Notes under the pieces: generated by a model
Databases searched by the model: none
What the model was told of the DNA's origin: nothing
The model's input: only the letters and a program-made list of their open reading frames with translations
DNA from: Mariprofundus aestuarium
GTDB taxonomy: Bacteria > Pseudomonadota > Zetaproteobacteria > Mariprofundales > Mariprofundaceae
NCBI RefSeq assembly: GCF_002795805.1
Contig: NZ_CP018799.1
Location: 248,001 to 312,000, forward strand
Direction of reading: 5' to 3'
Length of the DNA stretch: 64,000 nucleotides
Translations under genes and position numbers: made by a program
Shown: in pieces, positions 1-64,000 of the stretch
Layout: every line of letters begins with the position of its first letter
Position numbering within the stretch: the stretch's first letter is position 1

Positions 1-447
1 TATGAGAAAGATCGATACAGCTTGTCCGCTGAAGAACTACTGGTCGACAAAGCGCAACTGCTCACCCTTACTCCGGTAGAGATGACCGTGCTTGTGGGTG
101 GCATGCGTGTGCTGAATAGCAACTTCGCTGGCAGTCAGCACGGTGCTTTCACCGACCGGCCGGAAGTGCTGAGCAACGACTTCTTCGTTAATCTACTCGA
201 CATGGCGACCAGCTGGAAAGCGAACGCTGACGATGAAAACCTATTTGAAGGCAGTGGTCGCGAGAGTGGCGAAGTGAGATGGAGTGCAACACGTGTCGAT
301 CTGATCTTCGGCTCAAACTCTGAGTTGCGCGCCTTGGCGGAAGTCTACGCTGCAGCTGACGCGCAGGATCGGTTTGTACATGACTTTGTGAATGCTTGGA
401 CCAAAGTGATGGATTTGGATCGCTTTGATCTTGCCAGAAACGCTTGA
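1..447 (+). CDS. katG: Catalase-peroxidase KatG, C-terminal fragment
   Basis: This is the last ~148 residues of a bifunctional catalase-peroxidase; the start lies outside the window and the frame is open from base 1. The sequence has the hallmarks of the KatG C-terminal, haem-less domain: a segment reading [16 protein letters not shown], the [11 protein letters not shown] block, and a final stretch with [18 protein letters not shown]. In the family this domain supports the active site of the N-terminal domain, and the enzyme removes hydrogen peroxide. The fragment ends at a normal TGA and converges on the secretin-like gene, 17 bp away. An internal TTG at 22 is not a real start, because the reading frame and the homology continue upstream of it. 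Confidence 0.93.
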
Positions 448-464
448 TACAGCCTTTATTAAGG

Positions 465-1373
465 TTAACGGGTCATTCGCAGGCGAATGATAAACTCTCG
501 TTTGCCGACGGATGATTGCCCTGCAAGCAGGGCTGCACCTAATTTCCCCGCCTCACTGCTGGAAGCGGCGAGGGTGATGGTCTGATCCAGTGGCATCGTC
601 ACTTCTGTTGTAGCTCCTGCAATCTCAATCACCGGATTACCTTGCAGTTGTGGCACGGCGTTCAGGCGCATGTCGGCCTTGCCGGAAGGTGGGGTAGCTG
701 GGGTGCGTGCCGTGCCCATGTCGATGAGCATCTCATGGCGGCCGCTTACCTGTGGATCAAGCCGCTGCATCCACGGGGTAATGCGTACCCGTACCTGATC
801 GTTGCCGACAGGCCATGCGGTGACGGTGAATCCTGAGGTGATCGGAACCAATTCGACACTGTTGGCTTTAACAATACCGTAACCGCTGAGCCAGAGCTGG
901 GTTTCACGGCTGAACGAGCGGATCGTGCCTGTTTCTATGCTGCCGGGCCGTGCTGCGCTGATGCGTAGCTGGAACATCTGAGTGCTGCGCGATCGCTGCC
1001 TGTCGCTGTTCACGGCAAGCTGCACCCAGCCGCCAGGCAAGCTGCCAACAGTAGCTGCTCCGGAGAGCTGAGAGCCGTTAAGTTGAGTGCTGTTGAAATC
1101 CGCGAGTTCAACAATGGCAGAGTACTGGGGTGTCGACTGGTCCAGCTGCTTGAGTAGTGCCTTGGCCTTGTCGAGATGCTCCGTATCATCCTCGATGACA
1201 AGCCGGCGCTGGGATGGGAGCTCTATGACCTTTCCGGTGGCCGAGAGCTGACTCTGTACAACTTGAGCCGCCTCGCTGATGGGAAGCGAGTAGATATCGA
1301 TCACCTCGGTGGCAGCTCGGGCGGGTGCCGCTATACAGCAGAGAAAAAAGAGTCCGGCCAGTAGTTTTTTCAC
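465..1373 (-). CDS. Secretin-like periplasmic protein (short N1-type domain plus truncated secretin core)
   Basis: A 302-residue protein with a signal peptide (hydrophobic residues 4-18, cleavage near ARA-AT). Residues ~23-75 resemble the N1 (KH-like) ring domain of type II/III secretins: a short fold ending in LVIEDDTEHLDKAKALLKQLD, the usual Secretin_N layout. The rest (100-302) has secretin-like beta strands (VRVRITPWMQ, a TTEVTMPLDQTITLA segment, a final REFIIRLRMTR). At 302 residues it is much shorter than a pore-forming secretin (usually over 500), so it may be a minor or accessory pilus/secretion component. No pilus or T2SS genes are adjacent. The start overlaps the end of the downstream-lying transporter gene by 4 bp, so the two probably share a transcript. 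The family call is moderate; the function is unknown. Confidence 0.6.
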   Translation of the reverse strand: MKKLLAGLFFLCCIAAPARAATEVIDIYSLPISEAAQVVQSQLSATGKVIELPSQRRLVIEDDTEHLDKAKALLKQLDQSTPQYSAIVELADFNSTQLNGSQLSGAATVGSLPGGWVQLAVNSDRQRSRSTQMFQLRISAARPGSIETGTIRSFSRETQLWLSGYGIVKANSVELVPITSGFTVTAWPVGNDQVRVRITPWMQRLDPQVSGRHEMLIDMGTARTPATPPSGKADMRLNAVPQLQGNPVIEIAGATTEVTMPLDQTITLAASSSEAGKLGAALLAGQSSVGKREFIIRLRMTR

Positions 1374-2278
1374 GCGGAAAATTCCGGATGAACCTCAGTT
1401 AGGCTGGCCGGATCCTCATGGATAATCACCTCTGCACCCGGATACTCGGCAATCAGCAGGGCTTCAACTTCGTCTGCAATCGCATGGGCTCTCATGAGGG
1501 TTAAGCTGTCGGTCAGTTCAAGGTGAAGCTGGATAAATATGGTTGTTCCCGATTTGCGAGTGCGCAGATCATGCATGCCAAGGGTTTCCGGGTGTCCATG
1601 GACGATCGCCTTGATCTTCTGGCGCTCCTCGTCAGGCAACTCACGGTCCATCAGAAGATCGAGTGACTCCTGGGCAATTTCCCAGGCGCTGTAGAGAATA
1701 TAACCGGCAATTAGCAGGGCGAAGAGTGGATCAAAGCCTGCCCAGCCGTAGTAGGCCAGTAGCAGGGCGACGATAACACTGCCATTGACCAGCAGGTCGG
1801 TTTTGTAGTGCAGGCGATCAGCCTTGATCGCAGTGGAGTCGGTTTTGTTGATCACATGTTGCTGAAACGCCATCAAGCCAAGCGTGGCGATAATGGAGAC
1901 GATCATAATGGTTATGCCGATTGGCATCTCGCTAATGGGTTGCGGGTTCCAGAAGTGGGAGATGGCCTCAAGGAGGAGAAACAGGGAGGAGCCGGTAATA
2001 AAGGTGGCTTGCCCTAGGCCTGCCAGCGCTTCGGCCTTGCCATGTCCAAAGCGGTGCTGCTTGTCTGCCGGTGCAAGTGCATGGCGGACAGCAATCAGAT
2101 TAACCATGGAGGCCAGTGCGTCTAGGCAGGAGTCGATCAGCGTGGCCATCAGGCTGACCGAGTCGGTCATCAGCCAGGCAACGGCTTTACAGATAATAAG
2201 GACAACGGCGACCGATGTTGAGGCATAGGTCGCCAGCTTCATCAGGCGTGCTTTTTCCTCGGGGGAGGTCATATTCAT
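1370..2278 (-). CDS. Cation diffusion facilitator (FieF-like divalent metal efflux protein)
   Basis: A CDF-family antiporter that would export divalent metals (Fe2+, Zn2+ or similar) from the cytoplasm using the proton gradient. It shows about six membrane helices. The first metal-site helix carries an aspartate pair in DSCLDALASMVN, and the second carries H-x-x-x-D in LHYKTDLLVN. The cytoplasmic C-terminal domain has GMHDLRTRKSGTTIFIQLHLEL, typical of FieF, and ends near 290-300 residues as usual. A longer reading starting at 2377 would add a non-conserved leader; ATG at 2278 (or 2272, two codons later) gives the expected MNMTSPEEKARLMKLA start. The gene is followed by the secretin-like gene with a 4-bp overlap and is divergent from ampD. 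The metal specificity cannot be read from the sequence. Confidence 0.88.
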   Translation of the reverse strand: MNMTSPEEKARLMKLATYASTSVAVVLIICKAVAWLMTDSVSLMATLIDSCLDALASMVNLIAVRHALAPADKQHRFGHGKAEALAGLGQATFITGSSLFLLLEAISHFWNPQPISEMPIGITIMIVSIIATLGLMAFQQHVINKTDSTAIKADRLHYKTDLLVNGSVIVALLLAYYGWAGFDPLFALLIAGYILYSAWEIAQESLDLLMDRELPDEERQKIKAIVHGHPETLGMHDLRTRKSGTTIFIQLHLELTDSLTLMRAHAIADEVEALLIAEYPGAEVIIHEDPASLTEVHPEFSA

Positions 2279-2330
2279 GCGGAGATTCTGCCCTATTCTC
2301 AGGATGAATAAAGATGCAATCCCGGAATGA

Positions 2331-2918
2331 GTGGCAAAGGATGACATCGTTAAAGAGAGATACCATGATAGAGCCATGCGTGTATTGAATTCACCCCATC
2401 ATAATGCGAGGCCTGCCGAAATGCCGATTGATATGATTGTGCTGCATGCAATCAGCCTGCCTGCGGGGAAGTTTGAACTATTGCATATTGAGCAGCTGCT
2501 TATGGGAAGGCTTGATTGCACTGCACACCCCTCATTTGCCGACCTGCAGAACTTAAAGGTATCTGCCCACTTCGTGGTCGACCGCAAAGGGGTGATTGCG
2601 CAGTTTGTTCCGTGCCAACGTAGGGCGTGGCATGCCGGTGTGTCCCAATGGCAGGGGCAGGAGGGATGCAACGATTTCTCTATCGGTATTGAGATGATCG
2701 GCGATGAGCAGCATCCGTTTACACAGGCGCAATACCGCGAAACGGCACGCCTTTGCCGGGAGCTGATGCAGCGCTTTCCAGCAATTGGGCGGCACCGTAT
2801 TGTGGGGCATAGCGATATTGCGCCGGGGCGCAAATGGGATCCTGGAAAACAGTGGGATTGGGCGAAATTTGATCGTTCCCTGCATCGAATCCGGCGACTG
2901 AACCTGGAGGTTATATGA
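2331..2918 (+). CDS. ampD: 1,6-anhydro-N-acetylmuramyl-L-alanine amidase AmpD
   Basis: Cytoplasmic zinc amidase of peptidoglycan recycling. It removes the stem peptide from 1,6-anhydroMurNAc-peptides taken up by AmpG. Family features are all present: the SPHHNARP opening, the first zinc histidine in MIVLHAISLP, the VSAHFVVDRKG strand, the WHAGVSQWQG block, and the C-terminal zinc pair in IVGHSDIAPGRKWDPG. The length (about 180-195 aa) matches the family. The start is uncertain: GTG at 2331 gives the longest form, while ATG at 2376 gives MRVLNSPHHN, slightly shorter than E. coli AmpD; neither has a strong ribosome-binding site. The stop overlaps the start of the Crp/Fnr regulator (ATGA), so the two genes are translationally coupled. 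Confidence 0.93.
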   Translation: MAKDDIVKERYHDRAMRVLNSPHHNARPAEMPIDMIVLHAISLPAGKFELLHIEQLLMGRLDCTAHPSFADLQNLKVSAHFVVDRKGVIAQFVPCQRRAWHAGVSQWQGQEGCNDFSIGIEMIGDEQHPFTQAQYRETARLCRELMQRFPAIGRHRIVGHSDIAPGRKWDPGKQWDWAKFDRSLHRIRRLNLEVI

Positions 2919-3577
2919 CAACAAACGGATGGCTCTCTCTTTTTCCGTCGCTCAAGGGGTTATCTGATGCGGTAAGCCGTGAGCTTGTGGCGCTAGTGCC
3001 AATGAGGGTTCCCAAAGGTACCGTGCTGTTTCGCGATGGTGATGCTTGTCAGGGTTATGTATTTGTCCTTAATGGCTCAGTGCGAGTGCAGAAGATGGAT
3101 GTGGAGGGGCGCGAGATCGTGCTCTACCGGGTGGAGGATGGGCAGACCTGTATGCTGACCAGTGCCTGTCTGCTCGGAGATAAACCTTATCCTGCTGAAG
3201 GCATTGCAGAGGTAGAGACGGAGCTGGTGCTGATTCCAGCCGGTCGCTTTGATGAACTTCTCGCCAACAGCGAATTCCGCAAGTTTGCTCTGAGCATGAT
3301 CTCCGATCGTATCGCTGACCTGATGGCACTGATTGAGGATGTTGCATTCGGGCGCATGGACGTTCGCCTTGCCCGCCGCCTGCTGGAGCTGGATGACGGT
3401 AGCCATACATTGCGTCTGACGCATCAGCAGCTTGCTACCGAACTGGGCACTGCGCGCGAGGTGGTAAGCCGAATCCTCAAGGATTTTGAACGTCGTTCGT
3501 TTGTGATGCTCAAGCGTGGCGAAGTGGGGCTCTCCGACCTTTCAGCGATGAAGCGACTGGCGACTGAAGATTTGTGA
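2915..3577 (+). CDS. Crp/Fnr-family transcriptional regulator
   Basis: A 220-residue regulator. Residues ~20-130 form a cyclic-nucleotide-binding-type beta roll (GYVFVLNGSVRVQK, EIVLYRVEDGQTC). A long dimerisation helix follows at 120-150, and a winged helix-turn-helix at 165-215. The recognition helix reads AREVVSRILKDFE. It keeps the Arg-Glu...Arg spacing of CRP (contacts TGTGA half-sites), and the E-x-x-S-R spacing also fits FNR. There is no N-terminal cysteine cluster for an Fe-S sensor; two cysteines lie in the beta roll (MLTSACLLG and the earlier DACQG). The effector is therefore unknown. It is coupled to ampD upstream. A GTGA...TCAC palindrome overlaps its stop codon and may be its own target in front of the next gene. 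Confidence 0.88.
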   Translation: MTTNGWLSLFPSLKGLSDAVSRELVALVPMRVPKGTVLFRDGDACQGYVFVLNGSVRVQKMDVEGREIVLYRVEDGQTCMLTSACLLGDKPYPAEGIAEVETELVLIPAGRFDELLANSEFRKFALSMISDRIADLMALIEDVAFGRMDVRLARRLLELDDGSHTLRLTHQQLATELGTAREVVSRILKDFERRSFVMLKRGEVGLSDLSAMKRLATEDL

Positions 3578-3614
3578 CAATATCACGGAACAATAATATC
3601 AAGAGGCATACTAT
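3574..3614 (+). promoter_or_regulatory. Candidate Crp/Fnr-type operator and -10 box
   Basis: The palindrome GTGA-N5-TCAC occupies 3574-3586. A -10-like TACTAT sits at 3609-3614. If transcription begins near 3621, the palindrome is centred close to -41, the classic class II activator position. The regulator gene just upstream has a CRP-like recognition helix. The half-site spacing is one base shorter than in the E. coli CRP site, so this is a suggestion rather than a firm call. Confidence 0.4.
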
Positions 3615-3652
3615 CGCCCCATCAGTAAAGGGATAACCTGAGGAGGTTAGAA

Positions 3653-3862
3653 ATGAAAGCGAATGTAGGATCGATTGACCGTATTTTACGTCTGGTGGCA
3701 GGCGCGGCAGTGATTGCCTTGGGTTATATGGGTGGCCTGGAATCACCATGGAATGTGGTGGCAATAGCTGCAGGAAGTGTGTTTGTACTGACTGCACTGA
3801 TTAAATTCTGCCCGCTTTACCCCATCCTGAGCATCAATACCTGCGGTAAGAAAGCGGACTAA
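3653..3862 (+). CDS. DUF2892 family inner-membrane protein
   Basis: A 69-residue protein matching the DUF2892 (YgaP-like membrane) family. It opens with NVGSIDRILRLVAGAAVIALG, has two hydrophobic segments (about 11-27 and 35-50), and closes with the family motif CPLYPILSINTC. In other bacteria this domain occurs alone or fused to rhodaneses and lies near sulfur or redox genes; its biochemical role is not established. The start is secure: a strong GAGGAGG-type ribosome-binding site lies 6-8 bases upstream. The gene has its own likely promoter next to the palindrome at the end of the Crp/Fnr gene, and a clear terminator follows 22 bp after the stop, so it is probably a single-gene transcript. 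Confidence 0.88.
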   Translation: MKANVGSIDRILRLVAGAAVIALGYMGGLESPWNVVAIAAGSVFVLTALIKFCPLYPILSINTCGKKAD

Positions 3863-3883
3863 AGGTAAGCTTGTTTGATAGCA

Positions 3884-3908
3884 ACGGCCCTTCGGGGCCG
3901 TTTTTTTT
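3884..3908 (+). terminator. Rho-independent terminator after the DUF2892 gene
   Basis: A perfect 7-bp stem (ACGGCCC/GGGCCGT) closes a TTCG tetraloop and is followed by eight T residues. Its T run slightly overlaps the end of the convergent rlmN gene. Confidence 0.92.
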
Positions 3909-4974
3909 ATCTGGAGTGTGGTGTGCGCAGTCGTTTTTTCAGCACTTCAGTTTTTAACTGGCCGCAGGCAGCCGAGATGTCGCGACCTCGGGATGAGCGA
4001 ACCACGGCGATGATATTCGCTTCAACCAGTATGTCGCGAAAGGTGGAAACTGCGGTATCGGAGGGGCTCTTAAAGGCTGATCCCGGGAAGGCGTTAAACG
4101 GCAGCAGATTCACAGTGCATCCCATCCCATCCACCAGCTGACATAGCCGTTTGGCATCTTCAATGCTGTCATTCACACCAGCCAGCAGCACATATTCGAT
4201 TAGTACCCGCTTGTTGCCGCGCGCTTTGATGTAGTCGCGAATTGCATGCAACAGCTCAAGAATCGGGTACTTGCGGTTGATCGGGATCACCCGGTCACGA
4301 ACTTCATCGGTCGTCGCATTCAGTGAAACAGCCAGATTGCAGGGTAGCTTATCCTCAATCATTTTGTAGATGCCCGGCACCAGTCCAGAGGTGGAGAGGG
4401 TGATACGGTTGGGCGAGAAGGCCATGCCTTTTGGGTCAGAGGCGATGCGTACAAATTTTGCCACTTCATCGTAATTGTGAAATGGCTCGCCCATGCCCAT
4501 CAATACCAGGTTGCGAACCTGACGGTTGCCTATCTTCTGCCCCATCATCACCTGTGCCACCATCTCGGCGGTGGAAAGATTGCGGGTCAGCCCCGCTGTT
4601 GCGGTCAGGCAGAAGGTGCATCCAACTGCACAGCCAACCTGCGTGGAGATGCACTGGGTAAGCCTGCCCGGCCCCTGAATCAACACCGTCTCCACTTCTT
4701 TGCCGTCTGCCATCTTCAACAGCAGCTTGCGCGTTCCATCCTCAGCCTGCTGCAGGGCTGTGCATTCCGGTTCAAAGGTAGTGGCATGTTCCGCAAGATA
4801 GTTGCGCAGCACGGTGGGGAGCTCAGGGATGGCCGTTATGTCACTGTTATAGTGGCGGAACAGGGAGGCAATAATGCGCTCTGCATGCACCGGCTTGGCA
4901 CCTGCATCGTGGCAGAGCTGAACAAGCTGTTCATGACTCATACCGATCAGTGGGGGAAGGTTTTTTTCAGTCAT
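3907..4974 (-). CDS. rlmN: Dual-specificity 23S rRNA/tRNA adenine-C2 methyltransferase RlmN
   Basis: Radical SAM enzyme that methylates C2 of A2503 in 23S rRNA and A37 in some tRNAs. The [4Fe-4S]-binding motif C-x3-C-x2-C is visible in VGCAVGCTFCLTATAG. It is followed by family blocks RNLVLMGMGEPFHNYDEV, ITLSTSGLVPGI and LAVSLNATTDEVR. The C-terminal SSRGRDISAACGQL carries the second catalytic cysteine. The protein is about 355 residues, the usual size. A longer reading from 5010 would start inside a terminator hairpin; ATG at 4974, giving MTEKNLPPLIGMS, is the sensible start. The gene follows the ferredoxin gene with a terminator between, so it needs read-through or a promoter very close to its start. 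Confidence 0.95.
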   Translation of the reverse strand: MTEKNLPPLIGMSHEQLVQLCHDAGAKPVHAERIIASLFRHYNSDITAIPELPTVLRNYLAEHATTFEPECTALQQAEDGTRKLLLKMADGKEVETVLIQGPGRLTQCISTQVGCAVGCTFCLTATAGLTRNLSTAEMVAQVMMGQKIGNRQVRNLVLMGMGEPFHNYDEVAKFVRIASDPKGMAFSPNRITLSTSGLVPGIYKMIEDKLPCNLAVSLNATTDEVRDRVIPINRKYPILELLHAIRDYIKARGNKRVLIEYVLLAGVNDSIEDAKRLCQLVDGMGCTVNLLPFNAFPGSAFKSPSDTAVSTFRDILVEANIIAVVRSSRGRDISAACGQLKTEVLKKRLRTPHSR

Positions 4975-4979
4975 AGCAA

Positions 4980-5016
4980 TAAAAAAACGCATGTGCAGTT
5001 GCCCGCACATGCGTTA
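4980..5016 (-). terminator. Rho-independent terminator after the ferredoxin gene
   Basis: On the minus strand an 11-bp stem (AACGCATGTGC with its complement) with an 8-base loop is followed by seven T residues. It lies between the ferredoxin stop (5038) and the rlmN start (4974). Confidence 0.9.
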
Positions 5017-5037
5017 AGAAGTTCAATCCTTCTGAGA

Positions 5038-5382
5038 TCAGAGGCCGTATTTGGCCTTGTTGGTTGCGACCTCTTCAGCCGATGGTGGCGTGTGATCCTT
5101 TACTTCGGCCAGGTCAAACAGGTCGCGTTCATCGTCACACAGTTCATTCAGTGCGATGTCGGACTCGAACACTTCAGGCACGTCCTCTTCAGGGTAGATC
5201 GCTTCCCATGGGCACTCCGGCTCACAGACAGCGCAGTCGATGCACTCTTCCGGAGAGATATAGAGCATATTCGGGGTCTCATCAGAGATATCTTTTGGCT
5301 GATAGAAACAGTCGACCGGACATACCGCAACGCATGCGGTATCTACACAATCCTTACACAGCTGGGTGACTACAAATGCCAT
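5038..5382 (-). CDS. fdxA: FdxA-type 7Fe/8Fe ferredoxin
   Basis: A 114-residue soluble electron carrier. Cysteines at 9, 12, 17, 21 and 25 and a second set at 47, 50, 53 and 57 ([12 protein letters not shown]) match the FdxA family, which holds one [4Fe-4S] cluster and one [3Fe-4S] or [4Fe-4S] cluster. The long acidic C-terminal tail after residue 60 is also typical. The start is well supported by a GAGGTAA ribosome-binding site seven bases upstream. It appears to be monocistronic, with its own terminator directly downstream. The redox partner cannot be told from the neighbours. Confidence 0.94.
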
Positions 5383-5451
5383 GGGTTATTACCTCACTCA
5401 CAAATTCGGCGCGCAGACTAACAAGGGCAAGCGAATATGGCTATATGCTGA

Positions 5452-7383
5452 TCAGCGAACCTCGCTCAGGCTTACTTTCTTCACACCACCGATGCGCTCT
5501 ATCAGGCTGGTTGGCACTTTCTCCTGACGCCACTCATAGACGGCAATAAAGGCCATGACCTGCTGCACATAACGGCGCGTTTCATTGAATGGAATGCCTT
5601 CCACCCATGATTCCGCACCGTCGAAAGGGGTGCGCTTTACCCAGAGTGAAACCCGGTGGGGGCCTGCATTGTAGGCGGCTGCAGCGAGAGCGAGGTTGCC
5701 GAACCTCTCGTTCATCTCCGCCAGATAGGCTGAGCCCAGCCGCACATTAACCTTAGGAGAGAAGAGGTCGGAGTGGCTTGATCCAAGATTAAGTTTTTTA
5801 GCTACACCGCGAGCGGTTCTTGGCATCAGCTGCATTAACCCTTTAGCTCCAACGTAGGATGTTGCCTGCCGGTTAAATGCGGACTCCTGACGGATAATGC
5901 TCCAGATCGAGGCGGTGGTGAGGCCACTCTCATTCGAAGCTTCTGAAACAGCGCCCTCATATCCGAGCGGAAACCGTGCAACAAGCGCATCATTCTCATC
6001 GGCTTTATAGGCTGCGCGAATTGCCTGATCATACCAGTTCCACTCTGATGCAAGCGTGGCGGCCGCACGCCATATGGCTCTGCTCTTGCCATGCAAAGCC
6101 ATGTTCCATTCGCGACTTGCTTTGTTTGCATTGTCGAGCTGCAGCCATTCATAGGCGCGCTGAATGGCTGGCAGTTGGGAAATCATCTTGATATCTTCGG
6201 GGGAAGATTCGATCCCACTGTTGTTGAACTTTAGGGGAACCCCAAGCCGTTCGCTGGAAAGAAAGCTGTAATAGCCACGGTCATTTGCCAGCAGCAGGTA
6301 GAGTGGTCTGGCCAGTTCACTGCGCCCTGTCATCTCCAGCGCACGCGCCTTCCAGTAGAGCCAGCTACTCAGTTGCCGCTCCTCAGTGGGCATGCCATCA
6401 ATGACGGCAAGTGTTTTTTTCCAGTCGTGGTGCAGGATGTAAATGCGGGCCTGCCAGCTGCGCGTCTCGTCAGACTGTTGCGATTCGGGCAGCTGACTTA
6501 ACCATTCACCTGCCTCAAGCATGTGCTGCCTTGCCGCTCGTAGCGCGAGCTGGCGCTTCAACATGGCCAGTTTCTCTTCTGCAATGGTAACTTTTGGGGA
6601 AAGTTCCAACAGCAGATGCCACGCTTTGCCTGCATCGGAGCGGGCCAGTCGGATTAGCCCGTCATTGAGAATCAGTTCGGCTGTTAGAGGGTCAATATTT
6701 TCAGGCCATTGATTGAGCATCTTTTCAGGTTCGTGCTGAACCTGCTGCCAGTAAGTTATCAGTGGCTGTATCTCTTTAGGCAAGTGGAGTGCTTCGCGCT
6801 TAATCTTTTTCCATTTGCCATGACGGGCATAGTTGCCGATGCGCTGCCAGCGCTCATCCAGGGTTGGATGGCCTGCCTTTTTCCAGTTTCGATGAAGCTT
6901 CTCAGTGAAGGTGCTTATTTTTTTGTCTTTAATCCAGTGCGAGGAAAATAGTGCAATAGCCTGCTTGTTTTTGCCACTGTGCCAGGTTGCGACCATAGAG
7001 GTCTCCGGCAGGCGAGCCCGGTCTTGCGGATGGGCATCAAACAGCTTTATGACCTGCTCCCATTCGCCGTGTTTAGCCAGATATTTAAGCCAGGCTAAAC
7101 GCAGACTAGGCGATTCCGGAATCTCTGGATATTGTTTCAGCGTTTGCTCTACAAGCTTGTCATTACCCCTCTCAAGGGTTTTACGGGCCAGCCAGATATC
7201 GAGATAGGGGGTTAGTGGATAGTTCTCCAGCTGTGCTCTAAGCGACTTGAATGATTGCTCATCGCTCTTGTTCAGGGCTAAGCGCGCCTGTTCAAACCAC
7301 TCCCGATTTTGAGTCGGAGTAGCAGCCTGCGCAATAGAAGCGCAGAGAAAAAATATGGTAAAAACCAGTCCTGCAGCCCGCAT
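5452..7383 (-). CDS. slt: Soluble lytic murein transglycosylase (Slt70-like)
   Basis: Periplasmic enzyme that cleaves the MurNAc-GlcNAc bond of peptidoglycan and leaves 1,6-anhydro ends, which AmpD (encoded upstream) later recycles. It has a signal peptide (MRAAGLVFTIFFLCASIAQA) and a long alpha-helical superhelical domain with TPR-like repeats up to about residue 450. The C-terminal catalytic SLT domain shows the catalytic glutamate in IIRQESAFN, GLMQLMPRTA, and the AYNAGPHRV motif. The length of ~643 residues fits the Slt70 family. The start at 7383 has a GGAAGGG ribosome-binding site; the longer reading from 7485 is unlikely. It lies 119 bp below the last gene of the cobalamin operon and is probably transcribed separately. 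Confidence 0.93.
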   Translation of the reverse strand: MRAAGLVFTIFFLCASIAQAATPTQNREWFEQARLALNKSDEQSFKSLRAQLENYPLTPYLDIWLARKTLERGNDKLVEQTLKQYPEIPESPSLRLAWLKYLAKHGEWEQVIKLFDAHPQDRARLPETSMVATWHSGKNKQAIALFSSHWIKDKKISTFTEKLHRNWKKAGHPTLDERWQRIGNYARHGKWKKIKREALHLPKEIQPLITYWQQVQHEPEKMLNQWPENIDPLTAELILNDGLIRLARSDAGKAWHLLLELSPKVTIAEEKLAMLKRQLALRAARQHMLEAGEWLSQLPESQQSDETRSWQARIYILHHDWKKTLAVIDGMPTEERQLSSWLYWKARALEMTGRSELARPLYLLLANDRGYYSFLSSERLGVPLKFNNSGIESSPEDIKMISQLPAIQRAYEWLQLDNANKASREWNMALHGKSRAIWRAAATLASEWNWYDQAIRAAYKADENDALVARFPLGYEGAVSEASNESGLTTASIWSIIRQESAFNRQATSYVGAKGLMQLMPRTARGVAKKLNLGSSHSDLFSPKVNVRLGSAYLAEMNERFGNLALAAAAYNAGPHRVSLWVKRTPFDGAESWVEGIPFNETRRYVQQVMAFIAVYEWRQEKVPTSLIERIGGVKKVSLSEVR

Positions 7384-7428
7384 TTTTCGCCCTTCCAGGG
7401 AAGTTGCCCTTGATGCGAGCTTAGTTGG

Positions 7429-7461
7429 CTTTCTTTGATTTCGCCAGTGGCGGCAAGAAAG
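7429..7461. repeat. Hairpin with CTTTCTT arms and CGCC/GGCG core
   Basis: An imperfect inverted repeat in the gap between the [2Fe-2S] protein gene and slt. Outer arms are CTTTCTT and AAGAAAG, inner arms CGCC and GGCG around AGT. A similar arrangement (TTCTT, CGCCAG, CTGGCG, AAGAA) occurs at 43691-43727. It has no T run in either direction, so it could be a dispersed palindromic element, a transcript-stabilising hairpin or a weak terminator. Confidence 0.4.
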
Positions 7462-7502
7462 TGTGAATAAGCGCATCCATTTCACCCGTGATAGCTAGAG
7501 CC

Positions 7503-7817
7503 TTACATCTTATAAAAAGCGAACTCTTCTACGACCTTACCACCACGGAAATGCTCATCGATAATGCGGTCAATAGCACTCTGGTTGAGGTTGCAGTACC
7601 AGACCCCTTCGGGATAAACGACCATGATTGGCCCTTCAGCGCAAACGCCGAGGCAGCCAGCACGGTTGACGCGTACGGCATCGGGATCGCCAACAATGAG
7701 CCCTGCTGCAGCCACCTTCTCTTTCAGGTAATTGAGTAGTGGCAGGTTTTCTCCGCAGCTTTTGCCGCAGCACATAATGGCATGGCGTTTGTAGGGCATC
7801 ATCATCGGTTTAGGCAT
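7503..7817 (-). CDS. Thioredoxin-like [2Fe-2S] ferredoxin
   Basis: A 104-residue protein of the thioredoxin-fold [2Fe-2S] ferredoxin family. The four cluster ligands can be seen as CCGKSCGEN near the N-terminus and CLGVC in the RAGCLGVCAEGP motif, followed by a GVWYCNL strand. Family members transfer electrons; in several proteobacteria one lies next to cobalamin genes. Here it begins three bases after the cobA stop, so it is almost certainly the last gene of the cobalamin operon. A role in reducing a corrinoid or cobalt intermediate is an inference from position only. Confidence 0.82.
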   Translation of the reverse strand: MPKPMMMPYKRHAIMCCGKSCGENLPLLNYLKEKVAAAGLIVGDPDAVRVNRAGCLGVCAEGPIMVVYPEGVWYCNLNQSAIDRIIDEHFRGGKVVEEFAFYKM

Positions 7818-7820
7818 GGT

Positions 7821-8567
7821 TCAATCCTTCCAGCATATTCTTTCGTTTACCACGTCACCAATGATCACAATCGACGGCGAGCGGGCAGTGACAGTTCCAT
7901 TGGCCGCCTCTTTCAGGGTGGCGATAGTCGTGTTCTCCTCATCCAGCGTAGCGGCGTAAATGATGGCAAGTGGTGTGCTTTCTGCAAGACCGGCTTCAAG
8001 CAGGCGCACTGCAATCTGGGGCAGATTTTTTGCGCCCATGTAGAAGACGAGTACAGGAAACGCTTCCACCAGCGACTTCCAGTCCATGCGGCTCTTGGCG
8101 CTTGCTTCATGGCCGGTGAGAAAAGCGAGTGTTGCATTGACTGAGCGGTCAGTAACCGGAATACCCGCCATGGCAGGGGCGGCTACACCTGCTGTGATGC
8201 CGGGAATCACCCGAAAACGAATAGAGGCAGCAGCCAGTGCACGCATCTCCTCACCGCCACGACCAAAAACAAACGGATCACCGCCTTTCAGGCGTACCAC
8301 CCGTTTTCCCTCGTTTGCCAGTTCGATCAGTCTATCGCAGATATCATCCTGGCTGGCTGAAGGTCTGCCGCCACGTTTGCCCGCCAGAATCAGCGCGGTA
8401 CCGACGGCCGCCATATTCAGCACCTCATCGGAGACCAGCGCATCGTAAACAATGGCATCACAATCGCCGATCAGTTTTGCAGCAGCAAGTGTCAGCAGGC
8501 TGACATCTCCTGGCCCTGCACCAACCAGTGCGACCTCGCCACTTCTTAACGGCAAATCAAGTCTCAT
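7821..8567 (-). CDS. cobA: Uroporphyrinogen-III C-methyltransferase
   Basis: SAM-dependent methylase that converts uroporphyrinogen III to precorrin-2, the branch point to sirohaem and cobalamin. Diagnostic blocks are VGAGPGDVSLLTLAA at the start, YDALVS, GKRGGRPS, VVRLKGGDPFVFGRGGEE, the VIPGITAGVAAPA loop and the LTGHEA strand. At 248 residues it is the stand-alone methylase and not the CysG fusion, which would add a dehydrogenase/ferrochelatase domain. It overlaps the cbiX-like gene upstream by 4 bp (ATGA) and is followed at once by the [2Fe-2S] protein. The symbol cobA here means the SUMT enzyme; the adenosyltransferase is a separate gene at 9148-9684. Confidence 0.93.
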   Translation of the reverse strand: MRLDLPLRSGEVALVGAGPGDVSLLTLAAAKLIGDCDAIVYDALVSDEVLNMAAVGTALILAGKRGGRPSASQDDICDRLIELANEGKRVVRLKGGDPFVFGRGGEEMRALAAASIRFRVIPGITAGVAAPAMAGIPVTDRSVNATLAFLTGHEASAKSRMDWKSLVEAFPVLVFYMGAKNLPQIAVRLLEAGLAESTPLAIIYAATLDEENTTIATLKEAANGTVTARSPSIVIIGDVVNERICWKD

Positions 8568-9148
8568 GAGTTCCCCCGAAAGCAGTTGGCAACCAGTTCG
8601 GCAAAGCCATCGAGTTCACATAGCACTGGGGCAATCCGAGCATTGGGGGTGGAAGAGTTGGCGACCATGGCGCGGACTCTAGCAAGGCTACGCCCGGGAA
8701 ACAGCAGTAGCGGCTGTACGGTTACACTGATCTCATGCATCTGCTGAAGAACTGCACTCAATGATGGCTCGCCATGCAGGAATGCAATTTGGCCACAGGG
8801 TTGCAAAGCCGCTTGCAGCCTCTCGAAGCCGTCAGGCTGGTAGAGAAGGAAGATGGTTTTGTCAGCCTGTGATGTACTGACAAGGGTGACGATCCCTTCT
8901 GTATGGCTTCCCAGTGAGGGCAACAGTGTGCAGTCAGAATTTTCTGCCAGTCTCGGCGTATCCTTGGTAAGGTGGACTCCTGCACCAAGGAATAGCGGCA
9001 CAACATCTGCATTGCGCGGCAACTGATTATCGGAAAGAAATGCCGCAGCGACCGCCTCTCCGAGCCGTTTCGAAACCGCCGCAGCTACTTTTTCAACCTC
9101 TTTCGCATGGGTGGAGTCAGGCGATCCATGCGCCAGAATCACTTTCAT
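8564..9148 (-). CDS. CbiX-type sirohydrochlorin chelatase-like protein
   Basis: A 194-residue protein of the CbiX/SirB chelatase family, which inserts Co2+ or Fe2+ into sirohydrochlorin. The N-terminal metal-binding motif is ILAHGSPDSTHAKEVE. VVPLFLGAGVHLTKDTP corresponds to the family strand with the second histidine, where an FL..G.H..kD pattern is expected. The C-terminal half (from about 105) is more divergent. The start codon overlaps the cobO stop (TGATG), and its own end overlaps cobA, so the three are translated together. Chelation for the anaerobic (early cobalt insertion) route is the natural role next to cobA, but ferrochelatase activity for sirohaem is also possible. Confidence 0.78.
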   Translation of the reverse strand: MKVILAHGSPDSTHAKEVEKVAAAVSKRLGEAVAAAFLSDNQLPRNADVVPLFLGAGVHLTKDTPRLAENSDCTLLPSLGSHTEGIVTLVSTSQADKTIFLLYQPDGFERLQAALQPCGQIAFLHGEPSLSAVLQQMHEISVTVQPLLLFPGRSLARVRAMVANSSTPNARIAPVLCELDGFAELVANCFRGNS

Positions 9149-9684
9149 CAGAACTCAATCCCCTGCGTGGCGGGGATATCGGACTGATAGGCGTGTTTGA
9201 TCATCTTCATCTCGGTCACGGTATCGGCAACCTCAATCACTTCAGGCGCAGCATTGCGACCAGTCAGGATCATGTGCATCCACTTCGGTTTTTCATCACG
9301 GATGAATTTGGCGATCTCCTCTCCGGAGATCCAGCCGTAACCGGAGCAGTAGTTAATCTCATCAAACAGAACCAGATCGAACTCTTCGCTTTGTACCTTC
9401 TCTTTGCACAGCTCCCAGATCTCGCGGCTGGTTTTGATATCCTGCTCAGGATTTTTGGTGTCCCAGGTGAAACCGTCGCCGAGCGCATGCCACTCAATAT
9501 TATCGAACTGTTTTGCAGCCCGCTCTTCGCCTGTTTTCCATTTCCCCTTGATGAACTGGATAACGCACACCTTCAAGCCCCAGCCAGCAGCACGAAAGGC
9601 CACGCCGAAAGCCGACGAGCTTTTGCCTTTGCCATCACCGGTATGCACCAGCACAATGCCCTGTCGTTTATCGCGTGATTTCAT
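9148..9684 (-). CDS. cobO: Cob(I)yrinic acid a,c-diamide adenosyltransferase (CobO/BtuR type)
   Basis: Transfers the 5'-deoxyadenosyl group from ATP to cob(I)alamin or cobinamide. The nucleotide-binding motif is GDGKGKSSSAFG near residue 16, followed by VCVIQFIKGKWKTGEE, DGFTWDT and VLFDEINY, all conserved in BtuR/CobO/CobP. The start is placed at ATG 9684 because GGAGAG lies just upstream, overlapping the end of the ABC ATPase gene; a reading from 9741 would run well into that gene. The protein is ~178 residues. In the operon it serves both salvaged corrinoids imported through BtuB/BtuCDF and the assembly steps of CobQ, CobU and CobS. Confidence 0.94.
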   Translation of the reverse strand: MKSRDKRQGIVLVHTGDGKGKSSSAFGVAFRAAGWGLKVCVIQFIKGKWKTGEERAAKQFDNIEWHALGDGFTWDTKNPEQDIKTSREIWELCKEKVQSEEFDLVLFDEINYCSGYGWISGEEIAKFIRDEKPKWMHMILTGRNAAPEVIEVADTVTEMKMIKHAYQSDIPATQGIEF

Positions 9685-9685
9685 T

Positions 9686-10414
9686 TCACTCTCCATAGTC
9701 AGGAACCAGAACCGTCCCCTGTGTGATGACTGGTGCATCAAATAGTTTCGTTAATCGTTCACTTGCAAAAAGCTGTTTCGCCTCACCATATTCAGCACCA
9801 CCTTTGCCATCAATCAGAATCAGGGAATCGGCAATGGCCATCGCCTGCTGCAGGTCGTGCAGCACCGTGATAATAGCGCGGCCACACTCTCTTTGTGTCT
9901 TGAGCATATGGATGCAGTGAATCTGATGTTTGAGGTCGAGATGTGCGGTCGGTTCATCAAGCAGCCATATCGGCGTATTACGCAGCATCAGCGCTGCCAG
10001 TTCCGTACGCTGGCGTTCTCCGCTGGAGAGTTCCCCCAAAGGTCTTTGCAACAGCGGCGCGATATCCATGGCGGCAGCCGTGGACTCAAGGGGCTCAGTA
10101 TCTTCACCTGCGGCAAGCTCAAGGCGTTGCCTGACGGTGAGCCCGAACTCAGTGGGTGGAAGATCCCCCTGCCAGGCAATCTGCTGGCAGAGTTCGCTGC
10201 GACCATAGTCCGACAGTGGCCGGTCTGAGAGAGTCATGGCCCCGGTTGCAGGAATAAGGCCTGCCATGGCCAGCAGTAGGCTTGATTTACCTGCGCCGTT
10301 GGGGCCGAGCACGACGACCACCTCACCGGCATTGAAGCGGCAAGATAGCCCTGAGAGCAAGGTGTGGCCGCCACGCTCTACCTTCAGGCCAGAGAGATTC
10401 ATCAGGTCGCGCAT
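9686..10414 (-). CDS. ABC transporter ATPase for cobalamin import (BtuD-like)
   Basis: Nucleotide-binding subunit of a FecCD/BtuCD-type importer. Complete motifs are seen: Walker A GPNGAGKSSLL, signature LSSGERQRTELAALML, Walker B IWLLDEPTAHLD and H-loop VLHDLQQAM. The length is 242 residues. Its start codon directly abuts the stop of the permease gene, with an alternative ATG four codons in (10402). The sequence alone cannot separate haem, iron-siderophore and vitamin B12 ATPases. The substrate call rests on the gene's place inside a riboswitch-controlled cobalamin operon with btuB- and btuF-like genes. Confidence 0.9.
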   Translation of the reverse strand: MRDLMNLSGLKVERGGHTLLSGLSCRFNAGEVVVVLGPNGAGKSSLLLAMAGLIPATGAMTLSDRPLSDYGRSELCQQIAWQGDLPPTEFGLTVRQRLELAAGEDTEPLESTAAAMDIAPLLQRPLGELSSGERQRTELAALMLRNTPIWLLDEPTAHLDLKHQIHCIHMLKTQRECGRAIITVLHDLQQAMAIADSLILIDGKGGAEYGEAKQLFASERLTKLFDAPVITQGTVLVPDYGE

Positions 10415-11344
10415 TTAGTTGCGCCTCAGCAGCAGGAAGAGGAATACCGGTACGCCGATAATGGCCGTGAGGATGCCGACCGGCAGTTCGGCCGGGGCGA
10501 TTACCGTACGGGCAGCGGAATCGGCCAGTACCAGCAGCAGGCCGCCACCGATGGCGGAGGCCGGCAGTACCGCCCTGTGCAGCGAGCCGAACAGCAGGCG
10601 CATCAGATGCGGAATCACAAGGCCCACGAAACCGATGGTTCCGGCAGCAGTGACGGCCAGCGCAGTCACGGCCGACGCCAGCAGCAGCAGACGTTGGCGC
10701 AGTCGTTTGACATCCACACCAAGAGCTTCTGCATGACGTTCACCGAGCAGCAGTCTGTCCAGTGATTTTGAAAGGAGCAGGCCGCAGCCCAGCGCAATAA
10801 TCCATGCCAGCAACAGCAGGGGAACAGGAAGGTCGGAGTGGGAGAGATCCCCCATCATCCACGAGAAGGCACGGAACAGTCCCTGCTCTGGCAAAAGCGC
10901 CAACAGCAGGGCGAGCACGGCAGACCAGAATGCCGCCAGTACCACACCGGCCAGCAGCATACGGTTTGGCCCCAGGTGGGAGAAGAACATCACGGCCACA
11001 ATACCGATCCAGGCACCAATAAATGCACCTGCGCTCATCACCCATGCTGACTCAGGTATGAACATTAGGCCGGTGACAGCACCGGCAGAGGCAGAGCCAG
11101 CGACCCCCAGAACATAAGGCTCAGCCAGCGGATTGCCCAATAACACCTGAAACCAGGCGCCGGCCAGCGCCAGCAGGCCACCGACGGCAAAGGCGGTGAG
11201 CAGGCGCGGAAAACGCAGCTCCCAGAGAATGGTCTGCTCCAGCGTATCACTGGCGGAAAACGGATTGATCCACTGCTCCCCGGTAGCCATGCCGAGCAGC
11301 AGACAGGCCGCGACTGCGATGAAAAGGGCAAGCCAGCGTAGCAT
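10415..11344 (-). CDS. FecCD-family ABC permease for cobalamin import (BtuC-like)
   Basis: Polytopic permease of about ten membrane helices. Family landmarks are LLTAFAVGGLLALAGAWFQ (the R-L-x-A...G..LA..G beginning), NPLAEPYVLGVAGSASAGA, the GTIGFVGLVIPHLMRLL cytoplasmic coupling loop that contacts the ATPase, and a C-terminal ELPVGILTAIIGVPVFLFLLLRR. The preferred start is ATG 11344, one base after the cobS stop; a TTG start at 11359 would overlap cobS. With the ATPase next in the operon and BtuF at 15678 it makes a complete importer. The order permease-ATPase separated from btuF by cob genes is a little unusual. Confidence 0.9.
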   Translation of the reverse strand: MLRWLALFIAVAACLLLGMATGEQWINPFSASDTLEQTILWELRFPRLLTAFAVGGLLALAGAWFQVLLGNPLAEPYVLGVAGSASAGAVTGLMFIPESAWVMSAGAFIGAWIGIVAVMFFSHLGPNRMLLAGVVLAAFWSAVLALLLALLPEQGLFRAFSWMMGDLSHSDLPVPLLLLAWIIALGCGLLLSKSLDRLLLGERHAEALGVDVKRLRQRLLLLASAVTALAVTAAGTIGFVGLVIPHLMRLLFGSLHRAVLPASAIGGGLLLVLADSAARTVIAPAELPVGILTAIIGVPVFLFLLLRRN

Positions 11345-11345
11345 G

Positions 11346-12074
11346 TTAGAGCAAACCAAGCGCGAGCAGCATCAGGCACTCACAATATTCGATGCCGGCA
11401 CCGAGGCAGTCGCCGGTCATGCCGCCAAGCCGGCACTTCAGGTATTCCCGCCATAACAGCAGTGCAGAAAGTGCTACGACTCCAAACAGTAAAGAGGCGG
11501 CAGCCCACGTCATCAGAAACAGCAGTAGCCCCCAGCCCCATAGGGCATGCTCTGGGACATCCCATTTGAAACGCTCGCCACTGCCCGGCGCAATCGCATC
11601 AAGTGTCTGCGACCAGAATATCGCACCCAGCCGCGCCCAAGCGGGAATCAGCAGCAGTGCCCATAGCTCGATCTGGGGCGATTCTACGATCCACGCCACT
11701 GCAACCAGCTTGGTGAGAAGAATGGCGACGATGGCAACTACACCGAATGTGCCGGTGTGCGGATCCTTCATCACATCAAGGAGTCGTTCAGGCTCACGGT
11801 GGGCGGCACCCAAAGCATCAGCCAGATCAGCCGCACCATCTAGATGCAGGGCGCCGGTAATGCCAGTCCAGAGCAATACAACCAGCAGGGCTGCCAGCCA
11901 TGGGCTGGAACTCAAGCCGAGCCAGACAGCGAGCAGGAGCAGCAGGCCGATAGAGAGCCCGACCAGTGGAAACCAGAGCGCGGAGGAGGAGAGCTCCTCC
12001 TCTTTGAAGCCGGCAAGCTGTGGCATCGGCAGGCGGGTCAGGAAGCCGAAGGCGAGAATCAGGCCGCGTGGCAT
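11346..12074 (-). CDS. cobS: Adenosylcobinamide-GDP ribazoletransferase (cobalamin synthase)
   Basis: Integral membrane enzyme that joins adenosylcobinamide-GDP to alpha-ribazole (or its phosphate) in the last assembly step of the nucleotide loop. The N-terminus FLTRLPMPQLAGF and the motif GALHLDGAADLADALGA, with the essential acidic residues, are the family signature. Several hydrophobic helices span the remainder. Length 242 residues, normal. The start codon follows directly after the stop of the CobC-like phosphatase. Its partners CobU, CobT and CobC are encoded in the same operon. Confidence 0.95.
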   Translation of the reverse strand: MPRGLILAFGFLTRLPMPQLAGFKEEELSSSALWFPLVGLSIGLLLLLAVWLGLSSSPWLAALLVVLLWTGITGALHLDGAADLADALGAAHREPERLLDVMKDPHTGTFGVVAIVAILLTKLVAVAWIVESPQIELWALLLIPAWARLGAIFWSQTLDAIAPGSGERFKWDVPEHALWGWGLLLFLMTWAAASLLFGVVALSALLLWREYLKCRLGGMTGDCLGAGIEYCECLMLLALGLL

Positions 12075-12686
12075 TTAGGGTTTAACCTCGCGGTTGAGAA
12101 ATAGAAGCCGGGGCTGTTCACCCTGCATGAGAGAAACCCTGCTCCATGCGCCATAGGGAAGAGCGAGACGCCAGATATGCGAGAGAGGGATGGCCAGCAG
12201 GTGCGAGAGCAGGACCCGCTTGACCAGCCCGTGGCTGATCAGCAGTCGGTGTTCACCCGATGCGCCATGAATCCATGATTCCCACTCTTCAATAATTCGC
12301 CGGGCAAACATATTGAAAGATTCGCCACCGGGAAGCTGCACCCCATCGGGATTCTCCATAAAACGGGTCAATAGCTCCTGCTCCTGGATTTCATGGGCCT
12401 GTTTGCCCTCCCAGTGGCCGAAGTCGATTTCGCGCATCTGCTCCAGAACCGTAAGCGGGAGGCCCGCCTGGGTGCTGAACTGCCCTGCAAAAAGGGCGCA
12501 GCGGGATACCGGTGATGTGGCGATGGCTGTTAGTGATCCTTCTAGATGCAGGGATTGAGCAACGGCATCCATTTGTGACCAGCCACTCTCTGTCAGTGGC
12601 ACATCGGTGCGACAGCCGCGAGCAACTGATACAGCGCCTTCTACCTCGCCGTGGCGCAGCAGATCGATGATGGCCGCTTCAGCCAT
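12075..12686 (-). CDS. cobC: Histidine phosphatase, probable alpha-ribazole phosphatase
   Basis: A 203-residue histidine-phosphatase (phosphoglycerate-mutase-like) protein. The catalytic histidine is in the LLRHGEVEG motif. REIDFGHWEGKQAHEI and QLPGGESFNMFARRI are the typical second and third blocks, and the C-terminal LLISHGLVKRVLL supplies the second catalytic histidine. Together with its position between cobT and cobS, this supports dephosphorylation of alpha-ribazole-5'-phosphate or of adenosylcobalamin-5'-phosphate. Family members act on various phosphoesters, so the substrate is inferred from the operon. It overlaps cobT by 8 bp. Confidence 0.85.
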   Translation of the reverse strand: MAEAAIIDLLRHGEVEGAVSVARGCRTDVPLTESGWSQMDAVAQSLHLEGSLTAIATSPVSRCALFAGQFSTQAGLPLTVLEQMREIDFGHWEGKQAHEIQEQELLTRFMENPDGVQLPGGESFNMFARRIIEEWESWIHGASGEHRLLISHGLVKRVLLSHLLAIPLSHIWRLALPYGAWSRVSLMQGEQPRLLFLNREVKP

Positions 12687-13707
12687 CTTTATCAGTCACC
12701 CCGGCGCTTGCGAAGGTCGCCATCTGACTGTGCAGGGCGATCGCCGATTGCAGCAGTGGTACAACAAGCGCTGCACCCGAGCCTTCACCAAGGCGCATCT
12801 CAAAATTGATCAGCGGGGATAGTCCCAAGGCCTCCAGCGCCAGCGCATGCCCATTCTCATGCGAGATGTGGCTGGCCAGCATCCAGTTGGTGACCTGTGG
12901 CTCGATGACCCTAGCGGCAAGGGCGGCAGCTGATGCGATAAATCCATCGATCACTATTGGAATGCCGGACTCAGCTGCCTGCAGATAGAAGCCGGCCATG
13001 GCTGCGATTTCCAGTCCTCCGACCTCCTGCAGGACAAGTTCGTCTGCTTTTCCAGAGATGCGCTCCAGCGCACGTCTGACTACATCCACCTTCAGGCTGC
13101 GCCCATTTTCGTCGACACCTGTGCCAAAACCGACCACGGCTTCGGGTGTTGTTCCGGTTAATCTGCAGATAATAGAGGCCGATGCGGTGGTGTTACCGAT
13201 GCCCATATCGCCGGCAATCAGCAGGTTGGCGCCAGCCGCAATGGCGGCTTTCGCCTCTGATCTGCCCGCCTCAATAGCGGCGGCGCATTGATTTTGGGGC
13301 ATCGCAGCCTCACGCAGCAGGTTGGCCGTGCCGGAGCCGAACTTTTTATGGGTGATGCCCTCAAACCCTGAGAGGTCGGACATAACACCAACATCGATAA
13401 TGGCGAGCGTTGCTCCACACTGGCGCGCCAGCACGTTGATGGCTGCACCTCCGCGAGCGAAATTCTTCACCATTTCACCGGTCACGACAGATGGATAAGC
13501 TGAGATACCCTCTTCGCAAACACCGTGATCACCGGCAAATACAGCGATATGGGGTAGCAACGGGTCGGGAAGCAGCTTGCCCTGCCGGGAGGCGAACCAG
13601 CAGGCGATATCCTCAAGCCGTCCCAGTGCACCACGCGGCTTGGTCAGGTTATCCTGATGGGCTCGCGCCTCTTTTTCGATTTCGGTATTCACGGCAACTA
13701 CAGCCAC
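12679..13707 (-). CDS. cobT: Nicotinate-nucleotide:dimethylbenzimidazole phosphoribosyltransferase
   Basis: Makes alpha-ribazole phosphate from dimethylbenzimidazole and nicotinate mononucleotide. Expected blocks are LTKPRGALGRLEDIA near the N-terminus, VFAGDHGVCEEGISAYP, FARGGAAINVLARQ, GDMGIGNTTASASI, and the C-terminal MRLGEGSGAALVVPLL with the catalytic glutamate. Length 342 residues, standard for the family. It is 37 bp below cobU and overlaps the CobC-like gene. No gene for dimethylbenzimidazole synthesis is in the window, so the lower ligand is made elsewhere or taken up. Confidence 0.96.
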   Translation of the reverse strand: MAVVAVNTEIEKEARAHQDNLTKPRGALGRLEDIACWFASRQGKLLPDPLLPHIAVFAGDHGVCEEGISAYPSVVTGEMVKNFARGGAAINVLARQCGATLAIIDVGVMSDLSGFEGITHKKFGSGTANLLREAAMPQNQCAAAIEAGRSEAKAAIAAGANLLIAGDMGIGNTTASASIICRLTGTTPEAVVGFGTGVDENGRSLKVDVVRRALERISGKADELVLQEVGGLEIAAMAGFYLQAAESGIPIVIDGFIASAAALAARVIEPQVTNWMLASHISHENGHALALEALGLSPLINFEMRLGEGSGAALVVPLLQSAIALHSQMATFASAGVTDKDG

Positions 13708-13744
13708 GCTTTTCCCCTTTCAGTCCGTTGTTTTTCAGTCACGA

Positions 13745-14257
13745 TTATTTCAAGCAGATCGGAAGGCCTGCCGCAATAAACTCGACGCGATCAGCTGTTG
13801 CTGCAAGGCGTTGGTTGAGCCGCCCCTGTGCATCACGGAAGGCGCGCCCCTCTGGGTTTTCTGGAACCAGCCCCATGCCCACTTCATTGGCAACGAGGAT
13901 CACCTCACCGACAAGCATCGGGAGCAGCTCGCAGAGCAGTTCCACCTCATCTTCGATCTCCCTGCCTGCAAATATCAGGTTGGATAGCCAAAGGGTGAGG
14001 CAGTCGATCAGCACGACGCTCTGCGGGCCATCCTGCGCTTTTAGCACGCTGGTAAGCGCGAGTTCCTCCTCAATCACCTGCCAGTGTGTGTCGCGCTCTT
14101 CGCGGTGACGTTCGATACGGGCCAGCCACTCGTGATCGTTGTCGATAAGCGGGGCGGTGGCGACGTAGATCGGGTGATCGCTGAGGGATGTTGCGAGCTC
14201 TTCGGCATGGCGGCTTTTGCCACTGCGGGCACCACCCAGAATAAGTGTTATTGGCAT
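13745..14257 (-). CDS. cobU: Adenosylcobinamide kinase/adenosylcobinamide-phosphate guanylyltransferase
   Basis: Bifunctional enzyme that phosphorylates adenosylcobinamide and activates it with GTP. The P-loop GGARSGKSRHAEELA begins at residue 8. ERHREERDTHWQ holds the histidine that takes the GMP, VLIDCLTLWLSNL is the second nucleotide-site block, and VANEVGMGLVPENPEGRAFRD is the conserved C-terminal motif. At 170 residues it is of normal size. It overlaps the end of cobQ by 10 bp. This enzyme also works in salvage of imported cobinamide, which fits an operon that begins with uptake genes. Confidence 0.96.
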   Translation of the reverse strand: MPITLILGGARSGKSRHAEELATSLSDHPIYVATAPLIDNDHEWLARIERHREERDTHWQVIEEELALTSVLKAQDGPQSVVLIDCLTLWLSNLIFAGREIEDEVELLCELLPMLVGEVILVANEVGMGLVPENPEGRAFRDAQGRLNQRLAATADRVEFIAAGLPICLK

Positions 14258-15681
14258 GATCTCCTCCTTAACAGCGGCTCCAGAAGTGCCGGGTCGATGG
14301 CCTGTTCCAGAGCATCAGCCAGCAGGTCGAGCGAAGCGAGTGTTCGCTCTCGCTGATTTCTACCATCACTGGCAGAAAAACCGATCTCAGCTAACCATGC
14401 TTTGCGAAAGCCTCCCTGCTCAAATAGTCCGTGTACATAACTTCCCCAAATCAGCCCATCTTCAGATTTTGCTGCAAACGGGAAGAGTGTTTCGTCAGCA
14501 TCGGATTCACCGTTATGAATTTCATAGCCGGTGACGCGCGTTTCATGAAAGCAGGCCGATGGTCGGTCCACCTGCCGCAACGTTTTTTCAGGCCGCATGG
14601 TTGTTGAAAGTGGCAGCCATCCTAACCCCTTTGCACTGCCGCCCTCAATTCCGGCATCTTCAATATAAATGCCGAGTATCTGCATGCCGCCGCAGATACC
14701 GAGAAGTTTGCCACCATAACGCAGGTGTTTTTCCAATGCGGGTACAAAACCCCTAGCATGTAACCACGCCAGGTCGGAGGCCACATGTTTGGAGCCGGGA
14801 AGAATGATCAGGTCGGAGGGGGGCAACTCATCAGGGGATCGGACAAAGCGCAGATTCACACCAGCCTCTGATGCCAGTGGATCAATATCGTCATGGTTGG
14901 AGATGCGCGGATAGGCGATGACGGCGATATTGAGCTGAGTGCTGTTATGCGACTTGTCGGTGATGTGGCGGAAGGGGCTGTCCTCTTCAGGTAGTTCAAG
15001 CGGTAAATATGGGACCACACCGGCAACAGGGCGCCCTGTTCTGTCCTCCAGCCAGACCAGGGCATCATCGAGTAGCTTCAGGTTGCCGCGAAAGCGGTTG
15101 ATCAGCAGAGCTTTTACTCGTGCATTCTCGGAGGCGGAAAGAATATCTAGAGAGCCTGTGAGTGCAGCAAATACGCCGCCGCAATCAATGTCGCCCACCA
15201 GCCAGACCGGCACATCGGCAGCCTCGGCGAACCCCATGTTTGCGATATCCCCCTCACGCAGGTTGGGTTCGGCAGGAGAACCCGCGCCTTCAACAATCAC
15301 CACATCGTATTGCGATTTCAGTTGGGAAAAGGAGTCCAGTACCATCTGCATCCAGCCAATGCGGTCTTCACGGAAATGCTTTGCATGCAGCTCTCCAACC
15401 ACCTTGCCGCGCACAACCAGTTGCGCTTTCTCATCAGCCTCCGGCTTGATCAGCACAGGATTCATGTGAACGGTCGGTTCAATGCCGCAAGCAAGTGCCT
15501 GCAGTGCCTGAGCGCGACCGATCTCGCCACCATCAATAGTGACGGCGGCATTGTTGCTCATATTCTGTGGTTTGAACGGGGCGACGGAGACGCCGCTTCT
15601 GGCCAGCAGACGACAGAGGCCTGCGACCAGTACCGATTTACCGACACCGGATGCGGTGCCCTGGATCATTAGTGCTTTCAT
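14248..15681 (-). CDS. cobQ: Cobyric acid synthase
   Basis: ATP- and glutamine-dependent amidase that converts adenosylcobyrinic acid a,c-diamide into cobyric acid. The N-terminal dethiobiotin-synthetase-like domain has the P-loop QGTASGVGKSVLVAG, then SNNAAVTIDGGEIGRAQALQA and the VEGAGSPAEPNLR block. The C-terminal class I glutaminase domain has the nucleophile in LLGICGGMQIL and the histidine of the triad in WGSYVHGLFE. The length of 477 residues is standard. It overlaps btuF by 4 bp and cobU by 10 bp. The a,c-diamide synthase (cobB/cbiA) and cobD/cbiB are not in the window. Confidence 0.96.
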   Translation of the reverse strand: MKALMIQGTASGVGKSVLVAGLCRLLARSGVSVAPFKPQNMSNNAAVTIDGGEIGRAQALQALACGIEPTVHMNPVLIKPEADEKAQLVVRGKVVGELHAKHFREDRIGWMQMVLDSFSQLKSQYDVVIVEGAGSPAEPNLREGDIANMGFAEAADVPVWLVGDIDCGGVFAALTGSLDILSASENARVKALLINRFRGNLKLLDDALVWLEDRTGRPVAGVVPYLPLELPEEDSPFRHITDKSHNSTQLNIAVIAYPRISNHDDIDPLASEAGVNLRFVRSPDELPPSDLIILPGSKHVASDLAWLHARGFVPALEKHLRYGGKLLGICGGMQILGIYIEDAGIEGGSAKGLGWLPLSTTMRPEKTLRQVDRPSACFHETRVTGYEIHNGESDADETLFPFAAKSEDGLIWGSYVHGLFEQGGFRKAWLAEIGFSASDGRNQRERTLASLDLLADALEQAIDPALLEPLLRRRSCQ

Positions 15682-16484
15682 GGGTTATCCCCGGTGGAAA
15701 GTGTTTTTTGTAACAGTTCCAGCCCATCAAGCAGGCGAGGACCGGGGCGATGAAGGATGTCGGGATTGATGGCTGCAAAGCGAACCTTGCCCCTGCCCAG
15801 CCACCCTTCCCAGAAAGTCCGACGATCAGAGATATTGCGTTCCTCAAGAGGAACGACAATCAGTTCAGGCTTAGCCCGGATCACCGACTCAACATTTACA
15901 TGCGGCGTTTCGACATTGATATCGGCAAAGACATTTCTGCCGCCCGCCTCATGGATAAGATCGGTGATGAAGCTGGGACCGCCGGCAGTAAGCATCGGGT
16001 CATGCCACACCTCATAAAAGACAGGTACTTCGGAGCGGGAAAGGGAGCGTATTTTCTGCAGCCGCTCACGCAGGTTTTGAACCAGTTCAGTCGCTTCTAC
16101 TGAATGGCCTGTCAGGCTTCCGAGTTTAAGTACGTCATCGAACATGGTTTCGAAGCTTGTCGGATTAGAGGTGACGATTGCTACCCCCATCTTCTCCAGC
16201 ATCTCCACACCGACCACATTACGGCTCATTGCTACAACAAGGTCGGGCTTCAGGCGTAGTGCCGCCTCAACATTAATGCGCTCATAACTGCCGATACGGG
16301 GCAGGTTGTTTGCCTCAGCCGGGTAGTCACAGAAGGAGACTCCACCGACGATCTGGGCCCCAGCATTGATGGCATAGAGCATTTCACAGGCGTGCGGTGT
16401 CAGCGCCAGAACACGTTGGGCGGTGGCAGCTACTGTTGCGGGAAACAGGGCTGCCATGAGCAGGGCGACTAGAAGGCGCTTCAT
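15678..16484 (-). CDS. btuF: Periplasmic cobalamin-binding protein (BtuF-like)
   Basis: A 268-residue class III substrate-binding protein. It has a signal peptide (about residues 1-21), an N-terminal domain beginning RVLALTPHACEMLYAINAG, the GSYERINVEAALRLKPDLVV strand-helix, a long linking helix and a second domain with VFYEVWHDPMLTAGGPSFITDLIHEAGGRNVF. These match BtuF and its relatives, which hand B12 to BtuCD. Its start overlaps the tonB stop and its end overlaps the cobQ start, both by 4 bp. The substrate is assigned from the riboswitch and the neighbouring btuB-like receptor, because related proteins bind haem or ferric siderophores. Confidence 0.88.
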   Translation of the reverse strand: MKRLLVALLMAALFPATVAATAQRVLALTPHACEMLYAINAGAQIVGGVSFCDYPAEANNLPRIGSYERINVEAALRLKPDLVVAMSRNVVGVEMLEKMGVAIVTSNPTSFETMFDDVLKLGSLTGHSVEATELVQNLRERLQKIRSLSRSEVPVFYEVWHDPMLTAGGPSFITDLIHEAGGRNVFADINVETPHVNVESVIRAKPELIVVPLEERNISDRRTFWEGWLGRGKVRFAAINPDILHRPGPRLLDGLELLQKTLSTGDNP

Positions 16485-17041
16485 TGCAGCCTGAACTCAA
16501 CAGGCAGGCGGTAGAGACCGTTGGCCAGCGGCAGGTGGTCAATAGCACGGATGCCGCGCATTGCAGCGCGATCAAGCAGTTTGTAGCCGGATGAGTGGAA
16601 GATATCCAGATGTGCCAGCTTCTGTTCACGGACATCAAGATGGAAGGTGGCCTTACCCTCCCATCCTTTACGGCGCGCCTGACGGGGGTAACTGATTTGC
16701 GTCAGAATCATCTGCTCTACATTGGCAGGCATGGCGCCGGGGTTGGTCGAGGTTGGCGTATAGGCAACGCTTGCCTGCTCTTGCGGCAGCTCGCTGTCAG
16801 AGAGAGAAGCTTCAGCAGTATTGTTTTGGATAGGTTCTTGTTTTTTAACTGTTTTCACCACCGATCTCTCCGGTCTTTGCCGAACTTCAGTTTTAACCGG
16901 CGGGGTGGCTTGTGCCACTTGTGTGGCAGGAGCAGCTGGCTGTTCTGCATCTTTTTTGACCAGTTCAATCTGTAGCGGGGCACCCGTGCTGCTATGCAAT
17001 TGCAGTGTGTTGTTGTGCGGCCAGAGTTGAAAGGCAAGCAA
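16481..17041 (-). CDS. tonB: TonB-like energy transducer dedicated to the B12 receptor
   Basis: TonB-type protein with a central Pro/Ala/Lys-rich, Gln-rich periplasmic linker and a C-terminal TonB domain (YPRQARRKGWEGKATFHLDV, then DIFHSSGYKLLDRAAMRGIRA and LPVEFRLQ). TTG at 17041 is the only standard start codon after the upstream stop in this frame, but it cuts off most of the membrane anchor. The frame is open further upstream, and a start near 17104 (CTG, with GGAG seven bases before it) would add INWHKSGRLVAAFVAATGLHL and complete a TonB-like anchor helix with its conserved histidine. The true start is therefore probably upstream of the coordinates given. It transmits proton-motive-force energy from an ExbB/ExbD pair, not present here, to the BtuB-like receptor. 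Confidence 0.82.
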   Translation of the reverse strand: MLAFQLWPHNNTLQLHSSTGAPLQIELVKKDAEQPAAPATQVAQATPPVKTEVRQRPERSVVKTVKKQEPIQNNTAEASLSDSELPQEQASVAYTPTSTNPGAMPANVEQMILTQISYPRQARRKGWEGKATFHLDVREQKLAHLDIFHSSGYKLLDRAAMRGIRAIDHLPLANGLYRLPVEFRLQ

Positions 17042-17100
17042 ATGCAGGCCAGTGGCAGCTACGAAAGCAGCTACCAGCCGGCCTGATTTATGCCAGTTGA

Positions 17101-18966
17101 TCAGAAGCTGGCTCCGGCGCCCGCATACCAGGCGCGGCCCGGCACGCCGTAACCTGCCGCCTCTTCATACTTCTTGTTTTCAATGTTATCGACACGGGCG
17201 GTTAACTCCCATGCAGGGTTGATCTTATAGCGGGCTCGCAGGTCTGTTTTGCGGTAGCTGGCCAGATAAGCGCTGTTGTTCGGGCTTGAGAAGCGCGGGC
17301 CAACGATGGCGAGATTACCTTCCAGATTTAGCGGGCCGACATCAATGCCAATCAGAATGTTCCCATGCTCTTTAGGGCGACGGGCAAGCCAGGTTTCATT
17401 ACCAGTGTCGCGCGCCAGAAGGTAGCCCCAGTTGGCTTGCAGATAGGCTCCGGAAAAGCTCAGTTTACCGGAGAGTTCAAGGCCGCGGCTGCGAGCCTTG
17501 TTTACATTAGACGGGATCCATGTCCATGAGCCGGGTGTAATCGGTGCCCAAGCAATCAGGTCGCTGAAGGACTGGTCGAACCAGGTTGCCGAGAAGGCAT
17601 ATGTAACCGCCTCACCACTTCGTTCGTATGCGATGCCTGCATCCCACCCCTTGCTTGTCTCCGGCTTCAGGTTCGCATTGCCTGCTCCAGGCCAATAGAG
17701 ATCGTTGATCGAGGGGGCCTTAAAACCTGTACCGTAATTGGCGGATAGTTTCAGCCCTTCGACTGGTCGCAGCACACCGCCTGTATGCCATGTAGATTTG
17801 TTGGCGGAGTTTGTTAGGCCGCTGTTGCGGTCATGGCGCACCGATCCGTTCAGGTCGATCATCTCTCCATGCCATGAGAGGGATGCGAAGCCGGCGCTCT
17901 GTCGCAACACCTTGTTCAGTGGCGCAAGCTGATTAACGACACGATCAGCATGATGATCGAATCCGAAGAGCAGGGAGAAATCGGCCAGTTCGACACTGTT
18001 CTGCCAGTTCAGCTGATTGATCGTGGTATGGATATCGGAGTTGTTGGCAGCGTTGGCCGGGTCATTGCTGCTCATATCATCGGCTGAGCGGGATAACTGA
18101 AGGCTGCTCTCCCAGTTATCCATCACCGGATAGCTTAGTTTCGCACTGTAAGCCGACTGTCGGGAGGAGGCATTCCAGTTGAGAGTGTCAGCAAGTACCC
18201 AGCCACCATCAAGGCCGGTTGTTCCCTCAGACTGACGCCCCGTAAATGCGAGCGTCCCATCGCCAATCTCCATTTCAATACGGCCGGAAAGTTGCGTCTG
18301 ACGGAATGGATCTCTCTCTGTTCCGTTGGCAGCTACCGAAACACCTGCTGTGCGCTGACCTGCTGCTGTTAACGCATAACTGATACCATCTTCAGTTGAT
18401 CCGGAGACCTGCATGCTACCCCGAGATGAGGCCAGGCCACCGGCCTCGCCATTGATCCGGACCTTAGCTTTTCCTTCGCCCGTTTTGGTGAAAATCTGAA
18501 TTACGCCGCTCATGGCATCAGCACCGTAGAGAGAGGACTGTGGGCCACGTACAATTTCAATGCGTTCAATATCCTCCGCTGACATCAGCGCCCAGTCGAA
18601 GGCTCCGGTTGAGGCTGCGCCGACCCTTATTCCATCAATGAGTACAAGCACATGGCCGCTGTTGCCACCGCGCATATAAAGTGAGGTCGACTTGCCAGGC
18701 CCGCCTGTCGATGAGGTATTGATGCCCACCTGACGGCGCAGTAGTTCGGCAACGCTCGTAACCTGTGATTTTTTAATCTCTTCTTCGTCGATAAGCGTGA
18801 CATCGGCTGAGATCCGGGCTGGATCTTCAGCGATTCTGCCAGCTGTAACGACCACTGTCGGCAACGCTTCTTCGGCCTGAAGTGGCGTGGTGACAAATAA
18901 CCCTGCCGCCATAAGCAGCATGGATGTGGTTATTGGTTTTCGTCTTTTTGAGGGCTGAATAGCCAT
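17101..18966 (-). CDS. btuB: TonB-dependent outer-membrane cobalamin receptor (BtuB-like)
   Basis: Outer-membrane receptor of about 621 residues. After a signal peptide (cleavage near PLQA-EE) comes a TonB-box-like LPTVVVTAGR, then a plug domain with SVAELLRRQVGINTSS, SLYMRGGNSGHVLVLIDGIRV and IERIEIVRGPQSSLYGADA. A 22-strand barrel ends in the canonical aromatic GRAWYAGAGASF. The start at 18966 has an AAGGAAGAG ribosome-binding site; the reading from 18996 is longer and unsupported. The mRNA leader holds a cobalamin riboswitch, so repression by B12 is expected. It is the first gene of the 14-gene cobalamin operon, and its stop lies within a few bases of the probable tonB start. Confidence 0.93.
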   Translation of the reverse strand: MAIQPSKRRKPITTSMLLMAAGLFVTTPLQAEEALPTVVVTAGRIAEDPARISADVTLIDEEEIKKSQVTSVAELLRRQVGINTSSTGGPGKSTSLYMRGGNSGHVLVLIDGIRVGAASTGAFDWALMSAEDIERIEIVRGPQSSLYGADAMSGVIQIFTKTGEGKAKVRINGEAGGLASSRGSMQVSGSTEDGISYALTAAGQRTAGVSVAANGTERDPFRQTQLSGRIEMEIGDGTLAFTGRQSEGTTGLDGGWVLADTLNWNASSRQSAYSAKLSYPVMDNWESSLQLSRSADDMSSNDPANAANNSDIHTTINQLNWQNSVELADFSLLFGFDHHADRVVNQLAPLNKVLRQSAGFASLSWHGEMIDLNGSVRHDRNSGLTNSANKSTWHTGGVLRPVEGLKLSANYGTGFKAPSINDLYWPGAGNANLKPETSKGWDAGIAYERSGEAVTYAFSATWFDQSFSDLIAWAPITPGSWTWIPSNVNKARSRGLELSGKLSFSGAYLQANWGYLLARDTGNETWLARRPKEHGNILIGIDVGPLNLEGNLAIVGPRFSSPNNSAYLASYRKTDLRARYKINPAWELTARVDNIENKKYEEAAGYGVPGRAWYAGAGASF

Positions 18967-19129
18967 GTCGCTCTTCCTTTCGCGCCCGCCGCGCATTATT
19001 AAGTTTTGGCGGTTGTTAGTATCGAAAGAAGGTGAGTGCGGATCAGAGGGGCAGTTGTGGCGCCGTCAGTTCCGGCAACACCTCCCTCCGAGGCCTCAAA
19101 CCGATGACAGTCTCCACGTGGGGTGACAT

Positions 19130-19325
19130 GTCGTGCTTCAGGCCGGTCTCCTGGCTTGCCTTCATTCGCGGCTGCTCTCCTTCCCGGTTTCCCAGTGGGT
19201 TCGAAACAGCGTTGTCAGGCCTACAGTAGCGGGGGCTGCGCCGGAATTGATTGATGACTGTTTGCAATCAAATATCGCACCGGACTTCCCGTTTCACCCA
19301 TGGTCAAATGACCATTTGGGCACCT
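19130..19325 (-). promoter_or_regulatory. Cobalamin (AdoCbl/B12) riboswitch
   Basis: On the minus strand the leader of btuB carries the conserved riboswitch parts in order. These are GGTGCCC near 19324, a GGGTGAAACGGGAAGTCCGGTGC-type helix (19281-19303), the CCCCCGCTACTGTAG core (near 19221-19235), then CCCACTGGGAAACCGGGAAGG (B12 box region, ~19180-19200) and GCCAGGAGACCGGCCTG (19139-19155). Ligand binding would repress btuB and the operon behind it. The 160 bases between the riboswitch and btuB contain no T-run terminator, so control may act on translation of btuB or through a less obvious structure. Confidence 0.95.
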
Positions 19326-19390
19326 AAAACAGGACGGACTTTATCCACAGGCGGACAGCTAGTCTATCTGCGGGTTGTATGAGGTAATGT

Positions 19391-21304
19391 TCAGGGGGTT
19401 CTGTAGACGTCGAGGTGCCTAGAAAGATCCAGAGGTTTTTCAAACAGAAGGGGTGCACGCACATCCATATCAATCGCGTGGCTGGCCAGTATGAAGGCAC
19501 TCTGTTTCTTCTCCAGCAGGGGCAGATTTTGCTTTGCAATCTCCAGCCCCTGAGAGGAAGCAGCTTTAAACCAGGTGCGTGCTTTCTCACGGTCTTCTGA
19601 AACACCACGACCGAGTGCATACATATAGGCAATGGAGTTTTGAGCCTGTGCATAACCTGATTCAGCAGCTTTCAGGTACCACTGGGCCGCCAGCTTATCG
19701 AGCTGATCTAAACCTTCACCCTTGCGGTAGAGGTTGCCCAGGTTGAATTGGGCTGGTGCATATCCAGCTTCGGCAGCTTTTCGATACCACTGAACTGCCT
19801 GTTCTATGTTATAGGTCACGCCCTGTCCGCGCTGGTACATAGAGGCGACAATGTTGCAGGCCTGTGCATCCCCACCATTAGCTGCCTGGAGAAAGTTTCT
19901 GAATGCCTTGGCAAAATTACTGCTGTTGTAGTAGAGGATGGCGAGATTAAAGGCAGCGTTCAGATCGCCATTGCCGGCGGCCTCCTGATACCGATGTGTC
20001 GCAAGGGTTTCATTGTAGCTCACCCCTCGCCCGAGATGATAGAGCAGCGCCAGTGTCGGGCTAGCATTGCTGTTGCCACCGCTTTCTGCTTTTTTGAACC
20101 ATGAGACGGCCCCTGCTTCATTCTGGGTGACATGGATGCCGCGAAGAGACATGACTCCGAGGTTGTACTGCGCTTTGGCATCCTTTTTAGCGGCTTGTTG
20201 AAAGAGGGTGTAAGCCTGTTTGAGGTCTTTATCGATCCCTTTTCCCAGTGCATACATGACAGCCAGATTGTTCTGCGCATCGGTTTGGGCGCTTGCTGCT
20301 GCTTTTTGCAACCATGAGACAGCCTCACTGTAGTTATGGTCAAATCCAGGGGTTTCGCTGTAGACAATGCCAAGGGCTGTTTGGGCTTTCGCATTGCCTG
20401 CTTCTGCCGCCTTGTTCAACCACAATAACGCCTGTTGCGGATCTGCAGTGACCCCAACCCCGGATGCGGACATTATCCCGAATGCCGTCGCAGCCTTGAG
20501 GTGCCCCTGCCTGGCTGCGGCCAGATACCAGCTGGCCGCCTCCTTGAATTGACTGCCATTCTGTTTATCGACCAGGAAAACAGCCAGATGATACTGTGCA
20601 TCGCTGTTACCCTGTTCCGCACTCTGGCGCAGCCAGTTTTCACTGGACTTGAGATCGGCATGAATGCCTTCTCCCTTGCTGAACATCATAGCCAGCACAA
20701 ACTGTGCTTTGGCATCACCCTCTACAGCTTTTGCTGTTACCCGATTGAGCAGTTGCTGGAGATAAGGTTCCGCCTCCCTGTTCTTCGATTTGGTGGCCAT
20801 AACGGCCCAATGCAGTGCTCGCCCCTCATCTTTCGGGGTGCCGCGCCCTTCGGCATAATGAACAGCAAGCCGCAACTGTGCGGCCCCGTGCCCTGCCTCA
20901 GCCGCTTGCCGGAGCAGGTGAATCGCCGATGCTGGGTCTGGCTGATCCATGCCACGGCCACTGTCAAACAGCTTGGCCAGTTCGTACTGGGAATCGGCAT
21001 GTTTCTGGGCTGCTGCGACCTTCAGCCAGCGCACCGCTTGCGCATCATCACGATCTACCCCCTTGCCATCGCGATAGAGCATGGCATAGCGGTATTGAGC
21101 CTCTTTGTCGCCCCGCTTGGCAGCCTGCATGAACCACTGCGCAGCCTCATTATAGTCACCCTTCTGGTAGGCAGCCGTGCCGTGGAACAGGCCATCGGCA
21201 TTGGGGGCGTCGTAGTCGCCACTGTTGAGCAGCAGCAGGTAGACGAGGCCTGCCGTCAGCGCAACGGCGAGGACAAACAGAGGGATTCTCAGCTTCTCAA
21301 TCAA
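19391..21304 (-). CDS. Membrane-anchored Sel1-like repeat protein
   Basis: A 637-residue protein with a single N-terminal membrane helix (residues 8-28) and about fourteen Sel1-like repeats of ~36 residues, with patterns such as LAVMYALGKGIDKDLKQAY and AQWYLKAAESGYAQAQNS. The repeats fill residues 40 to ~600. Sel1 arrays act as scaffolds for protein-protein contacts; with the anchor, the repeats face the periplasm. A short tail of about 40 residues without repeats follows. It lies 40 bp below ubiD at the end of a long minus-strand run of lipid-transport genes, so it may share that transcript. No specific function can be assigned. Confidence 0.85.
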   Translation of the reverse strand: MIEKLRIPLFVLAVALTAGLVYLLLLNSGDYDAPNADGLFHGTAAYQKGDYNEAAQWFMQAAKRGDKEAQYRYAMLYRDGKGVDRDDAQAVRWLKVAAAQKHADSQYELAKLFDSGRGMDQPDPASAIHLLRQAAEAGHGAAQLRLAVHYAEGRGTPKDEGRALHWAVMATKSKNREAEPYLQQLLNRVTAKAVEGDAKAQFVLAMMFSKGEGIHADLKSSENWLRQSAEQGNSDAQYHLAVFLVDKQNGSQFKEAASWYLAAARQGHLKAATAFGIMSASGVGVTADPQQALLWLNKAAEAGNAKAQTALGIVYSETPGFDHNYSEAVSWLQKAAASAQTDAQNNLAVMYALGKGIDKDLKQAYTLFQQAAKKDAKAQYNLGVMSLRGIHVTQNEAGAVSWFKKAESGGNSNASPTLALLYHLGRGVSYNETLATHRYQEAAGNGDLNAAFNLAILYYNSSNFAKAFRNFLQAANGGDAQACNIVASMYQRGQGVTYNIEQAVQWYRKAAEAGYAPAQFNLGNLYRKGEGLDQLDKLAAQWYLKAAESGYAQAQNSIAYMYALGRGVSEDREKARTWFKAASSQGLEIAKQNLPLLEKKQSAFILASHAIDMDVRAPLLFEKPLDLSRHLDVYRTP

Positions 21305-21344
21305 GAAAGCTTCCTGCGGGGGTAAGCCAAGGTGATGGCTCGCA

Positions 21345-22805
21345 TTATAATCCCAACTCGTCCCATATCTCGTCGATGCGTGCTATGACCGCCTCATCCA
21401 TTGCAATCGGGCGCCCCCATTCACGATCGGTCTCACCCGGCCACTTGTTGGTGGCATCAATACCGACCTTGGAGCCGAGTCCGGCAACAGGGGAGGCAAA
21501 ATCAAGATAATCGATCGGTGTATTTTCAGCCATGGTGAAATCGCGGGCCGGATCAGAGCGGGTGGAGATCGCCCAGATCACCTCTTTCCAGTCGCGGCAG
21601 TCGATATCCTCGTCCACCACGATGATGAACTTGGTATACATGAACTGGCGCAGGTAGGACCAGATACCGAACATCACGCGTTTGGCATGGCCTGCATAAC
21701 CCTTGCTGATTGAAACAATTGCGACGCGATAGGAGCAACCTTCCATAGGCAGATAGAAATCGACGATCTCCGGGAACTGTTTTTTCAGGATCGGTACAAA
21801 AACCTCATTAAAGGCAAGGCCGAGCACGGCTGGTTCATCGGGCGGTTTGCCGGTGTGGGTGGAGTGATAGATGGCATCACCGCGCATGCTCATCGTCTCC
21901 ACAGTGAAGACCGGGAACATCTCGGTTTCGTTGTAGTAGCCGGTGTGATCGCCGAACGGCCCCTCTTCAGCATACTCATCCAGTGATACGTAACCTTCCA
22001 GTACAACCTCGGCAGATGCGGGCACCTGCAGATCGATATCGAGACACTCTGTCAGTACGGTTTTCTTGCCGCGCAAAAGGCCTGCAAACTGGTATTCGGA
22101 AAGGGTATCGGGAATTGGTGTGACTGCTGCGAGAATCGTGGCGGGATCCGCACCGATAACGACCGCACAGGGGAAACGCGTAGCCCCTGCCTTCTTGGCT
22201 TCCAGATGATCCTGGGCACCACCACGGTGTTTAAGCCAGCGCATGATCAGCTTGTTTTTACCGATCTTCTGTTGCCTATAAATGCCGAGATTCTGGCGCT
22301 CCTTATTAGGGCCTTTGGTGACTACCAGCCCCCAGGTGAGCAGAGGCGCTGCATCTTCGGGCCAGCAGGTCTGAATCGGTAGCCGATCCAGATCTACTTC
22401 ATCACCACGCAGCACAACCTCCTGCCACGGTGCTTTTTTCACCTTTTTCGGCTGCATGTGCATCACTTTCTTCAGAACAGGGAACTTTTCCCATGCATCT
22501 TTGAAGCCCTTCGGTGGTTCCGGCTCTTTGAGATAGGCGAGCAGCTCTCCGATTTCCCGCAGTTCATCTGCTGATTCGCGCCCCATGCCCAGTGCAATGC
22601 GCTCGGCGGTGCCGAACAGGTTGGTCAGTACCGGCATCTCAGAGCTGATGATATTCTCGAAAAGAAGTGCGGGGCCACCTGCACGCAGCACGCGATCCGA
22701 TATTTCGGTGATCTCAAGATTGCTGCTGACCTCTTTCGTGATGCGTTTAAGCAGGCCACGCCTTTCAAGCTCAGCTATAAAGGCTCGCATGTCGGAAAAA
22801 CTCAT
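21345..22805 (-). CDS. ubiD: UbiD family 4-hydroxy-3-polyprenylbenzoate decarboxylase
   Basis: Prenylated-FMN-dependent decarboxylase of ubiquinone synthesis. The N-terminus [18 protein letters not shown], the [10 protein letters not shown] motif, the [17 protein letters not shown] strand, the [13 protein letters not shown] active-site loop with conserved glutamates and the C-terminal [19 protein letters not shown] all match UbiD. Length 486 residues, as in E. coli. The partner flavin prenyltransferase UbiX is not in the window. The start codon overlaps the STAS gene by 4 bp (ATGA), so it is translationally coupled to a signalling/lipid-transport module, an unusual place for a ubiquinone gene. 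Confidence 0.95.
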
Positions 22806-23134
22806 GTCGCAAAGCTGTCTTCGATCTCAAATACGGTGTCGAGTTTAGCCAGTGAGAAGATGTCGCGAACGTTGTCACTTAAGCCGGAGAGCACAAAACG
22901 CCCCCCCGTCAGTCGCGACCACTGTAACCCCTCCACAAGTGTTGCGATGCCTGAAGAATCCATGAACTCGACATGATCAAGAACCACGTGAACGCTCTGC
23001 ATTTTGGCGGTAAAAAGCGGCTTGAGCTGCTCGCGCAGGCGTGTCGCGGTGTGGATGGTAACGTCGCCAAAAACCTTAAGCGTCACATTGTTTTCACTCA
23101 GCTCTTCGCGTTCGAATTTAAGATTCGTGTTCAT
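22802..23134 (-). CDS. STAS-domain protein (anti-anti-sigma/MlaB-like)
   Basis: A 110-residue single STAS domain. The conserved loop reads [15 protein letters not shown], with Ser60/Ser61 at the place where SpoIIAA/RsbV proteins are phosphorylated by a cognate kinase. The start at 23134 has GGAGAG just upstream. Two roles are possible. As a partner-switch antagonist it would bind the HATPase protein encoded directly upstream (17-bp gene overlap). As a MlaB-type subunit it would bind an MCE transporter ATPase; an mlaB gene is missing from the mlaFEDC cluster at 30-33 kb. The two are not exclusive, and the operon supports both. E. coli MlaB lacks the SSG serine pair. Confidence 0.82.
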
Positions 23135-23612
23135 TGTTCTCTCCATCACGGATATTGAATGTTAGTCGCCAGTGATTACCATCTTCAAGTGCTTTATGCT
23201 CACAGTGATCGGTCACCGAGTGAATCAGCCTGAGTCCCAGCCCCCCCGGACAAATCTGTTCAAGGTTCTGTGGGCGAGTGGCAACCTCTTCAATACTACC
23301 GCACCAGAAAACCGGGGCATAGTCACGAAAATCAAAGATTAATGCCTGAGCGCCATTCTCACTGTAGATGGCTGTCTCAAACTCGACTCTTCCAGGTTTG
23401 CCCTCATAGCCATGAGCCGCGATATTGGCAAACAGCTCATCCACAGCAACGGCGACCCTATTACTGCGCAGTTCATCCATGCATGCCCTGGCTGTCATTA
23501 CGGCGACCATGGAACGTAAGACATGAATGCAGTCGCTGTTACTGTCCAGCTGCAGGCACAGTTTGCCATCGTGGCTGCTGTTGCATGCACCATGTAAATC
23601 AGGACTCCCCAT
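23118..23612 (-). CDS. RsbW/SpoIIAB-like serine kinase (GHKL ATPase)
   Basis: About 164 residues with a GHKL ATPase fold. The N-box is VDELFANIAAHGYEG, with the glutamate and asparagine that bind Mg-ATP. A G1-type strand IFDFRDYAPVF and a glycine-rich lid GGLGLRLIHSVTDHCE complete the site. These are the features of anti-sigma/serine kinases that phosphorylate STAS proteins. ATG 23612 is chosen because a GAGGTAG ribosome-binding site precedes it; the frame stays open to TTG 23666. The gene overlaps the STAS gene by 17 bp. No sigma factor is adjacent, so its output target is open; the neighbouring MCE transporter is a candidate. Confidence 0.82.
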   Translation of the reverse strand: MGSPDLHGACNSSHDGKLCLQLDSNSDCIHVLRSMVAVMTARACMDELRSNRVAVAVDELFANIAAHGYEGKPGRVEFETAIYSENGAQALIFDFRDYAPVFWCGSIEEVATRPQNLEQICPGGLGLRLIHSVTDHCEHKALEDGNHWRLTFNIRDGENNEHES

Positions 23613-23649
23613 GTTTCTACCTCGCTGAACAGCCGAAAGCGCCATCCTG

Positions 23650-24582
23650 TCAGTGTTGCTCGCCAAGCTTGTCTTCGATGCTCTTCAAACGCAACCGGTG
23701 CAGCTTTGCTGTGGCGCTGTCGGCATCTACCTCAGCCTGTCGCAGCAGGTGGGTGAGAGCCTTCTTTTCACCATGCAGGTCATTGAGCGCCTTATAGATA
23801 TCGAGCGCGCGTTCAAGTTTATCCTGCTGCCCTGCTCTGTTGCCTGGCGGAAGCTCTCCCTGTAGCAGCAGCGCATGTGCGGTAAGCCGCGGTGCTCCTA
23901 TCTTGCGGCAGTAGAGCAGTGTCTGCTCCGCCTCACTCCAGGCAGTTTCTGTCACACCTGCATCACGGGAAAGCAGAGCGAGTCCCATATGTGCTTCCGC
24001 TTTCAGCATAAGGCTGTTGCGATCACTCTCTTTCAGGCTAATGACCAGTTCGTAAGCTGATTTTGCAAGCGCTGAATCCCCAAGGCGTTGCGCAAGGCGT
24101 CCCGCCTGCAGGTGCAGGTCGCTGGGCCAGACTCTTTTTGAGAACAGCGTCTGCTGCAGCTGCAGCAGGGAGAAGTTCTCGGGAAGGCGCCCTGTTCTCT
24201 GCTGCACCAAACGCATGGCAAGCAGGGCTCGAAGATGCATCACTTCATCATGATTACGTTGAGCAAGTTTGATGGCCTGCTCATAAGCCGCTGCCGCTTT
24301 GGTAAGGTCGTTTGCCCCGCTGTATGCGGTGGCAAGATTGTACCATGAGCGTGTGATCAGACGCGTATCGTCGGCCAGTTGTGAGGCGCTCAGGGCGCGG
24401 GAGAATGAGCGCTCAGCAGCATTCCAGCGCTCCTGCTGCATGGCTTCGATGCCGTTGCTGGTGTGGTTTTCCGCCTTCAAAATATAAGGGTTATTGATCT
24501 CAGGTGTTTTACTTGAACCGGAGGAGATGCAGGAGGTCAGCAGCAGGCTGATAGCCGCGACAAGAAGTGCGTACGTACTCAT
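23650..24582 (-). CDS. TPR-containing outer-membrane-type lipoprotein
   Basis: Begins with a lipoprotein signal (hydrophobic 5-17, lipobox LLTSC, cysteine about residue 18). No aspartate follows the cysteine, so it should be sorted to the outer membrane. The body has at least two TPR units (SWYNLATAYSGANDLTKAAAAYEQAIKLA and the preceding RWNAAERSFSRALSASQL) and further helical pairs to about residue 290, ending in a charged coiled tail. ATG 24582 overlaps the end of the MCE gene. In other MCE/Pqi systems a lipoprotein links the MCE protein to the outer membrane; a TPR lipoprotein in that slot is uncommon. Confidence 0.8.
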   Translation of the reverse strand: MSTYALLVAAISLLLTSCISSGSSKTPEINNPYILKAENHTSNGIEAMQQERWNAAERSFSRALSASQLADDTRLITRSWYNLATAYSGANDLTKAAAAYEQAIKLAQRNHDEVMHLRALLAMRLVQQRTGRLPENFSLLQLQQTLFSKRVWPSDLHLQAGRLAQRLGDSALAKSAYELVISLKESDRNSLMLKAEAHMGLALLSRDAGVTETAWSEAEQTLLYCRKIGAPRLTAHALLLQGELPPGNRAGQQDKLERALDIYKALNDLHGEKKALTHLLRQAEVDADSATAKLHRLRLKSIEDKLGEQH

Positions 24583-24584
24583 TT

Positions 24585-25583
24585 TCACGGCTGCAGTTCC
24601 AGTGCCGGAGGCGCAACTGTTTCATCACGCGCCTTGCCAGATGTGCTGCCACCGACCAGCCATGAGCCGCGTACCGATTTTAGAATCTCCTGCATCTCGC
24701 CAATGGCCTGCCGTGATTCGCGGGCAAGTCCCGGAAGTTCAGGTGTCAGCTCCGAGAGGTCGGAGGCGACGGTATCAAGCGATTTGGAGAGCCTGTCCAC
24801 ATGTTCGATCAGGCTGTTGATTCGCTTCAGGCTTCCCGGCCCTTCTTTGGCAATCTGTTCGGAGAGGGGGCGCAGGTCAGTCAGGATGGAGGAGGTAGCT
24901 TCAAGTGCTGTAGCCAGCTGCTTGGCGACGCCCTGCTCTTTCAGGTCCTGTGTCAGGGATCGGAGATTTTCCAGTGCATCGGCAAGATTGGCGACAAGCT
25001 TGCCGATATTCTCACGGTCCAGATCCTGAGTGACGGCATTAAGGCGGGCGGTGACCTGCCTGACATCGCTATTGGGATCATTCAGCCATAGGGCGAGTGC
25101 GGCCATCTCGCTCAGTAGTTTGTTGGCATTATCGACTGCTGGTTTGATATCCTGCAGCAGTTGCTCAACCGTTGCCGCCGTTTCATAGTCGATCATCTGG
25201 CCGGCCGGAATGGCCGGTTTTTTGATGTCACCGGCTGTGATTTCAAGGGTCTGTTCACCAATTAATCCCTCACGAGTCAGGTGAACGATGGCACCTTCGT
25301 GCAGCATCGGATGGTAACGCTCGAGAAGACGCAGGGTGATTCGTACCCGGCCATCACTCTGAAGGTCCATGTTATCGATGCGCCCGACAGTAAACCCCTG
25401 ATACTTGACCGGCTGGCCGACGTAGAACGAGGAGGCGGAAGGTGGCGAGAAGGCGAGATAAAACTTGTCGGCAAACAGGTCGGTACGCAGGCTGACCATG
25501 AGCAGAATGAATACGATCGCACCGATGCCGAGGATGACAAACCACCCCACCTGACGACTTATGTTGGCAACGAATTCGCTCAC
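24585..25583 (-). CDS. MCE-domain protein of a second lipid-transport system (MlaD-like)
   Basis: A 332-residue protein with one N-terminal membrane helix (residues 13-32) and one MCE domain (about 40-118; FYVGQPVKYQGFTVGRIDNM, VHLTREGLIGEQTLEITAG). A long amphipathic region (~130-300) rich in Leu/Asp heptads follows, probably a helical barrel or coiled coil across the periplasm as in PqiB/YebT or mycobacterial MCE proteins. It is much longer than the 149-residue MlaD at 30923-31372. It directly abuts the pseudo-ATPase gene upstream. The likely role is binding or tunnelling of lipids between the membranes; the cargo is unknown. Confidence 0.88.
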   Translation of the reverse strand: MSEFVANISRQVGWFVILGIGAIVFILLMVSLRTDLFADKFYLAFSPPSASSFYVGQPVKYQGFTVGRIDNMDLQSDGRVRITLRLLERYHPMLHEGAIVHLTREGLIGEQTLEITAGDIKKPAIPAGQMIDYETAATVEQLLQDIKPAVDNANKLLSEMAALALWLNDPNSDVRQVTARLNAVTQDLDRENIGKLVANLADALENLRSLTQDLKEQGVAKQLATALEATSSILTDLRPLSEQIAKEGPGSLKRINSLIEHVDRLSKSLDTVASDLSELTPELPGLARESRQAIGEMQEILKSVRGSWLVGGSTSGKARDETVAPPALELQP

Positions 25584-26258
25584 TTACTCTCCTTCTGCAG
25601 AGTCAAGGCTTTGGCAATCAGGTTCGATCGTCAATGTGCGGGCATAATCGAGCCCTGAGCCCTCATCAACACTCCCGGTCAGATAGAGCAGCCCTGAGCC
25701 CAGTTGCTCGAGCGCCTGCATGCTAAATGCCCTGAATCGATCCAGTTGTTCGGGTGGCATGCCGATATGTACCTCCTGTGCAACGATGATAGCAGGCTTT
25801 ACAAGCATACAGCGTGTCAGACTTATTATAGCATGTGTGTAGGTCGATCTCTCGCCCGCTTTCTCATCCAGAGATGAGTCTATGCCAAATCTCCGGGCAA
25901 CCTCAACAATTTCATCTGATGCTCTCTCCAGACGCTGCTGGTCGCCATGGTAGAGAAATGGCAGCAGAAGGTTTTCACGCAGCGTGAGGTTGGCGATCAA
26001 CCCGCGCTGGCGGATCATGCTGCCAATCCGGATGCTGAATTCCGGTGTTCCTGAAGGGTAGCTGTTTGAGTTGCTCTCCAGCCACATTTTCCAGCCATTT
26101 TCACGATCGTCTTCTTTGAGGCAGAACATGTGCTGCATGAAGGCGTACTGACAATGGTAGTTCATCACCAGTCTTACATATTCGCCGTGAGCAACAGTTG
26201 CTGCTGGGACCATGGTTTGTCCCAGGTGCAGGGCGCTCCAGTGTAGGGTATCACTCAT
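25584..26258 (-). CDS. Degenerate ABC nucleotide-binding-domain protein of the second MCE system
   Basis: A 224-residue protein that occupies the MlaF slot of an MCE operon and aligns with the ABC ATPase fold, but its catalytic motifs are gone. The Q-loop region is still recognisable (residues 83-103, RQRGLIANLTLRENLLLPF). Where Walker A should follow GE at 25-26 there is no GxxGxGK[ST]. The signature position (133-144) reads KAGERSTYTHAI. The Walker B position (155-162) is PAIIVAQE with Gln for the Asp, and the H-loop position (~194) has TG instead of TH. It overlaps the permease gene by 4 bp. The frame is intact and the protein soluble-looking, so it appears maintained rather than decaying. 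It may act as a structural or regulatory pseudo-ATPase. Confidence 0.75.
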   Translation of the reverse strand: MSDTLHWSALHLGQTMVPAATVAHGEYVRLVMNYHCQYAFMQHMFCLKEDDRENGWKMWLESNSNSYPSGTPEFSIRIGSMIRQRGLIANLTLRENLLLPFLYHGDQQRLERASDEIVEVARRFGIDSSLDEKAGERSTYTHAIISLTRCMLVKPAIIVAQEVHIGMPPEQLDRFRAFSMQALEQLGSGLLYLTGSVDEGSGLDYARTLTIEPDCQSLDSAEGE

Positions 26259-27076
26259 ATCAGATTCAGAACCAGGGCAATCACTGCATCACCCATGATC
26301 ACGAGCATGAGCGAGCCCAGCACGCCCTGAGTAGCGTAGACCGGGATCATGTTCGGTTCGCGTCCCACCTTGCAGCCCATATTCAGTAGCATGACAGCGC
26401 TTAACATCGGATAGAGGGTTCCCTTACCAAGAAGTATCATAATCTCTTCCATGCTGGTGCCGCGCCGCACTTCGATCAGGAAGTCGATGAAATTAATTTC
26501 GTAACTCATCGACACAATCAGGCCGCCGAGCCAGATTGACACGAAGACAAAGATAAAGGTGAGAATCAGGCCGCACAGCGTGAAGGCCATCAGGCGCGGC
26601 CAGAGCAGATACTCCTCTTTGCTGATGCCCATGCTGCTCAGCGTCAGGTCCTCGCCGCGAACATGCATGGTGCCCAGTTCGGTCACTACGGCCACACCTG
26701 AACGGGAAAGTAGAAGAATGGTGACAACCAGTGGCGCAACCTCTTTTACCAGCAGGTCGGAGATCAACCGGCCGATCAGCGACATATCCTGAATGCTTTT
26801 GGAAAAGTCGACGATATTATAGACGGCGAGCGCACCGATACCGAATGCGACAAGCACGACCCAGAGCATGCTTTGAACGCCGGTAAAGTAGATCTGCCTG
26901 AAGACCACATTGGTTACTGCAGGTTTGGTTATCCACTGCAGGCGCAAACCGGCTGAGAGTATGGAGGTGGTAAGCCGGTAGGCACGACGGCTTTCATGGA
27001 ACATATGGATCAATGAGGAGCCGAGCGTGTCGGCGCGCTGGTTTATCTGTTGCAATAACTGACCCGGATTGCTCAT
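26255..27076 (-). CDS. MlaE-family permease of the second MCE system
   Basis: A 273-residue MlaE/YrbE-type permease. After an amphipathic N-terminal part come a first helix (WVVLVAFGIGALAVYNIV), the conserved APLVVTILLLSRSGVAVVTELGTMHVRGEDLTL block containing the MlaE 'elbow' and EQ-like loop (here ELGTMHV), and C-terminal helices with MLSAVMLLNMGCKVG. Compared with the MlaE at 31382-32185, the ATPase-facing loop is altered, which parallels the loss of ATPase motifs in its partner. It is the first gene of a block with 4-bp or smaller overlaps down to ubiD, and lies 62 bp after the AsmA-like gene. Confidence 0.9.
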   Translation of the reverse strand: MSNPGQLLQQINQRADTLGSSLIHMFHESRRAYRLTTSILSAGLRLQWITKPAVTNVVFRQIYFTGVQSMLWVVLVAFGIGALAVYNIVDFSKSIQDMSLIGRLISDLLVKEVAPLVVTILLLSRSGVAVVTELGTMHVRGEDLTLSSMGISKEEYLLWPRLMAFTLCGLILTFIFVFVSIWLGGLIVSMSYEINFIDFLIEVRRGTSMEEIMILLGKGTLYPMLSAVMLLNMGCKVGREPNMIPVYATQGVLGSLMLVIMGDAVIALVLNLI

Positions 27077-27138
27077 GCCAGCTTTATATGCCGATTGTCA
27101 GAAAAGACAAGGGAAGGCCTCACAACGCCAGTTGGCTG

Positions 27139-30100
27139 TCATGGACCGGGGGCTGTTTCCGGCATGCGCTTTTTATCCTTGTCGTTGCCGAACCAGAGAT
27201 CAGGCAGTGTCAGCAGGCTTTCGATAATACCTGCGGCTTTCAGCCCTGCCTTTTCCGGTGTGACTGTTTCAACCTTGGCATCGGTGAAGGGGCCGTACAT
27301 GTGGTAAATCTTGCGAAAAAGACTGTGTGAACTGCCTCCGAGGATATCCCTGAGTAGTGGTATCTTGGCAAGTAGCGCATCCAGGTTTTGCAATGGCCGC
27401 ACCACCAGATAGAGGTCGACTGTGGCCTGTTCCAGGTTCATGTTGCCATGGCCAGCCAGATCAAAGGCGGTGGAGCGGATCGCGACATTGCGAATGCGGA
27501 TTTCCTGATTTTGCATGATCGCTTCCATTTGCAGCCGCTCATACATAATTCCGGGGCCAGTCAGGTCTTCGCGCTGGCCTAGCAGCAGCAGTGGTAGTTT
27601 GGTCAGGTTTGTTGCTGCCAGCAGTGTGGTTAATGTTCCGCCTTCGAGGATGCGCCCGTTATCAGCGCGAAGGCGAAGCCTGCCATCCAGACCGTCCCAC
27701 CATGGCTGTTCACGCAGAATGATTCCACTGCCGGAGAACAGGAGGCGGCCATCTCCATCCTTGAAACGCTCTGAAAGCTTGCCCAGCTTCAACAGGTGGC
27801 CGAAATCACCGTGCAGCTCGGCAAAGCCGCGCCAGCGCATCCCCCCCTCTTTTTCCGGCCTCAATGTGGCGGACATATTCAGGCGTTGCTTCTCAATGCT
27901 GGCCGACAGGCGACGAAGATCAATGGCTCCTCCGCCGGGCATCGAAAAGCGGGCATCGATATCGGTAATATCCAGCTGGGTGGTGTGGACCTGCTTCGCC
28001 TTGAACAGCCCGATACTACCCCTGGACGATGCAAGGCGGATGAACACCTCTTGCATGCGGGAGTCGTCCCACTCGAATTTTTTGATGTTGGCGGATAAGA
28101 GCCACGACTTGTCGATGGTCTGGTCCTGATAGTCGAGCGCTTCAGGGAGTGCATTGCGATTCAGGTAGTCAGCAATTACGAGCAGCTCCCATGGTTTGTT
28201 GTCGAACGGGATGTTGATATCCAGTGAGCCGCTGAAGGATGGGGTGTGCAGGTCATTCAGCTTGAGATTCAGTTGTTCGCTGTTGATTGAGGCGCTGCTG
28301 TTGCGAATCAGCAGGGCTTTACCTTTGCTGGTCAGACTGGTCAGACGGATGGTTGGCAGCTTTTTCTCAAGGTTGAGGTCGCCACTACAGTGGATTGAAT
28401 AGGGCTCCCCTGTTTTTTTGTCCGAGCCGAGCAGCTGTTTCCAGCTTGCCTCTTTCAGATCAGCGGCTCCACGCCACTTGCCGTCAAACTTAAGGCTGCT
28501 GTAGATCGTGCCTCCGGCCTGGGCAAGCGGTAGCTGGAAGTGGGCAGCCAGCATGGCGAAGTCGCTTTTAGAGTCGATTGCGAGGTTGCTGATACTCCAG
28601 CGATTATCTTTGTCGATAGTGGTTGTGAGGTTCACTTCGCCATCGACATGGGTGTTCTGGAAGTGCAGTCCGGAAACAGTCAGTCCGTTACTCTGATCCC
28701 AGTTGGCGGAACCACCGGAGAGCTGCAGCGATGTGTCATCAATAGAGATCTCCCAGTTGCCCGACGGTTGCAACTGAACACTTGCTTTGCGGGGCTTTGA
28801 TTCGCTTGGGTCCCATAGCAACTGGAAGCGACTCTCGGCTTTGGCACCGTTCCATTTCCAGTCGGAGATGGCATCGGGGCCGAACCATGTCAGCAGCGAA
28901 GCAACATCGATCATGGATTTTCCAGCGATATTCAACTCCAGTGTCTGCCATGGGATGTAGAGCTCTCCAGTGGCATGGCCCATGTTTTTCGGCAGTTCGG
29001 CATCCATAATAACGGCATTCAGTCCATCATGGTTCAGGTCAATCTGGGCCGAGGTGTTGTGCAGGAAATCTTCGGATACACCAAGCGCGATATCGGCATC
29101 GTCTACATGGGCAGAGACCTGAAACAGCATCGCTTCCAGGTTCTCAAGTGTTGGCAGGGCCTTGATAGGGTCATCCCATGCCAGAGATAGCTTTGCTTTT
29201 GCCTGGCTTGCTGTGCCTGCTTTCATCAACGCCAGCCAGTTGTGCCACGTTTCATCCCCCAGTGGCCTCAGCCATGACCATATCACCGGCATCGATAGCT
29301 GATCCGAGTTTGCCTGCAGTGACAGCAGGCCTGCACTCCAGCTTCCTGTTGCCTGAATGCTGCTCTCACCCAGTGACCATGAAAGCTGTTCCAGGCTGAT
29401 ATGCTCAATAGCGAGGGATTTGCCCTCAATCGCTGTCAGTTTTAGCTGTAGATAGGCACGGTTGAGCGCAACTGAGTAGATGCTTTCAGGCAGTAGTGTG
29501 AGCACTTCTTCTGATTCTACAGATGAGGCGAGTTGCCAGGATTGTTTATTCAGGCGATTCAGCTTAAGTGATGCTGCAGGTGTGCCATTGAAGTATTTGC
29601 GGAGAGGGGCAGGGAGCCATGTGAAGTTGTTGCATTGCAATTCCACCAGCTGCGGCAGCATATCTTCACTGAGACTGGCTGAGATTGTGAAGTCCGATGT
29701 GGTCATCTGCATCTCACGCTCCATGCCATCAAGCATCAGATGCAGGTGATCGAGCGTTCCCTGCCACTTGTCCAGATAACTCCAGTTGACCTGCACGTCA
29801 TCCAGCACAAGTTGCGCAGCGGGAAAGCCGCGTCCGGAGTCGGTGTGCTGGAGATCCAGGGTGCCGCTACTCAGGCGAATGCGGTCGGGTGAAAAGCGGC
29901 CCCTGAGGAGGTCCGAAAGTGCAAAGCGGACAGCCACGCCGCCATGGTGGAAGGCGAGCGCTTCATCACTGCTGGTGAAGTCTAGATGATCTGACTGCAG
30001 CCAAAGAAAGTCGGTCCACCTCCATGTGAGCTGCCCGAGTTTGATCTCTTTAAGCTGAAGTTTCTTCTTCAGGTGGCTTTCGATGCCGGGGCGAATGGTG

Positions 30101-30216
30101 TCGAGGCTGGGTGATTGCGAGTAGAGCCAGCCACCTAGAAGGGAGAGTCCCAGAAGTAGCAAAAGCGCCACGCGCCAGCAAGAAGCCAGCGCGCGTTTAA
30201 AGAAGCTGCCCGACAT
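27139..30216 (-). CDS. AsmA-like/YhdP-type giant envelope protein
   Basis: A 1025-residue protein with one N-terminal membrane helix (about 13-33) and a very long periplasmic region. Alternating short beta strands run throughout, as in AsmA/YhdP/TamB-like bridge proteins, thought to form a hydrophobic groove for phospholipids. The C-terminal part carries the AsmA-like conserved domain (FDLAGHGNMNLEQATVDLYLVVRPLQNLDALLAKIPLLRDILGG), diagnostic of the DUF3971/AsmA2 family. It lies 20 bp after mlaC and 62 bp before a second MlaE-type permease, linking two MCE systems. Anterograde phospholipid transport is the family's proposed role; here it is an inference. Confidence 0.85.
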   Translation of the reverse strand: MSGSFFKRALASCWRVALLLLLGLSLLGGWLYSQSPSLDTIRPGIESHLKKKLQLKEIKLGQLTWRWTDFLWLQSDHLDFTSSDEALAFHHGGVAVRFALSDLLRGRFSPDRIRLSSGTLDLQHTDSGRGFPAAQLVLDDVQVNWSYLDKWQGTLDHLHLMLDGMEREMQMTTSDFTISASLSEDMLPQLVELQCNNFTWLPAPLRKYFNGTPAASLKLNRLNKQSWQLASSVESEEVLTLLPESIYSVALNRAYLQLKLTAIEGKSLAIEHISLEQLSWSLGESSIQATGSWSAGLLSLQANSDQLSMPVIWSWLRPLGDETWHNWLALMKAGTASQAKAKLSLAWDDPIKALPTLENLEAMLFQVSAHVDDADIALGVSEDFLHNTSAQIDLNHDGLNAVIMDAELPKNMGHATGELYIPWQTLELNIAGKSMIDVASLLTWFGPDAISDWKWNGAKAESRFQLLWDPSESKPRKASVQLQPSGNWEISIDDTSLQLSGGSANWDQSNGLTVSGLHFQNTHVDGEVNLTTTIDKDNRWSISNLAIDSKSDFAMLAAHFQLPLAQAGGTIYSSLKFDGKWRGAADLKEASWKQLLGSDKKTGEPYSIHCSGDLNLEKKLPTIRLTSLTSKGKALLIRNSSASINSEQLNLKLNDLHTPSFSGSLDINIPFDNKPWELLVIADYLNRNALPEALDYQDQTIDKSWLLSANIKKFEWDDSRMQEVFIRLASSRGSIGLFKAKQVHTTQLDITDIDARFSMPGGGAIDLRRLSASIEKQRLNMSATLRPEKEGGMRWRGFAELHGDFGHLLKLGKLSERFKDGDGRLLFSGSGIILREQPWWDGLDGRLRLRADNGRILEGGTLTTLLAATNLTKLPLLLLGQREDLTGPGIMYERLQMEAIMQNQEIRIRNVAIRSTAFDLAGHGNMNLEQATVDLYLVVRPLQNLDALLAKIPLLRDILGGSSHSLFRKIYHMYGPFTDAKVETVTPEKAGLKAAGIIESLLTLPDLWFGNDKDKKRMPETAPGP

Positions 30217-30236
30217 GGCAGAGGGTTCCTTTTTGA

Positions 30237-30857
30237 TCAGTCGTTGTCCTTCTCTTTCAGCTTGGTGACTTTATCTTCCAGCGTTTTCAGAAGGTGTTCA
30301 TAGCCGCCGTTAACCAGCGTGGATTTAAAATCCTGATAGAAGGTTCGCACCATGCTGGTGCCCTCAATGCGGATATCATAAACCTGCCAGCCTGTTTCGG
30401 TCTGGTGCAGACGATACTCCACCGGCGTTTCACGGGTGCCGTCGATTACGGTGGATTCGACGCGCGCCTTGTCGCTTTTAAGCTCGGCATCGGCAAAGAC
30501 CACTTTTTGCCCTTTATATTCACTCAGACGGTTGCCGTAGGAGCGCTCAAGCAGTTCGCGGAATACGCTGGTAAAGTGGGTCTGCTGCATGCCATCCAAC
30601 TCTTTCCAGGGGTTGCCGAGGCTGCGCCTGGCCATGGCCGCGTAGTCGAAACGGCCTTCCACGCTCTGGCGGATGGCATCGCGGTCCTTGCTGGTCAGCT
30701 TGGTCGTGTCCTGACGCGCTTCAAGCACCTCGATGATCTGGTTGACGGTGGTTTCGATAACCGTTTTCGGATCACTGCTACCACTGCTTGCCCATGCCGA
30801 AACGGAAAAGAGCATGGCAAATAGAATGGCGAACGTTGTACGAAACAGTTTTAACAT
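30237..30857 (-). CDS. mlaC: Periplasmic phospholipid-binding protein MlaC
   Basis: About 206 residues: a signal peptide ending near SAWA-SS and then the MlaC/Tol_Tol_Ttg2 domain. Family motifs include FDYAAMARRSLG, THFTSVFRELLERSYGNRLSEYKGQKV, PVEYRLHQTETGWQVYDIRIEG and MVRTFYQDFKS. MlaC carries phospholipids between the outer-membrane MlaA complex and the inner-membrane MlaFEDB complex. The start at 30857 has a strong AAGGAG site; the longer reading from 30884 is not needed. No mlaA or classic mlaB is adjacent. It is the fourth gene of mlaFEDC. Confidence 0.94.
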   Translation of the reverse strand: MLKLFRTTFAILFAMLFSVSAWASSGSSDPKTVIETTVNQIIEVLEARQDTTKLTSKDRDAIRQSVEGRFDYAAMARRSLGNPWKELDGMQQTHFTSVFRELLERSYGNRLSEYKGQKVVFADAELKSDKARVESTVIDGTRETPVEYRLHQTETGWQVYDIRIEGTSMVRTFYQDFKSTLVNGGYEHLLKTLEDKVTKLKEKDND

Positions 30858-30922
30858 GAGAAACTCCTTATGTTTGGTATCCATAGTTTAAGGTTCCTGC
30901 AGAAGCAGGCGAGGAGCAATGA

Positions 30923-31372
30923 TTACTCCTTGCCGCTGAAAATGTACTTGCTGATCAGGTCTTCGATATTGATGGCGGATTCGGTCTCCTCAATCTCGTT
31001 GCCCTCCTCGAGGTTGCTATCCTCCATGCCCTGGGTGATCCTGATGTAGCGATCTCCGATAATACCCTTGGTACGCACCGAGGCGAAGGCGTCTTCGGTG
31101 ATTTCAACACCCTCATTGATGCGCAGGATTACTGTTGCATGGTCATTGTTGGCCAGCTGCACCTCATCGACGCGGCCAATGACCACACCCGCCAGCATAA
31201 TGTCGCTGCCTTTACGTACGCCACCGACATCATCGAAGTTGGCGGTCAGGGTATAGCCGGTCGCGCCGATGCCGCCGATCTGTCCAACCTTGATGGCGAG
31301 CCAGGCGATGGCCAGTAGTCCGATAAATACAAATACGCCGACAGTCATCTCTGTTTTTCTATATGCTTGCAT
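30923..31372 (-). CDS. mlaD: MCE-domain lipid-transport protein MlaD
   Basis: A 149-residue MlaD: N-terminal membrane helix (residues 9-28, TVGVFVFIGLLAIAWLAIKVG) and one MCE domain (YTLTANFDDVGGVRKGSDIMLAGVVIGRVDEVQL; ASVRTKGIIGDRYIRITQG). MlaD forms a hexameric ring on MlaFE and holds lipids in its central pore. The length matches short MlaD proteins (about 150-180 residues). It lies nine bases after mlaE and 65 bp before mlaC. Confidence 0.95.
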   Translation of the reverse strand: MQAYRKTEMTVGVFVFIGLLAIAWLAIKVGQIGGIGATGYTLTANFDDVGGVRKGSDIMLAGVVIGRVDEVQLANNDHATVILRINEGVEITEDAFASVRTKGIIGDRYIRITQGMEDSNLEEGNEIEETESAINIEDLISKYIFSGKE

Positions 31373-31381
31373 TACAACTCC

Positions 31382-32185
31382 TTACAGGAAGAACGAGGTG
31401 AGAATATAGTCCATGATCAGTACGCCGACCGATGCGATGACCACCGCTTGCGTCGTTGCCTTGGCTACACCTTCCGTGGTGGGCTCGGACCGATAGCCCA
31501 TGTAGGTACAGATCATGCCGATCATGAAACCAAAGATCACCGCTTTTACCCAGCCGCCATTGAGGTCGATCATCTCAAGCTTGGCGATCAGTTCGGCCAT
31601 GTAGGCGCCGGGATTCACACCCAGCAGCTCCACACCGACAATGTAGCCCGAAGCGATACCAACGACATCGAATATCGATACCAGAAGAGGCACGGCAATC
31701 GTGGTGGCGATGATGCGAGGCAGAATAATTCGCTGCATCGGATTGACCGCCATCATCTCCAGCGCATCGGTCTGCTCAGTGACGCGCATGATGCCGATCT
31801 CTGCAGTGATGCTCGAGCCTGCCCGACCAATAATCATGAAGGCACCGAGCACCGGCCCCAACTCGCGAATGATCGACATGCCGACACCTGCGCCAAGCAG
31901 TGATTCCGAACCGAATTTTGCCAGTGTGTAATAGCCCTGCAGCGCCAGTACCATGCCGGTGAACGCACCGGTAATGACGATAATAGCCAGTGAGCCGACA
32001 CCTAGGGCATAGAGCTGGATGATGAAATGTTTGCCCTGCCACGGCTTGGCAAAGAGCAGGGAGAGAGCCTGGAATCCAAGCCTCGTACCGTCGCCTAGCT
32101 GCTCGATGCCGCGCATTGCATAGCGGCCCATTCTGCCGAAGAAGGTGGCCATTCCTGATTGGCTGGCTGTTGTCATATCGCTCAT
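31382..32185 (-). CDS. mlaE: MlaE phospholipid ABC permease
   Basis: A 267-residue MlaE permease. Typical blocks are GVGSLAIIVITGAFTGMVLALQGYYTLAKFGSE, RELGPVLGAFMIIGRAGSSITAEIGIMRVTEQTDAL (with the EIG...EQ coupling loop intact), PRIIATTIAVPLLV and GGWVKAVIFGFMIGMICTYMGYR. It is membrane-embedded and contacts MlaF below and MlaD above. Its start overlaps the mlaF stop by 4 bp. It serves as a useful reference for the divergent second permease at 26255-27076. Confidence 0.95.
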   Translation of the reverse strand: MSDMTTASQSGMATFFGRMGRYAMRGIEQLGDGTRLGFQALSLLFAKPWQGKHFIIQLYALGVGSLAIIVITGAFTGMVLALQGYYTLAKFGSESLLGAGVGMSIIRELGPVLGAFMIIGRAGSSITAEIGIMRVTEQTDALEMMAVNPMQRIILPRIIATTIAVPLLVSIFDVVGIASGYIVGVELLGVNPGAYMAELIAKLEMIDLNGGWVKAVIFGFMIGMICTYMGYRSEPTTEGVAKATTQAVVIASVGVLIMDYILTSFFL

Positions 32186-32991
32186 TTTTCCAACCTTACT
32201 GTGCCCGGTCTGTGAGTCAGATCATCAATGTAGGAGGTGGTGCTGCGTGAGAACGGGATCGGACCATCGGGCCGCCCCTCGAGGAACTGGCGCACGCGCT
32301 CATCGGAACTCGCCCTGATAACTTCCGGTGTGCCCTCGGCAATAATACTTCCCTGCCACATCAGGATCACATGATCTGCAATAGAGAGCCCCGCCTCAAC
32401 ATCGTGCGTCACCACAATCGAGGTCATGCGGTTCATCTTCGAGGTGTCTTTGATCAGGGTGGAGATCACGCCGGCTGAGATCGGATCAAGGCCAGAGGTT
32501 GGTTCATCAAAGAAGACTATCTTCGGATCCATGGCAATGGCGCGGGCAAAGGCGACGCGTTTGGCCATGCCGCCGGAAAGTTCAGAGGGCATCAGCTCTT
32601 CAAAGCCGCGCAGCCCTACCTGTTCCAGCTTCATCGACACCATAGTGCGAATCACTGACTCATCGAGATCGGTATGTTCGTGCAGTGGGAAGGCTACATT
32701 GTCATAAACATTGAGTGAATTTAGCAGCGCGGAGTACTGAAACAGCATGCCCATGCTTTCGCGCAGCTCATACAGCCGTTTGGATGGGATGGTGCAGAGA
32801 TCCTCGTCACCGTACCAGACATGACCAGTGGTAGGTTTGATCAGACCGGAGAGCAGCCGCAGCAGTGTTGTCTTGCCGGAGCCAGAGCCACCCATGATCG
32901 CAGTTGTTGCAGCCGCACGGATATGAATATCGGTCGGAGCAAGGGCATCGACATCGTTGTAGCGTTTGCTTAAGTTCTCACCACGAATCAT
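32182..32991 (-). CDS. mlaF: MlaF phospholipid ABC transporter ATPase
   Basis: A 269-residue ATPase with all motifs: Walker A GGSGSGKTTLL, Q-loop LFQYSALLNSLNVYDNVAFPLHEH, signature LSGGMAKRVAFARAI, Walker B IVFFDEPTSGLDP and H-loop VVTHDVEAG. The C-terminal extension (FLEGRPDGPIPF) is where MlaB normally binds MlaF. It is the first gene of mlaFEDC; the gap to the divergent ilvE is 152 bp. As the only intact MCE-type ATPase in the window it might also energise the second system, whose own subunit looks inactive (inference). Confidence 0.95.
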   Translation of the reverse strand: MIRGENLSKRYNDVDALAPTDIHIRAAATTAIMGGSGSGKTTLLRLLSGLIKPTTGHVWYGDEDLCTIPSKRLYELRESMGMLFQYSALLNSLNVYDNVAFPLHEHTDLDESVIRTMVSMKLEQVGLRGFEELMPSELSGGMAKRVAFARAIAMDPKIVFFDEPTSGLDPISAGVISTLIKDTSKMNRMTSIVVTHDVEAGLSIADHVILMWQGSIIAEGTPEVIRASSDERVRQFLEGRPDGPIPFSRSTTSYIDDLTHRPGTVRLEK

Positions 32992-33143
32992 GGGCGTAGG
33001 CTAGGGCCTCAGCGCGGCGACGGCAAATGATCCATATCACGCGCAAAGATGGCGTGTGCGATGGTGACACGCTACATTTACGGCCCTTTTTTAGGTTTCC
33101 CCGGAAATGCAGGGGGTTTTATATAAAAGATGAGGATGTTTAG

Positions 33144-34064
33144 ATGAATTTCGCAGATCGTGATGGATTAATCTGGTTTGATGGTCAGATGGTGGACTGG
33201 CGTGATGCCAAGGTGCATGTGCTGACCCACACCCTGCACTACGGCATGGGCGTTTTTGAGGGCGTGCGCGCCTACCATGCTGAAGGCGGGACTGCGATCT
33301 TCCGTCTACAGGCACATACCGATCGTCTCTTCCGTTCGGCAAAAATCATGAATATGAATATGCCTTTTTCCAAAGAGGAGTTGAATGCAGCTCAGTTGGC
33401 GGCGGTTCGTGAGAACGGACTGGATTCAGCCTACCTGCGCCCGATGGTCTTCTACGGTTCTGAAGGCATGGGGCTGCGCGCTGATAACCTCAAGTCACAT
33501 GTTATCGTTGCAGCGTGGAGTTGGGGTGCATATCTCGGGCAGGACGCTCTGGAGCAGGGAATTCGTATCCGTACATCCTCATTTACCCGCCATCATGTAA
33601 ATGTTGCGATGTGCAAAGCCAAAGCGAACGGCAACTACATCAATTCGATGCTGGCCCTCTCCGATGCGCTGCGCGATGGTTATGACGAAGCACTGTTTCT
33701 GGATGTGGATGGTTTCGTGGCCGAAGGTAGTGGCGAGAACTTCTTTATGGTTTATGACGGTGTGATCTATACGCCGGAGCTGACCAGTGCGCTGGATGGT
33801 ATTACACGTGCCACAGTTATTCAGTTGGCTAAAGAGGAAGGTTATGAGGTGTGTGAGAAGCGCATCACCCGTGATGAGGTTTATGTCGCTGATGAAGCCT
33901 TCTTCACTGGCACTGCTGCCGAGGTCACCCCGATCCGCGAGCTGGACGGGCGCACCATCGGCTGTGGCTCACGCGGCCCTGTCACTGAAGTACTGCAGAA
34001 GAAGTACTTTGATGTGGTTCATGGCAGAAGCGAAGCTCACAAGGATTGGCTCGCTTACGTCTGA
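33144..34064 (+). CDS. ilvE: Branched-chain amino acid aminotransferase
   Basis: Class IV PLP-dependent transaminase that interconverts Leu/Ile/Val and their 2-oxo acids. Blocks seen: HVLTHTLHYGMGVFEGVRAY, IFRLQAHTDRLFRSAKI, YLRPMVFYGSEGMGL, the lysine that binds PLP in CKAKANGNYINSMLA, AEGSGENFFMVYDGVIYTP, and EAFFTGTAAEVTPI. At 306 residues it is the standard bacterial IlvE. A GAGGA sequence lies about 8-12 bases upstream of ATG. It is monocistronic, with its own terminator directly downstream and a divergent mlaF gene upstream. Confidence 0.95.
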   Translation: MNFADRDGLIWFDGQMVDWRDAKVHVLTHTLHYGMGVFEGVRAYHAEGGTAIFRLQAHTDRLFRSAKIMNMNMPFSKEELNAAQLAAVRENGLDSAYLRPMVFYGSEGMGLRADNLKSHVIVAAWSWGAYLGQDALEQGIRIRTSSFTRHHVNVAMCKAKANGNYINSMLALSDALRDGYDEALFLDVDGFVAEGSGENFFMVYDGVIYTPELTSALDGITRATVIQLAKEEGYEVCEKRITRDEVYVADEAFFTGTAAEVTPIRELDGRTIGCGSRGPVTEVLQKKYFDVVHGRSEAHKDWLAYV

Positions 34065-34081
34065 TCCTGTTCGGAACGCAT

Positions 34082-34116
34082 AAAAAAAGGCCCGCAGTAA
34101 ATACGGGCCTTTTTTT
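34082..34116 (+). terminator. Bidirectional rho-independent terminator after ilvE
   Basis: AAAAAAAGGCCCG pairs with CGGGCCTTTTTTT around a short loop, giving T runs in both directions. It serves ilvE on the plus strand and the small membrane-protein gene on the minus strand. Confidence 0.93.
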
Positions 34117-34130
34117 ATGTTTAAGCTCTG

Positions 34131-34292
34131 TTAAACGTTTGTGGCCACGACACTGAACACAATGGCCAGAAGCACTATAAGCCCGATGTCCATGCGGTCC
34201 ATTTTTTTTAAATAGCCTGAATCTTCTTTCAGTTCTGAACTGAGATCCCATGCTCCGCCACTGAGATCCCCATCTTCGTTTTGTTTATCCAT
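34131..34292 (-). CDS. Small membrane protein with C-terminal helix
   Basis: A hypothetical protein of about 53 residues (63 if it begins at ATG 34322). A hydrophilic acidic N-terminal half (MDKQNEDGDLSGGAWDLSS) is followed by a basic patch (KKMDRM) and a single C-terminal hydrophobic segment (DIGLIVLLAIVFSVVATNV). This is a tail-anchored layout with the N-terminus in the cytoplasm. ATG 34292 is preferred, with GCGAGA upstream, though the ribosome-binding site is weak. It ends beside the shared terminator, which supports a real transcript. No family is recognised. Confidence 0.5.
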   Translation of the reverse strand: MDKQNEDGDLSGGAWDLSSELKEDSGYLKKMDRMDIGLIVLLAIVFSVVATNV

Positions 34293-34322
34293 TGTATTGT
34301 CTCGCAAGGTTGCCGCTTCCAT

Positions 34323-34547
34323 GTGAAGAGTTTCAATCCTGATCTACAGTATATAGGCGATAGCGCAGCATTTGGCAAACTTTAGCAGCAGGCAGGCTTG
34401 TGAAGCGGGATTGTTTAATACGGCAGCCCGCCACTGTTTCTGCATTTTCATGATGGATGCTCTATAATCACTGTATGGAGGGTAAATGCCGTTCAGAACG
34501 AACTTCAGACTATTCGTAAAGCGAACAATTCCTTCAAAAGGAGCCCT
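34323..34547 (+). promoter_or_regulatory. Upstream region of the RND exporter with a TATAAT box
   Basis: This 225-bp non-coding stretch contains a perfect -10-like TATAAT at 34463-34468, about 80 bp before the exporter start, but no convincing -35 at the right distance. A strong AAAAGGAG ribosome-binding site lies at ~34537-34544. Confidence 0.4.
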
Positions 34548-37013
34548 ATGAGGCTGGTAGAGTTGTATGAAAAGCTGGTGATTGACCGGCCTCTGTTGAC
34601 GCTGTCGCTGGTCGGCCTGCTGTTGCTGCTGTTCGCTTCCTATATTCCGAAATTTGAGCTGGATGTTTCAGCCGATTCACTGGTGCTGGAAAACGATGCC
34701 GACCTTGAATACTACCGCAATATTCGTGCCCGTTACGGTTCCGACGATTTCTTGATTGTTACCTACAGCCCCAAAGAAAACCTCTTCTCCGAGGCCAGCC
34801 TTAAACGGGTTCGTGAAATGCGTGACCGCTTCAAGAGTATTGAAGGCGTTGAATCGGTGCTGACGATGCTGGATGTGCCGCTGATTGAGAGCCCACCGAT
34901 CAGCCTGGATCAGTTCAGTGAAGGCGCCCCGATGCTGGAGCAGGCAAACACGGATCGCCAGCTCGCCAGGCGTGAGTTGATATCCAGCCCGCTCTACAGC
35001 AATCGCCTGGTCAGCCCTGAGGGGGATACTTGCGCGATCCAGATTCTGCTTAAGCGCGATGAGACCTATCAAAGCCTTTTGAAGGAGCGTGACGGACTGC
35101 GCGTAAAGAAACTGGCCGGTGATCTGCCTGCCTCAGAACTGCTGCGCTTGAGTCAGGTGGAAGATCAGTTTGACAGCTACAGTAAACAGCTGACGCAGCA
35201 GGAGTCCGAGCTGATCGCAGTGATCCGTCTTGTCATGGATGACTACCGCGAGTTTGCCCGCATGCATCTTGGTGGCGTACCGATGATTGTCTCCGACATG
35301 ATGAGCTATATCCGCCACGACCTGGTCGTTTTCGGTTTAGGTGTACTGGCGATTTTGGCATTGATGCTCAGCTTTGTGTTCCGCAAACCCCACTGGGTGC
35401 TGCTGCCACTGTTGACTGCAGGGGCCACCGCTATCGTCACCACGGGTTTTCTCGGCATGGTCGGCTGGCCGGTTACGGTCGTTTCATCCAACTTTCTTGC
35501 GCTGGTTCTGATCTTCAGCCTATCACTGACCATTCACTTGATTGTGCGCTACCGCGAACAGCACCGGCTTGAGCCGCATGCATCGCAACGTCACCTGGTC
35601 AGTATTACGCTGCGCAGCAAAGCCATGCCGTGCCTCTTCAACGCCATAACCACGATAGTCGCCTTCGCCTCGCTGGTTGTCAGCGATATCCGTCCTGTGA
35701 TCGATTTCGGCTGGATCATGGTCTTCGCCTTGGCCGCCTCGATGCTGCTGGCATTCACCCTCTACCCGGCCACCCTGATGCTGGTACGGCCGGGTAAGCC
35801 TCCGCATGGCCGGGATATCATGGGCATGATTACCGAGTCGGTTGCCTGGCTGGTCGAGCATCACGGTGGCAAGGTGATTGCCATCTCGCTCCTGCTTGTG
35901 GTCATGGGCTCGCTCGGCATGTCGCGACTGACGGTGGAGAATCGCTTTATTGATTACTTTCATGACTCCACCGAGATATTCCAGGGCATGAAGTTGATCG
36001 ATGAAAAACTGGGTGGTACCACGCCGATGGACGTAATCATCGATGCACCGCTAAAGCAGGTTGAAGAAGAGGTTGAGTGGGATGAGGGCTTTGGTGATGA
36101 AGATGGCGGTTTCGCCACCACCAGTTACTGGTATAACACTCATATGCTGGCCGAGGTAGCCTCCATCCACCGCTATCTCGATGGGCTGCCCGAAACAGGC
36201 AAGGTCAATTCGCTGCACACAGCGATGGCTGTACTGGAGAAGCTCGATGACAAAGGCAGCATCGACAGTTTCTTTCTCTCCGTCCTCTATAAAAAACTGC
36301 CGCCGGATATCAAGGCGCAGATGATTTCACCCTACCTCTCGGAGGATGGGCAGCAGCTGCGCATTGCCGTTCGTGTTTATGAAAGCGATGCAGGACTCAA
36401 CCGCAACGAACTGCTTAATAATATTCGTGACCACCTGAGCAGTGAAAGAGCCGAGAGCGGTGAATCGGTGCATCTCTCCGGCATGGTGGTGCTCTACAAC
36501 AACCTACTGCAGAGCCTGTTCCGCTCCCAAATCCAGACGCTGGGCTTCGTCTTTTTTGCCATTCTGACCACCTTTGCGTTGATTTTCCGCTCACTGAAGG
36601 TTGCTGCTATCGCCATCATTCCCAATATCGTTCCTGTGATTCTGGTGCTGGGGCTTTTGGGAGGGCTTGGCATTCCACTGGATATCATGACCATCACCAT
36701 TGCTGCGATCACCGTCGGCATCGCGGTGGATGACACCATTCACTACGTCTACCGTTATCATGAGGAGTGGCTCAAAGATGGCGACTACCGCGCCTGCGTG
36801 CACCGGGCTCACAACAGTATCGGGCGGGCGATGTATTACACCTCGATGACGATCACCATCGGCTTTATCGCCATGGTGCTCTCCAATTTCGTGCCATCGA
36901 TCTATTTCGGCCTGTTTACAGCATTTGCCATGGTGAGCGCTCTGGTCACCAACATCACAATCCTGCCGATCCTGCTCAGAACCCTGAAACCGTACGGAAC
37001 GTTGCAGCAGTAG
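34548..37013 (+). CDS. RND/MMPL-superfamily exporter
   Basis: An 821-residue inner-membrane protein of the MMPL/HpnN-like RND group. It shows membrane helix 1 (residues 16-32), a large periplasmic loop (~33-255), a five-helix bundle to ~415, a second helix and periplasmic loop, and a second bundle at the end. That is twelve helices in two repeats. The motif GIAVDDTIHYVYRYHEEW in the second bundle contains the proton-relay acidic residues. Relatives move hopanoids, lipids or other hydrophobic compounds; the cargo here is unknown. No membrane-fusion protein is adjacent, which argues against a drug-efflux pump of the AcrB type. The start has a strong AAAGGAG site. Confidence 0.85.
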   Translation: MRLVELYEKLVIDRPLLTLSLVGLLLLLFASYIPKFELDVSADSLVLENDADLEYYRNIRARYGSDDFLIVTYSPKENLFSEASLKRVREMRDRFKSIEGVESVLTMLDVPLIESPPISLDQFSEGAPMLEQANTDRQLARRELISSPLYSNRLVSPEGDTCAIQILLKRDETYQSLLKERDGLRVKKLAGDLPASELLRLSQVEDQFDSYSKQLTQQESELIAVIRLVMDDYREFARMHLGGVPMIVSDMMSYIRHDLVVFGLGVLAILALMLSFVFRKPHWVLLPLLTAGATAIVTTGFLGMVGWPVTVVSSNFLALVLIFSLSLTIHLIVRYREQHRLEPHASQRHLVSITLRSKAMPCLFNAITTIVAFASLVVSDIRPVIDFGWIMVFALAASMLLAFTLYPATLMLVRPGKPPHGRDIMGMITESVAWLVEHHGGKVIAISLLLVVMGSLGMSRLTVENRFIDYFHDSTEIFQGMKLIDEKLGGTTPMDVIIDAPLKQVEEEVEWDEGFGDEDGGFATTSYWYNTHMLAEVASIHRYLDGLPETGKVNSLHTAMAVLEKLDDKGSIDSFFLSVLYKKLPPDIKAQMISPYLSEDGQQLRIAVRVYESDAGLNRNELLNNIRDHLSSERAESGESVHLSGMVVLYNNLLQSLFRSQIQTLGFVFFAILTTFALIFRSLKVAAIAIIPNIVPVILVLGLLGGLGIPLDIMTITIAAITVGIAVDDTIHYVYRYHEEWLKDGDYRACVHRAHNSIGRAMYYTSMTITIGFIAMVLSNFVPSIYFGLFTAFAMVSALVTNITILPILLRTLKPYGTLQQ

Positions 37014-37029
37014 CACTGCGGAATAGCAG

Positions 37030-37067
37030 AAAAAGGCCCGCAGTTTTCTGCAGGCCTCTTTTTTTTG
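37030..37067. terminator. Bidirectional terminator between the RND exporter and the sulfurtransferase fusion
   Basis: AGGCCCGCAG pairs with CTGCAGGCCT (one mismatch) around TTTT. There is a run of T on the right for the plus-strand gene and a run of A on the left for the minus-strand gene. It shares a 20-base arm with the terminator at 39801-39826. Confidence 0.88.
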
Positions 37068-37080
37068 TGCGGGATTTATT

Positions 37081-39591
37081 TTAGATAAACAGCGTGGTTC
37101 CTGACTCACCTGCTTCGCCAAGGAAGGCGGCAACGCCACCGATATCGACACCGTCAATGAGCTCCTCCTTCTGAATGCCCATCACATCCATGGACATCTG
37201 GCAGGCGATGAGTTGCGCGCCACCCTCAACCAGGCTATGCAGCAGGTTGCCCGGTGTTTCCACCCCTTTGTCGTGCATCACCTTGCGGATCATTTTCGCA
37301 CCCAGTCCATGCATATCCATTTTAGAGATCGTATTTAGGTGATCCGCATCTGATGGCAGCATCGTACTGAACATGCGATCCATCATCGGCTTATTAAGAT
37401 GTGGGGCATCGACCCGGCGTATCACGTCAAGCCCCCAGAAGGTGAAGAAGAGGCTGACCGGCTTACCCATGGCAAGTGCGCCGTTGGCAATGATCATGCT
37501 GGCCATTACTTTATCCAGATCATCGGAGAAGACGACCAGTGTGAGTTTGTCTTTTTCCACAGGTGCAGCTGCCGTAGCTACAGGCGCAGTCGCCACTTTG
37601 CGCAGCAAAACAATGACCAGCCCCTTCTCGGCTTTTACGGATAGTAGATCGTTGCCGGTCTTCTTGGCCCATGCCCGAATATCGCAACCGAAAGCGGGGT
37701 CGGAGGCGGTGACTTCGAGCAGTTCTCCTGCATCAAGGGCCTCCATCGCCTTGTAGGTTTTCATGATCGGGCCGGGGCACTGCAGCCCGACGGCGTTCAG
37801 GGTATGCAGTTCACCCGTGGTGCCGGGAGCAACCATAGCGGCACTGACAGCGCAGCTACCGCTGCGTTCAGCCTCGACCTCCTGAGGGGAGCGACGCTTG
37901 ATATCTTCGTAATCGAAGATGTCCGGGTTGGCCTGTTTTTCAACCGCCCAGCTGTAGCTCTTATAGCCGCCTGAGAGGTTTCTGACCTGAGTGAAACCAT
38001 GCTGGGTGAGGATGCGATAGGCCAGGTAGCCGCGCAGGCCGATCTGGCAGAAGAGGATGACCGCCTTGTTCGGGTCAAGTTCATCCAGCCGCTCCCGCAG
38101 GTGATTCACATCGATGTTGCGGGCCGTTGGAATGGAGCCGAATCCGAACTCTTCAGCCGTACGTACGTCGATCAGCTGCATCTCGGGATCTTTGGCACCT
38201 AGGCTGGCGCGCAGCTCCTTCCACTCGATCATGTCGTGGGAGCCGTTGAGGATGTTGGTGGCTACATAGCCGGCAATATTGATCGGATCCTTGGCTGAAC
38301 CGAATGGGGGCGCATAGGCCAGCTCCAGGTCGGCCAGGTCTTCAACCTTCAGGTTGCCATGAATGGCGGTAGCGATCACATCGATGCGTTTATCGGCACC
38401 GTCAGCACCCACTGCCTGAGCACCGAGAATCTGCCCTTTATCGGTAAATAACAGCTTCAGGCTGATCTGCTTTGCACCGGGATAATAGCTGGCGTGTGAG
38501 CCGCTGTGGGTGATGCAGCTGAGAAAGGGAATGCCAGCAGCATTAAGCTGCTTCTCGTTCAGGCCAGTGGTTGCGGCAGCAAGATCGAAAGCCTTGAGGA
38601 TCGATGTTCCCTGCGTGCCCCGATAGACTTTACTGTTGCCGAATATGATGTTGTCGGCAGCCATGCGCCCCTGCCTGTTGGCAGGTCCGGCAAGCGGAAT
38701 GAGCACCTGTTGGCCGCTGATGGTTTGCGTGACTTCGATGGCATCACCAACGGCGTAGATGTCGGGGTCTGAGGTTTGCAGGTGGCCATTCACCTTGATG
38801 CCGCCAGTGCTGCCGAGCTCGAGATTGGCTGCTCTGGCCAGTGTTGTTTCAGGGCGCACACCGATTGCCAGCACCACCAGGTCTGCCTGCAGACGGCGTC
38901 CACTGCCCAGGTAAACCACGGTGTGATCATCCTTCTCCTCGAACTGTTCTACCTTGTCGTTCAGGTAGAGCTCAACGTTTTTATCCCGCATGTGGGAGTG
39001 CACAATAGCTGCCATTCCATAGTCGAGCGGGGTCAGGATCTGGTCTGCTCCCTCCACTAGTGTGGTGAAGATGCCCTTGTCATGGAGGTTTTCGGCAACC
39101 TCGATACCGATAAAGCCACCGCCGATGACTACGGCACGGCGCGGGTTGTGCTCTTTAAGGTGCGCCATGATGCGATCAAGGTCGGGAATGTTGCGCAGCC
39201 CAAAAATGCGTGAGGAGTCGATGCCCGGTAGTTTCGGACGCACAGGCTCGGCACCGGGGGAGAGCAGGAGTTTGTCGTAGGGTTCGTCGGTCTCATCACC
39301 GGTTGCCAGGTTGCGCAGGCGCATGGTCCTGGCTTTACGATCGATGCCGATGGCTTCTGTGCGGCTGCGTACATCAACGCGGTAGCGCTCCTTGAATGCC
39401 TCCTCGGAGGTAACCAGAAGCTGCTCACGCTCTTCGATGATACCCGAAATGTGGTATGGCAGCCCGCAGTTGGCAAAGCTGATGTATTGGCCACGCTCAA
39501 CGAGAACGATCTCCGCAGTCTCATCGTTGCGTCGAATGCGCGCCGCCGCCGTTGCTCCGCCAGCTACACCACCCACGATTATGATTTTCAT
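37081..39591 (-). CDS. CoA-disulfide reductase-rhodanese-TusA-DsrE fusion protein
   Basis: An 836-residue four-part protein. Residues 1-450 form an FAD/NAD(P)H oxidoreductase of the CoA-disulfide reductase type, with the single redox cysteine 42 in ISFANCGLPYHISG and GGGFIGIEVAENL as the second nucleotide site. Residues 451-560 are a rhodanese with cysteine 515 in VILFCQIGLRGYLAY. Residues 595-675 are a TusA/SirA domain with cysteine 605 in GLQCPGP. Residues 680-836 are a DsrE/peroxiredoxin-like domain ending with LIACQMSMDVMGI. Such proteins handle persulfides, polysulfides or CoA disulfides and pass sulfane sulfur between cysteines. All four predicted cysteine sites are present. It appears monocistronic, with a palindrome 90-110 bp upstream. 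Confidence 0.93.
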   Translation of the reverse strand: MKIIIVGGVAGGATAAARIRRNDETAEIVLVERGQYISFANCGLPYHISGIIEEREQLLVTSEEAFKERYRVDVRSRTEAIGIDRKARTMRLRNLATGDETDEPYDKLLLSPGAEPVRPKLPGIDSSRIFGLRNIPDLDRIMAHLKEHNPRRAVVIGGGFIGIEVAENLHDKGIFTTLVEGADQILTPLDYGMAAIVHSHMRDKNVELYLNDKVEQFEEKDDHTVVYLGSGRRLQADLVVLAIGVRPETTLARAANLELGSTGGIKVNGHLQTSDPDIYAVGDAIEVTQTISGQQVLIPLAGPANRQGRMAADNIIFGNSKVYRGTQGTSILKAFDLAAATTGLNEKQLNAAGIPFLSCITHSGSHASYYPGAKQISLKLLFTDKGQILGAQAVGADGADKRIDVIATAIHGNLKVEDLADLELAYAPPFGSAKDPINIAGYVATNILNGSHDMIEWKELRASLGAKDPEMQLIDVRTAEEFGFGSIPTARNIDVNHLRERLDELDPNKAVILFCQIGLRGYLAYRILTQHGFTQVRNLSGGYKSYSWAVEKQANPDIFDYEDIKRRSPQEVEAERSGSCAVSAAMVAPGTTGELHTLNAVGLQCPGPIMKTYKAMEALDAGELLEVTASDPAFGCDIRAWAKKTGNDLLSVKAEKGLVIVLLRKVATAPVATAAAPVEKDKLTLVVFSDDLDKVMASMIIANGALAMGKPVSLFFTFWGLDVIRRVDAPHLNKPMMDRMFSTMLPSDADHLNTISKMDMHGLGAKMIRKVMHDKGVETPGNLLHSLVEGGAQLIACQMSMDVMGIQKEELIDGVDIGGVAAFLGEAGESGTTLFI

Positions 39592-39680
39592 TGTGTTTCC
39601 ATCCTTGAATTTCCCGTTCTCAGGTGACGGAAAGTATCGAGTTAAACAGATTAAGTTTATATGGTAAATTAGAGAAGGCT

Positions 39681-39699
39681 AATATTATTATATAATATT
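39681..39699. promoter_or_regulatory. Perfect AT-rich palindrome upstream of the sulfurtransferase fusion
   Basis: AATATTAT-TAT-ATAATATT is an exact 8-3-8 inverted repeat, made only of A and T, 90-108 bp before the start of the fusion gene. ArsR-type sulfide or persulfide regulators (BigR/SqrR group) bind AT-rich palindromes of this size, so an operator is plausible. No regulator gene of that family is in the window. Confidence 0.45.
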
Positions 39700-39792
39700 C
39701 TTATTGCAATGTTTATTTGCTCAGGATGTGCGGAATTCTTCTACAGCTTGCTTGCCAGAACTGGCTCGTTTGCATCTTGATCCCGGGCTTGA

Positions 39793-39826
39793 TTGCAACA
39801 AAGGCCCGCAGTTTTCTGCGAGCCTT
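39793..39826 (-). terminator. Terminator after the RpoS-like sigma-factor gene
   Basis: On the minus strand AAGGCTCGCAG pairs fully (one G-T pair) with CTGCGGGCCTT around AAAA, followed by TTGTTGC. The T run is short, so termination may be partial. Confidence 0.72.
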
Positions 39827-39879
39827 GCTGTTTGTGCCGGCAATGAATTTAATGTCTGGCCACCCCGCTTGGCTGGGGG

Positions 39880-40725
39880 TCACGTGACCTCATCGACGGA
39901 GATATGGTCTTCATCTGTCAGTAGACGCAATTTCCGCAGTGCCTCGACCTGAATCTGCCTAATGCGCTCACGGGTAACGCCAATATGCGTGCCGATTGCA
40001 TCAAGCGTCCAGGGGTCACCGGTTTCATCAAGGGCATAGCGCAGGCGAAGAACCTCCTGCTCCCTTTCTGTCAGTTTGCCCATCCACCCTGCAAGCATGG
40101 CATCCCGGATGGCTCCATCAAGGTGGTCCCCCGGAAGTTCGGCCAAGGGGTCTTCAGTGATATCGTAGAGTGTGAAGCTCCCCTCATCATGCAAAAAATC
40201 ATCCGCACTCTCCGTCGTTACCATTGACTCCCGCAGCATCTGTATTCTTTCCCGGCTTATGCCCATATGGGCCGCAATTTCCTCTTCGCTTGGGTCGCGC
40301 ATTAAAATGGCATAAAGATCATCTGAGCAGTGCAGCAGGAGGTTGTGCTCTTTACTCACATGAACCGGCAGTCGAATGGTTCGAGCCTGATTCATGATGC
40401 TCCTTTCAACGGACTGGCGAACCCACCATGTTGCATAGGTGGAGAAACGGCAGCCATGCTCAGGGTCGAATTTTTCAACCGCCCGCATCAATCCAATATT
40501 TCCTTCTTCAATCAGGTCGGAGAGTGGAAGGCCGCGGCCCATGTAGCGTCTGGCAATTTTCACTACAAGGCGGAGGTTGGCGTTGATCATCCTCTGGCGG
40601 GCCGTTTCATCACCTTGGGCAATTGCGAGTGCGCAGGCGACCTCTTCCTGTGCTGTTAATAGGTCGTAACGGGATACTTCGCGCATATAGAGCGCCATAG
40701 AGTCCAGGCTATGGCGCCTTACCAT
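39880..40725 (-). CDS. RpoS-like sigma-70 family factor
   Basis: A 281-residue group 2 sigma factor. Region 1.2/2.1 starts with [21 protein letters not shown]. Region 2 has [38 protein letters not shown] and the -10-recognition helix [18 protein letters not shown]. Region 3 follows with [10 protein letters not shown] and region 4 with [15 protein letters not shown]...[18 protein letters not shown]. The lack of the large region 1.1 and non-conserved insert separates it from the housekeeping RpoD. It is shorter than E. coli RpoS (330 residues), so the exact subgroup is uncertain. A terminator lies downstream. Confidence 0.87.
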
Positions 40726-40768
40726 AAACGCCCTTGTTGCGTGTTATAAAGGAGCGATGGCACCTTGT

Positions 40769-40966
40769 TTATACAGCCTTTCCATGTATGCGGTGGATTC
40801 TGGCCTCAGCCTCTAACCAGTCGTGAAGCTGACAGCCCCCCTCAAAACCGCGTTGTTCTGCAAGGCAGTAGGCTGTTTCAGCAATCATTTTCCTCAGCTC
40901 TTCAGGGCTGTTTAGTTTAATTTCCCTTGCCGATTTCTTGTTTAAGTTTTTCTTTGAGCCAGCCAT
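40769..40966 (-). CDS. DUF2934 domain protein
   Basis: A 65-residue basic protein matching the short DUF2934 family: an ELRKMIAETAYCLAEQRGFEGG helix and the second block DWLEAEARI. Function unknown; members often lie near stress or catalase genes. GGAGTG lies eight bases before ATG. It is 43 bp upstream of the sigma-factor gene in the same direction, so it may be co-transcribed with it. Confidence 0.8.
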   Translation of the reverse strand: MAGSKKNLNKKSAREIKLNSPEELRKMIAETAYCLAEQRGFEGGCQLHDWLEAEARIHRIHGKAV

Positions 40967-41229
40967 TTAACACTCCATTATTACTCGTGAATATCAAATA
41001 AGATAAAATGTATGATTCATGAGGTGGATTTCTAACACATTTCAATTCTATGGGTATAGCATGGATTTTTAAATGTGCCAAATTAAATGGTCAGACTGTA
41101 AATTTTAACCCTTCGGCTCCAGGATCACGGAGGGAGCTATCTAAAAAAAGCCGAAACAATCATTTCCTTTGCCAAAGAGTGATGCGAGCAAATAATAGGC
41201 GCTCTTAATGCAGGGAGGCTTATAGCCTG
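40967..41229. other. Intergenic region without a recognised gene
   Basis: This AT-rich divergent spacer between the DUF2934 gene and cmoM should hold promoters for both. No hairpin with a T run, no tRNA and no plausible small gene was found. A GGGAGG sequence lies 12 bases before cmoM. Confidence 0.5.
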
Positions 41230-42039
41230 ATGATCCAGTCCGATCGAAATTTTGATGATTTAACCACGCGATTTGCACGCAATATCTATGGCAGTGCCAA
41301 GGGTGAGGTGCGGCTGGCGATTGTCTGGCAGCACCTGCTGCAGACGGTGCCGCAGCTTTCGGCAGGCAAACCACTGCGCATTCTCGATGCCGGCTGCGGG
41401 TTGGGGCAGATGGGGCTGCGTTTGGCGGAGTTGGGGCATGAGCTGGTGCTCTCCGATCTCTCAGAAAAGATGGTGGAGGAGACGCGCAGCCTGTTTGCTG
41501 AGAAATTACCGGATGCAGAGCCGCAATTTATCCATGGTTCGGTGCAGGATATGCATGCGGATGAGTTGGGGCAGTTTGATCTGGTACTGTTCCACGCGGT
41601 GCTGGAGTGGCTGGCTGAGCCAAAAGAGACACTGGAGCAGCTGCTTACCCTTATTCGTCCAGGTGGTGATCTCTCACTGATGTTTTATAACCGTGATGCA
41701 CTGATCTTCCGTAACCTGATTCGTGGCAACTGGCGCAAGGCCGAAAGTGATAATCTGCAGGGAGAAGAGGGGGGGTTGACCCCGTACCACCCGTTAACGC
41801 TGGAAGAGGTGCAGGGATGGCTGGATGAGTGGCAGATGAAGGTGCTTAGCCGAGCCGGGGTGCGTGTGGTCTATGATTATATGGATCGCAAGATGCGCGA
41901 GGCGCGGGATACCGACGAGGTGGTGCGAATCGAGATGAAATATGCGCAGAAGGAGCCTTACCTGCATTTAGGACGTTATCTGCACCTGATTGCACACAAT
42001 TCTGCAGGAGCAAGCAGCGGCACTCCTGCTGCGCGATAG
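41230..42039 (+). CDS. cmoM: tRNA 5-carboxymethoxyuridine methyltransferase CmoM
   Basis: SAM-dependent enzyme that methyl-esterifies 5-carboxymethoxyuridine at the wobble position 34 of some tRNAs. The protein follows E. coli CmoM block by block: DRNFDDLTTRFARNIYGSAKGEVR at the N-terminus, SAM motif I LRILDAGCGLGQMGLRLAELGHE, LVLFHAVLEWLAEPKETL, RPGGDLSLMFYNRDAL, and the ending EPYLHLGRYLHLIA. Length 269 residues, with a short extra tail after the family end. The genes for the earlier step (cmoA, cmoB) are not nearby. Confidence 0.93.
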   Translation: MIQSDRNFDDLTTRFARNIYGSAKGEVRLAIVWQHLLQTVPQLSAGKPLRILDAGCGLGQMGLRLAELGHELVLSDLSEKMVEETRSLFAEKLPDAEPQFIHGSVQDMHADELGQFDLVLFHAVLEWLAEPKETLEQLLTLIRPGGDLSLMFYNRDALIFRNLIRGNWRKAESDNLQGEEGGLTPYHPLTLEEVQGWLDEWQMKVLSRAGVRVVYDYMDRKMREARDTDEVVRIEMKYAQKEPYLHLGRYLHLIAHNSAGASSGTPAAR

Positions 42040-42046
42040 TATACTC

Positions 42047-42160
42047 CTAGTTAAAGTAGCCGGAGATGGCCATGCCGAGCATCAGGAAGCCGACCAGGAA
42101 CAGGGCTATGCCGAGATAACGTTTCAGAGGATTTTCCTGATCGTGTTTTTTGTCGCTCAT
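42047..42160 (-). CDS. 37-residue single-helix membrane protein
   Basis: A short frame from ATG 42160 to TAG 42047 encodes MSDKKHDQENPLKRYLGIAL followed by a hydrophobic run FLVGFLMLGMAISGYFN. It has a charged cytoplasmic head and one C-terminal membrane helix. An excellent AAAAGGAG ribosome-binding site lies eight bases upstream. It sits tail-to-tail with cmoM, eight bases away, and head-to-head with the gltX leader. No family is recognised. The strong ribosome site and clean topology make it likely to be a real small gene. Confidence 0.65.
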   Translation of the reverse strand: MSDKKHDQENPLKRYLGIALFLVGFLMLGMAISGYFN

Positions 42161-42301
42161 TCGAGAGCTCCTTTTGGTCAAGATAAAGCCGGATCATTAT
42201 GTTTTTTGCACTTTGGGTAAACATCCGTGTTTCTTTCCCGTTAACAGGTACGGGTCTTGCGGTTAGGCTGCGCGACCCTTTTATTACCTAGGAGTGCTTG
42301 A

Positions 42302-43690
42302 ATGACTGTTCGTACCCGTTTCGCCCCATCACCAACCGGCATGCTGCATATCGGCGGCGCCCGTACTGCCCTGTTTGCATGGCTCTATGCCCGCCATCAC
42401 GGTGGCCAGTTTGTGCTGCGCATTGAGGATACCGATCGCGAGCGCTCCACCGATGAGGCAACACAGGTGATTCTCGATGGCCTTTCATGGCTGGGCCTGA
42501 ACTGGGACGATGAACCGGTATTTCAGGCCGAGCGCCAGGCAGAGCACATTGTCGCTGTCGATCAGCTGGTCGAAGAGGGGCACGCCTACCGCTGCTACTG
42601 CTCCAAAGAGGAGCTGGACGATATGCGCGAGGCGCAGCGTGCTGCGGGCAAAAAACCGATGTACGATGGCCGTTGCCGCCATCGTTCCGATCGCCCTGCA
42701 GGAGCACCTTTCGTGGTGCGTTTCCGTTCGCCCGATGAGGGTGAGACCATTGTGAATGATATGGTACTGGGCACCGTAAGCTTTCCCAATGTTGAACTGG
42801 ATGACCTGATCTTGCTGCGTACCGATGGCACCCCGACCTACAACCTGGCAGTGGTGGCTGATGACGCGGCGATGGGCATTACCCATGTCGTGCGTGGCTC
42901 TGACCACCTGAACAATACGCCTCGCCAGATTCAGCTCTATCAGGCGCTTGGCCTGCCTATCCCGCAGTTTGCACATATCCCGCTGATTCACGGACCGGAT
43001 GGTGCCAAGATGTCCAAGCGCCACGGTGCGGTTGCTGTAACCGAATACCGCGAGAAGGGTTATCTGCCACACGCAGTGAATAACTATCTGGCTCGTCTTG
43101 GCTGGTCGCACGGTGATGAAGAGGTGTTTTCCGAGGCGCAGCTGATTGAGTATTTCGACCTGGCTCAGGTAGGTAAGGGTGCTTCCCGTTTCGACCAGCA
43201 GAAGCTGGACTGGCTCAACGGCCACTACATGCGCGAGGCCGCTGCGGCTGACCTAGTTGCTGAGGTGGCACGCTTGCTGGCTGTTGATACCTCAGCCGGA
43301 CCGGACCTTGAGCCTGTGGTGGCATCACTTCAGGAGCGTTCAAAGAATCTGCTTGATCTCGCTGAAGGCGCGCGATTCTTCTATGTGGCGCCGACCTCAT
43401 ATGATGAGAAGGCGGTTGCCAAGAATTTCAAGGAGGGCACTGCAGAGCTGGTGGAGAAGTTTATCGCAGGCATCGAAGCGATGGATGGCTTCTCAGGTGA
43501 AGCAGCCCATGCGCTGATCGGCCAGGTGTGCGAGGCCGAAGGTGTAGGGATGGGTAAACTGGCCCAGCCGATCCGCATTCTCGTTGCCGGTGGCCCTGTT
43601 TCCCCGCCGATCGATCTCACCCTAGGCCTGCTTGGCAAGGATGAGTCGCTGGCGCGCTTGAAAAACGGCCTAGCAACGCTTAAGCAGTAA
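42302..43690 (+). CDS. gltX: Glutamyl-tRNA synthetase
   Basis: Class I aminoacyl-tRNA synthetase that charges tRNA-Glu. The HIGH-type motif is RFAPSPTGMLHIGGARTALF and the KMSKS-type motif is DGAKMSKRHGA. Other blocks are VLRIEDTDRERST and TPTYNLAVVADDAAMGITHVVRG. Length 462 residues. The cysteine pair CYCSKEELDDMREAQRAAGKK...YDGRC marks the zinc-ligand region found in some GluRS. The start is preceded by AGGAG. A hairpin (GGGTC...GACCC then TTTT, 42253-42283) lies just upstream and might affect its expression. Confidence 0.96.
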   Translation: MTVRTRFAPSPTGMLHIGGARTALFAWLYARHHGGQFVLRIEDTDRERSTDEATQVILDGLSWLGLNWDDEPVFQAERQAEHIVAVDQLVEEGHAYRCYCSKEELDDMREAQRAAGKKPMYDGRCRHRSDRPAGAPFVVRFRSPDEGETIVNDMVLGTVSFPNVELDDLILLRTDGTPTYNLAVVADDAAMGITHVVRGSDHLNNTPRQIQLYQALGLPIPQFAHIPLIHGPDGAKMSKRHGAVAVTEYREKGYLPHAVNNYLARLGWSHGDEEVFSEAQLIEYFDLAQVGKGASRFDQQKLDWLNGHYMREAAAADLVAEVARLLAVDTSAGPDLEPVVASLQERSKNLLDLAEGARFFYVAPTSYDEKAVAKNFKEGTAELVEKFIAGIEAMDGFSGEAAHALIGQVCEAEGVGMGKLAQPIRILVAGGPVSPPIDLTLGLLGKDESLARLKNGLATLKQ

Positions 43691-43727
43691 TTCTTCTCAT
43701 GTCGCCAGTTAAGGCTGGCGGTAAGAA
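43691..43727. repeat. Hairpin between gltX and prmA
   Basis: CGCCAG and CTGGCG form a perfect 6-bp stem with a 6-base loop, flanked by TTCTT on the left and AAGAA on the right. It sits right after gltX, between convergent genes, and resembles the element at 7429-7461. It lacks a T run; it may help end or stabilise transcripts. Confidence 0.45.
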
Positions 43728-43774
43728 GAGGTCTGGCAGAAGTATTGTTGCCTGCTTTTCTTCTGGAAGAGGAG

Positions 43775-44632
43775 TTAAGGTTTTTGCGCTGCAAACTCCA
43801 CTGATGCCCACTCATTCTGTGAATCGCGGCGGATTTCAAAGAGTCCCTCTTTGATATAGGACTCGGCCACATCGTCCACCTGCGTGGTCAGCAGTCCTGA
43901 GAGGATCAGGTGGCCACCAACACAGGGGGCCAGCTCTTTTGCCATCCAAACCAGAGGACCCGCCAGGATATTGGCCACGACCAGATCGAAGCGCTCCTTT
44001 GGTGGCGTGTCATCAAGAAGGGCTTTCAATGTAACATGATTGATCGCTGCGTTGGTTTCACACGCTTCGACCGACTCCTCCTCCATATCAATGGCCAGGG
44101 CAGATCCAGCGCCAAGTTTCAGGGCGGCGATGGCGAGAATGCCGGAGCCTGCTCCCATATCGAGCAGGGTAGCCGGGGGAGTCGCACTGCAGATGCGCTC
44201 GACCGCTTCAAGACAGAGCTGCGTGGTGGGGTGAGTTCCGGTGCCAAACGCCATGCCGGGATCGAGTACGATGTCGACACGACCGTCATCCGGCGCATCA
44301 CAGAAAGAGGGGCGCACCCGCAGGTTTTTTCCGATATCCATCGACTGCCAGTCCTTTTGCCAGGCTGTTTCCCAGTTCTGCTGTTCCAGCGTATTCAGAG
44401 AGATCAGTTCGCCGCTAATACCGTGTCGCCGCACTGCCTCAGTGACGGTGGTGCGGATCTCAGCCTCATTCTCTTCGATGGCAAACCATGCGATACGGTC
44501 GGTGATGCCGGAATCGGCATCGGTCTCTTCGGCTAGGCCCAGCGCACCAAGGGATGCTGCAAGAAGTTCAAACTCCTCTTCAGAGACTGTGATAGCCGGA
44601 ATTTTAAGTTCAAGGCATTTTGATGCTTGCAT
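43775..44632 (-). CDS. prmA: Ribosomal protein L11 methyltransferase PrmA
   Basis: SAM-dependent enzyme that trimethylates several amino groups of ribosomal protein L11. It has the substrate-recognition N-terminal domain and the C-terminal catalytic domain with RVDIVLDPGMAFGTGTHPTTQLCLEAVE, motif I LLDMGAGSGILAIAALKLGA, and VVANILAGPLVWMAKELAP. The start is set at 44632, where AAGGGGAG lies upstream and MQASKCLELKIP begins the family alignment; the extended frame from 44770 overlaps a divergent gene. About 285 residues. Divergent from the flavin oxidoreductase across 78 bp. Confidence 0.95.
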   Translation of the reverse strand: MQASKCLELKIPAITVSEEEFELLAASLGALGLAEETDADSGITDRIAWFAIEENEAEIRTTVTEAVRRHGISGELISLNTLEQQNWETAWQKDWQSMDIGKNLRVRPSFCDAPDDGRVDIVLDPGMAFGTGTHPTTQLCLEAVERICSATPPATLLDMGAGSGILAIAALKLGAGSALAIDMEEESVEACETNAAINHVTLKALLDDTPPKERFDLVVANILAGPLVWMAKELAPCVGGHLILSGLLTTQVDDVAESYIKEGLFEIRRDSQNEWASVEFAAQKP

Positions 44633-44710
44633 CTTGTGCTCCCCTTCGTTGCAATAGCCCTCCTGACATCGGAGGTCATTTTTCAATTGCAGAACTCTTC
44701 TACATATCGC

Positions 44711-45403
44711 ATGCGGGTGAAAGAAAATATCCGCATCACCGATCCTGATTGTAAGGATACTGTCATTCACATGACGCTTGAACCCTTGCGGGGCAAGCTT
44801 CCGAGCTTCCGGCCAGGCCAGTATGTGCGTATCGGCATCCCGAAGCTGAAAGAGCCTGCGCCCGGTTACTTTGCCATTGCATCGTGTCCGGATGAGCCAG
44901 AGGGCTACGAATTCTTTGTGAAAAATGCAGGGCCACTCTCCGCCTACCTTTGCGATATAGAGGCTGGTGCGCTTCTCGAGGTGGAAGGTCCGATGGGTAA
45001 AGGTTTCGACCTTACCCCTTTCAAGGGCGCTGATGTCTACCTGATTGGTGTGGGGACCGGCATCGCGCCGCTACGCAGCCTCTGGCACAGTATTATTCGC
45101 CACCGTGAGGCGTTCGGGAAGGTGACGATCTATGCCGGTTTCCTGACTGAGATGCATCAGCTGCTGACCGAGGAGCTGGGCGAGCTTTCCCGCCACAATA
45201 TCGAGGTATCTATTACACTTGAGATGGGGCACGAAAGCTGGGATGGACCGATCGGTTATGTGCAGCATGCACTCAAGGCTGATGCACCGGATGGAACCAA
45301 TGCCGTGGCCTGCCTGGCAGGCATGAGTCCAATGGTAGACGCCTGTACCGAAACGCTGCAGAATCTCGGGTTTAATGACGACTGCATTCTGCTCAACCAC
45401 TGA
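44711..45403 (+). CDS. Ferredoxin-NADP reductase-like flavin oxidoreductase
   Basis: About 230 residues of the FNR/PyrK superfamily. The FAD domain has the FRPGQYVRIGIP motif and PGYFAIASCPDEPEGYEFFVK. The NAD(P) domain starts with VYLIGVGTGIAPLRSLWHSI and ends with AVACLAGMSPMVDACTETL and LNH. No [2Fe-2S] cysteine motif is present, unlike the second relative at 48682. ATG 44711 is chosen over an upstream ATG at 44627 because that one lies inside the prmA 5' end and adds a non-family hydrophobic leader. The ribosome-binding site is weak. It overlaps ruvX by 29 bp and opens the run of genes leading to pyrR-pyrBC. Confidence 0.82.
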   Translation: MRVKENIRITDPDCKDTVIHMTLEPLRGKLPSFRPGQYVRIGIPKLKEPAPGYFAIASCPDEPEGYEFFVKNAGPLSAYLCDIEAGALLEVEGPMGKGFDLTPFKGADVYLIGVGTGIAPLRSLWHSIIRHREAFGKVTIYAGFLTEMHQLLTEELGELSRHNIEVSITLEMGHESWDGPIGYVQHALKADAPDGTNAVACLAGMSPMVDACTETLQNLGFNDDCILLNH

Positions 45404-45899
45404 TCCAGTGACGCTCGACTCCGGAGCAGAATCACCCATTTCAAAATCCCGGTCTGAAAAACTACCTGATAATCTGCAACTTCCGCTGCTGGCACTCGAT
45501 ATCGGAATGAAACGCATCGGTGTGGCCGTTTGCGACCGCCTCGCCATCTCTTGCCGTGGGGTGACCTATCTGCACCGCAATGACAAAGGGTGGCCCAGGC
45601 AGCTGCTCAAGCTTATCCGCGAGTATGGCTCCAAAGGCATTGTGGCGGGGCTTCCCAAAAACATGGACGGTACCGAAGGCGTGCAGGCCAGAGATGCGCG
45701 CGCCGCGGTACGGGAACTCAAGCTGGTGATCGACCTGCCGGTGGTATTTCAGGATGAGAGGCTGTCGTCCTGGACGGCGAAAGAGCGTCTCTATGCACAG
45801 GGATTAAATGAGAAAAAGGTGAAAGAGAAGATCGACCAGACGGCAGCAGCCGTGATACTGGAGGATTTTATTTTCGGCCACCCGGAGTTGAAAGGATGA
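45375..45899 (+). CDS. ruvX: RuvX/YqgF family pre-16S rRNA nuclease
   Basis: RNase H-fold protein involved in 16S rRNA 5'-end maturation (formerly called a putative Holliday junction resolvase). The first catalytic aspartate lies in LLALDIGMKRIGVAV. GIVAGLPKNMDGTEGVQARDARA, VVFQDERLSSWTAKERL and the final acidic residue in KEKIDQTAAAVILEDF follow the family. A non-conserved N-terminal leader of about 37 residues precedes the first strand; an internal start is possible, but the only later ATG would cut into the domain. It overlaps the pyrR start (ATGA). Confidence 0.9.
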   Translation: MTTAFCSTTDPVTLDSGAESPISKSRSEKLPDNLQLPLLALDIGMKRIGVAVCDRLAISCRGVTYLHRNDKGWPRQLLKLIREYGSKGIVAGLPKNMDGTEGVQARDARAAVRELKLVIDLPVVFQDERLSSWTAKERLYAQGLNEKKVKEKIDQTAAAVILEDFIFGHPELKG

Positions 45900-46417
45900 G
45901 TGAAACGGTACTGTTTGATAACCGGGCGGTTGAAGTCGCACTGGATAACATGAGCAAGGCGATCCACGCTGATGAAGTTTTTCTGGTCGGCATTCATAGC
46001 GGTGGTGCTGATGTCGCTGATGCGATTCAGCGGCGCCTTGAGGAGCGGGGTGCAACCGTAACCCGCGGTGATCTCGATATCAGCTTCTACCGTGACGATC
46101 TTGATACCATTGCACCGCACCCGCTGGTGCGGCGCAGTGAGATTCCATTTGATGTCGCAGGCAAAAACATCTGGCTGGTGGATGACGTGCTCTACTCGGG
46201 CCGCACGATACGCGCAGCCATGGATGAAATATTTGATTATGGCCGGCCGGCATCGATCCACCTGGCCGTGCTGGTGGATCGCGGTGGCAGGCAGCTGCCG
46301 ATTGCTGCTGAATGTGCAGGGCTGATCCATGAAGCTCCGGCAGATTGCACGGTGGAGCTGCTTACGGAAGGGGCTTGGACTATTGAGCAGAGGCAGGTGA
46401 AACAGTGCGACCAATAA
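45896..46417 (+). CDS. pyrR: PyrR bifunctional pyr operon regulator/uracil phosphoribosyltransferase
   Basis: A 173-residue PRTase-fold protein. The PRPP-binding motif is IWLVDDVLYSGRTIRAAMDEI. LVGIHSGGADVADAIQRRL is the hood region and DISFYRDDLDTI is typical of PyrR. In Bacilli it binds pyr mRNA attenuators; in proteobacteria it occurs near pyrBC and its regulatory role is less certain. It overlaps ruvX by 4 bp and pyrB by 13 bp. No obvious PyrR-binding attenuator with a terminator was seen between ruvX and pyrB, since the genes overlap. Confidence 0.92.
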   Translation: MSETVLFDNRAVEVALDNMSKAIHADEVFLVGIHSGGADVADAIQRRLEERGATVTRGDLDISFYRDDLDTIAPHPLVRRSEIPFDVAGKNIWLVDDVLYSGRTIRAAMDEIFDYGRPASIHLAVLVDRGGRQLPIAAECAGLIHEAPADCTVELLTEGAWTIEQRQVKQCDQ

Positions 46418-47403
46418 AACATCTCTTCGGCATTGCCGATCTAGACCGGGAGCAGATCGAATATCTGGTCAATCTCGGTGACTCCTTTATCGAGATCAAC
46501 CGACGCCCGCTGAAAAAGGCACCAACCTTGCGCGGCAAGACAATCATCAATCTCTTCTTCGAGAACTCCACGCGCACGCGCACCAGCTTCGAGCTGGCGG
46601 GCAAGCGCCTCTCTGCCGATGTGATCAACATCTCCGCCTCAACCAGTGCCACCAAAAAGGGCGAGACACTGCTCGATACAGGACAGACACTGGCGGCAAT
46701 GCAGCCGCATGTGCTGGTGATTCGCCACTCGCTGGCCGGTACCTGCGAGTTTCTGGCTGATTACCTTCCCAACACCTCACTCGTGAATGCCGGTGATGGG
46801 GCGCATGAGCATCCCACCCAGATCCTTACCGACCTGCTGACGTTGAAGCAGGCCTGGGGAAACCCGCAGGGCAAGGTAATTACGATGGTCGGCGATATCG
46901 CCCACTCGCGTGTGGCCCGCTCACATCTGCTGGCAGCGAAAAAGCTGGGTTATAGCATGCGGATCGTGGCTCCGAAAACACTGCTGCCATCCCAGATCGA
47001 GCGTTACGGCTGCGAGGTGTACCACGATTTCGATGCGGCACTGCCCGGCTCCGATGCGGTCTACATGCTGCGTGTGCAGACTGAGCGGTTGACCGATAAC
47101 TGCGCCTTCCCATCAATCCGTGAATACCACGAGGCCTACGGACTGAATGCGAAGCGGCTGCGCGCAGCAGGGCCCGACTGCATCGTCATGCATCCGGGGC
47201 CGATGAACCGTGGTGTGGAAATTGCCACCGATGTCGCCGATTCGGCGAAAAGCCATATCCTTGAACAGGTTGAGCACGGCGTAGCCATTCGCATGGCTGT
47301 GCTGGCAGCTCTGTGCGGTGGTCAGGCGGAAGAGAAGAAGAAAACGGGCAGCAAGAGAGAGCAGTCCGATGAAGCAATGCAGGCACAGAGGACACTGTTA
47401 TGA
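46405..47403 (+). CDS. pyrB: Aspartate carbamoyltransferase catalytic subunit
   Basis: Second step of pyrimidine synthesis: carbamoyl phosphate plus aspartate. Blocks present: LFFENSTRTRTSFELAGKRLSAD (carbamoyl-phosphate site), VIRHSLAGTCEFLAD, NAGDGAHEHPTQILTDLLTL, TMVGDIAHSRVARSHL, YMLRVQTERL and the MHPGPMNRGVEI loop. The start is GTG at 46405 with GAGGCAGGTGA upstream. At 332 residues it is about 20-25 longer than usual; the extra is a charged tail (GQAEEKKKTGSKREQSDE) after the catalytic core. No regulatory subunit gene (pyrI) follows, and pyrC overlaps by 4 bp, so an ATCase-dihydroorotase complex is likely. Confidence 0.95.
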   Translation: MRPIKHLFGIADLDREQIEYLVNLGDSFIEINRRPLKKAPTLRGKTIINLFFENSTRTRTSFELAGKRLSADVINISASTSATKKGETLLDTGQTLAAMQPHVLVIRHSLAGTCEFLADYLPNTSLVNAGDGAHEHPTQILTDLLTLKQAWGNPQGKVITMVGDIAHSRVARSHLLAAKKLGYSMRIVAPKTLLPSQIERYGCEVYHDFDAALPGSDAVYMLRVQTERLTDNCAFPSIREYHEAYGLNAKRLRAAGPDCIVMHPGPMNRGVEIATDVADSAKSHILEQVEHGVAIRMAVLAALCGGQAEEKKKTGSKREQSDEAMQAQRTLL

Positions 47404-48689
47404 GCGGCAAGCTGCTGATAAAGAACGGACACATAATTGATCCGGCCAATGGCCTTGATGAGGTAGCCAATCTCTGGATCGTAGAGGGCAAGGTTGCCGC
47501 TATCGGTGCTTATGATGGAGAAGCCGATGAAGTGATTGATGCAGATGGTAAAATTGTCTGCCCGGGCCTGATCGATATGCATGTGCACCTGCGTGAACCG
47601 GGCCAGGAGTGGAAAGAGGATATTGAATCGGGCTCCCGTGCTGCGGTTGCCGGTGGCGTTACCTCGATCTGCTGCATGCCCAATACTGGACCTCACATCG
47701 ATCACGCTGGTATTGCGCTGCAGATTATTGCACGAGCCAGGCAGGTGGGGCTGTGCAATGTGCATCCGATCGGCGCGGTCACAAAAAACCTTGAAGGCAA
47801 AGAGCTGACCGAGATGCGTGAACTCTCCCGCTGCGGCTGTGTAGCCTTCTCTGATGATGGTTTGCCGATTTGGCATGCGGGCGTGATGCGCAAGGCGCTG
47901 GAGTACGCTTCAAGCTTCGGCTTTATGGTGATTCAGCATGCCGAGGAGAAACAGCTGACGGCCGGTGGTGCGATTAACGAGGGGTGGGTCTCCACCCAGC
48001 TCGGCGTCTCCGGTATGCCGGCAGAGGGTGAGGATTCGATGATCGCCCGCGACATTATGCTGGCCCGCCGCGCTGATGCCCGTTACCACGTGGCGCACAT
48101 CTCCACGCAGGGCGGCGTGGCGCTGGTACGCAAGGCGCGCGCAGAAGGATTGAAGGTTTCAACCGAGGCTGCACCGCACCATTTCGCACTGACCGAAGAG
48201 GAGGTGCTGGGTTACAATGTGGATGCCAAGGTGAGTCCTCCGCTGCGCACCGAAGCCGATCGCCTGGCCGTGATTGAGGGGTTAAGGGATGGCACCATTG
48301 AGGTGATCGCCACTGACCATGCCCCACATCATGAGGATGACAAACGCTGCGGCCTCTCCTGCGCCGCATTCGGTATTGTAGGGCTGGAAACGATGCTGCC
48401 GGTATCACTGGAACTGGTACGTTCTGGTGTGCTCACGATGCCTGACTTGATCGCCAAGATGACGGCTAATCCTGCCCGCCTGCTGGGGCTGGAATCAGGT
48501 ACGCTCTCTGTGGGTGCTGAGGCAGATGTCACCATCTTTGATGCTGATACCACATGGGTACTTGATCGTGAGAAGATGGTTTCCAAGGGTAAGAATACGC
48601 CGTGGCACGGCAAAGAGATGACGGGTCTGGTGACCCATACCGTGAAAGCGGGACGCATTGTGTTTGCAGAAGGAGAAGTGCGTGGCTAA
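47400..48689 (+). CDS. pyrC: Dihydroorotase (class I)
   Basis: Zinc enzyme that cyclises carbamoyl aspartate to dihydroorotate. A full metal and substrate set can be read: DMHVHLREPGQEWKED, CMPNTGPHID, VIQHAEE, YHVAHIST and IATDHAPHHEDDKR. It is therefore an active enzyme and not the inactive PyrC' form that only supports ATCase in some proteobacteria. Length 429 residues. It overlaps pyrB (4 bp) and the pyrK-like gene (8 bp). Confidence 0.95.
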   Translation: MSGKLLIKNGHIIDPANGLDEVANLWIVEGKVAAIGAYDGEADEVIDADGKIVCPGLIDMHVHLREPGQEWKEDIESGSRAAVAGGVTSICCMPNTGPHIDHAGIALQIIARARQVGLCNVHPIGAVTKNLEGKELTEMRELSRCGCVAFSDDGLPIWHAGVMRKALEYASSFGFMVIQHAEEKQLTAGGAINEGWVSTQLGVSGMPAEGEDSMIARDIMLARRADARYHVAHISTQGGVALVRKARAEGLKVSTEAAPHHFALTEEEVLGYNVDAKVSPPLRTEADRLAVIEGLRDGTIEVIATDHAPHHEDDKRCGLSCAAFGIVGLETMLPVSLELVRSGVLTMPDLIAKMTANPARLLGLESGTLSVGAEADVTIFDADTTWVLDREKMVSKGKNTPWHGKEMTGLVTHTVKAGRIVFAEGEVRG

Positions 48690-49557
48690 CGAACAGCGGG
48701 GAACTATCTTTGAAGAGCAGGCCGAGGTGCTGGCCCATGTTACCCATCCGGGTGACCAGTTTGTGATGCGTGTGAAGGCGCCGAAAACAGCAGTCAAGGC
48801 GAAACCGGGCCAGTTTGTGCACCTGCGCGTCTCTGATGAGCGGGCACTGCGCCGTCCGATCTCGATCATGCTTACCGATCCAGAGCGTGGAACGGTTGAT
48901 CTGCTCTACAAGGCGATTGGTGAGGGTACCCATCTGCTCTCAGAGCGTAAGGTGGGCGACTTGGTTCCGATGCTCGGACCGATTGGGGAGCCGTTTGACA
49001 TCTCGGATCTCTCAAAGCGTTATGTGCTGATCGGTGGCGGTGTCGGTATTCCACCGATGATCTTTGCTGCTGATAATCTACACGGCAGGGACGGCGATTG
49101 TGTCGTTTTTGCCGGTTCTGAAGTTGAGTTCCCTTTTGCGCTTAAACCATCGGCTACGCTGCTGCCCGGCGTCAACGGCAATGCGATTCTTGCGGTTCGT
49201 TCGCTTGAGGAGCGCGATATTCCCTCCCGCCTGGCTTCCAATGCCGGACTCTATGGCTGTTACGAGGGACATGTGCCGAACCTGGCGCGTGATTATCTGG
49301 CTGCCCTGACCCAAGAGGAGCGCGACCGCTGTGTGCTGCTCTCCTGTGGTCCACATCCGATGCTGCATGCAGTGGCGAGGGTAGGGCGCGAGTTTGACCT
49401 GCCGACCTACCTTAGCCTTGAGGAGCACATGGCTTGCGGGATCGGCGGTTGTGCCGGTTGTGTAGTCAAAACCGTTGAGGATGGCGAAGAGAAGTATCGC
49501 CGCGTCTGTGTCGATGGGCCGGTGTTCGAGGCCGGGCTGCTGCCCGAGTTTGCATGA
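48682..49557 (+). CDS. pyrK: Dihydroorotate dehydrogenase electron-transfer subunit-like protein (PyrK)
   Basis: About 291 residues. The FAD domain has KPGQFVHLRVSDERALRRPISIML and YKAIGEGTHLLSERKVGDLV. The NAD domain begins VLIGGGVGIPPMIFAAD. The C-terminal [2Fe-2S] motif is MACGIGGCAGCVVKTVEDGEEKYRRVC (C-x4-C-x2-C and a distant C), as in PyrK, which passes electrons from dihydroorotate dehydrogenase B to NAD+. GTG 48682 is chosen for the AAGGAG site six bases upstream. No pyrD is in the window; if the partner is a PyrD-B enzyme it is encoded elsewhere. Confidence 0.9.
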   Translation: MANEQRGTIFEEQAEVLAHVTHPGDQFVMRVKAPKTAVKAKPGQFVHLRVSDERALRRPISIMLTDPERGTVDLLYKAIGEGTHLLSERKVGDLVPMLGPIGEPFDISDLSKRYVLIGGGVGIPPMIFAADNLHGRDGDCVVFAGSEVEFPFALKPSATLLPGVNGNAILAVRSLEERDIPSRLASNAGLYGCYEGHVPNLARDYLAALTQEERDRCVLLSCGPHPMLHAVARVGREFDLPTYLSLEEHMACGIGGCAGCVVKTVEDGEEKYRRVCVDGPVFEAGLLPEFA

Positions 49558-50102
49558 GTTCTGCATCTGCCATTGATGTCCTGCAGTTCTGGTTCTCTGA
49601 GCTTGAACCGCGCCAGTGGTGGGTTAAGGACGAACGACTGGATGAGGAGATCAGGCAGCGCTTTGGCGACCTGCATCGGGATGCGGTAGCCGCCAAGCTC
49701 TACGACTGGCGCGAAACTGCGGTCGGCCGCCTCGCCGAGATTATCGTGCTCGACCAGTTTTCACGGAACATCCATCGCGACACCCCGAATGCCTTCGCCT
49801 TTGACGGCATGGTGCTGGTGTTAGCGCAGGAGGCGGTACGCATTGGTGCCGATCAGGAGTTTGATGTGCCTGAGAAAGCATTCTTCTACATGCCTTACAT
49901 GCACAGCGAATCGATGGCGATCCATACGCAGGCGCTCAAACTGTTCGACCAGCCAGGTGCGGAATATAATCTTGAGTTTGAGATTAAGCATAAAGCGATT
50001 ATCGACCGCTTCGGTCGTTACCCTCATCGCAACGCCATCCTCGGCCGGGAATCCACGCCGGAAGAGATCGAATTCCTGACCCAGCCCGACTCCTCCTTCT
50101 AA
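49554..50102 (+). CDS. DUF924 family protein
   Basis: A 182-residue protein of the DUF924 family, conserved in proteobacteria. Recognisable blocks: VLQFWFSELEPRQWWVKDERLDEEIRQRFG, AEIIVLDQFSRNIHRDTPNAFAFD, KAFFYMPYMHSESMAIHTQALKLF, and HKAIIDRFGRYPHRNAILGRESTPEEIEFL. The fold is predicted to be TPR-like; the function is unknown. It overlaps the pyrK-like stop by 4 bp and is the last gene before the operon terminator. Confidence 0.9.
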   Translation: MSSASAIDVLQFWFSELEPRQWWVKDERLDEEIRQRFGDLHRDAVAAKLYDWRETAVGRLAEIIVLDQFSRNIHRDTPNAFAFDGMVLVLAQEAVRIGADQEFDVPEKAFFYMPYMHSESMAIHTQALKLFDQPGAEYNLEFEIKHKAIIDRFGRYPHRNAILGRESTPEEIEFLTQPDSSF

Positions 50103-50171
50103 TCGAAGCTTGCACGCCCGTTTCCGGCCAGTTTCGGAGGCTTGTCATACGCACTTGGTTGCGGGCTACCC

Positions 50172-50201
50172 CCCGAAAGTCGAGGTTCGGGCATGTTTTT
50201 T
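50172..50201 (+). terminator. Terminator of the pyrimidine operon
   Basis: CCCGAA pairs with TTCGGG around an 8-base loop, followed after CATG by six T residues. It is 70 bp after the DUF924 stop; about 160 bp without a gene remain before the convergent HD-GYP gene. Confidence 0.75.
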
Positions 50202-50362
50202 GGAGCTGTTGCAATAAAAGCTTGAGGGTCATAGCTGGCCTAAGTAACAAAGCGCACGATTGGAGTAAGGTGGTTTTTATCAATGTCTGAAAGAGCTCTG
50301 TCGGCAGAACAAAGAGGGGCCTCCTGAATCTGGCGGCTCCGAAGCACAATGGTTTCGCCAGC

Positions 50363-51400
50363 CTATCGTTCCACAGACAGCCCGCCTTCAAGGCTGTAGC
50401 TACCATCCTTGAATATCTTCAGGCAGGCATCCACTGCTGCCAGATCGTAGAAACGGCCGCGATTTATCGCTATCTCACCCAGAGCAACTTCCAACCCGAG
50501 GCCCGCACGATACGGGCGATGCGAACTCATCGCTTCGACAACATCGGCTACCGCCACGATTTTGGCCTCCGGGCAGATCTCATCACCCTTCAGCCCCTGC
50601 GGATAACCGCTCCCGTCCAGTCGCTCATGGTGCTGGTAGGCTATGTTGGCGACAGGCCATGGAAATTCCACATCTTTCAGAATCTCAAACCCGGCCTCGG
50701 CATGGCAGCGAACAAGCTCATATTCGGCCGTGGTGAGTTTCGTGGGTTTACTGAGAATCTCGGCAGGCACCTGTATCTTGCCTATATCATGGACGATGGC
50801 TCCAAGCCTGACCCCTTCAACCTGCTCATCATTCCATCCCATCTCCTGGGCAATTGCCCTTGAGAGGCTGGAAACCCTCAGCTGGTGGCCGCTTGTATAG
50901 GGGTCCCTGGCTTCCACTGCTTTGGAAACAACCTGGACCGTGCCTCTTAGCGCAGACCGAAGCCTCGACTTGCTCTCTTCCAGCATTCCAAATGCCTGTT
51001 TCTGTTGCGTGATGTCGTGAAAGACCACCACCTTGCTGAAACCCGCGCTCTGCAGGTCAACATAGGAGGCAGATGTTTCAAAGGTGCGTGTGTGTTCATT
51101 GGTATATTCATATTGGCCGATGGCCTGCCGGCACTCTTTGTTGACCCGACTAACCGGGTGCTCGCCCCTTTCGAGAGACGCCCCCTTCAGCGCAAGGGGC
51201 ATAATATCGAACAGATCCTTTCCCAATAGCTGAATGGGTGGCTGACCGAGCATCCGGGCAAATGCATTGTCGCACCACTGAATACGATCATCCTCATTGA
51301 TCCAGATAAGCCCTTCGGTGATGGAGTCCAGCGACGCCTCCATCTTGCCCAGCGTTAAGCGCAGGTGGCCGATGAGGTTGTCTGTCTCCTCAGGGGTCAA
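50363..51400 (-). CDS. PAS and HD-GYP domain protein (probable c-di-GMP phosphodiesterase)
   Basis: A 345-residue protein. A PAS domain (~20-130; ITEGLIWINEDDRIQWCDNAFARMLGQ) is followed by a helical linker and an HD-GYP domain (~160-330). The metal ligands are in SGHQLRV, HDIGK and QHHERLDGSGYPQGLKG, the last holding the GYP triplet. HD-GYP enzymes hydrolyse c-di-GMP. The frame begins with TTG right after the TAA stop of the PAS gene and in the same frame, with AAGGA ten bases upstream of the TTG. It is either a coupled second gene or the rest of one protein interrupted by a stop codon. ATG 51343 is the next possible start but would cut into the PAS domain. Confidence 0.85.
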   Translation of the reverse strand: MTPEETDNLIGHLRLTLGKMEASLDSITEGLIWINEDDRIQWCDNAFARMLGQPPIQLLGKDLFDIMPLALKGASLERGEHPVSRVNKECRQAIGQYEYTNEHTRTFETSASYVDLQSAGFSKVVVFHDITQQKQAFGMLEESKSRLRSALRGTVQVVSKAVEARDPYTSGHQLRVSSLSRAIAQEMGWNDEQVEGVRLGAIVHDIGKIQVPAEILSKPTKLTTAEYELVRCHAEAGFEILKDVEFPWPVANIAYQHHERLDGSGYPQGLKGDEICPEAKIVAVADVVEAMSSHRPYRAGLGLEVALGEIAINRGRFYDLAAVDACLKIFKDGSYSLEGGLSVER

Positions 51401-51775
51401 TTATTCACTGTCCTTGCTTAACGGGCGTATGGTTGCGCCGATCTGCCAATGACCATCAACCTTCTCAGCCACAATATAATGCTCCGCATCAAACTGTTCG
51501 CCAGCCCTGTTCACTGCGGCAAGTTTGAGCGTCTGGTTCATGATGCGCGCCTCACCGGTCGTGACAAACCGGGAGAATCCGAGGTGGTGGGCATCGCGCA
51601 TCCCCTGCGGGATAATCATGGTGATGATCTCGCCAATCATCTCTTCGGAACTCCAGCCAAACAGGGCCTCAAACGCCCTGTTTACATAAATGACAAAACC
51701 CTTGTGATCAATCAAGACGACAGGAGTATCCTTTTCCCGTTTCAATGACTCAATGGTTACTTCGCACTTGCTCAT
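51401..51775 (-). CDS. PAS domain protein
   Basis: A 124-residue single PAS domain: VVLIDHKGFVIYVNRAFEALFGWSSEEMIGEIITMIIP, then a LKLAAVNRAGEQFDAEHYIVAE beta sheet and a terminal strand. A strong GAGGAGAGG site precedes ATG 51775. The protein would be a small sensor without its own output, but the same frame resumes immediately after its TAA as the PAS-HD-GYP protein. The pair may act as one sensor or may once have been one gene. Confidence 0.85.
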   Translation of the reverse strand: MSKCEVTIESLKREKDTPVVLIDHKGFVIYVNRAFEALFGWSSEEMIGEIITMIIPQGMRDAHHLGFSRFVTTGEARIMNQTLKLAAVNRAGEQFDAEHYIVAEKVDGHWQIGATIRPLSKDSE

Positions 51776-52051
51776 TGGCCTCTCCTCAAGAGGTGTTTAT
51801 TTAAATACGTTCCCCGTGGTGTTGATATTAATAGAACTTATTTATGCTATTAGTAGCCAATGCAATGGGAGTATGTTCAATATGCGGTAAGGCTCGGCTT
51901 GCGGATTTGAATTCACAACTGCACTTTGGTTTAGGTTTTGGCTTGCTGTGTGGTTTTTTAGTTGCTCATTCTTGATCTATTGCTAGCTATCAGTCCCTCT
52001 AGACTTCTGGCTAGGTATTCAAGGGAATTGCATGAACTATTATGGTGAAAT
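51776..52051. promoter_or_regulatory. AT-rich divergent promoter region
   Basis: This 276-bp spacer separates the divergent PAS gene and the response-regulator gene. It is richer in A and T than its surroundings and should hold both promoters, but no clear consensus box or operator could be fixed. Confidence 0.4.
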
Positions 52052-52639
52052 ATGAAGATTTTGATTGCAGATGATCACTGTTTACATCGAGAGCTGGTGC
52101 GCACCCTTCTGGAGGTGGTGTATCCAGATGCAGAAATTCTCGAGGCTTCAGATTACTCCTCTGTGATAGAGGTATGCACAAGCATTCAACCAGCTGTTGT
52201 CCTGTTGGATCTCTCTATGCCTAACATGAATGGGCTGTTGAGTGTAAATCAAATCATTGACCATTTTCCGAATTCAAGAGTCATAGTCTGCTCTGCCTCA
52301 GAGCACCCAATATTAATTCAAACCATCATGAGTTTTGGTGCCTCAGGGTTTATACCAAAAACCTTGTCATGCAAGGAGCTTCTTACTGGCGTAAAGCGAG
52401 CATTGGAAGGAGAGGTTTATTTACCATCCTCGTTAAATAACGATGCCAATATCATATTAACGCAAAGGCAATCTGAAATACTTGGCTTCGTTTGTTCAGG
52501 TGTCAGCAATAAAGAGATCGCAGCCCAGCTTAATGTTTCACTGCATACAGTGAAGTTTCATGTTGGGTCGGTGTTTGAAAAGCTCAATGTTCAAAACAGG
52601 CAACAATTAATCTCACTAATGGGCTTGCATTACCAATGA
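52052..52639 (+). CDS. NarL/LuxR-type response regulator
   Basis: A 195-residue two-domain regulator. The receiver domain has the acidic pair in ILIADDHCLHREL, the phosphoacceptor aspartate in VVLLDLSMPNMNG, and the lysine in GFIPKTLSC. The LuxR helix-turn-helix is LTQRQSEILGFVCSGVSNKEIAAQLNVSLHTVKFHVGSVFEKLNVQNRQQL. No sensor kinase is adjacent; the nearest is the hybrid kinase at 58022. Its codon use and AT content look lower in GC than the flanking genes, which may mark a gene acquired separately. The ribosome-binding site is weak (GGTGA). Confidence 0.92.
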   Translation: MKILIADDHCLHRELVRTLLEVVYPDAEILEASDYSSVIEVCTSIQPAVVLLDLSMPNMNGLLSVNQIIDHFPNSRVIVCSASEHPILIQTIMSFGASGFIPKTLSCKELLTGVKRALEGEVYLPSSLNNDANIILTQRQSEILGFVCSGVSNKEIAAQLNVSLHTVKFHVGSVFEKLNVQNRQQLISLMGLHYQ

Positions 52640-52677
52640 AGGGAATGACAAGCCAGTAAATTGGCCGAAAGCAGGGT

Positions 52678-55600
52678 TTAACTGTTGCCTATGATCGACT
52701 CGAGGCGGGTCAGTGCCAGCAGCAGTTGCATGCGGCGGGACTCTGCACGTCGCGGCTCTCCCTGCGGCTTTTTCTCAGATTCACCCTCTCTCTTTTCCCC
52801 GTTCATGTAAGGCTCAACCGTTTTCCATAGGGGGTGCTCGTGCCACAGGGTTTTGCCCGTCGATTCAAACTCTCCTTCATGTTCATCAAGCAGGCGGCGG
52901 ATCGCATTCTCTTTGAGTATGACAAGGCGGTGCAGCCACTCACGGCGCAGGCTGTGGGCATCGGGCTCGCCCCAGTCACGGGTGCGCAGTTGCGCCTCCA
53001 TCTGCCTGATCGGGAGCAGTTGCAGGCATACCCGGCTTGCCGACAGGCTGCGGGCCAACGTTTTGTTCAATGTTGAAGAGAGGTGCAGGGCGCAGGCGGC
53101 ATGACTGAGCTCCGGCATGGCAGCCAGTTGCAGGGCCTGCTCAGGCAGTAGCCCGAAGGTCTCGGCAGTGGCTGTATCTTCGGCCAGATGATCGCGGAAG
53201 TGGGAAAGCCCTTTGCTGTGCCGCGCCACCCATGCCTGATCGAGATCATCGACAGAACAGAGGCGCAACAGCTCTTCGGCAAAGTGAAGCAGCTGCTCCT
53301 GAAGTTCCAGCTGAAGCTTGAGCGCCTGATTGGGGCTGTTGACCTCTTGCCAGATCGCATCGCGCAACGCCTCGGCATCAAGCAGTGACTCGCTGATCAG
53401 CAGCGCTTCGACGATTTCGCTGACGGAATGGTCAACCATGGTCTCAAGGTGGTGCACGGCACCGAGCCCGAAATGGTTGACGACATGATTGGTTGCCTCC
53501 GTCTGGATAATCTCCGAGGCAAGTGGATGGAGCTCGAAATTAATAGAGAAACGCCTGTGCAGCGCTTCCGGAAAATAGCGCTTGAGCAGTTTCTTGTTGA
53601 AGGCGCAGCTCTGGTGAAACGATTCGCTGCTCAGGCAGGCATGGATACGGTTCTTCTCCTGCCCGAGCAGAACAGATAGCTGCGGCCTGAGCGGCAGCAG
53701 CTCATCCTCACTGATCCTCGGGGCAACAGCCTCATCGAGCCAGCCCTGCTTGGTCAGGTGGTTGCGCAGCCGGCGCAGGCGCAGCGGGTGAATGGTGGCA
53801 GCCAGTTCGGCCAGGGTGAGGCAGCGCGACTGCAGCAGGTTGTCGTGCAGGCACTGATGCGTGACCGACTCGGTCAGCTCCTTGAGCAGCGTATTGCGTT
53901 CCTCGAAGGCGATATTTCTGCCCGACTGTTTCGATAGCAGGATCTTGAGGTTTACCTCGTGGTCGGACATGTCCACACCGGCTGAATTGTCCATCGCATC
54001 GGTGTTGATGGTGCCGCCAGCCAGGGCATATTCTATGCGTGCCCGCTGGGTAAGGCCGAGATTGCCGCCTTCGCTGAGAACCTTGCAGCGCAGTGCTGTT
54101 GCATCGATGCGTACTGCATTGTTGGCGGGATCGCGCACATCGGCATGACTCTCGCTGCTGGCCTTGATGTAGGTGCCTATACCACCATTAAAGAGCAGGT
54201 CGACCGGAGCGGAAAGGATGGCCCGGATCAATGCCTCTCCGGAAAGGGCGCTGGCCTCTGCAGCAAGGAGTTTGCGTATGTTAGGGGTAAGCACGATATG
54301 TTTGGCGCTGCGCTCAAATACGCCGCCACCCTCACTGATCAGCTGTTGGTTGTAAGCATCCCAGCCGCCCATTTCATCAAACAGTCGTTTGCGCTCGGCA
54401 AAGGCCTTTTTTACATCAGGGGTTGGGTCGAGGAAGATATGGCGGTGGTTGAAGGCAGCGATCAGTTGCAGCTTCGGATTAAGCAGCATGCCGTTGCCGA
54501 ATACGTCACCGCCCATATCGCCGATGCCGACGCAGCTGATCGGATCGCTGTAGGCATCGATGCCCTGTTTGGCAAAGTGGTGGGCAGCGCAGACCCAGGC
54601 GCCGCGTGCCGTGATACCGACCTTCTTGTGGTCATAGCCATGGCGTCCGCCGCTGGCAAAGGCATCACCGAGCCAGAAGCCAGCCTTAAGGGCGCGCTCG
54701 TTGGCATCATCGGAGAAGCGTGCGGTTCCCTTGTCAGCGGCAACGACAAGATAGGGGTCATTACTATCGTGTGTGGCGATGCGGATGCCCTCAGGTGGCG
54801 TGGTTACGCCTTCATGCAGGTTGTCGGTCAGCGACAGCAGAGTGTCGATAAATCCGCGGTACTGATCCAGCACGAAGGATGCACCAGCGCCGTCGCGCAC
54901 AACAAAACCACCCTTTGATCCGGTCGGCACGATCTGACCGTTTTTGACCACCTGGGTGCGCATCAGCTCGAGCACCTCGGTCCTGTAGTCGGCGTGGCGA
55001 TCGGAGAAGCGCAGCCCGCCGCGCGCAATCGGGCCGGCTCGCAGGTGAACGCCTTCCAGATGGACACCATGTACGAATATTTCGCGGTAGGGCCTGGGCT
55101 CCGGACTGAAGCTCAGCCTGTTCGGTTCGATCTTGATACCGATCGGCGTACCCTCTTCCCGAATAAAGGCGTTGGTGCGCAGGCCTGCCTCTACCAGCTC
55201 GGCCAGTGCCCGGAACCAGCGATCGTCCGAGAGGTTGTCGATAGTACTCATCACCTCGCTGAATGTTGCCTGAGCCTCCTGAAGCGCGCTCTCGGGCGCA
55301 CCCGGTTGATGGCGTGCGGCAAAGAGAGTGTAAAGTTCGGCTGTGACGGCAGGATGGCGCAGCATCATGTCGGAGATCGGCAGCTTGGCTGCATCGGCCA
55401 GTAGCTGGATCAGGTGACTGCGCAGGGTGATCACTACGGCGATCTCCTCGATCTCCAGCCCGCCAGAGATCAGCAGGGCATTGACCGGATCATGGTCGGC
55501 GGCACCGTTGAGTACCATTGCCAGGCCGCGTCTGAGCCGCTGGGCATCATCGCTGTCGAGGTGGCGGGGAGCATGGCAGACCAGGGAGCTGATATGAATA

Positions 55601-57267
55601 CAGCCACATTCGCCCTCGGCATCGTGTGTGTGCCCTACTTCTTTGCCGAAAGGCACCACCGATTCCTGAATCGGATCGAGTCCGAAAGCACGAATGGTGT
55701 CGACCAGCGTTCCCAGTGATGGCTGCCTGAGCGAGTAGATGTGCAGCTCAACCTCATCACCGGTTGCTTTGGCGCGTGGCGTCACATAGACACGGGTCTG
55801 ACCGCTTAACAGTACCCGCTGGCGCATCTGCAGGTCACGGGTAAACTGGGAAGGGGGGAAGAGCTCCTGATAAAGCGCCGGCAGCCTTTCAAGCTCATTC
55901 AGTGTTGCTGGAATATTCAGGGTATCAGAGTGGCGCATCACCTCGGCACGGGCGGTGTCCTTCCAGAAGGTGATGCAGGAGAGGATCAGCTCATCGAGCT
56001 TCTCCTGCCGGATGGCCGGGGTGTCGCGGTCGATGCCGATCAGGATGATGCGGTGCGGGCCGATGCCGAAGGCGTCATAACCATGGGTGACCTGGCCTGC
56101 ATCGTTGAGCGTCTGCATCAGGTTCTGCATGACATGCGGGCCGTAGCGTTTGGCCGTGATGGCAATCATCAGAGTATCCATATTGCCTTCGATGGCCGGG
56201 ATCAGGCGTGCAACCAGCTGCATGGGGCCGGCTAGGTCGATGATCGCTTTCAGTGGCTCCAGCCAATCTGTAGCACGACTTGCCAGTAGAATGCGCTTGG
56301 GCATGCGGTCGAAGAGGGTGCGGATTTCGCGGCGGTAGAATGCCGAGTGCTGCAGCAGCGGGTCAGCGGCAAGATCGCGCCAGTGACCAGCCAGTTTCGG
56401 AAGGTAGCTGGCGTTGGCGTAACGGGCGCTGCGAGAGAAGTGACCGACAATAATGGCCTCTTCAATATTGCCATCTTTCCCTTTCCAGTTGATGCGGACC
56501 ACCTCCACATTGGCGGCACTGTAGAGATAACGGCTGCTGGCGCTCAGGCTGAGCCATGTGGCACCAATCTCCGCAGTGGTGGGGCTGGCAGCGATCTGCT
56601 CTGCAAGCCCGGGTGCGATGCGTTCAAAGACGCGGCTGTTTTTAAACGCGCCCAGATGGCTGCCTTCGTGGGAGATGCCGAAATAGAGGAAGTGGTTTTC
56701 ATTGATCCAGTCGAGCAGTGCAGCCGCATCGCTGTTGTCCGCCATCAGGGTCGCCACAGAGCCAGCAACAAACTTGCGCATCGATTCGTAATCGCGCACG
56801 GAGAGATCAACTGCCTTCAGGATCGCCATTATATCTTTTCTGAGCGGCTCGATATCCGGGGTCACCGTGGCGGAGATGTGCAGGGCGATAAACATGAAGT
56901 TCTCTTCGTCATGTGTATCTGGCTTGCGCAGTTCGAGCATGCATCCGTCACTTCCGCACTCCATCTTGGCAACCATGGTCTGCTGTCCGATCGGTTGAAT
57001 GTCACGTTTGAGAAGGTAGGCCCTGATCGCATCGAGATAGAACGCCTGGTCAGGGCAGCGAATGGTGAAGATATGGCGATGCAGGTTGCCGTGGGTAAGT
57101 GTGCTGGAGTGCATCGTCACCCGTTTGGGCTTCCCTTTCGGCAATAGGGAGAGGAAATCCTGTACCAGCACGGCGAGCAGTCGTGCCGGAACGATATCCA
57201 TCCGGTGTTGTTGGCGTGCCTGATCGAGAAGGTCGATCAGCTGACGGCGAAGATGACGCATGGTCAT
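52678..57267 (-). CDS. gdhB: NAD-dependent glutamate dehydrogenase, large (GDH-180) type
   Basis: A 1529-residue enzyme that deaminates glutamate to 2-oxoglutarate with NAD+. It follows the large L_180 family: a long N-terminal regulatory region with ACT-like segments (e.g. VYVTPRAKATGDEVELHIYSL), then the catalytic core with GGLRFSDRHADYRTEVLELMRTQVVKNGQIVPTGSKGGFV (catalytic lysines), SCVGIGDMGGDVFGNGMLL (NAD domain) and LFNGGIGTYIKASSESHADV. A C-terminal helical domain ends with a charged Lys/Glu tail. No interruption is seen over 4.6 kb. ATG 57267 or 57261 can be the start. It is convergent with the response-regulator gene and divergent from radC. Confidence 0.96.
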   Translation of the reverse strand: MTMRHLRRQLIDLLDQARQQHRMDIVPARLLAVLVQDFLSLLPKGKPKRVTMHSSTLTHGNLHRHIFTIRCPDQAFYLDAIRAYLLKRDIQPIGQQTMVAKMECGSDGCMLELRKPDTHDEENFMFIALHISATVTPDIEPLRKDIMAILKAVDLSVRDYESMRKFVAGSVATLMADNSDAAALLDWINENHFLYFGISHEGSHLGAFKNSRVFERIAPGLAEQIAASPTTAEIGATWLSLSASSRYLYSAANVEVVRINWKGKDGNIEEAIIVGHFSRSARYANASYLPKLAGHWRDLAADPLLQHSAFYRREIRTLFDRMPKRILLASRATDWLEPLKAIIDLAGPMQLVARLIPAIEGNMDTLMIAITAKRYGPHVMQNLMQTLNDAGQVTHGYDAFGIGPHRIILIGIDRDTPAIRQEKLDELILSCITFWKDTARAEVMRHSDTLNIPATLNELERLPALYQELFPPSQFTRDLQMRQRVLLSGQTRVYVTPRAKATGDEVELHIYSLRQPSLGTLVDTIRAFGLDPIQESVVPFGKEVGHTHDAEGECGCIHISSLVCHAPRHLDSDDAQRLRRGLAMVLNGAADHDPVNALLISGGLEIEEIAVVITLRSHLIQLLADAAKLPISDMMLRHPAVTAELYTLFAARHQPGAPESALQEAQATFSEVMSTIDNLSDDRWFRALAELVEAGLRTNAFIREEGTPIGIKIEPNRLSFSPEPRPYREIFVHGVHLEGVHLRAGPIARGGLRFSDRHADYRTEVLELMRTQVVKNGQIVPTGSKGGFVVRDGAGASFVLDQYRGFIDTLLSLTDNLHEGVTTPPEGIRIATHDSNDPYLVVAADKGTARFSDDANERALKAGFWLGDAFASGGRHGYDHKKVGITARGAWVCAAHHFAKQGIDAYSDPISCVGIGDMGGDVFGNGMLLNPKLQLIAAFNHRHIFLDPTPDVKKAFAERKRLFDEMGGWDAYNQQLISEGGGVFERSAKHIVLTPNIRKLLAAEASALSGEALIRAILSAPVDLLFNGGIGTYIKASSESHADVRDPANNAVRIDATALRCKVLSEGGNLGLTQRARIEYALAGGTINTDAMDNSAGVDMSDHEVNLKILLSKQSGRNIAFEERNTLLKELTESVTHQCLHDNLLQSRCLTLAELAATIHPLRLRRLRNHLTKQGWLDEAVAPRISEDELLPLRPQLSVLLGQEKNRIHACLSSESFHQSCAFNKKLLKRYFPEALHRRFSINFELHPLASEIIQTEATNHVVNHFGLGAVHHLETMVDHSVSEIVEALLISESLLDAEALRDAIWQEVNSPNQALKLQLELQEQLLHFAEELLRLCSVDDLDQAWVARHSKGLSHFRDHLAEDTATAETFGLLPEQALQLAAMPELSHAACALHLSSTLNKTLARSLSASRVCLQLLPIRQMEAQLRTRDWGEPDAHSLRREWLHRLVILKENAIRRLLDEHEGEFESTGKTLWHEHPLWKTVEPYMNGEKREGESEKKPQGEPRRAESRRMQLLLALTRLESIIGNS

Positions 57268-57341
57268 AGCATAGGGGTTGCTGCCAGCAAGGGCAATCCA
57301 CCGGGTTTGACGCTGCGGACCCAGTCAGCTTTGATAAGATT

Positions 57342-58020
57342 ATGGATGAGAGTGTGCAGGGGCATCGCCAGCGTTTACGGGAGCGCTTTTCACGCCATGG
57401 TTTCGATGGTTTTCACGACTATGAGGTGCTGGAGTTGCTGCTCACCTATGCTATTCCCCGCGTCGATGTGAAACCGATCGCCAAACGGTTGCTGGACCTA
57501 TTCGGAACACTGGCCGGCGTATTCGACGCCTCTGTAACCGAGTTGTCACAGGTGAAAGGGGTCGGCGAGAAGGGGGCGCTCTTCCTTACCCTGATCAGGC
57601 AGACCGAGCTTCGTTATCTCGCTTCCGACTTGCCGGGAAAGTCTGTCTATGACCGGCCGGAGAAGGTGAAAGCGCATCTGCGGCTGGTGCTGCAGGGGCG
57701 TGGTATGGATGGAGTGCTTCGGCGCTGCCTTCACTGATCAGCAGCATCGCCATTTTGCCACTCAGGTCCTGTTTGAGGGAACAGTGGGCCGTGCTGCTGT
57801 TTACCCGCGCAACCTGATGAAGCGGGCGCTGGAGCTTGATGCCAAGGGTATGATTCTCTTTCACAACCATCCGGGCGGCACGCCGCAGGCAAGCAGTGAG
57901 GATATCGAACTGACCAGACGCATGGCCGAGGCCTGTACGGCTCTCGACATCAAGATTCTCGATCACTTCCTAGTTGCAGGAAGAGAGGTGCTTTCATTCA
58001 AGGAGAACGGCTGGTGTTGA
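57342..58020 (+). pseudogene. radC: radC, frameshifted by a 4-bp duplication
   Basis: JAMM/MPN-domain RadC protein split over two frames. The first part (57342-57737) has the helix-hairpin-helix region (YEVLELLLTYAIP, VTELSQVKGVGEKGA) and fails after LVLQGRGMDGV. The second part is in the next frame (readable from ~57706 to 58020) and contains ECFGAAFTDQQHRHF, the metal motif FHNHPGGTPQASSEDIELTRRM and LDHFLVAGREVLSF. At 57705-57713 the sequence reads ATGGATGGA; deleting one TGGA restores GRG-MECFGAAFTD in one frame and a normal-length RadC (~225 residues). A tandem 4-bp duplication therefore explains the break. The alternatives are a base-calling or assembly error or a recoding site. Confidence 0.88.
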
Positions 58021-58021
58021 A

Positions 58022-60613
58022 TCAGCTGTTTGTTCGCTCACTGGATTCAATTATGGTTCGCAGTGTCTGACTGAGCTTGGGGAATGAGAGAGGCTTGAGA
58101 ACAATCTCTGTGTGTTCACTGGCCCCCTGGGCTTCTGCGGCCCACTGGTCATCATAGCCGGTAATGAGAATCACCTGAATGTCGCTATCGATCTCTTTGG
58201 CTCGCCTGGCAAGCTCGGCGCCGCCCATTTTCGGCATCACGACATCACTGATAATGACATCAATATCGTTCTGGTTGGCATGGAATATCTCCAGTCCTTC
58301 TTGTCCGTTCGATGCTGTCAATACCCTGTAATCCATGCTCTCCAGGACCTCTCTGGTTGTGCTTCGAACCTCATCATCATCATCTACAAGAAGAATTGTT
58401 TCTCCCTCTCCGGGGACTGGTGCTTTCTCAGGCTCCTCTAACACCTTCTCATCTTCCTGGCACAGTGGCAGATATATATGGAATGTGGAGCCCTTGCCCT
58501 GTTCGCTCTCGATCTCAATGGTGCCCCCATGTGTTTGTATTGAGCCGTAGACCATGGCCAGACCAAGGCCTGTGCCTTCACCTACCCCTTTGGTCGTATA
58601 AAACGGTTCGAACACATGCTCCAGAGCAGCTTTAGGAATGCCGCTGCCATTATCGCTTACTATCAGGTGGGCAAGTCTTTCCCCCTTGATCCCACGGTGT
58701 TTTTGCTGAAAAGCAGTGGTTGTGGTGAAGGATTCAAGCATAAGATTTATTTTTGGTTGCTCTGTATTGCGAACAGCATCCCTTGCATTGTTCAGCAGGT
58801 TGACCAGAGCCTGCTGGAGCTGCGCGGAGTCTCCACGGATGGTCAGCCCTTCGTCGCACAGATCAATAGTGTAATCGATATTCTCAGGGATAATGCTTTT
58901 GAAGAGTGAAAGCTCGGTGCTCAGGAATGAGGTGAGAGAAAACGGCCGGGTGTTTACCATGTCCTTGCGGGCAAAGGTAAGCAGTTGCTTAACAATTTCA
59001 GCAGCATGTATCCCCAGTGTCTCTATATTGCTCAGCTTGGTGGAAACCAGTTCTTTATTACCCATCTGTTTTTTAGCCAGATAGAGGTTGCCCTGAATAG
59101 CGGCAAGTGTGTTGTTGAAATCATGGGCAATCCCTCCCGCCAGAGTGCCAATCGCCTCCAGCTTTTGAGATTGAAGCAGCTGCTCTTCAAGTTCCTTGCG
59201 TTCAGTAATGTCCTGCACTGTGCCGCTTGAGCGGATCGGGGTGCCTTCATTGTTATAGATCGTTTGGCAATGCTCATGTACATGTTTAATCCTGCCGCCC
59301 TTAAGCAGGAGCCTGTGTTCAATGTCGTAAGGGAGCCTGCTTGCCACCGAATCAGTATATTTCGAGTTGACTAGTTCCCGGTCATTGGGGTGGATTGCAT
59401 CAATAAATGCCTCGTAGGAGGCACCAAAGGCCTCTTTGTCTACTTCAAAAATCCGGAAGATTTCATCTGACCACTTAAGTTCATTGTTTGTAAGGTCCAA
59501 CTCCCAGCTGCCAACACGGGCGATTCGCTGAGCATCATTCATGCTGGCTTCACTCTGTTGCAGGTCCCGGGTTTTCTTCCTCACCTGTTTTTCAATCTCC
59601 TCGTTACGTTGCTGAAGCTCCCGGTCTCTTAGCTGGAAGCCACGCGCTGCAAACAACAGCAACAGGGTTAGAACCAATCCGGTTGCAAAGGCTGCTAACA
59701 GGTATTGATATTCGGTATCCTTCCAGTAAATACGTTTCTCGAAAATCAGTGTGGATTCAACTGCTCCAAACGCCAGATCGGGCTCACTTTGTAAGCTTTT
59801 GAACAGCAAGTGGCTACCCTGTTCGACAGTATTTTTTACCAGCAGATGTTCTTTGCCTGAAACCGGATGGTGGAACGTATCAAGTATTTTCCATGAGATA
59901 TTGAACCCCTGGGGGATCGTTACCGTATTCATTAAAGCCGTTGCATTCACTTTGACAGCAACCAAGGCGCTTACTTCTTCCATGTTTATCTCATCACTGT
60001 TGACGGCAGTGATGCCAGTAAAAACTGGCTTGAAGAGTGTGAAGGTGATGCCGCTCTTTGCCAAGTGCTCAAAAGAGGATGCTGTTGCTGATCTGGTATG
60101 AATGGCCTTGCTGATGTGAGGCCCATATTTGCCAATGGATGCCATATCCAGACCCAGCAAGGACGCATTTAGTGGGGTCATCGGTTCAATATACTTCACG
60201 GGGAAGGAGCTGTGGTCCGAGATACCACTGCTGCCGCGGACGGCATATGTCACAAAACCGATCTTCTGCATCTCTTTCTCAAAAGCCCCGACATCCGGTT
60301 TTAACACATGGGGGAGAAACGCTACGGAGAGAATATAGGGGTAATGCAGCAACTGATCTTCTGCGACAATCTGGAACTCGTCCGGCTCCACATAATCGGA
60401 GGCCCGAAACAGTGATATTATGTTGTCGGCTACCTCGTTGGCATGAAGGTTCTGTAGAAGCAACTGCTCCCTGATCTGCGCAGACTCTTCGAAGAAATGA
60501 ACTTCCGCATCAGCTGCTAACTTGTTGTATGCCAGCATGAGTAGCAGTGCTGTGATCAGCGCGCCGGCAATTGATGCAAAGTGGAACACCCTGTTTGTGG
60601 AGTAGGTCCTCAT
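58022..60613 (-). CDS. CHASE-PAS hybrid sensor histidine kinase
   Basis: An 863-residue membrane kinase. Membrane helix 1 (residues 12-30) is followed by a periplasmic CHASE domain (~60-280; FPVKYIEPMTPLNASLLGLDMAS) and membrane helix 2 (~305-325). A coiled segment leads to a PAS domain (~365-475). The HisKA H-box is IGTLAGGIAHDFNNTLAAIQGN. HATPase motifs are NLLNNARDAV, VSDNGSGIP and GTGLGLAMVYG. The C-terminal receiver has VDDDDEVRS, ISDVVMPKMGG and VLKPLSF. Phosphate would move from the histidine to the receiver, probably on to another protein. Its ATG follows the stop of the substrate-binding protein directly (TAAATG), forming an operon with that gene and an HD-GYP gene. Confidence 0.93.
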   Translation of the reverse strand: MRTYSTNRVFHFASIAGALITALLLMLAYNKLAADAEVHFFEESAQIREQLLLQNLHANEVADNIISLFRASDYVEPDEFQIVAEDQLLHYPYILSVAFLPHVLKPDVGAFEKEMQKIGFVTYAVRGSSGISDHSSFPVKYIEPMTPLNASLLGLDMASIGKYGPHISKAIHTRSATASSFEHLAKSGITFTLFKPVFTGITAVNSDEINMEEVSALVAVKVNATALMNTVTIPQGFNISWKILDTFHHPVSGKEHLLVKNTVEQGSHLLFKSLQSEPDLAFGAVESTLIFEKRIYWKDTEYQYLLAAFATGLVLTLLLLFAARGFQLRDRELQQRNEEIEKQVRKKTRDLQQSEASMNDAQRIARVGSWELDLTNNELKWSDEIFRIFEVDKEAFGASYEAFIDAIHPNDRELVNSKYTDSVASRLPYDIEHRLLLKGGRIKHVHEHCQTIYNNEGTPIRSSGTVQDITERKELEEQLLQSQKLEAIGTLAGGIAHDFNNTLAAIQGNLYLAKKQMGNKELVSTKLSNIETLGIHAAEIVKQLLTFARKDMVNTRPFSLTSFLSTELSLFKSIIPENIDYTIDLCDEGLTIRGDSAQLQQALVNLLNNARDAVRNTEQPKINLMLESFTTTTAFQQKHRGIKGERLAHLIVSDNGSGIPKAALEHVFEPFYTTKGVGEGTGLGLAMVYGSIQTHGGTIEIESEQGKGSTFHIYLPLCQEDEKVLEEPEKAPVPGEGETILLVDDDDEVRSTTREVLESMDYRVLTASNGQEGLEIFHANQNDIDVIISDVVMPKMGGAELARRAKEIDSDIQVILITGYDDQWAAEAQGASEHTEIVLKPLSFPKLSQTLRTIIESSERTNS

Positions 60614-61603
60614 TTACATCGTGATCCGAGTTGCTTTGGTCATAATGGCTTGAGGCAGCTTGATGTTGCTCTTCTCCATCAACGTGGTGTTAATGAACAG
60701 TTTCCAGCGCCGGTTCACAACGATGGGGATGTCGCTGATTTTCACCCCCTCAAGAACAGCGATGGCTACAGAAGCAGCCCATTCGCCCTGTTCTTCGGCA
60801 AGCTTTGTTGCAGCAAGCAGTGCATAGCGGTTCATCCAGTCGTAGTTGGTCACTGAAATAAGCCGCCCTTCCTTGAGTACATGGCTGGTGGCCTTCTCAT
60901 CGTCCCAATCCTCTATGCCTCCGTTGTTGCCCACGATCAAAAAGTCGGCTTCCCCCTGTGCTTTGCTATAGGCTTCCATCCAGTCGTCCATATTCTTCAC
61001 AAATATGGATGTGAGTCGAACCCCATTGCTTTCATAAACAGATCGGTTGAGCTCATACTCCTTGTGTTGAGAGAGCACATCTGCAGCAAGGTATATGCCG
61101 TGTCTCAAGTTCGCTACGCTGCTTTTTACATACTTCAGAAGTGGGCGCACAGGGGAGATCTCAATCATCCCTGTTGCATTGGAGTAAGGGTAGCCATAGG
61201 GCTCAACCGTTGAGTTAATACCGCAGAATACGACAGGTATTTCAGCATTCTTGAAATAGGGTTGTATAAGGTAGCGGGAGGCATTGTCGTCAGCAGCAAT
61301 CAAAATATCCGGCTTGCTCTCATCAATGTAGGCCTTTGCCTGCAGCGCCATCGTTTCACCAAATGTCTCACCCGTATTACGCTTGGTATCCAGATAGAAC
61401 TTATCCAGTTCACATTTGCCCTTCAGTACTGCTTCAATGCCATGCTCAATACCATCATTCCACTCGTAACCTTGGTGATATGAAGAGATATAGAGGCATT
61501 TTGCCGCAAGCGCAGGTGAAGCAATGAGAAGGAGCGGCGAGAAGAGTAGGATCAGCTTGGCCAGATATGAACGCATAAGGGATCTGTTAGGCGGGGAGGG
61601 CAT
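60614..61603 (-). CDS. Substrate-binding protein (ABC_sub_bind type), orphan
   Basis: A 329-residue periplasmic binding protein with a signal peptide (cleavage near PALA-AK) and the ABC_sub_bind (PF04392-like) fold: CLYISSYHQGYEWNDGI, DILIAADDNASRYLIQPYF, EIPVVFCGINST and SATSHVLK-like closing strands. No permease or ATPase genes are adjacent. Instead it sits between an HD-GYP gene (16-bp overlap) and a CHASE hybrid kinase, so it probably presents a ligand to that kinase. The start at 61603 has AGGAGGAGA about nine bases upstream; ATG 61576 has none. Confidence 0.85.
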   Translation of the reverse strand: MPSPPNRSLMRSYLAKLILLFSPLLLIASPALAAKCLYISSYHQGYEWNDGIEHGIEAVLKGKCELDKFYLDTKRNTGETFGETMALQAKAYIDESKPDILIAADDNASRYLIQPYFKNAEIPVVFCGINSTVEPYGYPYSNATGMIEISPVRPLLKYVKSSVANLRHGIYLAADVLSQHKEYELNRSVYESNGVRLTSIFVKNMDDWMEAYSKAQGEADFLIVGNNGGIEDWDDEKATSHVLKEGRLISVTNYDWMNRYALLAATKLAEEQGEWAASVAIAVLEGVKISDIPIVVNRRWKLFINTTLMEKSNIKLPQAIMTKATRITM

Positions 61604-62843
61604 ATGCTGCTGTCTCCTCCTGAAGGGTTGCTTTGATCCAGCATGTATCGAGGTTCCTCTCTACCATGGCGATGACGTTATGATCGAGTTTACCCTCCCC
61701 TGCATCTCGAGCTAAAATATCGAGAATCTGAGAAGGTGTCATGGCAGGTCGATAGGGGCGGTCCTGTGCTAGTGCCTGAAAAACGTCAGCCACGGCTACA
61801 ATGCGTGCCTCCAGTGATAGTCTGCTCTCCTTTATGCGGTAGGGGTATCCGCCGCCATCTACCCGCTCGTGGTGCTGGCCTGCCCACTGGGCGATATCAT
61901 CGAAGCCGCGAATTCTTTTCAGGATATTAAAGGTGTCGAAGCTGTGGCGCTGGATGGTTTTAAACTCCGTATTGGATAACTTGCCTGGCTTTTCCAGTAC
62001 ATTGTCGGGCACCCTGAGTTTGCCGATATCATGCAGCAGGCCTGCCAGGTAAAGCATGTTGCAGTTGTGGTCCGGGATTTCAAATTGCTCTCCCAGATAA
62101 CGAGAAAGGCAGGCGACACCTTCCGAATGTTCATATGTGAAAGGGCTTTTTGCATCGACGATGTGGGAGAAGATTTTCACGAGGCTTTTGACATCCTCAA
62201 ATTCAATGGGCCGGGCTGTTTCGTGGCTGATCCATTCGGAAACGTAACCATCAACATGTTCGCGCTCAAGTGAGAGCCAGAAAGCCTCGGAACTGGAGAC
62301 CTCTAAAAAGGCATCAACCAGATCAGGGTTGAACCAGCTGCCCCTCTTATCGACGATTTTAGCATTAATTTCATCCATACCCAGCAGGATATTGGCATCC
62401 TTGACCTGTGCATGCAGGGATAAAACATCAACGCGGTCGACAAGGAAAATCAGGTTGGCCATCAGGGCGGCCTCTTCCGGGAGGTCCATCTCTTTGAGTT
62501 TCGTCCAGTGGGTATGATGGTGAAGAATCACATCGGAAAGGTGTGCCAGTGGCGGCGTGATGCCGAGCAGGCCTGCACCGATCTCACAGTGACCGTGCAC
62601 CTGCTCCCACTCAAACTGGGCAAGTCGCGCATGCACGGAGGTGTTGGACACACCGCAGTCATGCAGAATCGCTGCCTGAAACAGACTATCCAGCGTCTTC
62701 GGATCCAGCCCCATGTGTTTGCCGCACTCGGCTGCCATGAAGCCAACACGTTTGCCGTGGTGAATCTGAACCACGCCTACAAGATCCAGCGCATCTGATA
62801 AAGAGTAGATCAGTTCATGCAGGTTGATATTAAGAGTGGTCAT
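61587..62843 (-). CDS. Tandem HD/HD-GYP domain protein
   Basis: About 418 residues. The N-terminal half (~20-200) is an HD-type domain with HHGKRVGFMA, ILHDCGVSNT, HCEIGAGLLG and HHHTHW, but without a GYP triplet. The C-terminal half (~215-400) is a canonical HD-GYP domain with EHSEGVACLSRYL, LLHDIGKLRVP and GQHHERVDGGGYPYRI. The C-terminal half should hydrolyse c-di-GMP. The N-terminal half might be a second phosphodiesterase or a regulatory site. ATG 62843 has AAGGGAGGGGG upstream. It is the first gene of an operon with the orphan binding protein and the CHASE kinase. Confidence 0.88.
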   Translation of the reverse strand: MTTLNINLHELIYSLSDALDLVGVVQIHHGKRVGFMAAECGKHMGLDPKTLDSLFQAAILHDCGVSNTSVHARLAQFEWEQVHGHCEIGAGLLGITPPLAHLSDVILHHHTHWTKLKEMDLPEEAALMANLIFLVDRVDVLSLHAQVKDANILLGMDEINAKIVDKRGSWFNPDLVDAFLEVSSSEAFWLSLEREHVDGYVSEWISHETARPIEFEDVKSLVKIFSHIVDAKSPFTYEHSEGVACLSRYLGEQFEIPDHNCNMLYLAGLLHDIGKLRVPDNVLEKPGKLSNTEFKTIQRHSFDTFNILKRIRGFDDIAQWAGQHHERVDGGGYPYRIKESRLSLEARIVAVADVFQALAQDRPYRPAMTPSQILDILARDAGEGKLDHNVIAMVERNLDTCWIKATLQEETAAYALPA

Positions 62844-63183
62844 CTTGCCCCCTCCCTTCCGACCGGCTTTATGCAAGAAGGTGTTATTGAAGTATCGGAG
62901 GCATAGGGGGGAACTTTAACGTTCTTTTATTGGAGTATGGTGTTTCTGTTTCTTGGCGAAGGCTTGCGTGAGTGTTTTGATGTGTTTACTGGCGATTGCC
63001 TGTTTAATGCATCTTTCAGCTGTCTGTAGTCGGTGTTCGGCATCCTTGCTGCGATAGTCTATAGTACGTTAAGATAAGCGGACTGCACTGTTGCTGTTAA
63101 CTATCCAGTTTCAATGAGGGATATGGGCACAAGGGGAGCATAAAAAAGAAAGTACAGGTTGGCGTCTTAAAGCCGATGGGGAA
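62844..63183. other. Intergenic region between HD-GYP and CBS genes
   Basis: A 340-bp divergent spacer. No gene or terminator-type hairpin was found. AT-rich segments on both sides should hold promoters. The ribosome-binding site of the CBS gene (GATGGGG) lies at its right edge, and the HD-GYP site AAGGGAGG at its left edge. c-di-GMP riboswitch motifs were looked for and not seen. Confidence 0.45.
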
Positions 63184-63582
63184 ATGATGACTGTAGAAAC
63201 AATCATGAGCAAAAGCCTTGTCATTGTCGATGTGTATGACTCGCTGAGAAAGGTTAAAAGAATTTTCGATAGTTCCGGATTCCATCATTTGCTCGTAGTC
63301 GAATCTGGCAGGTTGTTTGGGGTGATCTCAGACAGGGATCTCCTGAAGGCTTTGAGCCCAACCGTTGGCACTGTTTCTGAAACAGCCAGTGACGAAACAA
63401 CACTGAATAAAAGAGCGCATCTAATCATGACAAGGAACCCTGTTACTTTAGGGCCAGGCGCACGGATCTATGATGCGATTGAAATTTTCAACAGCCACGA
63501 TATTTCCTGTATACCTGTAGTCGATGACGAACATAAACCCGTTGGAATTATTAGCTGGCGAGACATATTGAAATCACTTTAG
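63184..63582 (+). CDS. Two-CBS-domain protein
   Basis: A 132-residue pair of CBS motifs. The first (MSKSLVIVDVYDSLRKVKRIFDSSGFHHLLVVE...GVISDRDLLK) and the second (IMTRNPVTLGPGARIYDAIEIFNSHDISCIPVVDDEHKPVGIISWRDIL) form one Bateman module, which in other proteins binds AMP, ATP or similar nucleotides. No effector domain is attached, so it may regulate a partner protein. Two ATG codons in a row (63184, 63187) can be the start. Its GC content looks lower than most neighbours. Confidence 0.9.
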   Translation: MMTVETIMSKSLVIVDVYDSLRKVKRIFDSSGFHHLLVVESGRLFGVISDRDLLKALSPTVGTVSETASDETTLNKRAHLIMTRNPVTLGPGARIYDAIEIFNSHDISCIPVVDDEHKPVGIISWRDILKSL

Positions 63583-63833
63583 CCAAAAAACATTATTGAA
63601 AAAATAGGAGCGTGTAGCTGGCAGTGGAAATTGTGGCTACGCTTATTGTGAGGATAAAAAAAATCCCGTAATAACAATGCCGCCCAGTTTTATCCGAAAG
63701 GGGAGATCCTTTATGCTTCCAATCCAATCTATGTGAGTGTCCGACGAGAGCAGCTATTCAGGGTCCGGTTGATTTAACCGGCAAGCGTTATTAACTGGTT
63801 GCATTTGACTCTGGAGTTGCGAAGTCTTGGCGG
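63583..63833. other. Intergenic region with small hairpins
   Basis: A 251-bp gap. CCGGTT-GATTT-AACCGG (63764-63780) is a perfect small inverted repeat. An imperfect hairpin AGCGTGTAGC...GCTACGCT follows the CBS gene (63609-63643) and may act as its terminator. No gene was found. Confidence 0.4.
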
Positions 63834-64000
63834 ATGAAATGTTTTGATGTTTTTAATGGTGATGCCGACGGCATCTGTGCGCTGCACCAGCTAAGGCTGG
63901 CTGAACCACTGGAGAGTGAGCTTGTTACCGGCGTGAAGCGCGATATATCGCTGCTTAAGCGGGTTGCCGCGGAGGATGGGGGCCGGGTGACCGTGCTCGA
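63834..64000 (+). CDS. DHH-family phosphoesterase, N-terminal fragment
   Basis: The start of a gene cut by the window edge: ATG 63834 and 55 codons. It opens MKCFDVFNGDADGICALHQL and continues with a VTGVKRDISLLKRV segment. The FNGDADGICAL motif (D-x-D-G with two metal-binding aspartates) is typical of DHH phosphoesterases related to RecJ and nano-RNases. Only the first motif is visible, so the type and the exact substrate cannot be told. Confidence 0.75.
   Translation, partial: MKCFDVFNGDADGICALHQLRLAEPLESELVTGVKRDISLLKRVAAEDGGRVTVL

Follow-up and report, generated by a model that had tools for sequence, protein, structure and literature searches.

A conserved MlaF-like subunit without ATP motifs in an MCE transporter cassette of Mariprofundus aestuarium

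The question raised by the locus described here is whether an MCE transporter can retain a nucleotide-binding domain (NBD) that has lost its ATP motifs and, if so, whether this subunit is a remnant, a partner of an active ATPase, or a working part of a transporter of another kind. To our knowledge, the known MCE systems either employ an active ATPase (viz. Mla, Mpc and Mce/MceG) or have no ABC parts (viz. Pqi and Let). According to a survey from 2007, the MlaE/mce operons of Gram-negative bacteria invariably include an Mkl ATPase, and the mce-linked ATPases examined there keep the Walker A, Walker B and signature motifs (PMC1810536); the gene cassette considered here departs from both of these statements, and no description of an MCE class with a dead NBD was found in the open-access literature. 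The stretch of DNA that was analysed (the window) comprises 64,000 nucleotides (C1:248001-312000, genome G000) of the 2.54-Mb single-contig genome of Mariprofundus aestuarium, and its relatives in this work are Mariprofundus and other Zetaproteobacteria.

A four-gene cassette with a degenerate nucleotide-binding subunit

The cassette is located on the minus strand and begins with the gene for an MlaE-type permease of 273 aa (26255..27076; PF02405, E 4e-38), which belongs to a subfamily of its own in the permease tree. This is followed by the gene for the pseudo-ATPase (25584..26258), hereafter the dead NBD or pNBD, which is an intact ORF of 224 aa, by that for an MCE protein of 332 aa (24585..25583), in which an MCE domain (PF02470, E 3e-11) is joined to a long helical region and the C-terminal part is PqiB-like (NCBIfam, E 5e-9), and by that for a TPR lipoprotein of 312 aa (23650..24588; lipobox LLTSC), an order of MCE and TPR genes that recurs in the relatives as well as in other lineages. 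The permease and pNBD genes overlap by 4 bp (ATGA), the pNBD and MCE genes abut, and the MCE and TPR genes overlap by 4 bp; the matches to PF02405 and PF02470, by which an MlaE-type permease and an MCE-domain protein are seen to be encoded together, are both above the cut-off. In searches of Pfam and NCBIfam, the permease showed no STAS domain, and the lipoprotein matched TPR families but not the PqiC family. An earlier note on this DNA had recognised the intact frame of the pNBD gene and its overlap with the permease gene and had suggested that the gene is maintained, all of which holds; however, its reading of the set was without the fourth gene and without the presence of the set in another phylum.

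When the pNBD is aligned with the intact MlaF encoded in the same window (32182..32991, minus strand; all six motifs; NCBIfam MlaF, E 1e-83), which lies outside the cassette proper and serves as a control, the place of the P-loop GGSGSGKT is taken by MNYHCQYA (residues 32-39; 26142..26165, minus strand) and that of the signature LSGGM by RSTYT (residues 137-141; 25836..25850, minus strand), while in Walker B (IVAQEV, residues 158-163; 25770..25787, minus strand; VFFDEP in MlaF) the Asp is replaced by a Gln that is nearly invariant in the family. The Walker A pattern GxxGxGK[ST], the Q-loop Gln, the signature, the Walker B Asp and the H-loop His are each missing from all 34 of the Zetaproteobacteria orthologues described below. 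The absence of Walker A and the broken signature had been reported correctly in the earlier note, as had the Gln in Walker B, to which it should be added that the catalytic Glu beside the lost Asp (E162) is retained, with Glu or Asp in 33/34 orthologues, and that this acidic position is the exception to the loss of ATP motifs. The Q-loop region had been read as kept, and this is true: the Q-loop/coupling groove (residues 86-103, GLIANLTLRENLLLPFLY; 25950..26003, minus strand) is where conservation among the dead NBDs is highest, with ANL, EN and L.P.L nearly invariant. However, it does not apply to the Q-loop Gln itself, the column of which is occupied by Arg, the Gln of RQRGL sitting one column later. 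Similarly, the H-loop His is lost as had been stated, but its replacement by Gly depends upon the alignment, which places either Gly or Val at this position; some orthologues have a His one column further on, in a column holding D, E, S, Q or H.

A Pfam search of the pNBD gave no match at all, and NCBIfam gave weak ABC matches only, covering residues about 70-200. The AlphaFold model of the pNBD (from 22 sequences; pLDDT 84.7, pTM 0.83) matches solved ABC NBDs along its entire length in Foldseek; in a further structural comparison it has Z 18.0 over 213 residues to MlaF (6xbd_I) and Z 17-19 to many ABC NBDs, and this predicted fold has over its full length the RecA-like core and the helical lobe of an ABC NBD. 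A model of a Cloacimonadota pNBD (L093) had a pLDDT of 64.5 and was left out of the evidence. Judged from its sequence, the pNBD is an ABC NBD in fold and not in chemistry, and no ATP chemistry is encoded by it; weak nucleotide binding is possible in members with residual motifs or the Glu, since the Zetaproteobacteria still have the Glu by Walker B and single motifs survive in a few members.

Upstream of the cassette and on the same strand are mlaF, mlaE (31382..32185, minus strand; PF02405, E 3e-74), mlaD (30923..31372, minus strand; PF02470, E 4e-19), mlaC (30237..30884, minus strand; PF05494, E 2e-40) and, between mla and the cassette, a YhdP/AsmA-like gene (27139..30216, minus strand; PF13116, E 8e-17), the position of which is kept in the main Mariprofundus group. 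The Mla system, the AsmA-like bridge and the dead-NBD MCE bridge form one same-strand series, which is kept in seven genomes of the Mariprofundus group. Following the cassette in most Mariprofundus relatives are genes for an RsbW-like HATPase (23118-23666, minus strand) and for a STAS protein with DSSG (22802-23149, minus strand), and then ubiD. The HATPase/STAS pair may regulate the envelope locus by partner switching; the two proteins were also considered as MlaB-like subunits and were left out due to their RsbV/RsbW-type look and to their not being found in some cassettes.

Maintenance of the gene and its distribution in two phyla

A class-wide profile search of 78 Zetaproteobacteria genomes identified pNBD orthologues in 34 genomes (E <=2e-42), after which there is a gap and then ordinary ABC ATPases at 6e-10 and weaker. 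For Mariprofundus pairs, the dN/dS of the pNBD is 0.10-0.19, that of the MCE partner is 0.10-0.16 and that of the intact MlaF is 0.04-0.065, all of these values being approximate with some dS near saturation. Because the values for the pNBD are near those for its MCE partner and above those for MlaF, the pNBD is under purifying selection, though with looser constraint than an enzyme. The dead NBD accompanies 31/31 Zetaproteobacteria permeases of the cassette subfamily, three further dead NBDs, from fragmented assemblies, being without a complete permease match. The order permease-pNBD-MCE-TPR is kept in 12/12 relatives inspected, and the cassette adjoins mla, among the relatives inspected, only in the main Mariprofundus group. 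Two genomes (G004 and G017; L039:8899-9669 and L040:6253-6927) have, ~0.6 kb ahead of the cassette permease gene and in the same orientation, another ABC ATPase gene, the product of which is about 28-30% identical to MlaF.

Beyond the Zetaproteobacteria, a scan of the genome collection revealed two Cloacimonadota loci (L092 and L093) with the same four genes. Using a profile of the permease subfamily, the cassette permease was found in 21/59 Cloacimonadota genomes, in all of which the adjacent NBD is degenerate, and 22 Cloacimonadota NBDs were read (21 from these genomes and that of locus L093). Among 398 Pseudomonadota genomes, the permease subfamily is present in the Zetaproteobacteria, G029 and G363, and the next matches are ordinary MlaE proteins at <=154 bits. 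Within the order of G363 the subfamily was found in 7/150 genomes; the six NBDs that were readable are all degenerate, with MCE and TPR genes alongside, and the H-loop His is retained in two NBDs of this order. The order of G029 is represented by one genome only, and the NBD from it (L133:6813-7622), in which Walker A, Walker B and the H-loop His are still present but the signature and the Q-loop Gln are lost, is possibly, to go by these motifs, an intermediate in the loss of ATPase function. A gene of ~600 codons, CHASE2-adenylate cyclase-like by eye, separates the permease from the NBD-MCE-TPR genes in G363 (L170 with L211), and gaps of similar size between them are present in G476 and G558 (L231 and L234).

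The 63 cassette NBDs obtained in this way (34 from Zetaproteobacteria, 22 from Cloacimonadota, 6 from the order of G363 and that of G029) cover the two phyla sampled, viz. Pseudomonadota and Cloacimonadota. The signature (LSGGQ/LSGGM) is present in 0/63 of them and Walker A in 2/63 (L202 and G029). All six ATP motifs are present in 18/18 ordinary MCE ATPases, some of them taken from genomes in which the dead cassette is present as well, whereas they occur together in 0/63 cassette NBDs, and due to this the loss of motifs in the latter is not a matter of chance. The checking of the lost motifs across genomes revealed no frameshift and no cassette homologue with all motifs intact, and the suggestion in the earlier note that a catalytically dead MlaF-like subunit within an MCE set constitutes a distinct class is upheld. 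The preservation of the dead-NBD cassette in two phyla suggests a transporter type that runs without an ATP engine of its own.

Altered coupling helix of the permease and retained groove of the pNBD

The peaks of conservation in ordinary MCE NBDs are Walker A, the signature and Walker B, with 3.3-3.7 bits per column, whereas in the dead NBDs the peak is the Q-loop/coupling groove ANLSLRENLLLP, with 3.5 bits in Zetaproteobacteria and 3.3 bits in Cloacimonadota. In the latter, conservation is concentrated in the permease-docking groove and no longer at the ATP site, and this pattern favours the scaffold role that had been proposed for the subunit as one of two possibilities. A change is also seen in the permease. 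The EExDA loop of the permease was named as the likely ATPase docking site in the 2007 survey of mce operons (PMC1810536), and the motif E[EQ]xDA[LM] is present in 22/24 control permeases and in 0/43 cassette permeases; the coupling-helix region of the window permease, which is without EExDA, is TELGTMHVRGEDLTLSSMGIS (26621..26683, minus strand). Nearly all of the 43 cassette permeases have in common a Glu one position later, which is preceded mostly by Gly, Arg or Asn. Taken together, the conserved groove of the pNBD and the lost EExDA motif of the permease argue for the pNBD as a permanent clamp without catalysis, and against its pairing with MlaF. In the maximum-likelihood tree of the permeases, a branch with support 100/99 sets apart those with an intact NBD, and every dead-NBD lineage forms its own group; this tree is unrooted and, due to this, it does not tell a single from a repeated loss of ATPase function. 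Further, the MCE gene of the subfamily is located elsewhere in the genome in several Cloacimonadota, where the permease and pNBD genes are still side by side, and because their adjacency persists where the MCE gene has moved away, the permease and pNBD form an inseparable pair. At L216 (G414), L217 (G400) and L215 (G425), the permease and pNBD genes are adjacent without MCE/TPR genes, and a matching MCE gene is present elsewhere in each genome.

Possible working of the cassette and its relation to known systems

Our preferred reading, which we hold to be reasonably probable, is that the pNBD is a conserved, dead structural subunit of an MCE system that is not powered by its own NBD. A composite ATP site of ABC proteins takes its Walker motifs from one subunit and its signature from the other. 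Because both a pNBD homodimer and a pNBD/MlaF heterodimer are without a complete ATP site, hydrolysis of ATP by its own NBDs cannot drive the cassette (for the ATP sites of MlaF, see PMC7784689). What we infer of the assembly, stoichiometry, cargo, direction and energisation of the cassette is as follows. Two copies of the pNBD would probably act as a clamp on a homodimer of the MlaE-type permease, at its cytoplasmic coupling helices, and an MCE hexamer with its helical needle, together with the TPR lipoprotein, would provide a path to the outer membrane in the form of an Mpc- or Pqi-like bridge. The likeliest mode of working would be an equilibrative (passive) flow of lipid, or a flow driven from elsewhere, e.g. 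by a proton gradient; SbmA, which has no NBD, is driven by protons, and such a mode would be an alternative. It has been reported for E. coli that MlaD hands lipid on to MlaC in the absence of ATP, a transfer that ATP hydrolysis prevents (review PMC10212509), and because this passage needs no ATP, an MCE transporter that works without ATP is a plausible conduit, either equilibrating or outward-directed. However, passive flow in particular is less certain than the role of the pNBD as a dead structural subunit.

It is disputed whether ATP is required by MCE systems, and in what way it bears on the direction in which lipid flows. The removal of ATP hydrolysis by evolution from a recognisable MCE ABC transporter, the product of which is kept in two phyla, amounts to a natural test of this: if the cassette still moves lipid, then ATP sets the direction or the rate of the flow and not the passage itself. 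Annotating such loci as ATP-driven transporters is unsafe. We see about even chances for and against the broader proposal that they represent a cross-phylum class of lipid transporters with ABC architecture and without ATP, in which the coupling helix would be re-specialised, the NBD would be retained as a structural part that clamps it, and lipid would move passively or by means of another energy source, and which would be an evolutionary link from the ATP-driven Mla/Mpc to the ATP-free Pqi/Let systems.

The alternative that survives best, although it is unlikely, is that, in the style of MceG, the permease is served by an ATPase from outside the cassette. The pNBD would then be an inhibitor or regulator in competition with this ATPase for one docking site, from which it could be displaced; Mce1N and MceG offer a comparison (PMC10517005). 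The intact MlaF-class ATPases of the same genome could in principle dock on the cassette permease. However, there are two such ATPases in the M. aestuarium genome, each adjoining its own permease, and no orphan MlaF-class ATPase was found in it; further, the proposed ATPase-docking motif is missing, and the pNBD, unlike an optional regulator, is as regular in the cassette as the permease, with which its gene overlaps.

An asymmetric ABC pump, in which MlaF (32182-32991), as the earlier note had envisaged, or the other MlaF-class ATPase of the genome would pair with the pNBD on the permease and hydrolyse ATP, is quite unlikely. The presence of mlaFEDC a short way ahead of the cassette, in the same orientation, throughout the main Mariprofundus group, the intact MlaF-class ATPases of the genome and the general occurrence of asymmetric ABC pairs are consistent with such a pump. 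However, as the pNBD has no signature, the MlaF Walker A site would be incomplete, and the other site would be without Walker A; in addition, EExDA is lost from the permease, the single permease gene makes both docking sites identical, and the cassette is away from mla in other genera and in Cloacimonadota. Dimerisation with MlaF is disfavoured based on this composite-site argument, the EExDA loss and synteny. Asymmetric ABC transporters such as TAP also retain an NBD with lost catalytic residues, and one composite site in them stays complete, whereas the dead subunit of the cassette cannot contribute to any complete site, the signature being lost in all cassette NBDs. Very unlikely is that the pNBD is a sensor of nucleotide or lipid state, which needs no P-loop to bind its ligand and controls the gating of the permease: new conserved residues are present at its old catalytic positions (Q161, Q37 and H142), but they are not common to the Cloacimonadota members and no ligand is known. 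Lastly, a decaying gene, a frameshift or a misassembly, as might be supposed with nearly every ATP motif gone from the window gene, is rejected with near certainty due to the intact gene in 34 Zetaproteobacteria genomes, its dN/dS of 0.10-0.19 (Mariprofundus pairs) and the similar degeneration in further lineages.

The cassette is like MlaFEDB of E. coli, a type VIII ABC transporter, in having an MlaE-type permease, an NBD of the MlaF fold and an MCE protein; however, MlaF is an active ATPase, whereas the ATP motifs of the cassette are lost and its EExDA docking motif is changed. An MCE bridge without an ATPase is shared with PqiABC and LetAB, and the C-terminus of the cassette MCE protein is PqiB-like, but PqiA and LetA are not of the MlaE type and have no NBD at all, whereas the cassette keeps the ABC architecture. 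Mycobacterial Mce1/YrbE with MceG likewise has MlaE-type permeases, with MceG encoded apart from the mce operon; however, MceG is an active shared ATPase, instead of which the cassette has its own dead NBD. The SbmA-like peptide transporters (SLiPT) have an ABC-type transmembrane fold and are ATP-free and proton-driven (PMC13316013), but SbmA is without NBDs and coupling helices, whereas the cassette keeps the coupling-helix region and the NBD fold. The Mpc system of Brucella abortus (MpcEFDA) consists of an MlaE-type permease, an NBD, an MCE protein with a PqiB-like needle and an outer-membrane lipoprotein, and it is proposed to be a trans-envelope bridge (PMC12436622). The cassette resembles it in that the permease, NBD, needle-type MCE protein and lipoprotein are in one cluster, but MpcF has been described as an ABC ATPase homologous to MlaF whereas the cassette NBD is dead, MpcE has a STAS domain that the cassette permease is without, and the Mpc lipoprotein is PqiC-like whereas that of the cassette is a TPR protein. 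Some Zetaproteobacteria (L134 in G008 and L175 in G045) have an Mpc-like set, with a long permease (about 380-400 aa) and an intact ATPase.
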